Below, in pieces: positions 1-36,940 of a stretch of 36,940 nt of DNA. Position numbers and translations under genes: made by a program. Where the stretch lies: positions 1 through 36,940 of the forward strand of contig CAMBPV010000020.1 in assembly GCA_945869695.1 (NCBI GenBank). The letters are read 5' to 3'. Position 1 is the stretch's first letter. Each line of letters opens with the position of its first letter. The DNA comes from Prosthecobacter debontii. GTDB taxonomy: Bacteria > Verrucomicrobiota > Verrucomicrobiia > Verrucomicrobiales > Verrucomicrobiaceae. Below the pieces are notes generated by a model, which did not search any database, was not told the origin of the DNA, and was given only the letters and a program-made list of their open reading frames with translations.

Positions 1-12
1 TATTACAAGCCT

Positions 13-529
13 GTGCACCTCGTCATCTCTTTCGCGCCCCTCCTCCGGATTCCGATTCTCGCCGTTTCAGCCTTGGTTCTGCTGGGCTGTGACTCACCCA
101 CCATGCGCAGAGGCGATGTTTCCACACGTCTCGAGACCCTCTCGGATGCCCTGGACGTGGATCCCGTGGAAAAAGCGCTGTCGGGTCGGACATGTCAGCC
201 GCGACATCGGCATCAAGATAACCCGGAAGTCCCTCACCCTCACGACACACGTCATCGACCCATCGGTCGATGAGGCCCGCCAATACGTTTTGGAAAGCCT
301 GCTGTCACGCCTCCGGATTGAGCGCTTCGGTTTTGTGCGTGCGTCGGAACCCGCTCCGGTTGGGAAGCCCCGTTTTAATCTCTGTGATGACCCCTACATC
401 ACCGATGGTCTGCGTCTCGTCGCGCTCATTTCCTCCCAGCCCATCCCCTCGGAAAACGTTCAGAACCTCGGCTGGGAGCACACCCAGATGGACATCATTG
501 AGTTTGGACAGCGCCCCCGACTCGATTGA
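13..529 (+). pseudogene. lipoprotein gene interrupted by a frameshift
   Basis: A GTG-started frame opens with a hydrophobic stretch ending in a lipobox (LVLLGC, Cys at residue 26), so the product would be an exported lipid-anchored protein. That frame reads protein-like to about base 185 and then becomes Arg/His-rich nonsense. From about base 185 the next frame over reads convincingly (for example RDIGIKITRKSLTLTTHVID and DEARQYVLESLLSRLRIERF) to the stop at 527-529. Joining them needs one base removed, most simply in the G-rich stretch near 180-190. The restored protein would be about 170 residues. I do not recognise a family. The frame is open to the window edge, so the true start could lie upstream. 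A sequencing error, a real pseudogene or a translational shift are all possible; no classic slippery site is seen. Confidence 0.6.
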
Positions 530-544
530 GCCACTGATTCACTC

Positions 545-997
545 TCACCTCCGCACACGCAGCCGCACCAGTTCGTCGGCGCATTGCTTTTCCGCCATCT
601 TGCAGCGCTCGCCGAGTGCTTCCGGACTCATCCATTCCGCACCGGAAGCCAGGGCCGAGTCTCTCACCATTCCATCGGCTGACACCACCGTCAGCGGATG
701 CAGGGCCGCATACTTCACGGCTAGCCGCTCGACGATGGTGTCCGCGGTCGCTTTGGCATCCGCATAAAAAATCTGCAAGCCCTCATTCTCACGCTCCTCC
801 GACGTGCGAGAGCTCGTGCCATCAAAGACCACCACCACACGCTCACCCGACATGTCCTGAAGCAAGCGCAGCCGCTTCATGAGACCGAGCCGCGCCAAAT
901 GCCTCTTTGAAACGGTCCGATGCAGGATCAAAAGATCCGGCCACGCATGGATCACACTGTGGCCGTCAACGATCAGGTATTTCAGTTTCTCAGGCAT
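545..997 (-). CDS. NYN domain protein, YacP/Rae1-like RNase
   Basis: The 150-residue product is about the size of a single NYN (YacP-like) domain. It shows the PIN-like acidic positions: LIVDGHSVIHAW at residues 8-19, VVVVFDG near residue 55, a central Asp in ADTIVERL, and VVSADGMVRD near residue 103. Bacillus Rae1 of this family is a ribosome-associated mRNA endonuclease, so an RNA-cleaving role in the cytoplasm is inferred from the family, not shown here. It lies 103 bases downstream of the small basic protein gene on the same strand. A strong terminator stands between them, so it probably has its own promoter or depends on read-through. Confidence 0.8.
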   Translation of the reverse strand: MPEKLKYLIVDGHSVIHAWPDLLILHRTVSKRHLARLGLMKRLRLLQDMSGERVVVVFDGTSSRTSEERENEGLQIFYADAKATADTIVERLAVKYAALHPLTVVSADGMVRDSALASGAEWMSPEALGERCKMAEKQCADELVRLRVRR

Positions 998-1036
998 TCC
1001 CAGAGCGAGTTATGTCAGCGCCACGCGATGCAAAAC

Positions 1037-1069
1037 CAAAAAAAGGGGACAAGTGTCACCACTTGTCCC
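1037..1069 (-). terminator. rho-independent terminator
   Basis: Read on the minus strand, a perfect 10-base-pair stem (GGGACAAGTG with CACTTGTCCC) closes a 4-base loop and is followed directly by C and a run of seven T. It ends transcription of the 1101-1400 gene, about 30 bases after its stop codon. Arms are at 1060-1069 and 1046-1055 and the T run at 1038-1044. Confidence 0.92.
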
Positions 1070-1100
1070 GCTCGGATTTTTTGAGAGAAGAATGTCCAGA

Positions 1101-1400
1101 CTACTCATCAGCAGCAGGAGCGGCGGCTTCCTCAGCGGCTGCCACCTCCGTCGTCTCGACTTCAGCCGCGACCCCTTCACTCACTTCGAGGACTTCGGTC
1201 ACCTCATCGACCTTCTTCACGGCCTTGGTTGGCTTCTTAGCGGCGACCTTCTTGGCTGCGGGCTTTTTGGCTTTGGAGTCTTTCGTCGCGGAGCTACGGC
1301 TAGACTTGCGGAGAGCACCCGACTTGGCCAGTGCCTTCTTCCGGGCAATGTAATTTTTCCGACGACGACGTTTGATGATTTTGTTGAGTTGCTGTCCCAT
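1101..1400 (-). CDS. small lysine/alanine-rich basic protein with acidic tail
   Basis: A 99-residue protein with strongly split charge. Residues 1-30 are very basic (IIKRRRRKNYIARKKALAKS), residues 35-65 form a Lys/Ala/Pro tract like histone H1-type tails (KKPAAKKVAAKKPTKAVKK), and residues 66-99 are acidic and Ala-rich (EVLEVSEG, AAEEAAAPAADE). The first 30 residues look like a nucleic-acid or ribosome binding segment; I have no named family. An AGGA about 11 bases before the ATG is a plausible ribosome binding site. A dedicated terminator follows, so it is probably a single-gene transcript. The repetitive Lys/Ala coding is real coding: the frame is uninterrupted and has its own start and stop signals. 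Confidence 0.8.
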   Translation of the reverse strand: MGQQLNKIIKRRRRKNYIARKKALAKSGALRKSSRSSATKDSKAKKPAAKKVAAKKPTKAVKKVDEVTEVLEVSEGVAAEVETTEVAAAEEAAAPAADE

Positions 1401-1504
1401 GATTTGAATTTTCCTAAAAAGAGGTTGTTAGACTCCCACCATCCCACAGGGTAATCAAGGTGAAAAACAACGCGTTACAAATGCCTGCATCTCGCCCCTC
1501 CTCT

Positions 1505-2389
1505 TCAAATCGTCAGATGCCCGAGCGCCAGCAGACCGTAATACGTGTATTCGCAGTCCAGATCATCGTCCGCCCAGTGGCCGTGAAACCCGCCCCCGGC
1601 GGACCAGAGGCTATCCACAAAATCCAGGCACAGCTCCCGCACTCCCGACAGATCCGCCTGCATCCCATCCAGCGCATGAAGCGCCACCGCCGTGGAGAGC
1701 AGGTCCGGCAGCGGAGCCTGCGGGAAAGCCAAAAACCCTCCTGCCGCTGTGCATTGGTTCAGCATCCAGGTCTTCAATTCTCCCGGCACCGGAATGCCTG
1801 CGTGACGGTAAAAAGCAGCCGCAGCCGCCGTGGCCGTGGTGGAGCCCACGGACTGTCCGCGTTCATTTGAAAAGGCACCATCGGCTGTTTGTAGCCCCAG
1901 CATCGCCAGCGCCAGACCCTCCGGCCTCGGCACCGACAGCCCGAGGTCCTCATAGGCCGCACCCGCCAGCAGTCCTCCATAGGCGTTCCCATGTTTCTTT
2001 CCCCGGGCTTGATGAAACCCGCCATCTTCTGTTCTGAATGCCTCGATCCGTTCTGCCAATGCAGCACGAGGTCTCGTGGCGATCTCCCGATCCCAAACGC
2101 CTCGCCAGCAGCGGGCCAGACTGCACAAATGGACAAAGTCCAGCCCCTCTCCGTCCCCAAAGCCCTCCAGCCAAGCCGCCATCTTTTCCCTCGGCGGCTC
2201 CACCTGAAGCGCCAGCATCCCCTCGAGTCCAAACACGGAGTAATAGAGATCCGGCTTCCCGCCTCGATCCATGAATCCGCCCTCACTCGACACCTTCCCC
2301 TTTAAAAACTCAGCCACCAATTCGGCCGACTCCCCCAGAGCTTTGGGAGCCACCCTCGCTACCTGCAACATTTCGAGTCGAAAAGACAT
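1505..2389 (-). CDS. prenyltransferase-like alpha/alpha-toroid protein
   Basis: The 294-residue product carries repeats typical of the prenyltransferase beta-subunit/squalene cyclase toroid: EDGGF, ADGAFS, AAGGF and AGGGFHGHW segments, each followed by a helix pair. It ends with DLDCEYTYYGLLALG, which closely resembles the end of Rab geranylgeranyltransferase beta subunits, where Asp and Cys bind zinc. No signal peptide is visible, so it is probably cytoplasmic. No partner alpha subunit or CaaX substrate is nearby, and bacterial proteins of this type mostly have no known reaction. The gene is divergent from the outer-membrane protein gene at 2528, sharing a 138-base intergenic region that holds an inverted repeat. 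Confidence 0.75.
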   Translation of the reverse strand: MSFRLEMLQVARVAPKALGESAELVAEFLKGKVSSEGGFMDRGGKPDLYYSVFGLEGMLALQVEPPREKMAAWLEGFGDGEGLDFVHLCSLARCWRGVWDREIATRPRAALAERIEAFRTEDGGFHQARGKKHGNAYGGLLAGAAYEDLGLSVPRPEGLALAMLGLQTADGAFSNERGQSVGSTTATAAAAAFYRHAGIPVPGELKTWMLNQCTAAGGFLAFPQAPLPDLLSTAVALHALDGMQADLSGVRELCLDFVDSLWSAGGGFHGHWADDDLDCEYTYYGLLALGHLTI

Positions 2390-2450
2390 CCTTCACTCTA
2401 TGGCAAATCCCGCCCCCTCGCGCCACCGCTTTCGCGTCGGATCTCAACAC

Positions 2451-2484
2451 TCAGGGAAAAAACGAGGGAATGGTTTTTTCCTGA
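2451..2484. promoter_or_regulatory. inverted repeat in divergent intergenic region
   Basis: TCAGG-G-AAAAAAC (2451-2463) is complementary to GTTTTTTCCTGA (2473-2484) over 12 pairs with one bulged G and a 9-base loop. It sits between two divergent genes, 10 bases upstream of the putative -35 of the 2528 gene. A regulator-binding site or mRNA hairpin are both possible; it is not placed to terminate either gene. Confidence 0.5.
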
Positions 2485-2493
2485 AGATTGATG

Positions 2494-2522
2494 CTGACCG
2501 ATCCTCCCTTTTGCCGTAGGGT
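2494..2522 (+). promoter_or_regulatory. putative sigma70-type promoter of the beta-barrel gene
   Basis: CTGACC (2494-2499) and TAGGGT (2517-2522) are separated by exactly 17 bases. The -10 ends only 5 bases before the ATG at 2528, so a transcript from it would be nearly leaderless. The same TAGGGT with a 17-base spacer occurs at 15135. This is an inference from spacing only. Confidence 0.35.
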
Positions 2523-2527
2523 CCACC

Positions 2528-3280
2528 ATGCGCCCCCCGATCCGTTCATTCTCCAAAACCTTTCTCGCCTCGACCCTCCTGCTCTGCGCCTCGGCCAGAG
2601 CTGACTTCAGCCTCGACTTCGAAACCGGCGCGGTCTGGTCAGGAAAAAATGATGTGCGGATCCCTGGCGACAGCGGCGACATGTTCTCCCTGACCGATGA
2701 CCTTAAGGCAGATCAACCCGCTGCCTTTTTCCGCGCACGCGCCACGTGGCACATCAATGACCGCCATGACGTTTCTGCTCTTTATGCTCCCCTCAGCATG
2801 GATTACTCAGGCACCTTCAATCGATCCATCGACTTCCGAGCTGGGGTTCTGAATCCGGGCGTCCCCACTCAGGCGCGGTTCCGTTTTGACTCGTATCGCC
2901 TCACCTACCGCTACAATTTCATCAAGACCGACAAGATCACCTTCGGTCTCGGTCTCACGGCAAAAATGCGTGACGCTGAGATCTCTGTCTCCCAACCCGG
3001 CAACAATCTCTACGACGACAACACCGGCTTCGTGCCCCTCATCAACTTCCGCTTCGCTTGGCAAATCACCGATGACTTTAGCCTCTTGGCCGAGGGCGAC
3101 GCACTCGCCTCTTCACGGGGACGCGCCGAAGACGTGATGGCAGCTATCCAATGGCAGGCGACCGATAACTTGGCCTTCCGACTCGGATACCGAATCCTCG
3201 AAGGCGGATCCGACAGCGATGACGTTTACAGCTTCTCTCTTTTCCACTACGCCGTGGTCGGAGCCACCATTCGTTTTTAA
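2528..3280 (+). CDS. outer-membrane beta-barrel protein
   Basis: A 250-residue protein with a clear signal peptide: RSFSK, then a hydrophobic core, ending at CASARA with cleavage predicted before DFSLDFETG at about residue 26. The mature part shows alternating amphipathic strands (RARATWHIND, FDSYRLTYRYNFIKTDKITF, NFRFAWQITDDFSLLAEGDA, LAFRLGYRIL) and ends in VGATIRF with a C-terminal Phe, as expected for a BAM substrate. Size fits an 8- to 10-strand barrel. Function is not predictable; small OmpA/OmpW-like barrels and PVC-specific barrels look alike at this level. The next gene starts 57 bases downstream on the same strand. Confidence 0.78.
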   Translation: MRPPIRSFSKTFLASTLLLCASARADFSLDFETGAVWSGKNDVRIPGDSGDMFSLTDDLKADQPAAFFRARATWHINDRHDVSALYAPLSMDYSGTFNRSIDFRAGVLNPGVPTQARFRFDSYRLTYRYNFIKTDKITFGLGLTAKMRDAEISVSQPGNNLYDDNTGFVPLINFRFAWQITDDFSLLAEGDALASSRGRAEDVMAAIQWQATDNLAFRLGYRILEGGSDSDDVYSFSLFHYAVVGATIRF

Positions 3281-3313
3281 CGAGGTTGCAAGGAGGCGTT
3301 CCCCGCATCCGTT

Positions 3314-3335
3314 GGTGAGTCGCTCCTGACTCACC
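3314..3335 (+). promoter_or_regulatory. perfect inverted repeat immediately before the NHL gene start
   Basis: GGTGAGTC (3314-3321) and GACTCACC (3328-3335) form an uninterrupted 8-base-pair stem with a 6-base loop, ending one base before the ATG at 3337. In mRNA it would cover the ribosome-binding region; in DNA it could be an operator. There is no T run, so it is a poor terminator for the upstream gene. Confidence 0.6.
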
Positions 3336-3336
3336 C

Positions 3337-4407
3337 ATGAAATACATCGCCCTCGCTCTCGCCGCACTCCGCTTCACCTCGGCCCATGCCTCCGTCGAGC
3401 AGATCGCCGGGACCCCCACAACTGAACACGTCAGCGAGCCCTTCTCGGTGGATTTTGATTCCAAGGGCGTTCTCCACGGGGTCGAGTTCACCAAGTCCAA
3501 TCGCCTTTTTCGGCTCCTGAATGGGAAGGTCGAGTTCATCGCGGGCGTCGAGCATAACTCCGAGAAAAAAAAAGATCACTCCGAAGTAAAGGACGGCCCC
3601 GATCCGAAGGCTGCCGTCTTCAACGGCATGCACGATATCCAGATCACGAAGAGTGATCAGGCCATCATCGGCGACTCCTTCAATCACCGCGTCCGCCTCC
3701 TCGATCTCCAATCAGGAGTCATCTCGACCCTCGCAGGCACCGGGAAAACGGAGTTCATCGGCGATGGTGGACCGGCGACTCAGGCCGGGTTCAACATCAC
3801 CATGACCGCCTCCCTTTCGCCGGATGAAGCCCGCCTTTACATCGCCGACATCGGCCATCATCGCACCCGTGAAGTGAATCTCGCTACGGGCATCGTCGCC
3901 ACCGTCGCTGGCAACGGGAAAGGCGGACTCCCCACCGACGGCGGCAGTGCTCTCGATACCCCGATGGGTGACACGCGAGCCGTCACCCAGGCCAAGGACG
4001 GCACGCTGTACATCCTGCTCCGAGGGGGGAATTCCCTCGTCGCGCTCAAGGATGGAAAGCTGAAGACCGTCGTGAATGCCACCGGCAAAAAAGGTTACAG
4101 CGGCGATGGTGGCCCAGGACGTGATGCGACGATGAATGGCCCCAAATACGTGGCCATGGACGACGCGGAAAATGTCCTCATCGCCGATGCGGAGAACCAT
4201 TGCATCCGCCGTTACGTGGTCAAAACAGGCGTGATCGAGCTCATCGCTGGAGCTCCGCCCAAAGCTGGAAACAAAATCGGAGGCACCTTTCTTCAAACGG
4301 AGCTTCGTCGTCCTCATGGAGTTCGCATCGGCCCGGATGGAAAACTTTACATCGCCGACACTTACAACAACCGCGTGCTCCGAGGCGACTACCCCGCTAC
4401 GCGATGA
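3337..4407 (+). CDS. secreted NHL-repeat (six-bladed propeller) protein
   Basis: The 356-residue product starts with a signal peptide (MKYIALALAALRFTSAHA, cleavage near residue 19) and then carries NHL repeats: AGTGKTEFIGDGGPATQAGF, IADIGHHRTREVNLATG with VATVAGNGKGG, GYSGDGGPGRDATMNGPKYV, IADAENHCIRRYVVKTG with ELIAGAP, and finally LYIADTYNNRVLRG. These form a six-bladed beta-propeller used for binding protein, RNA or sugar. No enzyme residues can be assigned, so its ligand is unknown. Its last 11 bases overlap the end of the convergent DUF1501 gene. The start is chosen for the signal peptide, although no Shine-Dalgarno is visible and a hairpin abuts the ATG. Confidence 0.82.
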   Translation: MKYIALALAALRFTSAHASVEQIAGTPTTEHVSEPFSVDFDSKGVLHGVEFTKSNRLFRLLNGKVEFIAGVEHNSEKKKDHSEVKDGPDPKAAVFNGMHDIQITKSDQAIIGDSFNHRVRLLDLQSGVISTLAGTGKTEFIGDGGPATQAGFNITMTASLSPDEARLYIADIGHHRTREVNLATGIVATVAGNGKGGLPTDGGSALDTPMGDTRAVTQAKDGTLYILLRGGNSLVALKDGKLKTVVNATGKKGYSGDGGPGRDATMNGPKYVAMDDAENVLIADAENHCIRRYVVKTGVIELIAGAPPKAGNKIGGTFLQTELRRPHGVRIGPDGKLYIADTYNNRVLRGDYPATR

Positions 4408-5821
4408 TCTCCTTGGCCACCGTGCCGTGGACATCTGTCAGTCTGAAGTTCCGTCCGGCATAGGGATAGGTCAGCTTTTCGTGATCGAGCCCCAGAAGAT
4501 GCAGCACCGTCGCGTGCCAGTCGTGGATGTGCATCCGGTCCTTCACGGCCTCATAACCGTAGTCATCCGTCATCCCATAGTTCATCCCAACCTTCACACC
4601 ACCGCCCGCCATCCAGAGAGTAAAGCCCTTGTTGTTGTGATCTCGACCGTCCTCCCCTTGGCTGTGCGGCGTGCGGCCGAATTCTCCGCCCCAGATCACC
4701 AGCGTATCCTTGAGCAGACCCCGTTGTTTCAGATCCTGGAGGAGCCCTGCGATCGGCGTATCGATGGCCCCACAGTTTCGCTCCAGCGCGGCCTTGAGAT
4801 TAAAATGCTGATCCCACGTGCCATGCGTGATCTCGATGAACCGCACACCCGCCTCCACAAACTTCCGCGCCATCAGACACTGCTTCCCAAAGGTATCCGT
4901 CGACTCTCGTCCGATGCCGTAGAGCGCACGGGTAGCCTCGGATTCATTGCTGAGATCCATCACCTTCGGCACCTCCGCCTGCATTCGGAAAGCCAGCTCG
5001 TAGGACTCGATCACGCCTTCCACCTCAGGACTCGCGCCCCCTTGCCCCTCCTTTTGCGTTTCATTCAGCGCCTGGATCAGATCGAGCTGCGTCCGCTGCG
5101 CCTCCACCGAGTAACGGCTATTTTTGATATTGGCCACCGCAGCCTGCTCAGCCCCGCCGCCGAAGCGCCGCGCCTGCGCACCCCCGGGCAGTCCATTGCC
5201 TCCCACCTTCGTGCCCTGATAGATCGCCGGTAAAAAAGCACTACCGAAAGTCCGGGTGGCATTGCCCGGCGGATTGATCGTGATGAACCCCGGCAGATTC
5301 TCATTCTGCGTCCCCAGTCCATACAGCGCCCAAGCCCCGAGGGAGGGACGCACAAACTGCGTGCTCCCCGTGTGCATCTGAGAAAAAGCCTGCGGGTGCG
5401 CTGGCAGATCCGTCGCCATCGAGTTGATCACACATAGCTCATCCGCCTGTTTGGCCAGACCCGGCAAAAGCTCTGAGATCCACAGCCCACTCTTTCCGTG
5501 CTGCGAAAAGCTCCACGGTGACTTCATCAGCTTCGCCTGTCCGTATCGACCCGCCACTGCCGGCGCAGGCTTGCCATGGTCAGCGATCAGTTTTGGCTTG
5601 TAGTCCAAAAGATCCACATGCGAAGGCGCGCCCTGCATGCACAGGAAAATCACATGCTTCGCCCGCGCCGGAAAGTGAGCTGCCTTGGGAACTAGCGGCC
5701 CAGCCGGAATCGCCGAAGCCCGCAGCGCCTGCTGCTGCGCTAGGGCTGCGAAGGCCAAATAGCCAAAGCCATTGGAGGAAGTCTTGAGAAAATTCCGACG
5801 ATTGAATGGAGAGTGATTCAT
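4397..5821 (-). CDS. DUF1501 family protein with Tat signal
   Basis: A 474-residue protein beginning with a twin-arginine type leader (RRNFLKTS at residues 8-15, then an Ala-rich core). The body matches the DUF1501 family of planctomycetes and verrucomicrobia: HVIFLCMQGAPSHVDLLDYKP, LPAHPQAFSQMHTGS, VRFIEITHGTWDQHFNL, TLVIWGGEFGRTPHSQ, GRDHNNKGFTLWMAGGGVK, and DWHATVLHLLGLDHEKLTYP near the C-terminus. The family is related to the alkaline phosphatase/sulfatase fold, and the Asp/His clusters (HVDLLD, GEFGRTPHS, GRDHN) look like metal ligands. It is usually next to a DUF1549-DUF1553 cytochrome-like gene, but none is present here. Export by Tat suggests a folded metalloenzyme; the substrate is unknown. 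Confidence 0.88.
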   Translation of the reverse strand: MNHSPFNRRNFLKTSSNGFGYLAFAALAQQQALRASAIPAGPLVPKAAHFPARAKHVIFLCMQGAPSHVDLLDYKPKLIADHGKPAPAVAGRYGQAKLMKSPWSFSQHGKSGLWISELLPGLAKQADELCVINSMATDLPAHPQAFSQMHTGSTQFVRPSLGAWALYGLGTQNENLPGFITINPPGNATRTFGSAFLPAIYQGTKVGGNGLPGGAQARRFGGGAEQAAVANIKNSRYSVEAQRTQLDLIQALNETQKEGQGGASPEVEGVIESYELAFRMQAEVPKVMDLSNESEATRALYGIGRESTDTFGKQCLMARKFVEAGVRFIEITHGTWDQHFNLKAALERNCGAIDTPIAGLLQDLKQRGLLKDTLVIWGGEFGRTPHSQGEDGRDHNNKGFTLWMAGGGVKVGMNYGMTDDYGYEAVKDRMHIHDWHATVLHLLGLDHEKLTYPYAGRNFRLTDVHGTVAKEIIA

Positions 5822-5833
5822 GATTCAGCGGCG

Positions 5834-5900
5834 CTTCAAAAAGCCACCCCTACAAACCCCCATTCCTTCATCGAGTTGCGAAATCACACCCTTTTTGAAG
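5834..5900. repeat. separated 10-base inverted repeat upstream of the DUF1501 gene
   Basis: CTTCAAAAAG (5834-5843) and CTTTTTGAAG (5891-5900) are perfect complements 47 bases apart, within the 111 bases between the DUF1501 start and the PAP2 stop. It may be a two-site operator or the base of a long hairpin; function is unknown. Confidence 0.4.
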
Positions 5901-5932
5901 AGATGGTCTCGACGTTTTCTGCTCGGGTGCCT

Positions 5933-6667
5933 TCACTCATTGAGTTGGCTGTGCTTGGCTCCGCCTCGGGAGTACTGAATGACCGCCCAACAAGTCAGTG
6001 CCCAACCGATGCCAGCCATCCACCCGGCGAGAACGTCGGTCGGGTAGTGGACGCCTAAATAGATCCGGCTGATGCCGACGAGAAAGGTAAGGAGCATGGC
6101 GATCATCAAACAGTAAAATTTAGCCACCCTTCCCGTCACGATGTTCATGAGCAGCGTCCCGAGCGTCAGGTAAACGATTGCTGAAACCATGGCGTGTCCG
6201 CTCGGAAAACTGGGGGTGGTGACCTCCCGCAGGTGCGGAACAATGGCAGGACGATCACGAGCGATCACAAACTTTAGCAGGAGTGCGAGGACCGAGCCTG
6301 AAACCACCGTCAAAACGGTGAAGATCACCCAGCGGTATTGGCGCCGGAGAAACAGAAACCCTATCACGGCCCCGATGGTGAGAATGAGCACCACCGGGCT
6401 CCCCAGCGCCGTCAAATCGAGACCCGCCTCCCGCATCCACCCGGGCCCGATCGGCACAGCCCGATCATCGACCCGCCGAAGCGAGCGGAGAATCCATTCA
6501 TCCACCGTTTGAGTGGACCCTTCTTTGACCTCATCTGCAAACTCGATCACGCTGTAAACGCAGACCAAAATAAGGAGAGCCGCTAAAAGCAGGGCGACCT
6601 CATTCCACCCGAAACCACGGATCCTCCTCCATTGGTGCCACAGAATGTCGGAGATGAATCGATTCAT
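5933..6667 (-). CDS. PAP2 family membrane phosphatase
   Basis: A 244-residue membrane protein with the three PAP2 phosphatase motifs intact: KFVIARDRP (residues 132-140), PSGH (155-158) and SRIYLGVHYPTD (200-211). The histidines of the second and third motifs form the phospho-histidine site. Hydrophobic segments at about 24-42, 88-107, 112-131, 160-178, 184-199 and 210-232 fit the six-helix topology. Likely substrates are lipid phosphates such as undecaprenyl pyrophosphate or phosphatidylglycerol phosphate, with the active site facing the periplasm. About 50 polar residues separate the first helix from the core, as in other diacylglycerol-pyrophosphatase-like members. It is on the same strand as the DUF1501 gene, 111 bases upstream of it. 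Confidence 0.88.
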   Translation of the reverse strand: MNRFISDILWHQWRRIRGFGWNEVALLLAALLILVCVYSVIEFADEVKEGSTQTVDEWILRSLRRVDDRAVPIGPGWMREAGLDLTALGSPVVLILTIGAVIGFLFLRRQYRWVIFTVLTVVSGSVLALLLKFVIARDRPAIVPHLREVTTPSFPSGHAMVSAIVYLTLGTLLMNIVTGRVAKFYCLMIAMLLTFLVGISRIYLGVHYPTDVLAGWMAGIGWALTCWAVIQYSRGGAKHSQLNE

Positions 6668-6699
6668 GGATCGCCCAAACGGATTCGTTCACGGTGTGA

Positions 6700-6939
6700 T
6701 CAAGGCCTTGAGCGCTCCATCAGCGCGACACCTGCTCCGAGCTCCTCGATCACCCCGACAGGCTCATGACCGATGATCAGACCCGGCTTCACCGGATATT
6801 CACCGCGCACGATGTGCAGGTCCGTGCCGCAGATCGTGGTCGCCGTGATTCGCAACAGAGCCTCGCCCGGACCGGCTGATGGCTTGGGCACCGTGTCCCC
6901 TCGGATGTCGTTGATGCCGTGAAAAACGTTGGCTTGCAT
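6700..6939 (-). pseudogene. zinc alcohol dehydrogenase, N-terminal remnant
   Basis: From the ATG at 6939 about 70 codons read as the start of a medium-chain zinc dehydrogenase: MQANVFHGINDIR, then TTICGTDLHIVRGEY with the catalytic Cys, and IIGHEPVGVIEELGAGV with the zinc-binding His-Glu pair. The frame then runs into ALMERSRP and stops. The structural-zinc cysteines, the nucleotide-binding domain and about 270 further residues are missing, and only 32 bases follow before the PAP2 gene. This is a deletion remnant rather than a functional enzyme. A full-length zinc alcohol dehydrogenase is present at 29964, but the two are only family-level similar in this region. Confidence 0.82.
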
Positions 6940-7040
6940 GGTTGTTCTCATAAGCAAGCTAATCATCGCGCCAAGGACCGCCCTGATCTGCGCATCCTTT
7001 GGCAAATGCTGCGCCTAACGGGTTCGGAGACGCAACTGAA

Positions 7041-8108
7041 TCAGGCTTGGGAGGGGCCGCGCTGGATGGAGGACTGGAAGGCATCACCCTCGGCAAATCC
7101 GTACTTGTTCAGCTGCTGCTCGATGATTCCCTCGCAGTGGATCAACTGCCGCTCTCGCTCCCGGCGGCTGTCGTCGGCGATGGCTTGAAGGGCATCGATG
7201 TCGTAAAGGTAAACGCCTTCGATCTGATTGACCGCGGGGTCGACGTCGCGAGGAACGGCGATGTCGATGACCAGCAGCGGCTCCCAACGACGCTTTTTTT
7301 GCACCTGCCGGATCTGCTCAGGTTTGATGACAAAATGCGGAGCGGAGGTCGATGAAATGATCACATCCACCTCGTGCATGGCTCCCTCCCATTCGTCGAA
7401 TTTGAGTGCCTTCCCTTTCATCTCGGCGGCCAATTCCACCGCGCGGTCGTGGCTGCGATTGGAGACGATGATACTTTTGGCTCCACGTGAGAGAAGGCTC
7501 TGAGCGCAAGTGCGGCTCATGTCCCCCGCCCCGATGAGCATCACGCGGCACTCTTTGAGGTCGTGCACTTTTTCCGCCAGATCGACGGCCACCGAGCCCA
7601 CGGAGGTGGAGCCGCGTTGGATGGCGGTTTCATTCCGGACTCGCTTTCCGACCGCGAAGGCCTGCTGGAAAAGTTTGTTCAAAGTGCGACCCGTCGTGCC
7701 GGAGTCGAGTGCTACCTTGTAGGACTGCTTCACCTGTCCGAAGATCTCGGTTTCACCGAGGACCATGGAGTCCAGACCGCTGACCACCCGGAAGAGGTGA
7801 CGGGCTGTCTCCGCATCCGAGAGTTGATAGAACACGAGTGACTCCACCTCGGAATCAGCCAACGCAAAACGAGTGGCGATGTAGTCCCTCATTTTGGAAT
7901 GACCGGCACGACCTTCTTCCAGATTGTGAGAGGCGTAGATCTCCACGCGATTGCAGGTGGAGAGAACCACGGTCTCATCAAAACCTGGCAAGGCGCGGAT
8001 TTCAAGGGCCGCTTCAGCCGCCTTGGACTCGGCAAAGGCAATGCGCTCCCTCACCTCAACAGGTGTGGTGCGGTAGTTCAGGCCTAGGCAGATGAGGTGT
8101 TGGCTCAT
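7041..8108 (-). CDS. hemA: glutamyl-tRNA reductase
   Basis: This enzyme reduces glutamyl-tRNA to glutamate-1-semialdehyde with NADPH, the first committed step of the C5 tetrapyrrole pathway. The start at 8108 (MSQHLICLGLNYRTTPVEVR) is chosen because it matches the family N-terminus; the 14 upstream codons in frame are not family-like. The catalytic Cys is residue 52 in VLSTCNRVEIYA, GLDSMVLGETEIFGQVK follows at 111-127, and the NADPH domain begins at VMLIGAGDM near residue 187 with SNRSHDRA. At 355 residues it is shorter than E. coli HemA (418) and ends soon after the spinal helix begins, so most of the C-terminal dimerisation domain appears absent. The hemX-like gene ends 10 bases upstream, so the two are co-transcribed. 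Confidence 0.93.
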   Translation of the reverse strand: MSQHLICLGLNYRTTPVEVRERIAFAESKAAEAALEIRALPGFDETVVLSTCNRVEIYASHNLEEGRAGHSKMRDYIATRFALADSEVESLVFYQLSDAETARHLFRVVSGLDSMVLGETEIFGQVKQSYKVALDSGTTGRTLNKLFQQAFAVGKRVRNETAIQRGSTSVGSVAVDLAEKVHDLKECRVMLIGAGDMSRTCAQSLLSRGAKSIIVSNRSHDRAVELAAEMKGKALKFDEWEGAMHEVDVIISSTSAPHFVIKPEQIRQVQKKRRWEPLLVIDIAVPRDVDPAVNQIEGVYLYDIDALQAIADDSRRERERQLIHCEGIIEQQLNKYGFAEGDAFQSSIQRGPSQA

Positions 8109-8118
8109 GGAAACAAGA

Positions 8119-8901
8119 TCAGGCTTTCGTGACAAGCCAGAGGGAGACAAAGGGAACCACGAACCCGATCACCGCCAGCCAGGCCGTCTGACGAGGCGAG
8201 AGGACGTGCCGCCACATGACAAAACCCATGACGGCGTAGAGAAGCCAAACGGCCCAGGCGAAGATGACCTTGGGGTTGGAAACGGGTTGTTTGAGGGCGA
8301 ATGACATGGCCAACGCGGCACTGAGAAGGATCAAACCTAGGAGCGAGAGTCGTCTCACCGATTTGGCCAGATCTTGGATGGGGGGAAGCTGATAAAAGAG
8401 ACCTCCGATCCGATGCTTTTTGAGAAGGCGCTCCTGAAGAAGGTACATGATACCCGTGATGCAAGAGAGCGCAAAAGCCGCATACGCGATGAGTGCCACG
8501 GCTGCGTGCAGTTCGACCAAGGGAATGATTTTTCCTTTCAACGGGTAGTCAGGGAAAGCACCGGGGAGAAAAACAGCGAGGATTTGCATCCCTGCCACGA
8601 GCGGGGCCGTGAATAGACCGAGCAAGGACACGCGGTAGGCACCACCGACGAGGAAGTAGAGGAGGATCACGCTCCATGAAATGAACACGAGAATATCAGA
8701 AACGCTCTTCATGGGGCACTGTCCGACCGCCTGCCCGCGCAGGTAAAGAAAAGCGGTGGTCAGACAGAACCCAATCAACATAGGCAGGGCGTGCCACCGA
8801 CTGTCGTGCCAAGTGCGTTTGGTCAGTGCCGTCCCTGCATGAAAGAGCCCGCCCAAGTAAGCGAGCGTGGCTAAAATCAGCAATGTTCGGTATTGTTCCA
8901 T
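8119..8901 (-). CDS. HemX/CcsA-like cytochrome c assembly membrane protein
   Basis: From the ATG at 8901 (MEQYRTLLILATLAYLGGLF) a 260-residue, very hydrophobic protein is encoded, with about eight membrane helices. Conserved His-containing segments (YLGGLFHAG near residue 15, LHAAVALIAYAAFALS near residue 130) and the final FAWAVWLLYAVMGFVMW helix resemble the CcsA/HemX branch of haem-handling proteins. HemX homologues are encoded beside hemA in many bacteria and affect glutamyl-tRNA reductase level; CcsA proteins deliver haem for cytochrome c maturation. The full WWD motif of true CcsA is not evident, so HemX-like is preferred. The longer open frame to 9384 lies antisense to apt and is not coding. 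The gene is divergent from apt. Confidence 0.82.
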   Translation of the reverse strand: MEQYRTLLILATLAYLGGLFHAGTALTKRTWHDSRWHALPMLIGFCLTTAFLYLRGQAVGQCPMKSVSDILVFISWSVILLYFLVGGAYRVSLLGLFTAPLVAGMQILAVFLPGAFPDYPLKGKIIPLVELHAAVALIAYAAFALSCITGIMYLLQERLLKKHRIGGLFYQLPPIQDLAKSVRRLSLLGLILLSAALAMSFALKQPVSNPKVIFAWAVWLLYAVMGFVMWRHVLSPRQTAWLAVIGFVVPFVSLWLVTKA

Positions 8902-8970
8902 GCAAATGCAGCGGCGTTTGCAAAAAGCCGCGAGTGTGAAACGGTAGCGAGAATTTCTCTTTTGGCAAAA

Positions 8971-9504
8971 ATGGACGCAAAATCTCTCGCAAAACTTCGC
9001 AGCACCATTCGGGACGTCCCAGACTTCCCGAGTCCGGGGATACTCTTCAAGGACATTACGCCCGTGCTCGCCGATCCTGCGCTTTTGGATCTCGCCATCA
9101 ACGGGATGATCGAGTTTCTCGCAGGTGCCCGAGTGGACAAGGTGGTGGGAATCGATGCGCGAGGGTTCATTTTTGGGGCTTTGATCGCCCAGAAACTCGG
9201 CGCTGGATTCATCCCCGTGCGGAAGAAAGGCAAGCTCCCCTTCGAGACCCGAGGCATTGACTACACGCTGGAATACGGCACCAACAGTGTCGAGATGCAC
9301 GTGGATGCCATTCTTCCAGGAGAGCGCGTGGTGCTGGCGGATGACCTGCTGGCCACGGGGGGAACGGCCGCGGCAGCCCAGCATTTGATCCGCGAGGCCC
9401 GAGGCGAGTTGCTCGGCTCTCTGTTCTTCATTGAACTGGGGTTCCTAGATGGCCGAAACAAACTGGGGGACACGGGACCCGTGCATTCGCTCATCACTTT
9501 TTAG
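8971..9504 (+). CDS. apt: adenine phosphoribosyltransferase
   Basis: Converts adenine and PRPP to AMP in purine salvage in the cytoplasm. The start at 8971 (MDAKSLAKLRSTIRDVPDFP) gives 177 residues, the normal size; upstream in-frame codons are not family-like. Family signatures present are PDFPSPGILFKDITPVL (residues 17-33), VDKVVGIDARGFIFG near residue 55-70, and the PRPP-binding loop VVLADDLLATGGTAAAA near residues 118-134. Four bases or fewer separate its stop from the ATG of glnD, so the two are translationally linked. The gene is divergent from the hemX-like gene over 69 bases. Confidence 0.95.
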   Translation: MDAKSLAKLRSTIRDVPDFPSPGILFKDITPVLADPALLDLAINGMIEFLAGARVDKVVGIDARGFIFGALIAQKLGAGFIPVRKKGKLPFETRGIDYTLEYGTNSVEMHVDAILPGERVVLADDLLATGGTAAAAQHLIREARGELLGSLFFIELGFLDGRNKLGDTGPVHSLITF

Positions 9505-9507
9505 CGA

Positions 9508-12294
9508 ATGACCGAGCGGGAATATCAGCGCCACCTCAAGGCCATCGCAGGTAAGTTTTTCGAGGAGAAAACCCCTCTACCCAGAGGTCGCACGGAGACT
9601 CTGAAGGCCGCCAAGCGCTTCCTAAAGATCAAGGAGCAGCGCATCAAACAAAGGCACCGCGCAGGACTGGATGGCGCGGAGGTGTGTCGGATGCGCTCAG
9701 ACGTGATCGACTTCATCGCACGCATCCTCTGGGAAGAATGTGTGGCAACGCTGGATCCTGGTGTGCGCTCAAAGTTAAAGGTAAGTGTCGTGGCTCATGG
9801 GGGCTATGGCCGACGGGTTATGAGTCCTGGAAGTGACGTGGATCTCACGTTCATGCTGCCGGGAAACAACTCGAATGTTTCCCCAGAGGTGGCCAAGCTG
9901 ATCAGCAGCTTCCTGCTCTACTTTTGGGATTTGAAGTTCAAGGTCGGGCAGGCAACTCGAAGTGTGGGCGACTGCATCGGCCTCGCTAATGAGGACATGC
10001 AGACGAAGACGGCACTCATGGAGGCCAGATTTTTATGTGGGAGTGAAACAGCCTTCAAGGAATTCCGCTCCCGCTTTGACAAAGAGTGCATGGATGGTCG
10101 CGAGGTTGAATTTCTGCGACTCCGTCAGGAGGACCTCAGCAGCCGACACTCGAAGTATGGCTCCACTCCCTTCGTTCAGGAGCCCAATGTCAAAACGGGT
10201 TGCGGCGGACTGCGTGACTACCAGAACCTGATCTGGATGACCTATGCCAAGCTGCGGACGCTCAACCCAAAAGATCTTGTCGAACGAGGCTTCATCTCCA
10301 AGTCCGGGTGGAAGGAGATCGAAAAAGGATACGGGTTCATTCTCCGAGTGCGCAATGAAATGCACTACACGGAACGGCGCGCAAGTGATGTCCTGACACT
10401 CCGCCTGCAGGGCTTGGTAGCCGCAAACTTGAACTACCGGCAAAAGGGCATCCTGCGCCGGATTGAAGCATTCATGCGGGAGTATTACACGACCACCCGC
10501 GATATCCTTCAAAGGAGCAGCGAGGTGATGGACCGATTCCATCTTCAATCCATACCCAAAGACGCTCCCCAGAAAGGCCTTCTTGGCTTTCTGGCGCGGC
10601 GGAAGGCGGCATCGAACCGACCCGAGAAGTTTGATTCGTTCATCAGCAAGAACGAGCGCATTTTCCCAGAAAAGGCGAACATCTTCAAAGAGGATCCGGT
10701 GAGGTTGATGAGATTGTTTCAGCACACTCAGCAGCGGCACCTGAGGCTGAGTCCAGAGCTCTTTCAACTGGTGCAGGAAAGCTTTCGGCTGATCAATGTC
10801 AGCTACCGCTACAACAAGAGTGTGAGGGAGCACTTCATGGCCATCCTTTCACGTAAAGGAGAGGTGGCTCGTGTGCTGCGCCAGATGCACCGGGTGGGAT
10901 TCCTCGGACGTTACCTGCCTGAGTTCGGTGCACTGACCTGCCTGGTGCAGCATGAGTTTTTTCATCGATACACGGCGGATGAGCACACCTTGCGCACGTT
11001 GGATCGGCTGGATGAACTGAGTGGTCCGGCTCAGCCTAATGTATCACTCTATCAGCATTTGTTTCATGAGCTGCAGGAGCCAGCCATTCTCTATCTGGCG
11101 CTCGTCATGCATGACACCGGTCGCGCCGCCAATGCGAAAGCGCACGATGACGAAAGCACGCTGCTGACCGACGCCGTTTGCCGGCGCTTTCAAATCAAAG
11201 GCGAGCGTCGGAGGCTGCTTCTTTTTCTGGTGGATAATCACCTTTTGATGTACCGGACCGCGACGACATCCAATTTGGATGACAGCACGGTGATCGAGGA
11301 GTTTGTGCAAATCGTGCGCAACAAGGAAAATCTGGATACCTTGTTGCTCCTCACCTATGCGGACTCCAAAGGCACGAGTGAGGCCAGTTGGTCCGGCTAC
11401 AAGGAGGCGTCCATCCGCCAATTGTATTCAAACGCACTTCAACTCATGAATGCGCCCGCCGATTTCATGCGCCGCGTGAGCGTGCCTCTGGATGTCGTGA
11501 AGGCAGAGGTGCTGAAGAAGGTGGGAGCTGGTTTTGAAGCGGAGGTGGATGCGCATTTCCTGCACATGCCGCGGAGTTATTTTAACTTTAGGGAATCTGC
11601 CATCATCGTGGGTCACGTGCGGCAGTTTCATCAGTTTTTCCAACAGGTTGTCTCCGAGGAAACAGAGGCTTCAATCTTGCCACTGATGGTCTGGACCGAT
11701 CACGTGGAGCAAGGATACAGTGAACTGACCGTGACGGGGTGGGATCGCCACCTTCTGCTGGCCCGTATTTCGGGTGCCCTCGCGGCGGAGAGCATTAACA
11801 TTTTAAGCGCGGATCTCTATCAGCGCAGTGACCATCTCGTTCTCGATATCTTCCGGGTCTGTAACACCAACTTTAGCCACGTCACCAGCAAGACAGCCAA
11901 ACAAAGAGTGGAGACTTCGGTCCGTAAGGCTTTCGACTCTCCCGACTTCGACTTCGCGTCGATCATTGCCGCTAAATCCAAGCCGCTTCCTGGTTATGAG
12001 GAGGTCGTTGCTGAGATTCCACAGCGAGTGAAGATCAACAATGAGTTGGCCGCAGATCAGACGGTGATCGAACTCCAGATGGTGGACCGAATCGGCCTGC
12101 TTCACGACATTTTCCTGGTGATCGGTCAGTTAGGGCTGAACTCGACTCACGCACGCATCAACACCGAAAAAGGAGTCGCCATCGACTCCATCTACGTGCA
12201 GGACAGTCTGGGTCTCAAAGTGACGGATCCCGAAAAACTCACGAAACTGAAACAGGGCCTGGACACTCTCGTGTTTGGTGCAAGGACGACTTAA
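9508..12294 (+). CDS. glnD: bifunctional [protein-PII] uridylyltransferase
   Basis: Senses glutamine and adds or removes UMP from PII proteins, controlling nitrogen assimilation. The 928-residue product has the full family order. A nucleotidyltransferase domain with GGYGRRVMSPGSDVDLTFML lies near residues 97-116, and a helical linker with EPNVKTGCGGLRDYQN near 229-244. An HD hydrolase domain follows with LALVMHDTGRAANAKAHD near 528-545 and a later DNHLLM. Two C-terminal ACT domains lie at about 735-800 (VTGWDRHLLLARISGALAAE) and 852-925 (VDRIGLLHDIFLVIGQLGLN). The nucleotidyltransferase Asp pair and the HD pair are intact, so both activities are expected. No glnB or glnA is in the window. It follows apt after 3 bases, an uncommon pairing. 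Confidence 0.95.
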   Translation: MTEREYQRHLKAIAGKFFEEKTPLPRGRTETLKAAKRFLKIKEQRIKQRHRAGLDGAEVCRMRSDVIDFIARILWEECVATLDPGVRSKLKVSVVAHGGYGRRVMSPGSDVDLTFMLPGNNSNVSPEVAKLISSFLLYFWDLKFKVGQATRSVGDCIGLANEDMQTKTALMEARFLCGSETAFKEFRSRFDKECMDGREVEFLRLRQEDLSSRHSKYGSTPFVQEPNVKTGCGGLRDYQNLIWMTYAKLRTLNPKDLVERGFISKSGWKEIEKGYGFILRVRNEMHYTERRASDVLTLRLQGLVAANLNYRQKGILRRIEAFMREYYTTTRDILQRSSEVMDRFHLQSIPKDAPQKGLLGFLARRKAASNRPEKFDSFISKNERIFPEKANIFKEDPVRLMRLFQHTQQRHLRLSPELFQLVQESFRLINVSYRYNKSVREHFMAILSRKGEVARVLRQMHRVGFLGRYLPEFGALTCLVQHEFFHRYTADEHTLRTLDRLDELSGPAQPNVSLYQHLFHELQEPAILYLALVMHDTGRAANAKAHDDESTLLTDAVCRRFQIKGERRRLLLFLVDNHLLMYRTATTSNLDDSTVIEEFVQIVRNKENLDTLLLLTYADSKGTSEASWSGYKEASIRQLYSNALQLMNAPADFMRRVSVPLDVVKAEVLKKVGAGFEAEVDAHFLHMPRSYFNFRESAIIVGHVRQFHQFFQQVVSEETEASILPLMVWTDHVEQGYSELTVTGWDRHLLLARISGALAAESINILSADLYQRSDHLVLDIFRVCNTNFSHVTSKTAKQRVETSVRKAFDSPDFDFASIIAAKSKPLPGYEEVVAEIPQRVKINNELAADQTVIELQMVDRIGLLHDIFLVIGQLGLNSTHARINTEKGVAIDSIYVQDSLGLKVTDPEKLTKLKQGLDTLVFGARTT

Positions 12295-12476
12295 AGGAAG
12301 GGCTGCTTCTCGATCTACGGGACCCTTGACTTGACGCTTGAAATCGAAGGATGATCGGCACACAACCTGCATCTCCCGATGGACCTGAGGTTGCAGTTCA
12401 TCCCGACATGGCTACCCTCCCACTCGCGGTGGCCGTGAGGTCGACGCAACCCACAATCCTCCTTAAACCCGACCCG

Positions 12477-14018
12477 ATGCCGGAACTCGAAAACCCTTTT
12501 CAAGATACACTCATTCAACACCATCGCGCCGAGCCTTGCACGCTCGTCATTTTTGGTGCTACGGGTGACTTAACCCACCGCAAGCTCATTCCCGCTCTCT
12601 ACAACATCGCGGTGGGTGGAGACTTGCCTCCGCAGTTCAAGGTTGTTGGCTTTGCGCGTCGCGATAAATCTGATGATGTCTTCCGCGAGGAACTGCGGGT
12701 GGCCAATGCCAAACACTCGCGTCAGGGCCACAGCGAAGAACTTTGGGAAAGCTTCTCGAAGTCCATACACTACCACCGGAGTGAGTTTGAAGACACCGAA
12801 GGCTATCAGGCTCTCGGAAAACTTCTGGATGATTTTGACGAAGAGCGCGGAACGGTGGCAAATCGCCTTTTCTACCTAGCCTCGGCTCCCGAGTATTTCG
12901 ATCAAATCATGCAGCAGATCCGGGCGGCCGGGTTAAACGAAGGAGTCGGAGGCCGCTGGTCTCGAGTGGTGTGCGAGAAACCCTTCGGCAAGGACCTGAA
13001 GACGGCCCGCCGTTTGAATCAGGTGGTGAATGAGACCTTTGATGAAAAGGACACTTACCGCATTGATCACTACCTCGGAAAAGAGACTGCGCAGAACATC
13101 ATGGTGCTGCGTTTTGCCAACTCACTTTTTGAGCCCAATTGGAACAGTCGATACATCGATCACGTGCAGATCACCTGCGCGGAAAATCTGGGCATGGAAG
13201 GCGGACGCGGAGGTTATTATGACACGGCGGGCGCCTTGCGTGACATGGTGCAGAATCACCTCTTTCAGTTGCTCACTCTGGTGGCAATGGAACCCCCGAC
13301 CGATCTGAGTGCCGACTCGGTCCGCGACGAAAAAGTGAAGGTGATCCGCGCCCTGCGTCCGCTGATTGGGCCGGAGGCAGTGGGTAAAAATGTGATCCGT
13401 GCGCAATACACCCCGGGCTCAGTGGACGGTGTGAACCGGGTGGGCTATCGGCAAGAGGATCGGGTGAATCCTGAATCCAAAACCGAGTGCTACGTGGCGC
13501 TGCGTCTCTACATTGACACTTGGCGCTGGCAGGGAGTTCCCTTCTACATTCGGGTGGGGAAACAATTGCCCAAGAAGGCCACGGAGATCAGCATTCATTT
13601 CAAAAAGCCGCCGCAGGTTCCTTTTGCCACGAGCAAGATGATTGCGGACAGCGAGAACACGCTGATTCTTCGAATCCAACCCGACGAAGGCATCTCCCTT
13701 CGCATTCTGTCCAAACAACCAGGACAGGCCCTTTTCGTGCAGCCTGTGAAGATGGATTTTCACTACAGCAATTCCTTTGGCAAGGCCAGCCCGGAAGCTT
13801 ACGAGCGTCTTTTGCTCGATGCGATGGCGGGTGATGCCACCTTGTTTGCCCGGAGAGATGAGGTGGAGAATGCGTGGCGCTTTATCGATGAGCTCGAAAA
13901 AGCGTGGCATGAGTCGAGCACCCCGCCTCCGATGTGTGAGTATCCTGCGGGATCGTGGGGCCCGAAGGAAGCCGACGAATTGCTTCAGGCCGATGGCCGC
14001 GAATGGCGCCGACTCTAA
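12477..14018 (+). CDS. zwf: glucose-6-phosphate 1-dehydrogenase
   Basis: Oxidises glucose-6-phosphate to 6-phosphogluconolactone and makes NADPH, entering the oxidative pentose phosphate pathway. The start at 12477 (MPELENPFQDTLIQ) gives 513 residues, the usual length. The frame is open back to 12351, but those 42 residues are not family-like. Seen are the Rossmann motif LVIFGATGDLTHRKLIPALY near residues 23-42, CEKPFGKDL near 165, the active-site signature RIDHYLGKETAQN near 195, and YIRVGKQLPKK near 358. opcA starts 19 bases downstream. No Shine-Dalgarno is clear before the chosen start. Confidence 0.94.
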   Translation: MPELENPFQDTLIQHHRAEPCTLVIFGATGDLTHRKLIPALYNIAVGGDLPPQFKVVGFARRDKSDDVFREELRVANAKHSRQGHSEELWESFSKSIHYHRSEFEDTEGYQALGKLLDDFDEERGTVANRLFYLASAPEYFDQIMQQIRAAGLNEGVGGRWSRVVCEKPFGKDLKTARRLNQVVNETFDEKDTYRIDHYLGKETAQNIMVLRFANSLFEPNWNSRYIDHVQITCAENLGMEGGRGGYYDTAGALRDMVQNHLFQLLTLVAMEPPTDLSADSVRDEKVKVIRALRPLIGPEAVGKNVIRAQYTPGSVDGVNRVGYRQEDRVNPESKTECYVALRLYIDTWRWQGVPFYIRVGKQLPKKATEISIHFKKPPQVPFATSKMIADSENTLILRIQPDEGISLRILSKQPGQALFVQPVKMDFHYSNSFGKASPEAYERLLLDAMAGDATLFARRDEVENAWRFIDELEKAWHESSTPPPMCEYPAGSWGPKEADELLQADGREWRRL

Positions 14019-14037
14019 CCCGCCGAAGCCAGTATCC

Positions 14038-15102
14038 ATGAGCGACACCCTTCATGAAAACGACCTTTCTATCCTCGGTCAAGAGGTGCCACTTGGTCGA
14101 GTGGATCGGGAGCTGAAAAAGCTCTGGGATACCGATGATGCAAAGACGCGAGCCTCGCTGATGAACTTTGCCATTTATAGCGAGAAAGCTGAGGACCTAG
14201 CTCGGAACAATCGACTCCTGGAGCAAATCACCTCGACACACGCCTGTCGGGCTCTCTTGATTCTAACCCTTCCCGGCGGGGATCCGCCGAGGGCACGGGC
14301 TTGGATCAATGCCCTGTGCCGTCCCTATCAAGGGAAGGAAGTCGTGTGCAGTGAGCAGCTTTCTTTTGTCCTCGAGGGCGGAAACGCAGCCCAAGTGCAG
14401 AACACCGTGTTCGCCCATCTCGATTCGGATCTTCCCCTAGCCGTGTGGTGGCAGGGAGATCTCACCTCGAATTTCGAGGAGCGCTTTTATTCGGAGATCA
14501 ATCGACTCTTCATTGACAGCAGCGCGTGGAAAGACCCGGCCACGGCATTTGCAAAACTGGAGACGGCCTACGGAGCACCGACGTCCGACTTTGAGGTTCA
14601 TGACTTGAGTTGGACCCGGTCTCACTACATCCGATCCGCGCTGGCGGGCTGCTTTCAAAGCACCCTGGCACTCAGCCGACTGCCCGACGTCGAGAGGATC
14701 GAGATCACCCATGCTCCGGGTCAGCGGACCTCCGCGCTCCTGGTAGCCGCCTGGATCGCCGAGCGTTTGGCCTATGCTTTAATCGATGCGGAATCGGGAG
14801 TTCGTTTTGCCAAACCGACCGGAGAAACGGTGACGCTCGATCTTCATGAGGGCCCCTCGGGTTACTGCATCCAAAGGCTGGCTTTAGTCGGCCCGGGGAT
14901 GAAGACGGAGGTCAAGCGAGACCCCTCTTGCTCGTTCGTGCGTGTTTGCGCCCACTGTGGGGAACACGAGTCATCCGAAATGTTGCCAGCCGATGCAGAG
15001 ACGGAATCTGAACTCATCTCAGGTCAGCTGAGTCGGGCTCATGGAACGAGTCTCTACATCGAAATGGTGCCTTTGCTCCGAGAAATGCTCGCAAAGCTCT
15101 GA
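14038..15102 (+). CDS. opcA: glucose-6-phosphate dehydrogenase assembly protein OpcA-like
   Basis: The 354-residue product from the ATG at 14038 (MSDTLHENDLSILGQ) resembles OpcA, the protein that assembles or activates G6PDH and is normally encoded beside zwf. Supporting features are its position 19 bases after zwf, the central LPLAVWWQGDLT near residue 138, a preceding ACRALLILTLP segment near residue 75, and a C-terminal CAHCGEHES pair of cysteines near residue 304. OpcA is best known in cyanobacteria and actinobacteria. The long frame running upstream inside zwf is an overlap artefact; the short start is preferred because it follows the zwf stop. Confidence 0.88.
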   Translation: MSDTLHENDLSILGQEVPLGRVDRELKKLWDTDDAKTRASLMNFAIYSEKAEDLARNNRLLEQITSTHACRALLILTLPGGDPPRARAWINALCRPYQGKEVVCSEQLSFVLEGGNAAQVQNTVFAHLDSDLPLAVWWQGDLTSNFEERFYSEINRLFIDSSAWKDPATAFAKLETAYGAPTSDFEVHDLSWTRSHYIRSALAGCFQSTLALSRLPDVERIEITHAPGQRTSALLVAAWIAERLAYALIDAESGVRFAKPTGETVTLDLHEGPSGYCIQRLALVGPGMKTEVKRDPSCSFVRVCAHCGEHESSEMLPADAETESELISGQLSRAHGTSLYIEMVPLLREMLAKL

Positions 15103-15111
15103 CCCGTGCGC

Positions 15112-15140
15112 TTGCACCCTGCCGCGGTGCCAGCTAGGGT
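15112..15140 (+). promoter_or_regulatory. putative sigma70-type promoter of the ABC importer operon
   Basis: TTGCAC (15112-15117) and TAGGGT (15135-15140) are 17 bases apart, starting 9 bases after the opcA stop and ending 9 bases before the ATG at 15150. A transcript would be leaderless or nearly so. This suggests the importer is transcribed separately from zwf-opcA. Confidence 0.4.
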
Positions 15141-15149
15141 GGCTCCTTC

Positions 15150-17330
15150 ATGATTGGCTTGCGCCTACTCATTTTTGGAATCCCCTTTGCCGCCCTCAGT
15201 CTCACCTGGTGGTCGGTGCAGCAATCCCATGCCAGTCGAGTGACACGAACCGGTGAGATCACCGCCATGTTACCCGGGGAACCACCCCGATTGCATCCCT
15301 ACTTGCCTGCGACCGAGGTGGACCGCCAGATCATTGACCTAATCCATGAGCCGCTCATTCGTATTGGTGCTGATGGAAAGTTAAAGCCCGCACTGGCTGA
15401 GAGGTGGGAGTGGAGTCAGACCATCACGTCTTGGTTTCTCACTCCGGAGGTCGCGAAGAAAGCGACCGCCCACCTCAAGGGCATCAGCGCCGATAGCTGG
15501 ATCGATTGGAATTTGGAATCCGCGAAACAGGAGGGGAATGCCGTGGTGATGCAATTCTCCAAGATGTCGGGCGCAGGCCCCCATAAAGTCTTGGACCAAC
15601 TGGGTGCCTTTGATCCTTTGCCCGCCGAATTGATCCGCATTGAAGTCAACGAAACCGCGCGTCCTTACCAGGAGCATTTCATGGCCAATGCCGTGGAGCC
15701 GGGCCAAATCAAGCGGGTCTGGTATGACGGTTCAAATGCGATTGAAATTGTGGCGGCAGGAAATGTATCGAAATTCTTCGAAGAGCTGACCAACTACTAC
15801 CAATCGAAATCGAGCCTCAATCCCCGGATCGAACGGAAGGATAAAATCTACGGACTGCGGGAGCCACAACTCGAGATCATCCTTCGTGAAGGAGTCAAAT
15901 GGCACGATGACACTCCATTTACGGCAGAAGATGTCCGCGCCACCTATACCTACATCACTTCTAAAAAGTGGGCCGCGCCAAACATGGAGGCGCTCCGCCA
16001 GATCCAGGCAGTCGAGGTCTTTGGCCCCTCACGAATCAAAGTGCTGTATCGAAAGATTTTTGGTCCCTCGATTTGTAGTTGGGTGAATCTTCCCATTCTC
16101 CCAGCCGCTTGGCTCAAGGCCCACGCGACCGACGCTGCCGATGCTGAAGGGCACGTCTTCTCCAAAAACGCACCTCCTGGATGCGGCGTCTTCTCCATCA
16201 CTCATCGAGACATGAGATCCCTCGCACTCGCGCCGACTCCCTCAGCTTGGGCTAACTTTCACATCCGCCGACTCACCTTTATCAGTGGTGTTTCGGCCTT
16301 TCAGAGCCGCTTGGGCTATGCCACTGGCTCCGCTGATCTTTTTTGGCCGGAGAACGAGGACGTCTCCGGCCTCGTCAAACAAGAAGGCTTGGCGATTCGT
16401 GGAATGCCTCCGAGGAGCCGATTGGTCGTGCTTTGGAACACGCGTTCTGACTTGCTTTCAGACGTGAGCACCCGCAAGGCGCTCGCCTTGGCAACTGATC
16501 GGGAGGAACTCATCAACACCTTGATGTCGGGTCGAGGACGAGTTCACGAAGGCTTATTTCAACCAGGGTTGTGGTTTGCCAAGAAAACCACCCCAATTCG
16601 TCCAAATCGGGAGGAGTCAGTCAAGGCTCTGGCCAATGCGGGTTGGTTAAAGAATGTCGAGGGAATCGCCACCCGCCCCGGACAAACGCTAAAGTTCGAG
16701 CTGCTCACGACCACGGGGAATCCGCAGCAACAGCGATTGGCGGAGGCCCTGGCAGAGCAGTGGAGGAAGATCGGAGTTCATGTTAATATCACGACCCTTC
16801 CATGGGATGAGATGGTGGGCACTCGACTTTCTCAGAGGCGGTTTGATGCCGCCATCATTGGACTCGAGTTTGAAACGACTTGGGATCAACTCCCATTCTG
16901 GCACTCAAGCCAGGCTGGGCCCGGTGGGCTTAATTTTTGTGGGGTGCAGGACAGACAAATCGACCTTTTGCTCGAAGGACTGCATGAAGAGTTTGATCCG
17001 GATCAGGTTGAGATCAAAGCTGCGGAGTTGGATGCGAGCCTGAGTTCATTGCAGGCCATGCTTCCCCTGTTTACGGACATGTCTCAGGTGGCAGTTCGGC
17101 AGTCGGTTTTGCAAAATAACTCCGACCCCGATGACCCTCGTCCGTGGACGCTCCGGGATCTTGTGTTCAATAAGCCCAGCTCTAACACGCCCAGAGTGGA
17201 TCTGGAAATGATCATCCCCGCGCTACCTTCTGCCAAGCCCGCGCCATCTCCGAGCACCGCGCCGCTTCCCATCCCCACCCCAATACCCAATCTACCGCTG
17301 CCTCCCTCAGTGACGCCTCCGATCCAATGA
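15150..17330 (+). CDS. peptide-type ABC transporter substrate-binding protein (SBP_bac_5), enlarged
   Basis: A 726-residue extracytoplasmic binding protein with an N-terminal membrane/signal segment (residues 5-22). The family pattern starts with PPRLHPYLPATEVDRQIIDL and IHEPLIRIGADGKLKPALAE (residues 46-86). It is then interrupted by roughly 150 residues of different sequence (about 90-240, including DLTNYYQ-like linker sequence). It resumes with ILREGVKWHDDTPFTAEDVR near 243-262, normally adjacent to the first block. Later blocks are present: RLVVLWNTRSDLLSDVSTRK, ALALATDREELINTLMSGRG and RLAEALAEQWRKIGVHVNI. The last 35 residues are a Pro-rich tail. Usual family length is 500-600. It heads an operon with a fused permease and an ATPase, overlapping the permease by ATGA. 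Confidence 0.88.
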   Translation: MIGLRLLIFGIPFAALSLTWWSVQQSHASRVTRTGEITAMLPGEPPRLHPYLPATEVDRQIIDLIHEPLIRIGADGKLKPALAERWEWSQTITSWFLTPEVAKKATAHLKGISADSWIDWNLESAKQEGNAVVMQFSKMSGAGPHKVLDQLGAFDPLPAELIRIEVNETARPYQEHFMANAVEPGQIKRVWYDGSNAIEIVAAGNVSKFFEELTNYYQSKSSLNPRIERKDKIYGLREPQLEIILREGVKWHDDTPFTAEDVRATYTYITSKKWAAPNMEALRQIQAVEVFGPSRIKVLYRKIFGPSICSWVNLPILPAAWLKAHATDAADAEGHVFSKNAPPGCGVFSITHRDMRSLALAPTPSAWANFHIRRLTFISGVSAFQSRLGYATGSADLFWPENEDVSGLVKQEGLAIRGMPPRSRLVVLWNTRSDLLSDVSTRKALALATDREELINTLMSGRGRVHEGLFQPGLWFAKKTTPIRPNREESVKALANAGWLKNVEGIATRPGQTLKFELLTTTGNPQQQRLAEALAEQWRKIGVHVNITTLPWDEMVGTRLSQRRFDAAIIGLEFETTWDQLPFWHSSQAGPGGLNFCGVQDRQIDLLLEGLHEEFDPDQVEIKAAELDASLSSLQAMLPLFTDMSQVAVRQSVLQNNSDPDDPRPWTLRDLVFNKPSSNTPRVDLEMIIPALPSAKPAPSPSTAPLPIPTPIPNLPLPPSVTPPIQ

Positions 17331-18934
17331 TGGAAATCAGTCAAGATCCCCCACGCTTGCTGGCACTGCGACTGATTGCGATCAGCGCGGTCGTTGCCTG
17401 CTCACTTCTGGCATGGCAGGGCGTTCCATCTGGCGAGTGGATCCGCCTTCTCGTCGGTTTGACTCCAACAAGTTCAGGAGGAACCACTCTCGCAAATGCG
17501 CTGTTTGAGCGTTGCACATTGACCTTGGGCCTCGTCGTTGGTGCGGCATGTTTATCTCAGGCAATGAGTCTCGCGGTTTGCCTCATCTCGTTTCAACTGG
17601 GCTTCAGATCGGCGTCAGTGGCTCGATTCATCGCTCGCTTTGTTGCTCTGACCCCGATTTCGGCCATCAGTTGGCTGGCTGTAGGATGGATCGTCGGCAT
17701 GCAGGGACTGCCGGTTGAGTCTCTGACCCCACATCATCCCGTGCCAGGTCAGGACACGGCTGCTCTTGGCATGGGTCGTGTTTTCTGGTGGTGGCTTCTT
17801 CCCATCTGGATCCTGGCGCTGCCGATGACGGGAGAACTGGTGGCCGAGATCGTCCCCTCTTTTTTCCAAGCCAAAGAGCGTGAACTCGCGATGGGTTTGC
17901 GGGCTCGTGGAATTGGAGCCTCAGCGATTCGCTATCGGCATTGGCTTCCTCTGGTGTGGCCTACGATCACTCGTCTTCTTTTGTCCCGTGGATTGCTTCT
18001 TTTTGGCTACGTCATTTTCGTGGAGGAGGCGCTTGGCATACCCGGATGGGGATCGTTTTTCGCCCATTCCATCCAGAGTGGAGCGATCCAAAACATTGCA
18101 GGCGCGGTTTATGCGGCGGGCTGGATGACTGCAGCATGGTGCGTTTGCGTGAGTGTTTTCAAAAGACTCACCTTCCAGACTCCTTCGATCAGGTTCCACA
18201 AAGCTGCACGACCCGAGTTATCCACGCCGAGAGGGTTTGTCACGAGCGCGGCCTGCGTCGTTTTGTTCCTGGGTGCCGCGTTCAGGGGTGGAGAGACCAG
18301 TTCGCTACTATCGGCATTGATTTCCCCCTTGGTACACGACCTCGGAGTTGTATCCGCCACTTCGCTCTTGGCCTTACTCGTTGCCTTCACGTCGGGGAAC
18401 ATCCTTGCCTTTTTGAACGTGAAGCGCATCGGATTTCCGAAAACCAAACTGATGATTACCCTGAGTTGGTCTCCTATACTAATCTATCTCATCGGTATCT
18501 CCGCTTTTCTCAGATTAAGCGATACGGTATGGGTTGCCGTTGGGATCGGAGTCGGCCTTTCAGGAGCTCAATATCTTTACAATCGCTGGTCGGAACTCGT
18601 TTCGAAGCCTCATGTTGAAGCAGCGTATGCACTTGGCTCCAGCAAGCTGAACGCATGGAAACTTCACGTCATGCCTGACATGATTTTCGTCACTCTCTCC
18701 TGGACATTAAAAGCATTTTCGACGCTCCTCCTCTGGCTCGTTTTGATTGACGGCATCATGCCTTCAAAATCAACGGAATCACCTCCGACCCTTGGCTCTG
18801 CCATTTGGCGCGCCAAAGATAACGTCCTTGCGGATCCTATGCCCTTGCTGGTGGCAGGATTCCTCGTGGGGATCTTGGCCTTGTTTTTTGCTCAGCTGAG
18901 CCGCATCGTCCACCCAACCACCACGCCTCACTAA
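17327..18934 (+). CDS. peptide-type ABC transporter permease, apparent DppB-DppC fusion
   Basis: A 535-residue membrane protein with two BPD_transp_1-like halves. The first half has its coupling-helix loop at ERELAMGLRARGIGASAIRY (about 184-203), followed by a DppB-like VEEALGIPGWGSFFAHSIQS. The second half has SKPHVEAAYALGSSKLNAWK (about 426-445), followed by VMPDMIFVTLSWTLKAFS. Each loop is preceded and followed by groups of membrane helices. Normal peptide importers use two separate permeases of about 300 residues each. This single chain is shorter than their sum and lacks an obvious DppC N-terminal tail. It overlaps the binding-protein stop by four bases and ends 3 bases before the ATPase gene. 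Confidence 0.85.
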   Translation: MMEISQDPPRLLALRLIAISAVVACSLLAWQGVPSGEWIRLLVGLTPTSSGGTTLANALFERCTLTLGLVVGAACLSQAMSLAVCLISFQLGFRSASVARFIARFVALTPISAISWLAVGWIVGMQGLPVESLTPHHPVPGQDTAALGMGRVFWWWLLPIWILALPMTGELVAEIVPSFFQAKERELAMGLRARGIGASAIRYRHWLPLVWPTITRLLLSRGLLLFGYVIFVEEALGIPGWGSFFAHSIQSGAIQNIAGAVYAAGWMTAAWCVCVSVFKRLTFQTPSIRFHKAARPELSTPRGFVTSAACVVLFLGAAFRGGETSSLLSALISPLVHDLGVVSATSLLALLVAFTSGNILAFLNVKRIGFPKTKLMITLSWSPILIYLIGISAFLRLSDTVWVAVGIGVGLSGAQYLYNRWSELVSKPHVEAAYALGSSKLNAWKLHVMPDMIFVTLSWTLKAFSTLLLWLVLIDGIMPSKSTESPPTLGSAIWRAKDNVLADPMPLLVAGFLVGILALFFAQLSRIVHPTTTPH

Positions 18935-18937
18935 ATC

Positions 18938-19816
18938 ATGGCCGAGTCCACCCCCGCTTCACCTCCGCCCCTGCTCCGAATCAAAGATCTCTCCATCGAG
19001 TTCCGCCGTCGGGGCGGCGACCCTATGCAAGCAGTGAAAGGCATCAGCCTGGAACTGAATCAGGGTGAGTCACTCGCCATCGTCGGAGAAAGTGGCAGCG
19101 GCAAAAGCGCAACAGCCTTGGCTCTGGCCCGACTTCTTCCCGAGCCACCCGCGCGCATTTCAGCCACCCAGCTTTCGGTGAGCGGACACGACGTGCTCTC
19201 TCTCAATGAGCGCGAGTTGCGCAAAATCCGGGGCAAGGAGATCGCTTACATTTTCCAAGAACCCAGCACCTCCCTAAATCCCGTTTTGACGGTTCGCACG
19301 CAGATGGCGGAGTCCCTGGCGCTTCACAGACCCGAGGTCACCAATCGGGATCAGGAGATCATTCAATGGCTTTACAAAGTGGGCATCGTCGAGCCCGAAA
19401 AGCGTCTCAAGGCTTACCCTCACGAGCTCAGTGGAGGGATGCAACAACGCGTCATGATCGCGATGGCTCTCTGCTGCCAGCCGAGGCTCCTCATCGCGGA
19501 TGAGCCCACCACGGCTCTCGATGTGACCATTCAAAAACAGATCATCGATCTTCTCGCTGAACTCCGCACCAGTCTGAACATGAGCTTGATCCTCATCACG
19601 CACAACTTTGGCATCATCCGCGATGTCGCCGACCGCGTCGCCGTCATGTTCCGTGGTCGCATCGTTGAGACCGGCCCTGTTGAGCAAATCCTCGAAAACC
19701 CCAAGCATCCTTACACCCAAGCTCTGCTCGACTGTGTTCCGCGAATGGGCTCGAAGCTCGAGCGCCTCCGCGCCATTGACTACGACTTGATCGAGAGGAC
19801 AGCGCCCATTATTTGA
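18938..19816 (+). CDS. peptide-type ABC transporter ATP-binding protein (OppD/DppD-like)
   Basis: A 292-residue ATPase that drives the importer from the cytoplasmic face. Motifs are complete: Walker [13 protein letters not shown] near residue 50, Q-loop [17 protein letters not shown] near 105, signature [17 protein letters not shown] near 163, Walker [19 protein letters not shown] near 184, and H-loop [17 protein letters not shown] near 217. It ends shortly after the oligopeptide-importer segment [20 protein letters not shown]. The usual Cys-rich iron-sulfur extension of many DppD proteins is missing, and it is 30 or so residues short. No second ATPase (OppF/DppF) follows, so either it works as a homodimer or a partner is elsewhere. 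Confidence 0.92.
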
Positions 19817-19845
19817 CCCAAACTCACCCAGTCAGCGCACATCCC

Positions 19846-21291
19846 CTACTTCGCACCTTTCAGGAGCCCCTCCAGCAATCCGCTGCCCATGCCTTGAATG
19901 ACACGGTTTAGCAGCCTGCTGGTATCGGGTTTCACCTTTGGTTTCGCGAGTTTTCCAGTCGATTTGAGGTCCAGATAGAATCGCCCCTTCTCGTCTGACA
20001 TACCTTTGAGCATCGCTCCCGCCTGATCCTGACCGAGACCAAATTTGACCAGACCTTGCACAAGTTGCTCCTGAACCTTTGAGCCAAAATAGATTCGTAG
20101 ATTCAACTCATGCTGATCCTCGGGCGGATTCAACCAACTCTCTTTTCCCACCGAGAGTTCATAGTCGGGCATGGCGAAATTGGCGTCATCCATGAACAGG
20201 ATCCGATCGTCTGAAAATCGGATACGGATGTTCGCATCCTCCGACAAGGGACCACCCATGCTGACATCCCTGAGGTCGATGCCGTATTCGTCGAGCTTCT
20301 TGAGGTCCTTGCTCTCAATGTCGCCAATCTTCATATAACCCGCCAAAAGCGAACCCTTGCGTAAAGTCAGGTGAAGATCTGAAGATGCCGACCAAAGCCC
20401 AGTAGAGGGATCCAAAGGCCGGACTTTCCCTTCACCGTGGAGACGAAGATCCACCTGATTAACCGGCTGATGCACTCCCTTGATCGTCACATGGTCCCGA
20501 ACCACAATTCGGGTATCAAGCAAGAGTTGGAGAGAATTGTGGTTCAGCAAATCAGCCGGATCGATGTCGATTTCGCTAATGGTAAAACTTAGATCCGAAA
20601 GGGTGGTGAGCGTGGTGTTCTTCCGATTGTTGATCATCAGATTGGCTCGTTCCAAACTGGCACGATCAACTCGAATCGAGTAGCCCAGTTCAGGTGCCTG
20701 GACCGCAGGTGTCGAGGTAGCCATTGATGTCTCGTCCGCCCTCGGAGCAGGAGGTTCGACGTCCGGTGTTGTTGGAGCAGGAGGAACGGGTTCCGAATTC
20801 GTCTCAGGCGGATTCACAGCCGCAGGCGGGGACTCTTGAGTTGGTCGCTGAAACAACTGGCCCAGACTGCTTCGACCGTCCTTGGTGATTTCCTCAACCA
20901 CGGAAATGTCAGAGAGAGTCAACTGTTGAACATTCAATCGCTTGGAAACGAGATCCTGAAGTTTCACCTCCAACACGGCGTTGCCGATGCTGATCGGTCC
21001 GGGTTCGATCGCAGTTCGAGTCGCCAGCGCCTTCCCCACTTCTCCATCTCTCGGCCAGAGCCGGCATCCGATGATTTCAAGCCGCGCCGGGTTTGAAAAA
21101 AGGACCAGCCTCACATCATCAATGCCAGCCCGGCAATTCCACGCGGTTTCCATTTGGCTCACCAGCGCCTCCCTGCTCAAGCTTTTCCCAAGCCAAAGCC
21201 TGAGCCCCCCGATTGCCCCGCCGCCCACGACTACCAGCGTAGCGCCCGAGAGGGTGATTTTTTTGAGAATCGAATTCATCGTATTGGTGAT
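19846..21291 (-). CDS. AsmA-like membrane-anchored periplasmic protein
   Basis: A 481-residue protein with one N-terminal membrane segment (ITLSGATLVVVGGGAIGGLR) and a large beta-rich body. VSQMETAWNCRAGIDDVRLV, IGNAVLEVKLQDLVSKRLNV and LTLSDISVVEEITKDGRSSL resemble AsmA/DUF748-type repeats. About residues 150-205 form a Pro/Glu/Ala-rich linker, after which repeats resume (YSIRVDRASLERANLMI). It ends with GLLEGLLKGAK. AsmA-like proteins are thought to help lipid transfer or outer-membrane assembly; the role here is inferred only. The start at 21291 is chosen because AAGGGGG-like sequence (AAGGGGG at -17 to -11) precedes it; ATGs at 21327 and 21276 are alternatives. It is divergent from gltX and convergent with the ABC operon. 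Confidence 0.68.
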   Translation of the reverse strand: MTNTMNSILKKITLSGATLVVVGGGAIGGLRLWLGKSLSREALVSQMETAWNCRAGIDDVRLVLFSNPARLEIIGCRLWPRDGEVGKALATRTAIEPGPISIGNAVLEVKLQDLVSKRLNVQQLTLSDISVVEEITKDGRSSLGQLFQRPTQESPPAAVNPPETNSEPVPPAPTTPDVEPPAPRADETSMATSTPAVQAPELGYSIRVDRASLERANLMINNRKNTTLTTLSDLSFTISEIDIDPADLLNHNSLQLLLDTRIVVRDHVTIKGVHQPVNQVDLRLHGEGKVRPLDPSTGLWSASSDLHLTLRKGSLLAGYMKIGDIESKDLKKLDEYGIDLRDVSMGGPLSEDANIRIRFSDDRILFMDDANFAMPDYELSVGKESWLNPPEDQHELNLRIYFGSKVQEQLVQGLVKFGLGQDQAGAMLKGMSDEKGRFYLDLKSTGKLAKPKVKPDTSRLLNRVIQGMGSGLLEGLLKGAK

Positions 21292-21347
21292 CATAGCCAA
21301 GATTCCCCCTTGTGCATCTTTCTGCATGAGTCATTCATTGCTGATTC

Positions 21348-22667
21348 ATGAGCACACCTGTCCGCGTCCGATTTGCCCCATCCCCAACCGGTTACCTCCA
21401 TGTCGGAGGTGCCCGCACCGCTCTATTCAACTGGCTCTATGCTCGGAATCGTGGTGGGAAGTTTATTCTTCGAATTGAGGACACCGATGAGGCCCGCAAT
21501 ACCGAAACGGCAATGCAGGCGATCCTCGATGGCCTCCGCTGGTTAGGTCTCGACTGGGATGAAGGTCCCGAAGTCGGGGGTGAATTTGGACCGTATTTCC
21601 AAAGCAAGCGCCAGAGCATCTATGACGCTTATTTTGCCAAGCTCGAAGCGGCGGGACGGACCTACACGGAGGAAAATGGAGCCGTCCGTTTCAAGTTCAG
21701 CCGCGAGCCCATCATGGTCGCTGATCTCGTTTGCGGCGATGTGCATTTTGCCTCGACGGAAGAGCCCGACATGACCATCCGCAGGCCTGACGGCTCATAC
21801 ATTTTTCATTTCGTCAATGTGGTGGACGATATTGAAATGAAGATCTCCCATGTCATCCGAGGTGAGGACCACCTTTCGAATACTTGGAAGCACATTGATT
21901 TGATGCACGCCCTTGGCAGCCATCCTCCGCGCTACGCACACATCCCCCTCATTCTGAATCCAGGTGGATCTAAAATGAGCAAACGCGATGAAGGCGCCGC
22001 CATCGATAGTTATCAAAAAAGCGGCTTCCTCCCCGATGCCGTGTTCAATTATCTTTGTCTCCTCGGTTGGACACCGCGTTCGGAAAAGGAAAAGATTGAT
22101 CGACAGGAACTCGTCACCCTTTTTGATGCTGCCGACATTCACAGCTCGAATGCGCGCTTCGACATGGCGAAGTGCACCTGGTTCAATGCGCAGTATCTCC
22201 GTGAACTCGCTCCGGAGGCCTTACTAGGTGCTGCATCACCGTTCCTCCAGTCTGCAGGCATCGACACGGGAAGCAACACCCACGCGGCAGTTGCAGTGCA
22301 CAGCGTGAAGGAAAAGATAAGCCTGCTTTCTGAAATTCCCGCATGGGCCCATTACTTCTTCCGCGAGGACTACCCATTCGAAGAAGAAGTCATCACCAAG
22401 CTAAAGGCCAAAACCGAGAACAAAGCGCTGCTCCAAGCGGTCCTCGATCACCTCCCGTCAATCAGTGATTGGAGTGAGTCAGGTTTCACCATCGGCATCG
22501 AAAGCGTCGCTGCCGAAAACAAAGTGAAACCCGGCTCCATCCTGCCGCTCCTGAGGTTTGCACTCAGTGGTCAAAACCGCGGACCCAATGTCGCCACCAT
22601 CGCTCACCTCATCGGCCAGGAATCGACGGCCAACCGCATCCAACGAGTGCTCACCAAGGTCCTCTGA
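21348..22667 (+). CDS. gltX: glutamate--tRNA ligase, compact form
   Basis: Charges tRNA with glutamate for translation and also supplies the HemA substrate. The 439-residue product has the HIGH-type motif FAPSPTGYLHVGGARTALFN (residues 6-25), IEDTDEARN near 45, VIRGEDHLSNTWKHIDLMHA near 170, and the KMSKS-type motif SKMSKRDEGA near 208. The segment between the catalytic halves is short: AAGRTYTEENGAVRFKFSRE runs straight into VADLVCGDVHFAST, so the insert that often carries Cys/His zinc ligands is missing. The KMSKR motif therefore lies about 30 residues earlier than in E. coli GluRS. The C-terminal anticodon-binding part is present, so this is not the shorter GluQ paralogue. Whether it also charges tRNA-Gln cannot be read from sequence alone. 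Confidence 0.93.
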   Translation: MSTPVRVRFAPSPTGYLHVGGARTALFNWLYARNRGGKFILRIEDTDEARNTETAMQAILDGLRWLGLDWDEGPEVGGEFGPYFQSKRQSIYDAYFAKLEAAGRTYTEENGAVRFKFSREPIMVADLVCGDVHFASTEEPDMTIRRPDGSYIFHFVNVVDDIEMKISHVIRGEDHLSNTWKHIDLMHALGSHPPRYAHIPLILNPGGSKMSKRDEGAAIDSYQKSGFLPDAVFNYLCLLGWTPRSEKEKIDRQELVTLFDAADIHSSNARFDMAKCTWFNAQYLRELAPEALLGAASPFLQSAGIDTGSNTHAAVAVHSVKEKISLLSEIPAWAHYFFREDYPFEEEVITKLKAKTENKALLQAVLDHLPSISDWSESGFTIGIESVAAENKVKPGSILPLLRFALSGQNRGPNVATIAHLIGQESTANRIQRVLTKVL

Positions 22668-22670
22668 GAA

Positions 22671-24302
22671 TCAGACCTTGAACCGATGAACGATGGGCAC
22701 TCGGCGACCCACGCCGAAGGCCTTGGTCGTAACTCGGAGGCCGGGCGCAGCTTGGTGGCGCTTCCACTCATTGATGTCGATCTTCTGAGCGATCCAGCGG
22801 ACCGTGTCCTCGTTGTAGCCACGCTCCACGGCCTCACGCACTGATAGATGCTGCTCCACCAGCAATTCCAAAATCCCATCCAAGATTTCATAGGGAGGCA
22901 AGGTGTCCTGGTCTTTTTGATCAGGCCGGAGCTCCGCGCTCGGTGGCTTCTCGATGCTGGACCACGGAATGATCTCTCGCTCGCGATTGATCCAGCGTGA
23001 CACTTCATAAACGCGCAGCTTGGGCAAGTCGCTGATCACTGCCAAGCCGCCGCACATGTCGCCGTAAATGGTGCAATAGCCCACTGCTAACTCACTCTTG
23101 TTTCCCGTGGTCAAAAGCAGGTGTCCAAACTTATTCGACATCGACATCAGGATCAGCCCGCGAATTCGTGACTGCATATTTTCCTCCGTGATATCCTCTT
23201 TCTTGTCGGCAAAAACACCACTTAGCTGCGATTTCAAAGAAGCAAACACGGGCTCAATCGGAACCGTGCAGTAGTGAATGCCCAGTTTCTCAGCGAGATC
23301 ACGCGCATCGTCCTTACTGCCATCGGATGAAAAAAGACTCGGCATCGAGACGCCCGTCACATTCTCAGCGCCCAAAGCGTCAGCCGCGATGACGGCCGTT
23401 ATCGCAGAGTCGATACCACCACTCAGACCTAGCACCACTGATTTGAAACCACACTTGCGAACATAGTCGCGCGTTCCGAGCACGAGTGCCTGATAAATGT
23501 CTTCTGCCTCCGTCACTGAATCGTCTTTGGCAGGCGGTGTTGCGCCGAAATCTCGACAGGCATTCACCGCTTTGAATCCCGGCAAACGTCCCACCACCTC
23601 CCCTTCACGACTGATCAACACCGAGTGTCCATCAAAGACTAGCTGATCATTGCCCCCGATGGCGTTGCAATAAGCAATGGGCACACAGAGCGCGGTTGCC
23701 AGTTGACACATCATCCGCTCACGGACCGCAGGTTTACCCGCATGAAACGGCGATGCACTGAGGTTGACAATGAGATCTACCCCCTTGGCGGCGAGAACTT
23801 CAGGGGGAGAAACATCGTAAAGTGGCCGTTCCAAATAATCGTCCGTCCAAATGTCTTCACAGATCGTGATGCCCAATCGCAGACCTGCGATTACGACAGG
23901 GTACACATCATCTGCCGGTTCAAAATAGCGCGCTTCATCAAAGACATCGTAAGTCGGAAGCAGTGACTTGTGCCGCACGGAATGCACCTTTCCATTCACG
24001 ATGACCGCTGCGGCATTGCGCAGAGATTTGCCCCGCTTCTTTTCACTGAACTCCACGAAACCAACAACGAGCGGCACTTTGCCAATCTCTCTGGCGATCT
24101 CAACAATCACCGCCTCACTCCGCTGCACGAACCCTGAGCGGAAAACAAGATCCCGGGGTGGATAACCACAGACAGCGAGTTCGGGGGTGATCACCATTTC
24201 GGCACCCTCCTCGACCAGTTTTGCATACGCCTCCAGAATCCGGCTCTTGTTGCCGTCAAAATCCCCCACTGTTGTATTGATTTGTGCCAGTCCGATCCGC
24301 AT
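22671..24302 (-). CDS. nadE: glutamine-dependent NAD+ synthase
   Basis: Makes NAD from deamido-NAD using ammonia from glutamine. The start at 24302 (MRIGLAQINTTVGDFDGN) gives 543 residues. The N-terminal nitrilase-type glutaminase domain has its catalytic triad: Glu41 in VITPELAVCGYPPRDL, Lys112 in RHKSLLPTYDVFDE and Cys148 in GITICEDIW. The C-terminal synthetase domain has the pyrophosphate loop VLGLSGGIDSAITAVIAADA near residue 290, followed by GVSMPSLFSSDGSKDDA and TTGNKSELAVGYCTIYGDM. The C-terminus (GVGRRVPIVHRFKV) is intact. It is the last gene of a tight run with the CPBP protease, aminotransferase and Lrp genes (4-base gap to the protease gene), and converges with gltX with 3 bases between the stops. 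Confidence 0.95.
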   Translation of the reverse strand: MRIGLAQINTTVGDFDGNKSRILEAYAKLVEEGAEMVITPELAVCGYPPRDLVFRSGFVQRSEAVIVEIAREIGKVPLVVGFVEFSEKKRGKSLRNAAAVIVNGKVHSVRHKSLLPTYDVFDEARYFEPADDVYPVVIAGLRLGITICEDIWTDDYLERPLYDVSPPEVLAAKGVDLIVNLSASPFHAGKPAVRERMMCQLATALCVPIAYCNAIGGNDQLVFDGHSVLISREGEVVGRLPGFKAVNACRDFGATPPAKDDSVTEAEDIYQALVLGTRDYVRKCGFKSVVLGLSGGIDSAITAVIAADALGAENVTGVSMPSLFSSDGSKDDARDLAEKLGIHYCTVPIEPVFASLKSQLSGVFADKKEDITEENMQSRIRGLILMSMSNKFGHLLLTTGNKSELAVGYCTIYGDMCGGLAVISDLPKLRVYEVSRWINREREIIPWSSIEKPPSAELRPDQKDQDTLPPYEILDGILELLVEQHLSVREAVERGYNEDTVRWIAQKIDINEWKRHQAAPGLRVTTKAFGVGRRVPIVHRFKV

Positions 24303-24306
24303 AAAC

Positions 24307-25065
24307 TCACCAAAAACCCCATTGCTGAGTCTGCAACACATAGATGCCCAAAATCAGATTTCCCACGGCATGCATCACGAGACAAGAACCGAGGCTTCGC
24401 GTGCGCACCGCAAGCCAATACATCAGGGCTCCCCACACAAATGCAGCGGGCCAGTCCGCGGTATGGTGAATCAAGGTGACACCCAGAGTGGTGACCCAAA
24501 AACTCATCCAGTGATGGGTGCCAAACGGAATCAAGCGCCAGTCGATCCCACGCTTCTCCGCCACAACGTAGCGCATGAGAAAACCACGCCAAAACAACTC
24601 CTCGACGAAGGGCACGATGAACACCATCCTGACAAGCCGCATCATCACCGAGGCGACCTGCCCCGCCGGATGATCCATCAGCAACCCCGGATCAAATCCC
24701 TCATATCGGTCTGACCAACCCAACCACTCCCACCAGCCAGGCCATGCCGTCATTTGCCCGCGATACAGAAAATGAATGTATCCAGGTGCGATCCAGACGG
24801 CGATGCCGGCGACCCCGAGGAGAATCGCCAATCCCAGCCCTCGCCACGGACGGATCACATAGTGATGCCGCCAAAACAGAAGCAACCCAAGGCAAACCAG
24901 AGTCTGCACAGGGTAAATCCAGTGCTCAGGCCCCTGCCGATACCAAGGCAACTCTGCATTCTCAATTCGGAACCAGCCCGGAAGTGACGTGAAAAGAACA
25001 AAAACAATCAGCGGCACCGTGTGAGCAGCCATCGCCGATGCACGCCATCGTCTCACGGCTTCCAT
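24307..25065 (-). CDS. CPBP family intramembrane protease
   Basis: A 252-residue membrane protein with the glutamic-type CPBP (Rce1/Abi-like) motifs: EELFWRGFLMR (residues 155-165, the paired Glu and the Arg), a His pair in GVTLIHHTADW (196-206) and a final HAVGN (232-236). Several hydrophobic helices surround them. The EELFWRGFLMR form resembles the subgroup seen as CAAX-protease-related proteins in exosortase/PEP-CTERM genomes; no exosortase gene or PEP-CTERM tail is seen in this window. Its gene is separated by 4 bases from the aminotransferase and from nadE, so it is translated within that operon, yet its substrate cannot be inferred. It could be a membrane-protein protease or a bacteriocin-immunity type protein. 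Confidence 0.85.
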   Translation of the reverse strand: MEAVRRWRASAMAAHTVPLIVFVLFTSLPGWFRIENAELPWYRQGPEHWIYPVQTLVCLGLLLFWRHHYVIRPWRGLGLAILLGVAGIAVWIAPGYIHFLYRGQMTAWPGWWEWLGWSDRYEGFDPGLLMDHPAGQVASVMMRLVRMVFIVPFVEELFWRGFLMRYVVAEKRGIDWRLIPFGTHHWMSFWVTTLGVTLIHHTADWPAAFVWGALMYWLAVRTRSLGSCLVMHAVGNLILGIYVLQTQQWGFW

Positions 25066-25069
25066 AGCC

Positions 25070-26260
25070 TCAGATCGCCTTTGCCTTTTCGTTTCGGATT
25101 TCGGTCACATACTCCGCCATGAGAGCCATCGCCTTTTCAAGAAGTTCGGGCGCCGTCGCGTAGCAGCAGCGCACAAATCCCTCACCTGCGACACCAAAGG
25201 CATTGCCCGGCACCACGGCCACGCTCTTGCGCTCTAGCAAGCCGAGGGCAAACTCCTTGCTCGTCAGGCCCGTGGATCGAATATCTGGAAAGACATAAAA
25301 TGCGCCACCCGGATTGAAACAGTGCAGTCCCATCTCATTCAGTTTCGCCACCACAAAATTCCGCCTTTGCTCATAGCTCTGCCTCATGTCTTCAAAAGCA
25401 GCGGCACCCAGCTTCAGTGCTTCCAATCCGGCCATCTGACTCATGATTGGTGCGCAGAGCATGCAGTATTGATGGATCTTCATCATCGCCTCACGCAAGG
25501 GAGCAGGAGCGCAGGCATACCCCAGTCTCCAGCCCGTCATCGCGAATGCTTTGGAGAAACCGTGAAGCAGAACGGTCCGCTCCTTCATTCCCGGATACTC
25601 CACGATGCTCTTGTGCTGACGGTTGTCATAAAGAAGCTCGCAGTAAATCTCGTCCGTGAAGCAGATCAGGTCATGCTTCACACACAACTGGGCGATCTTC
25701 TCCAATTCCTCCGGCGGCATGATGCCCCCCGTCGGATTGGTCGGGAAGTTGAGCGCGATCACTTTCGTCTTCGGTGTGATCGCCTTTTCCACATCGGCCG
25801 CCATCAAGGCAAACTGGTTTTCCTCCCGCGTCTCCACCACCACCGGCACACCATAGGCCATCTTGATGCTCGGGCTGTAAGACACGTAGCAGGGTTCATG
25901 ATAGATGACTTCATCCCCAGGATTTAAGACCGCACGGTAAGCGATGTCGAGCGCTTCAGAGACACCGACAGTCACCAAAATCTCAGTCTTCGGGTCATAC
26001 TTCACCCGAAACAGATTCTCGACATATTCGCTGATGGCGATGCGCAAAGACTCCAGCCCTAGATTCGAAGTGTAGGTGGTCTGCCCCTTCTCCAGCGAAC
26101 GGATGGCAGCCTCCCGAATGGGCCAGGGCGTTGGCTTGTCGGGCTCACCCACGCCGAGTGATATAACGTCAGTCCGCCCGATCACGAGTTCGAAGAAGTC
26201 TCGGATACCGGACCGAGGCAGATCATTGATCTGCCTGGAAAGCTTGGTTGTGTAGTCCAT
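25070..26260 (-). CDS. PLP-dependent class I aminotransferase
   Basis: A 396-residue aminotransferase of fold type I. Seen are VISLGVGEPDKPTP near residue 32-45, TTYTSNLGLESLRIAISEY (61-79), the NFPTNPTGG loop (171-179), FTDEIYCELLY near 201 with the PLP-contacting Asp and Tyr, and the Schiff-base lysine at 237 in HGFSKAFAMTGWRLGY. A conserved Arg near residue 376 (EGFVRCCYA) binds the substrate carboxylate. Substrate range is not fixed by sequence; alanine, aspartate or aromatic amino acids are candidates. It lies 11 bases after an Lrp/AsnC regulator, as in the Bacillus alaR-alaT (yugG-yugH) pair, which supports alanine transamination as a working guess. Confidence 0.9.
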   Translation of the reverse strand: MDYTTKLSRQINDLPRSGIRDFFELVIGRTDVISLGVGEPDKPTPWPIREAAIRSLEKGQTTYTSNLGLESLRIAISEYVENLFRVKYDPKTEILVTVGVSEALDIAYRAVLNPGDEVIYHEPCYVSYSPSIKMAYGVPVVVETREENQFALMAADVEKAITPKTKVIALNFPTNPTGGIMPPEELEKIAQLCVKHDLICFTDEIYCELLYDNRQHKSIVEYPGMKERTVLLHGFSKAFAMTGWRLGYACAPAPLREAMMKIHQYCMLCAPIMSQMAGLEALKLGAAAFEDMRQSYEQRRNFVVAKLNEMGLHCFNPGGAFYVFPDIRSTGLTSKEFALGLLERKSVAVVPGNAFGVAGEGFVRCCYATAPELLEKAMALMAEYVTEIRNEKAKAI

Positions 26261-26271
26261 GGTTGGTTGGA

Positions 26272-26763
26272 TCAGGGTGACACAGGCAGTCGATCTTCCT
26301 CAGACGCACCTTGCGCCAGGAAGCCCCCTTGCTTGTAGGCCTTGAGTTGGAACCGGGTGGCGGTTGAGTTCACCCCTCCGATCGTGCTTAGCTTTTCAGC
26401 CACAAAATTAGCCACGTCCAACAAGTCTTTTCCTTCCACGACGACTGCGAGGTCGTAGCCGCCGCTCATGAGAAAGCAGTCACGCACTTGGTCAAATTGA
26501 GCGATGCGACGTGCGAGCCGATCAAAGCCCCCGTCGCGCTCAGGCGAGATCTTCACCTCGATCAGAGCCGTGACTCCGCTGTACCCCGCTTTGTGACGAT
26601 CCACCACTGCGTGATAGCCAAGGATCAAACCTTCCTTCTCCGCCGCAGCGATTCGGCTCTGGATTTCAGCCTCGGAAACGCCGAGCGCGGTGGCCAACTC
26701 GGCCGTGGTGCGGCCCGAGTTCGCCTGAAGAAGGACTATGAGAGGATCAACGTTTGATTGCAT
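26272..26763 (-). CDS. Lrp/AsnC family transcriptional regulator
   Basis: A 163-residue regulator. Residues 15-50 form the helix-turn-helix (TTAELATALGVSEAEIQSRI followed by AAAEKEGLILGYHAVVD). Residues 60-140 form the RAM ligand-binding domain (YSGVTALIEVKISPE, QVRDCFLMSGGYDLAVVVEG, NFVAEKLSTIGGVNSTATRF). Family members bind amino acids and often control the gene next door and themselves. Here it is first in a probable operon with an aminotransferase, a CPBP protease and nadE, so it likely adjusts their transcription to an amino acid. The last 20 residues are an extra polar tail. Confidence 0.9.
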   Translation of the reverse strand: MQSNVDPLIVLLQANSGRTTAELATALGVSEAEIQSRIAAAEKEGLILGYHAVVDRHKAGYSGVTALIEVKISPERDGGFDRLARRIAQFDQVRDCFLMSGGYDLAVVVEGKDLLDVANFVAEKLSTIGGVNSTATRFQLKAYKQGGFLAQGASEEDRLPVSP

Positions 26764-26829
26764 GACAAGTGTTGATCATCGGCTAAAAAACCACAGCCGT
26801 CACCCGCTTTTCAGGCTGGTCGAAAATTG

Positions 26830-28083
26830 TTAGCTCAGCGGAACGCCATAAGGCAGATCGTCAGGAAGTGGAACGAATTCTCGGATCTGTGACCATAGGC
26901 GAGAGTAGTCTTTGTTGAGGTCACCCGAGAGACAGTCGGTGATGTCATCACCAGCTTCGGGATACTTCATGATGACATCTTTGAATGAGAAGTTGGGCTC
27001 GTAAAAGGCATAAACGAGTTTCCTCATGTTCTCGATTCCTTCGCGGAGACCTTTCGCATAACCGCTGAAACGCTGAGGTGACAGGTCGCTGGCCACCAGT
27101 CCTGCATGGACGGCTTCTCCGGCCATGACCGCGCTTTTCAAAGCCAGCATCACACCACTGCTGAAGACGGGATCGAGAAAGGCAAAAGCATCTCCAACAA
27201 GGAGAAGCCCGGGCGAAGCAGCATATTTGGAGTGCCTCGAGTATTCGCTGGTGAGCCAGTACTCACCGGTGCAAGTGCCCGTTGAGAGTCGATCCTTGAT
27301 CCAGAGGTTTTCGCCAATTTCGCGTTGAAACATGGTTTCGGGGTCCTTGATTCCGCCGCGAGTCAAATACTTCCCCTCGGCTACGACACCCACACTGACC
27401 ATGTCATCATGCTGCGGAATGTGCCAGAACCAGCCTTTCTCAGGCACAAACGCGACGGTGGTGCCCCCCTCGTCGATCCCTTCTCCTCTTTGGGATCCTC
27501 GGTAGTAGGTCCAGATCGCGACTTTATTCAGGTAAGGATCTCCGACTCGCCAGCCTTCGCGATTCGAGGCAAAGGCCTCCTTGCCGGACGCGTCGATGAC
27601 GAGCTTCGCGTGGAAGTGCTCGATCTTTCCGTCCTTCCCTTTCGCCTCGACACCGATGACCTTTCCGTTGTCGTCCTTGAGGAGTTGAGTGACCGAGGTT
27701 TCCTCCTTCACTTCAGCACCCCTCTCCCGAGCGTGGTTCATGAGCATCTCGTCGAATTCAGATCGCAGAACCTGCCAGCTTTGAGCGATGGTCTCACGGT
27801 CGTAACGATTAAAAAAATAGAACGGCTGAGAGCGCTTTCCGTCAGGCTGGACAAAGGAAACGCTGAACTTTTTCATGAAGTGAGACTTCCTCATTTTGGG
27901 TATCAATCCCAAGCGCTCCAGCGGTCCGTAAGTGAAAGGAATGAGCGACTCCCCGATGTGATAGCGCGGAAACTTCTCCCGCTCGAGCACCAAAACTCGA
28001 TGTCCATACTCGGCCAAAATGGCAGCTGTGCCAGTGCCGGAGGGACCACCCCCGATGATCAAGACGTCGTGCTCGTTACTCAT
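26830..28083 (-). CDS. FAD-dependent oxidoreductase, flavin-halogenase-like
   Basis: A 417-residue flavoprotein of the geranylgeranyl-reductase/halogenase superfamily. The FAD-binding Rossmann motif VLIIGGGPSGTGTAAILAE is at residues 7-25, followed by LEREKFPRYHIGESLIP at 33-49. FMKKF places Lys71 and Lys72 near where halogenases carry their catalytic lysine. GWFWHIP (217-223) satisfies the WxWxIP pattern, and GDAFAFLDPVFSSGVMLA (297-314) matches the FLDPVFSSG block common in halogenase-like oxidases. Related proteins halogenate aromatic or polyketide substrates, reduce prenyl chains or act as monooxygenases, so the reaction is open. No flavin reductase or biosynthetic gene is beside it. A palindrome lies 47 bases upstream of the ATG. 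Confidence 0.85.
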   Translation of the reverse strand: MSNEHDVLIIGGGPSGTGTAAILAEYGHRVLVLEREKFPRYHIGESLIPFTYGPLERLGLIPKMRKSHFMKKFSVSFVQPDGKRSQPFYFFNRYDRETIAQSWQVLRSEFDEMLMNHARERGAEVKEETSVTQLLKDDNGKVIGVEAKGKDGKIEHFHAKLVIDASGKEAFASNREGWRVGDPYLNKVAIWTYYRGSQRGEGIDEGGTTVAFVPEKGWFWHIPQHDDMVSVGVVAEGKYLTRGGIKDPETMFQREIGENLWIKDRLSTGTCTGEYWLTSEYSRHSKYAASPGLLLVGDAFAFLDPVFSSGVMLALKSAVMAGEAVHAGLVASDLSPQRFSGYAKGLREGIENMRKLVYAFYEPNFSFKDVIMKYPEAGDDITDCLSGDLNKDYSRLWSQIREFVPLPDDLPYGVPLS

Positions 28084-28129
28084 TGTGTGCTTTTGATACG
28101 TTTACCGATTGGCTAAAAGAATTGATTTG

Positions 28130-28144
28130 GAACGTTGCACGTTC
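28130..28144. promoter_or_regulatory. 15-base palindrome upstream of the flavoprotein gene
   Basis: GAACGT and ACGTTC flank TGC, giving a perfect 6+3+6 inverted repeat, centred 54 bases upstream of the flavoprotein ATG. Its size and position fit a dimeric repressor or activator site. The regulator is unknown. Confidence 0.45.
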
Positions 28145-28199
28145 TCACGATACTGAAAATCTCAACTGAGTATGGCCGCGATGCCCGAAGTGAATAACA

Positions 28200-28234
28200 G
28201 AAACGCGCAGCAGCCGAGGCTTACCGCGCGTTTC
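28200..28234 (-). terminator. xylA terminator hairpin with nested stem
   Basis: GAAACGCGC (28226-28234 read on the minus strand) pairs perfectly with GCGCGTTTC (28200-28208). Inside the 17-base loop AGCC and GGCT can form a smaller stem. It starts 26 bases after the xylA stop. It is followed by TGTTATT rather than a solid T run, so termination may be partial. Confidence 0.7.
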
Positions 28235-28259
28235 AAATCGATCAAAGCTCTGTGAAATC

Positions 28260-29570
28260 TCAGATAAACTCGTTGATCAAATTCTCAAGGAACTCCTGGC
28301 GTCCACTGGCGAGGAAGGGTTCGCCATACTGAAGAACGTGTGCTTCGAGCTCGGCAAATCCGACTTCGCCGCTTTCAATCTTGGCTCCGATACCGGAGTC
28401 AAAGGTGCTGTAGCGCTGCTTCACGAAGGCGTCGAGGCGCCCATCATCAATGATCGCCTGAGCAACCTTGAGTCCACGAGCAAACGCATCCATGCCACCG
28501 ATGTGAGCGTGGAATAGATCAACAGGCTCGAAACTCTCGCGACGGACTTTGGCATCGAAGTTCAACCCACCCGTCGTGAAACCACCCGCCTTCAGCAGGG
28601 AGAGCATGATCTGAGAGGTGAGGTAGATATTGGTCGGGAACTGATCCGTATCCCAGCCGATGAGTTCGTCACCCGTATTCGCGTCGATGGAGCCGAGAGC
28701 ACCAGCGGCCGCAGCCACTTCCATCTCGTGACGCATGGTATGACCGGCGAGCGTGGCGTGATTGGTCTCCAGATTGAGCTTCAGGTGATCCTTCAGCCCA
28801 TACTCGCGCAGGAAATTCAAACACGCGGCGGCGTCCGAGTCATACTGGTGAGTGGAAGGCTCACGCGGCTTCGGCTCAATGTAGAACTGCCCTTTGAATC
28901 CGATCTTCTTCGCGTGATCAACGGCCATGTGAAGCATGCGGGCCAGGTGATCGAGTTCCCGCTTCATGTTGGTGTTCCAGAGAGTCGCGTAACCTTCGCG
29001 GCCACCCCAGAAGGTGTAACCCTCCCCACCGAGACGGTGAGTGACTTCGAGTGCTTTCTTGACCTGCGCTGCGGCATAAGCGAAAACGCCCGCATTCGGG
29101 CTGGTAGCCGCGCCCTGGCAGTAGCGAGGATGCACAAAAAGACAAGCTGTGCCCCAGAGCAGTTTTTTACCTGTGCGCTGCTGCTCGGCTTCGAGCACGT
29201 CAGCCACAGCATCGAGATTCTCATTGCTCTCGGTCAAATTCCTTCCTTCCGGCGCGACGTCGCGGTCATGGAAGCAGTAGTAATCAACGCCGAGTTTCTC
29301 CATGAACTCGAAGCAGACACGGGCGCGATTCTGCGCATTCGAAATGGAATCCGTTCCGTCATCCCAAGGGCGCTGGGCCGTGCCAACTCCGAAGGGGTCA
29401 GCACCCGTGTTGCGAAGCGTGTGCCAGTAGGCGACACCGAACCGGAGGTGGTCCTTCATGGTTTTTCCACCCACGACTTCATCCGCGTTGTAGTGCTTGA
29501 ATGAAAGGGGGTTCTTCGACTGGGGGCCTTCAAATTGAATTTTTGGAATGTCAGGAAATGCTTCGCTCAT
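28260..29570 (-). CDS. xylA: xylose isomerase
   Basis: Converts xylose to xylulose with divalent metal in the cytoplasm. The 436-residue product is a class II enzyme by length. Seen are the active-site His/Asp block [13 protein letters not shown] near residue 97, [12 protein letters not shown] near 140, the second signature [20 protein letters not shown] near 180-200, the metal-binding [18 protein letters not shown] near 230-247, [20 protein letters not shown] near 263-282, [19 protein letters not shown] near 290-310 and [14 protein letters not shown] near 335. All expected ligands appear intact. xylB and a xylose transporter are not adjacent. A structured 393-base region lies upstream and a terminator hairpin follows. 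Confidence 0.96.
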
Positions 29571-29636
29571 AGGGTAGCGAATGGAGGCGGCAGCCGCTAC
29601 CTGTCAAGAGGTGAAAGGCCAAGCGCATTTACCTGA

Positions 29637-29687
29637 GAGCAAGAGTCCGGCGGGACCCAACCAAAATCCCGCCGGACTGTGTTGCTC
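29637..29687 (-). promoter_or_regulatory. GC-rich hairpin in the putative xylA leader
   Basis: GTCCGGCGGG (29645-29654) and CCCGCCGGAC (29668-29677) form a perfect 10-base-pair stem with a 13-base loop. An outer stem GAGCAA (29637-29642) with TTGCTC (29682-29687) stacks below a small internal loop. There is no T run in either direction, so it is not a simple terminator. It lies 67 bases before the xylA start. Confidence 0.6.
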
Positions 29688-29722
29688 CACGAAGCTCCAA
29701 CCACGAATCTTCGTAGATTTGA

Positions 29723-29761
29723 ATCCAGGAGAACCTGGAAAATGTTTCCGGGACTCTGGAT
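29723..29761 (-). promoter_or_regulatory. mutually exclusive short hairpins
   Basis: Three stems share bases and cannot all form: CCAGG/CCTGG (29725-29729 with 29734-29738), GGAAA/TTTCC (29737-29741 with 29745-29749), and the outer ATCCAG/CTGGAT (29723-29728 with 29756-29761). Such competing stems are typical of attenuators but can also arise by chance. Confidence 0.35.
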
Positions 29762-29861
29762 GAGAGAGGCTCGGATGATTTCGAGAAGCTCCATGACGAC
29801 GACTCCCGCTAATCACGAAATGTTATTGAGCAGAATCTAGGCCAACTTTTTGACCCTAAAG

Positions 29862-29899
29862 GATCGTTGATTTTTTTAAATGCCAAAAATCACACGATC
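29862..29899. promoter_or_regulatory. AT-rich inverted repeat upstream of alcohol dehydrogenase
   Basis: GATCGT-TGATTTTT (29862-29875) pairs with AAAAATCA-C-ACGATC (29885-29899) over 14 positions with a single bulged C and a 9-base loop. It is 65 bases upstream of the GTG start at 29964. It fits an operator, or a hairpin in a leader, and may be a target for the LysR protein encoded two genes downstream; that link is a guess. Confidence 0.5.
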
Positions 29900-29963
29900 A
29901 ATGCTCAGCGACTCGCTCTTCAGCCGATTGCGTTTTCCGAAACAACACTGAGAGTGAAAGATC

Positions 29964-31091
29964 GTGACACCTCCAGCACCCATCATTGCCACCGCTGCTG
30001 TGCTCTACGAAGCGGGCAAGCCACTCTCAATCGAGGAAGTGGAAGTCATGCCACCGGGTCGAGGAGAGGTGCGAGTCAAGATGAAGGCGGCCGGAGTTTG
30101 CCACAGTGATCTTCATGTGATCAAAGGTGATCTTGCGATGCCGATGCCCATCATTCCCGGGCATGAGGGCTCAGGGGTGATCGAATCCATCGGAGAGGGC
30201 GTCACATCTGTAAAGGTGGGTGATCACATCAGCCCCATCTGGCGGGCATCATGCGGGCAATGTGACTTCTGCATGGCGGGGCGCCCTGCGCTTTGCGATA
30301 TGGGAACGAGGATGCGGTTCGAAGGCGTGATGCCTGATGGCACGATGCGTTTTCGCAATTCAGCCGGGACCCCGATACGCCACTATGCAGGGGTCTCGAC
30401 CTTCTCCAGTTTTGCCACAATGCCTGAGGCCGCAGTGGTAAAGATCCCCGAGACATGCAGCTTTGAACATGCGGCTCTCATCAGTTGTGGCGTGATCACG
30501 GGTGTCGGTGCCGTCACAAATGCGGCGCGGATTCACCCCGGATGCACCATTGCCGTTTTTGGTGCGGGAGGAATCGGCCTCAACATCATTCAAGGTGCAA
30601 GGATGATGAGTGCGCGTCAGATCATCGCGGTCGACATCCATGACACCAAAGAAGCTCACGCAAGACGCATGGGCGCCACACACTTCATCAATTCGAGGGA
30701 CCGTGACCCGATCCAAGCCATCAAGGATCTCACAGGTGGCCGAGGTGTGGATTTTTCGTTTGAGGCAATTGGTCTTCCCATCACAATCGAGCAAGCTTAC
30801 GACTCCTTAAAAAAAGGAGGCACCTGCGTGGTCAGTGGGATCTGCAGAGCCGATGCTCGGGCGCAGATCAATGTGAATCAATTGGTCTATGCGGAGAAGA
30901 CTCTAAAAGGGACTCTCTACGGCTCGATGCGACCTCGGGTCGACCTGATCACCTTGATGGAATTGCATCAAAACGGAAAACTCATGTTGGATGAACTGCT
31001 GACTCACACCTACCGTTTGGAGCAGATCAATGAGGCCTATGAAGCGCTCGAGCGTGGAGAAGTCGCGCGCAGTCTGATCCTTTTCTCCTGA
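29964..31091 (+). CDS. zinc-dependent alcohol dehydrogenase
   Basis: A 375-residue medium-chain dehydrogenase starting with GTG. The catalytic zinc ligands are seen in AAGVCHSDLHVIKGD (near residue 42-56) and IPGHEGSGVIESIGEGV (near 64-80). The four structural-zinc cysteines are in CGQCDFCMAGRPALC (near 95-110). The nucleotide-binding motif IAVFGAGGIGLNIIQGARMM lies near 195-214. AVDIHDTKEAHARRMGATH follows, with Asp at the end of strand beta-2 indicating NAD rather than NADP. FEAIG and TLYGSMRPRVDLITLMEL are close to class III/formaldehyde and aryl-alcohol dehydrogenases, but the exact alcohol is unknown. It precedes the acidic protein and LysR genes at 20- and 8-base intervals. Confidence 0.92.
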   Translation: MTPPAPIIATAAVLYEAGKPLSIEEVEVMPPGRGEVRVKMKAAGVCHSDLHVIKGDLAMPMPIIPGHEGSGVIESIGEGVTSVKVGDHISPIWRASCGQCDFCMAGRPALCDMGTRMRFEGVMPDGTMRFRNSAGTPIRHYAGVSTFSSFATMPEAAVVKIPETCSFEHAALISCGVITGVGAVTNAARIHPGCTIAVFGAGGIGLNIIQGARMMSARQIIAVDIHDTKEAHARRMGATHFINSRDRDPIQAIKDLTGGRGVDFSFEAIGLPITIEQAYDSLKKGGTCVVSGICRADARAQINVNQLVYAEKTLKGTLYGSMRPRVDLITLMELHQNGKLMLDELLTHTYRLEQINEAYEALERGEVARSLILFS

Positions 31092-31111
31092 AACATTGAA
31101 CCCTTCCACCG

Positions 31112-32305
31112 ATGGCCATTCGACTCGAAAAATCAGTTGTCTGCGGGGAGATCGACAGCACCGAAAAAGGAACGGTGCGCTGTGTTTTGTGGTTGGTCAA
31201 CCGACCCGAGCCACTTGTGGTGACGCTTGAGGGCGACCCCTGGAGGGATGTGGCAGGAACGAAGGTGATCTTTGAAAACAAAAACCCCACCGTAGAAGCT
31301 TCCGTGAATCTTCTCCACTCCGAACAAGTGGGATCCGTGGGCGATATCACCGCCTCTCGAAAAGTGAAGCATCTGCTGCTGCAAGACAAGAGCTTCGAGG
31401 AAATCTACTCGTCACGTGAACCCCTTCCTTTTGAATGGCGCAATTCACTCTATCTCGAGTGGTTCAGCACAAAGAATGGCCGAGTTGTTATCGAGAGCAG
31501 CGAATACCTGATTCGAATTGGCGAACCAGTCTGGACCCTTGATGAGGCCGATGAACAAGCTCAGAAGCTTTCGAATCAATACGCCATGCGTAACTTTCTC
31601 AATTCAGTGATTCGGCGCGATGAGGAATCAGATGGAGACGAGGACGCCGAGGATGAGGAGGCCTGGGAGCGGAGACTGGAAGCCAATGACCGGCTGACAG
31701 ACGCCCATCTGGAGGCTCTCGAGAAATATGATGGAGACCCCGAAGAAGTCGACAAGACCTCCTTCGCGATGGGTTGGGATCACTTGCTTGATGGCGGCGA
31801 TGTGGAGGACACCCCTCGCCCTTGGCTGGATGACTTTGAATCGATCGAAGGTGACGAATGGAAAGACGAAAATGATTCTGCTCGCACAGATGAAGGCGAT
31901 GACGACGATTTTCCCGAGCCTCGCACCAAGCACCCCCTTCAACAGCGCACGTCTGCGCTCGCAGTGGCCGTCATGCATTTCTCCAGACTCGGCGACAGCG
32001 ATGAGCGATCTGAGGAACCTGATTCCGCCATCAATCGATTTGCTCGACTCTGCCTGCAAATCAGCGGCAAATGTGCAGGCGTGCTTTCCTCTTTCTATTC
32101 TTCGCATCCGATGCCGCGGGGCATGATCCTGGCGACCTTGAAACGTTGCGTGAAATGGGCGGACGAAGCCTTGAGTGCACTGGAGGAAATCAGTTCCACA
32201 CCCACCTGGCATCCTCACCGGGCGATGGCGATGCAACTCCGGAAGGAGATCGAAGAGATTCGCGTGGATCTTGTTTCAATGCGCAGTGACCTCGGCGCTT
32301 CCTGA
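31112..32305 (+). CDS. acidic protein of unknown function
   Basis: I do not recognise a family in this 397-residue protein. Residues 1-150 look like a compact beta-rich domain (KGTVRCVLWLVNRPEPLVVT, LPFEWRNSLYLEWFSTKNGR, VVIESSEYLIRIGEP). Residues 170-285 are strongly acidic and probably disordered (EESDGDEDAEDEEAWERRLE, EGDDDDFPEPRTKHP). Residues 288-397 form helices (SALAVAVMHFSRLGD, RFARLCLQISGKCAGVLSSF, RAMAMQLRKEIEEIRVDLVS), the last likely a coiled coil. No signal peptide or membrane segment is seen, so it is probably cytoplasmic. It sits 20 bases after alcohol dehydrogenase and 8 bases before the LysR gene, so all three are likely one transcript. The frame is clearly coding, with a strong bias against stop codons over its full length. 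Confidence 0.82.
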   Translation: MAIRLEKSVVCGEIDSTEKGTVRCVLWLVNRPEPLVVTLEGDPWRDVAGTKVIFENKNPTVEASVNLLHSEQVGSVGDITASRKVKHLLLQDKSFEEIYSSREPLPFEWRNSLYLEWFSTKNGRVVIESSEYLIRIGEPVWTLDEADEQAQKLSNQYAMRNFLNSVIRRDEESDGDEDAEDEEAWERRLEANDRLTDAHLEALEKYDGDPEEVDKTSFAMGWDHLLDGGDVEDTPRPWLDDFESIEGDEWKDENDSARTDEGDDDDFPEPRTKHPLQQRTSALAVAVMHFSRLGDSDERSEEPDSAINRFARLCLQISGKCAGVLSSFYSSHPMPRGMILATLKRCVKWADEALSALEEISSTPTWHPHRAMAMQLRKEIEEIRVDLVSMRSDLGAS

Positions 32306-32313
32306 TCAACCCC

Positions 32314-33225
32314 ATGGACCTTCGACATCTCCGTTACTTTCAAGCCGTGGCCGAGGAATTGAGTTTTTCCCGTGCCGCACGCCGATTGCGAATTGCCCAA
32401 CCCGCACTCAGTCGGGCTGTGCAAGAATTGGAGCGCGAGCTCGGGGTGCTCTTGATCGATCGCAATCGTCATTCCACCCGCTTAACACCAGCAGGAACGG
32501 TTTTGCTTCATGAAACCGGAGTGACGCTCGAAAGACTGGAAGAGTCTCTCCGAAGGGTTCGTCGCACGGCGGTCGGAGAAGAGGGGGAGCTACGTCTCGG
32601 CTACATCGGACCTCCGACCCAGCCTTTCTTGGGTCGTTTGTTAAATGAGTTCGGTCGCCGTTTTCCGAGAGTGTCCATTCACCTCGAAGAACGCACCCCT
32701 GAGCGAGTCTGGGAAATGGTGGCAAAGGGTCGTCTATCGATCGGCATCACCCGCCCTGTGCAAGCGCATGAGGCGCTCGGCTTACAGACCATGTCGCTGC
32801 GGGATGAGCGAATCTGCGCGGTGGTGCCCGTCACCCATCCGCTGGCAACGCGAAAGAGTCTTCCTTGGACTGCCCTAGAGGACAAGCCTCTTATTGTTCT
32901 CGCACGGAGAGAGGGCGTTGGGCTCCACGATGGCATCATTGCCGCCTGTCGGACCGCCGGTTTTACCCCTGCTTTTGCTCAAACTCCGAGCCTGGTGGGA
33001 ACGGTGCTGAGTTACGTCGAGTCAGGCGCAGGAATCGGCATCGTATCCGAGGGTATCTCGATGCCCTCATCGGGTGTCGCTCTGAAGTTAATTCCCCTGA
33101 CTCCTTCTTCGACGGTTCCTCTTGTCACCGTGTGGTCGGATGATCGAGATGACCCCCCCGTTCAGGCGTTCCGGCTTCTTTTGAGCCATTGGCTGAAGTC
33201 CGGAAAACTTTGGAAGCCAAGCTAG
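32314..33225 (+). CDS. LysR family transcriptional regulator
   Basis: A 303-residue regulator. The N-terminal winged helix-turn-helix reads MDLRHLRYFQAVAEELSFSR, then AARRLRIAQPALSRAVQELE and LGVLLIDRNRHSTRLTPAG (residues 1-63). A linker helix follows to about 92 and the effector-binding domain begins at ELRLGYIGPPTQ. That pattern resembles the BenM/CatM/CbnR branch that answers to aromatic or other organic acids. The effector is unknown. It is last in a probable operon with alcohol dehydrogenase and the acidic unknown protein; the inverted repeat upstream of that operon is a candidate site. Its TAG stop overlaps the stop of the convergent 33222-36860 gene within a CTAG. Confidence 0.92.
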   Translation: MDLRHLRYFQAVAEELSFSRAARRLRIAQPALSRAVQELERELGVLLIDRNRHSTRLTPAGTVLLHETGVTLERLEESLRRVRRTAVGEEGELRLGYIGPPTQPFLGRLLNEFGRRFPRVSIHLEERTPERVWEMVAKGRLSIGITRPVQAHEALGLQTMSLRDERICAVVPVTHPLATRKSLPWTALEDKPLIVLARREGVGLHDGIIAACRTAGFTPAFAQTPSLVGTVLSYVESGAGIGIVSEGISMPSSGVALKLIPLTPSSTVPLVTVWSDDRDDPPVQAFRLLLSHWLKSGKLWKPS

Positions 33226-36200
33226 GGCAATGTAACTGACAGTCGGCTGAAAATCTGCGGTGTAACAAGACGATCCCAGGGCTCTTGATGGACGACACGT
33301 TCCCAGTTTGAATCAATGGGGGAGATCACAGCCGGAGAGGTGATGGGCACCCATGATGAGAGGTTGGCGGATTTTTCAGGGGCGTAAACAAGACCACTCC
33401 CGATCCGACGGATGAACTCAATTCTCAAGACTCCGCCGCCAGATGAAGAGGTGGTCGGCAAGCCAAAGGAACCTGTGCTGAGGACCCGGAGATCAGGCAA
33501 AGCTGGATTGAGATTGAAGGCGTATTTGATTAGGTTCGACACGCCATCCTTGGCCGGATTGGCCGCGAGCGCGAAATTGCCCACTGAAATGCCCGACCCT
33601 GTAGCCCAGGCGTGATAGGCCGTATTGGTCACAAGACCAACCGTCCGGACGTTATCGAAAGTGACCGTAGCCTGAACGTCCCAAGTCACGCTGCAAACAG
33701 CGAGGCCGATGTAGAGAGACTGGGGCAACGAGGTGAAGGTGACGCTGTTGGTGAGTGCCCACGTTGTTCCATTAGCTGACGTAAAAAGACTCACTCCATT
33801 CCCTGACCTCACGAGACGGAGCCAATTATTTGGGCCTAAGTTCATTTCCGGACCTTCTTCATAGATGAGGCTTCCCGCATTGAGGGAGCGGTGCTTGGAA
33901 GCGAATCCGTGAGCCGGGGTGGCCCCGATGTAGGCATGACGTGAGCCGACCGCGAGAGACTCGCGAATCATAAGACCTGCATCGGCCCATTCATTCGAGT
34001 TTGATTGACTCGTTACCCTTGCCACGATTTCTCCGTCTCCCGTGAGGACTTGATGAGAGAGGCGAAAATCATCGGCCGTACCGTGAATCTGCGAGCCATA
34101 GGATCGAATGGTGTAGATGCCGCCTGCCGAAGTGAAAGAATTACTCCCTGCCGCAAACACCGCCCCGATGTCCTGCCCCGTGAAGGAGCCAGCGGGAATG
34201 AGCGGTGCTGTCGTGGCCCAAGTGAAGGATTTCGAATCGGAGAGAATTCCATCCGTCACACCGATCGTGACGCTGTAACTCGCGAGGGCGGAAACACTGA
34301 CGGAGCCAGAAATGAGACCTGTTGACGAATCAATGCTGAGCCCATCCGGTAAACCCGAAGCAGAAAAGGTAAGCGATGCACCATCAGGATCAGAGGCAGA
34401 GAGTTGAAGACTGACACCGCTTCCCCCCACGGTGCTCTGATTGGACGGTTGGACTAAGACTGGAGGTTGATTGGTGCCTGGGTTGGCTAGCTGGGTGATC
34501 CATTGAGTCAGCACGCTGATGGCCGCATCATGCCGGATGTCCCGGGCCAGTGGCGGCATCTGAACCTGGGGGTTCCAGATGTCATTCATGCGGATGTAGA
34601 GTAACGATTTGTCTTTGTCACCCGGGAGAATGACTCGGGAACCCGCGATTCCAAATCCACCCTCGGGGATCCCGTTGACGATTCCCTGAAGCGCAAGAGG
34701 CGTATCAAAACGCGCATCCCACGTGGAACGCAGAACCCCACCCGGATGGTGACAATGGGAGCAGTTCGCATCCAAATAGGAGCGCATCCGATGTTCGAGC
34801 GATGCTGAAGCATTGTGGATCGGCGTCAGCTTGGCAAACCCGGAGATCTGGTCAGCCGTCGGTGCGTTGGAAAACAGGCCAATGGAACTCCAAGTCGCGA
34901 TTTGATTGGCCGTGATGCCAGTGGATGAATAGGTGTGGTTCCCATTAAGTTGGCGCGTATTGACTCCGAGCGCGAAACCTGCCGTGGAGTTATGACATCC
35001 CATGCAATTCTCTCGGCTGGGGAAGTTCCAAGTTTGCACGCGAGTGGAACCATTCGACTGAGTGATCGTAAAGTCAGCATTGGCGCCACCCGAGGGAACG
35101 AGATCAGCCTCAGACCCATCCGCCCTCCAGCGATAGGTCAGACCATACCAGCCACTTTGGGTGCGCACAATGAATCGAGTCTCAAGCCGCCTCTTCAAGG
35201 CAGGATTGATCTCACTGATCGGAAGCTCAAAGTGCTTGATGGTTACCGTGCCGACTGGAAAACTCCATTCCCCTATTGGCGCAAAACCCACTGTCTCGGC
35301 TGCCGTGTAAGGGACCCCATCATTGGGCACCGCGATCCAGCGTGACTTTTCGGACCCATCAGACCAGAGGGCGGAGTTCACACTGAGAGGCACGATCCCC
35401 GGTGCGGGTGTGAGTGTGCTGAGATTGCTGAAAGCCTGGGTCGCGGACAGGGTGGCAGGCGGTGTCCCCGTAGCGCTGGTGGAGATCAGTTTGTAAATTC
35501 GCCCCTCGTCACCGTGAACAGTCGCGTAGATTTCCTGGTCAGCGTCGATGCTCAGGCCCGTGATACCAGCGGTGCTGCCAAGGATACGAGGAATCGTCGC
35601 AAGCCAACGCCGAGGTGCTCCCGGAGTCTGCCAATCGAGCGCCCAGATCTTATTCGAAATGAAATCTGCAAACACATATTGGCCACCCAAATCCGCTGAA
35701 AACTGGCTTCCCCGATAAACCCATCCTCCCACCATCCCGCTACCGTCCACGGTGCGGTTCGCATTGATGTGAATGGGAGGCGTGCTCGTGCCCGGCCCCA
35801 CTGGAGTCAGCTTCGGGCCCACCACGTTCCCTTCAAGGAAGGGCCACTGGTAGTTGGCGGATTTAGCCAGAACATTGATCTCTTCCTGCTCATCTTGTCC
35901 TGTCTCACTCACGATTGCTGCACCCGTGACGGCGTCCCGCGTTAGGCTATGCGGACTGCGAAGACCGATGGCAAAGAATTCCTCTAGATAAGCGCCCGTG
36001 TTGCTCAGCCAAGGGTTGTCATTGGGGATGAAGTAGTTCTGTGAGTAGCTGGCGGGCCAGCCATCCGGTGGTGGGGCGCTGCTCAGCGGCTGACGCCGGA
36101 TGGCATGACTTCGCGTCGGGTTCATGTCCACATCGATTCGAAGAATCCCGCCGAACAGCCCATCGTTGATCTTCTGGCTGTTGGAATAGACACCCCCGCC

Positions 36201-36860
36201 CGTGAAGCCTTGAACATCGTCTCCTTCATCTCCGTTCGCGATGTAGAGGAAGCCATCCGCACCAAAAAACATCCCTCCTCCGTTATGCCAGGTTTTACGA
36301 TCATATTGATTGATCAAGACCAACTCGCTGGATGCAGAAAGGGTCGACGCTCCATCGGCCAACGTAAAACGCGACAACCGGTTGTAGCTGTAATAACCCC
36401 AGCCCTCTCCCGGTGGTCGAAAGCTATACCACATATACACGTAGCCCCGGTTCGGTGATCCCGAGTGCCCGAACTGGGGATGAAAGGCGATCCCGATCAA
36501 ACCTGAATCCCCTTCCCCTTCATTGTGCCCTACACACCGATCCTTGATATCGAGAAGGAGTGAATTCGATGCGGGATTTGTTTTATCGAAGATCCAAATT
36601 TCGCCATCCTGGCAGAGGACCCATTGTCTGTCGGGCAGTCCGGGTTGAGAAATGACCCGGATCGGATCTTTGAAACGCAGGGCCGGATACACATCGGAGA
36701 CGCTGTAACGGGTGTCTGCGATGTTCGAAGGGAGGTTGCCGTTCAAGTAGCCACTGATCCTAAAAACAGGAATGGAAAACGGCCGCAGGCGACCCACCGA
36801 GGAGTAAATCGGGTAATCAGACGATGGATATTCTTGGCAGATTCCGGGGGATTTAGCCAC
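33222..36860 (-). CDS. large GSDH/haem c/putative-Ig/LamG-like extracellular protein
   Basis: A 1212-residue multidomain protein. Residues about 50-460 are a glucose/sorbosone dehydrogenase-like propeller (GDSGLIGIAFHPQFG, HNGGGMFFGADGFLYIANGD, FFAIGLRSPHSLTRDAVTG, EEINVLAKSANYQWPF). Residues 470-795 follow a verrucomicrobial pattern with two c-type haem motifs, CMGCH near 616 and CSHCH near 700, ending in DAAISVLTQWI. Residues 800-880 form a putative-Ig repeat (LSASDPDGASLTFSASGLPD), about 895-1080 a LamG/DUF1349-like fold (WADAGLMIRES, NNWLRLVRSGNG), and the last part contains DGVSNLIKYAFNLNPA. Haem attachment requires export, yet no signal peptide is seen after the GTG at 36860, and a TGA immediately precedes it. 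An upstream domain or frameshift is possible. A PQQ sugar oxidation role is a family inference. Confidence 0.85.
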   Translation of the reverse strand: MAKSPGICQEYPSSDYPIYSSVGRLRPFSIPVFRISGYLNGNLPSNIADTRYSVSDVYPALRFKDPIRVISQPGLPDRQWVLCQDGEIWIFDKTNPASNSLLLDIKDRCVGHNEGEGDSGLIGIAFHPQFGHSGSPNRGYVYMWYSFRPPGEGWGYYSYNRLSRFTLADGASTLSASSELVLINQYDRKTWHNGGGMFFGADGFLYIANGDEGDDVQGFTGGGVYSNSQKINDGLFGGILRIDVDMNPTRSHAIRRQPLSSAPPPDGWPASYSQNYFIPNDNPWLSNTGAYLEEFFAIGLRSPHSLTRDAVTGAAIVSETGQDEQEEINVLAKSANYQWPFLEGNVVGPKLTPVGPGTSTPPIHINANRTVDGSGMVGGWVYRGSQFSADLGGQYVFADFISNKIWALDWQTPGAPRRWLATIPRILGSTAGITGLSIDADQEIYATVHGDEGRIYKLISTSATGTPPATLSATQAFSNLSTLTPAPGIVPLSVNSALWSDGSEKSRWIAVPNDGVPYTAAETVGFAPIGEWSFPVGTVTIKHFELPISEINPALKRRLETRFIVRTQSGWYGLTYRWRADGSEADLVPSGGANADFTITQSNGSTRVQTWNFPSRENCMGCHNSTAGFALGVNTRQLNGNHTYSSTGITANQIATWSSIGLFSNAPTADQISGFAKLTPIHNASASLEHRMRSYLDANCSHCHHPGGVLRSTWDARFDTPLALQGIVNGIPEGGFGIAGSRVILPGDKDKSLLYIRMNDIWNPQVQMPPLARDIRHDAAISVLTQWITQLANPGTNQPPVLVQPSNQSTVGGSGVSLQLSASDPDGASLTFSASGLPDGLSIDSSTGLISGSVSVSALASYSVTIGVTDGILSDSKSFTWATTAPLIPAGSFTGQDIGAVFAAGSNSFTSAGGIYTIRSYGSQIHGTADDFRLSHQVLTGDGEIVARVTSQSNSNEWADAGLMIRESLAVGSRHAYIGATPAHGFASKHRSLNAGSLIYEEGPEMNLGPNNWLRLVRSGNGVSLFTSANGTTWALTNSVTFTSLPQSLYIGLAVCSVTWDVQATVTFDNVRTVGLVTNTAYHAWATGSGISVGNFALAANPAKDGVSNLIKYAFNLNPALPDLRVLSTGSFGLPTTSSSGGGVLRIEFIRRIGSGLVYAPEKSANLSSWVPITSPAVISPIDSNWERVVHQEPWDRLVTPQIFSRLSVTLP

Positions 36861-36940
36861 TCAAGAGTGCCCCAGCATCGGGAGGAAGGCCGACGAGCCA
36901 CTTGCCACCCAGCCAGCGGCGCAATAGTCGGGTCAAAAGT
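36853..36940 (-). CDS. possible C-terminal tail of a further minus-strand gene
   Basis: On the minus strand one frame entering from the window edge reads 28 residues ending in RRWLGGKWLVGLPPDAGALL and SG, then TAA at 36855-36853. It reads protein-like and would overlap the GTG of the GSDH protein by 8 bases, as in coupled genes. Alternatively it is the original N-terminal part of that same protein, separated by a frameshift. Too little is visible to name a family. Confidence 0.3.
   Translation of the reverse strand, partial: LLTRLLRRWLGGKWLVGLPPDAGALLSG

Follow-up and report, generated by a model that had tools for sequence, protein, structure and literature searches.

Binding proteins are commonly viewed as slightly varying versions of one core with two lobes. 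In the DppABCDF importer, the activity of the translocator is reported to require the binding protein as well as ATP, and a scoop motif of DppB is placed in the region between TM1 and TM2 (PMC12136057). In mycobacteria, a binding protein has been proposed to signal through a kinase to an FHA protein, in the order GlnH-GlnX-PknG-GarA (PMC6069109), and GlnH is assigned to the family-3 binding proteins (PMC9769921). Here, a receptor from Prosthecobacter debontii is described in which a separately folding domain is found inside one lobe. The window, the whole stretch of 36,940 nucleotides that was analysed, contains the receptor gene followed by a permease gene and an ATPase gene, and the features of these three genes given below lie on the forward strand.

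The receptor is a family-5 (cluster C) binding protein of 726 aa, encoded by the open reading frame at 15150..17330. Its match to Pfam SBP_bac_5 (E 8.6e-46) scores 157.2 bits against a curated cut-off of 32.4, and begins at residue 242, which is profile position 20, so that the matched core downstream of the insert occupies 15873..16895. The predicted model matches AppA, NikA and NikZ and has the cluster C fold, with a Foldseek match to 1xoc (E 1.6e-36) and a TMt of 0.81 to 4oer (NikA). It can be observed that the family blocks “LAERWEW” (residues 82-88) and “LREGVKWHDDTPFTAEDV” (residues 245-262), which are usually adjacent, stand apart in this protein. W86 and W251 are 165 residues apart, whereas the corresponding distance in L001 and L002, two family-5 paralogues encoded in this genome, is 19 (counted by eye from the sequences), which leaves approximately 146 additional residues. 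A third paralogue, L003, is longer and carries an N-terminal extension that automatic alignment placed in the insert columns, and its own hairpin reads short.

Conservation of the extra segment was assessed in relatives. At E 0.001, at least part of the protein was matched in 51 of the 57 genomes searched. Of the 30 top-ranking matches retrieved, one was that of the window itself, leaving 29 orthologues for comparison. The insert columns were 97-100% filled in all 29, with 22-59% identity, and the mean column identity reached 47% in the alignment of the insert and 48% in that of the full-length protein. Furthermore, the median insert length was 148-153 residues in three groups. Conservation and the predicted fold described below rule out a chance or mis-called sequence. 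The insert, residues 89-238 (15414..15863) as bounded by orthologue alignments, predicted structure and paralogue comparison, is thus a real, conserved folded domain of 146 residues. The sequence-only reading had reported about 150 extra residues at 15410-15880, splitting two normally consecutive family blocks, and both its coordinates and this split agree well with the spacing, the paralogues and the orthologues.

Structure prediction, carried out for the 726-residue protein, as the same reading had proposed, and for the insert alone, returned an insert that folds confidently as nested ferredoxin-like modules. The isolated insert was predicted by AlphaFold2 with a mean pLDDT of 94.2 and a pTM of 0.84; in the prediction of the whole protein from a 30-row alignment the mean pLDDT was 83.6, with residues 89-238 in blocks of 85-96. 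The order of strands and helices assigned by DSSP to the isolated model is b a a b b a, then b a b b a b, then b, in which the ferredoxin-like beta-alpha-beta-beta-alpha-beta topology appears twice, one copy nested in the other. Module 1 comprises residues 89-154 (15414..15611; 65-73 residues aligned by VIA-align) and is closed by a core strand at residues 236-241 (15855-15872). Module 2, nested within it, comprises residues 158-233 (15621..15848). The VIA-align matches formed two corresponding sets, one representing module 1 together with the final strand (model residues 1..70, or 1..155 with approximately 70 residues aligned) and the other representing module 2 (model residues 72..147). In our reading of the model, module 1 would be interrupted by module 2 after its second helix and before its last strand, and the outer strands of module 1 appear to prolong the core hairpin of the N-lobe. 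Since the hairpin strands continue into the sheet of the insert, the insert should be held rigidly. In terms of OppA, the insert would lie in domain II (Ib).

The best VIA-align Z was 8.2 and no natural protein family stood out; the assignment of a fold family is withheld because values of this size may reflect only a common arrangement. The best Foldseek matches were engineered ferredoxin-fold proteins (E 1.1e-5), with TM-scores by query length of 0.36-0.41, low values which we take to mean that the two modules would not superpose together. Comparison of the insert profile with PDB sequences gave no natural match and one designed protein (E 0.089), and comparison with Pfam gave no family in more than one of 19 members (best E 0.037). 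The segment, called novel from the letters alone, is accordingly new to the libraries searched (Pfam, PDB sequences), as far as profile comparison can tell. In full-text searches of open-licence literature, no paper was recognisable by its title and abstract as describing the domain or a fusion of such a receptor with FHA. An internal duplication of the modules found no support in sequence (hhalign probability 0.9%, 9 columns), and derivation of the insert from the core was not supported (hhalign probability 6%; E 0.006 in a single comparison, unconvincing alone).

Both ends of the receptor were also analysed. The N-terminal hydrophobic helix, residues 1-32 (15150..15245), is a probable uncleaved membrane anchor, as indicated by the FHA fusions discussed below and by a single helix at residues 2-32 in the whole-protein model. 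Lipobox-like strings within the first 60 residues occur in four of 67 rows; those of L045 and L050 fall within the hydrophobic helix, while those of L110 and L153 lie in stretches resembling over-long start choices. The Pro-rich tail pointed out earlier at the end of the protein is real, comprising residues 676-726 (17175..17327) with pLDDT < 50. It is disordered and lineage-specific, a clearly Pro-rich tail of such length being present only in the window and L009 among 19 aligned rows.

Insert-bearing proteins, of approximately 640-760 residues with an N-terminal hydrophobic anchor, are found in parts of the class Verrucomicrobiae. With the whole-protein profile, matches at E 1e-60 were obtained in 100 of the 288 genomes searched in the order. 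At E 0.001, the insert profile matched at least 7 of 387 genomes of the phylum and at least 30 of 384 genomes of the class, in at least 14 of 172 genera, lower bounds in which at most ten candidates were scored per genome; in family f3 it matched 40 of 74 genomes. The named loci comprise 33 from Verrucomicrobia, including Prosthecobacter and Verrucomicrobium, and a proteobacterial protein (L068) whose match is confined to residues 245-619. It should be noted that the loci were found with insert-containing queries, for which reason universal presence of the insert among them is no independent evidence, and that a core-only profile, blind to the insert, provides an independent search. This profile gave 35 places at E <=3.5e-50 in 57 genomes, the next best being at 6.5e-26, and all 35 coincide with matches of the insert-bearing queries. 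Six of the next-best matches, the nearest insert-free family-5 proteins of relatives, were fetched; none matched the insert profile, and a short hairpin was readable in five. Judged by these profiles, insert-bearing receptors are a discrete group in the sample with one exception, L106, where the insert is present and the diverged protein was missed by the core profile. The core of L106 reaches only 8e-8 in Pfam, just under the cut-off, its insert matches at 2.3e-26, and its ATPase is 69% identical. With the core near the limit of recognition and the insert still strong, the insert has not diverged along with the ligand lobes.

Gene context was tabulated for 73 loci, and a tree was built from 66 of these and the window (67 in total), L036, L037, L038, L057, L063, L067 and L154 being omitted for a truncated receptor, a contig end or short downstream sequence. 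In the window, a single permease ORF of 535 aa (17327..18934) contains two DppB/DppC-type transmembrane domains, with a TMD-B-like first half (profile 2.5e-13), a weak TMD-C-like second half (0.0048), and Pfam BPD_transp_1 in two stretches. Among the 67 loci, the permease is labelled two-gene in 24, fused in 15 including the window, 435-471 residues in 16, 302-396 residues in 8 and not adjacent in 4. Lineages outside the window's order are among the two-gene loci, of which 22 have separate permease ORFs; in L108 the ORFs overlap in two different frames, and L141 was labelled by hand with only the first permease seen. On this quickly built tree with long branches for L106, L119 and L155, the five labels require six changes, throughout which the insert stays, and the fused label alone requires four, of which at least three are forced by starred branches. 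Permease fusion thus has more than one origin or has been reversed, and the insert is older than the fusion. A special link between the insert and the fused permease, which had been suggested together with a comparison of co-occurrence across cassettes, is ruled out by the 24 of 67 loci in which insert-bearing receptors lie beside two ordinary permease genes, the outcome that the sequence-only reading had itself named as refuting; shortened and distant permeases accompany the insert as well.

Several further features of the permeases were observed. Outside f3, most two-gene loci have a first TM1-TM2 spacing, measured from peak to peak, of 91-94 residues; several fused permeases have 55-60 and shortened ones 34-46, and values in the window's family span 32-60. 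In L113 (5193-6137), L120 (5868-6773) and L114 (5045-6181), receptor and ATPase are separated by only one permease ORF, of 302-379 residues, which possibly forms a homodimeric translocator. In the f15 loci L105, L144, L146 and L148, neither a permease nor a cassette ATPase lies beside the receptor. An orphan receptor without a transporter was rejected for this family, as a permease (77% identity) and an ATPase (73-76%) are encoded elsewhere in three of the four genomes; in G397 the ATPase matches at 74% and the first permease only weakly (34%). The cassettes of L144, L146 and L148 (genomes G690, G744 and G835) are split, with receptor, permease and ATPase on separate contigs. Upstream of the receptor, within 9508-15102 of the window, lie an OpcA-like gene (Pfam OpcA), a large gene that we take to be GlnD-like and a presumed glucose-6-phosphate dehydrogenase (zwf-like) gene, none of which was found by blastp in the fetched loci L035-L068. 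In L107 and L158, a large ORF (1174-1478 residues, with a Pro/Gly/Ser-rich N-terminus) ends 37-80 bases upstream of the receptor gene.

After the permease, one OppD-like ATPase of 292 aa is encoded (18938..19816; Pfam and motif alignment) in place of separate D and F genes, and no second ATPase was found in the cassette among the loci checked; in L139 a second, weaker ATPase ORF lies 3.5 kb downstream. As read from sequence, the catalytic motifs, including the H-loop, are intact in the window and at most loci. In a plain motif scan, the full set of three motifs was found at 47 of 61 loci; the scan used the best-scoring ATPase anywhere in the locus and so missed L155, which adjoins another complete cassette with an intact ATPase, and two of its 14 failures are artefacts (L062, cut at a contig end, and L105, an unrelated ATPase). 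In f3, the LSGG signature is lost in all 13 aligned loci other than L119 (L107, L108, L109, L110, L115, L116, L117, L123, L124, L155, L156, L157 and L158). L110, L156 and L117 also lack the Walker A lysine, and most of the 13 lack the H-loop histidine; L118 displays no recognisable ATPase within the fetched stretch. These degenerate ATPases are not supported as pseudogenes, since dN/dS in the two close pairs tested (approximately 0.16 for L124/L108 and 0.20 for L110/L156) is near the values of their receptors and shows purifying selection. They could conceivably pair, as heterodimers, with an intact ATPase encoded elsewhere.

The insert was then compared between these 13 rows and 53 rows without a degenerate ATPase, namely 35 of f1 including the window, 16 of other families of the class, L106 and L119, with L118 excluded; five of the 53 (L062, L105, L144, L146 and L148) were included with cassette ATPase motifs not directly seen. 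W191 (15720..15722) is kept in 52 of 53 rows and in 6 of 13 with degeneration, E199 (15744..15746) in 53 of 53 and 4 of 13, and Q90 in 50 of 53 and 4 of 13, a trend from which R163 (49/53; 12/13) and G204 (46/53; 13/13) depart. For positions at least 90% conserved elsewhere, the mean fraction kept in the 13 f3 rows is 0.53 in the insert (9 positions), 0.81 in the core (42) and 0.79 in the N part (6), with a Mann-Whitney p of 0.004 for insert against core, the 13 rows all belonging to one family so that positions are not independent of history. The core of the f3 receptors has also diverged. The pattern is suggestive of a weaker conservation of the insert that may be tied, within one clade, to loss of the ATPase signature.

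It is tentatively proposed that the insert serves a membrane-tethered receptor as a module for protein-protein docking or coupling. The insert grew on the tip of the N-lobe hairpin in N-terminally anchored cluster C binding proteins. It would fix the position or orientation of the tethered receptor relative to its translocator, or relative to another copy of the receptor, and would thereby couple the ligand-loaded receptor to the ATPase cycle. This reading is preferred because the fold is autonomous and confident, with a nested ferredoxin-like topology and near-constant length; because the insert is kept with two-gene, fused, shortened or distantly encoded permeases and is independent of the ligand lobes in L106; because its positions are less kept than the core where the ATPase signature is lost; and because the DppABCDF translocator is reported to need its binding protein (PMC12136057). 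Against it, the link with ATPase loss concerns one clade and perhaps one event, with 35 of the 53 comparison rows from the window's own family, and the conserved residues may form only the core of the fold. Moreover, no natural family emerged in the fold search (Z <=8.2), and f3 cores diverged too.

A doubtful alternative is that the insert acts as a sensor, with a second, ACT-like ligand site regulating the receptor or signalling across the membrane. Among the many matches of module 2 are ACT domains from aspartokinase and from acetohydroxyacid synthase small subunits, but the ferredoxin-like fold is very common, the Z of about 7.5 lies close to the background level given for the tool, and the ACT rows stand among unrelated rows, with no Pfam match of the insert. 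In five loci, the receptor forms the C-terminal part of one ORF of 1199-1294 residues that carries an FHA domain and a coiled coil: L040 (6156-10037), L042 (6222-9983), L053 (6387-10031), L061 (6237-10037) and L066 (4892-8488). In L040, the only one scanned, the FHA domain upstream of the receptor matches Pfam at 6.3e-18, and the coiled coil is long. The hydrophobic segment with which other receptors begin lies here between the FHA part and the receptor, an arrangement that, for these fusions at least, speaks for an anchor that is not cleaved and for an N-terminus in the cytoplasm. The mycobacterial GlnH-GlnX-PknG-GarA proposal (PMC6069109) points the same way; however, the fusion is confined to one clade of Verrucomicrobiaceae (5 of 67 rows) and absent from the window, and the known GlnH example is unfused and of family 3 (PMC9769921).

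That the insert is a structural spacer, stabilising the N-lobe or raising the tethered receptor off the membrane, is unlikely: its prolongation of the hairpin strands and constant length fit such a role, but the conservation of W191, E199 and Q90 exceeds the needs of a spacer, though these residues possibly belong to the fold core. It is quite improbable that ABC importers have in the insert a new type of coupling element, with a surface around Q90, W191 and E199 contacting the translocator and kept only where the ATPase is still able to work, and that f3 and FHA-fusion receptors are transmembrane sensors built from transporter parts. Shaping of the ligand cleft to fix a particular ligand class, suggested earlier and compatible with a location in the N-lobe, is very improbable, since the insert lies at the hairpin tip and is retained in L106, the locus with the most diverged core. 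The ligand pocket probably does not include the insert.

The occurrence of this separately folding domain, nearly constant in length, across the class with four permease layouts and with competent and degenerate ATPases constitutes a natural series on how receptor loading is signalled to the translocator, and the FHA fusions would link a receptor of this kind with phospho-signalling in a phylum that has received little study. Compared with known systems, the receptor shares a complete SBP_bac_5 core with AppA of B. subtilis (1xoc, the best PDB sequence match, E 1.2e-27), NikA and NikZ, but differs in the 146-residue insert in its N-lobe hairpin. Insert-bearing receptors also differ from these proteins in having a hydrophobic anchor without a convincing lipobox, and, at approximately 640-760 residues, exceed the approximately 500-600 of most PDB sequence matches. 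The modules individually share the fold of ACT, HMA, AsnC RAM, Pcc1 and designed ferredoxin proteins, whereas no sequence relation to these was found and the modules are nested on a binding-protein hairpin. In the GlnH-GlnX-PknG-GarA/OdhI system of Actinobacteria, an FHA protein of the cytoplasm is likewise proposed to receive its information from a periplasmic binding protein (PMC6069109, PMC9769921); there the proteins are separate and the receptor is of family 3, whereas in the five loci here FHA domain, coiled coil, anchor and family-5 receptor lie in one polypeptide. As in the Opp/Dpp importers, of which E. coli DppABCDF is an example, the cassette comprises a binding protein, DppB/DppC-like transmembrane halves and an OppD-like ATPase; unlike DppABCDF, it has one ATPase gene instead of two, a permease that is two-gene, fused or shortened by lineage, and, in the window's family, a TM1-TM2 spacing of 32-60 residues in the region where the scoop motif of DppB is located (PMC12136057).
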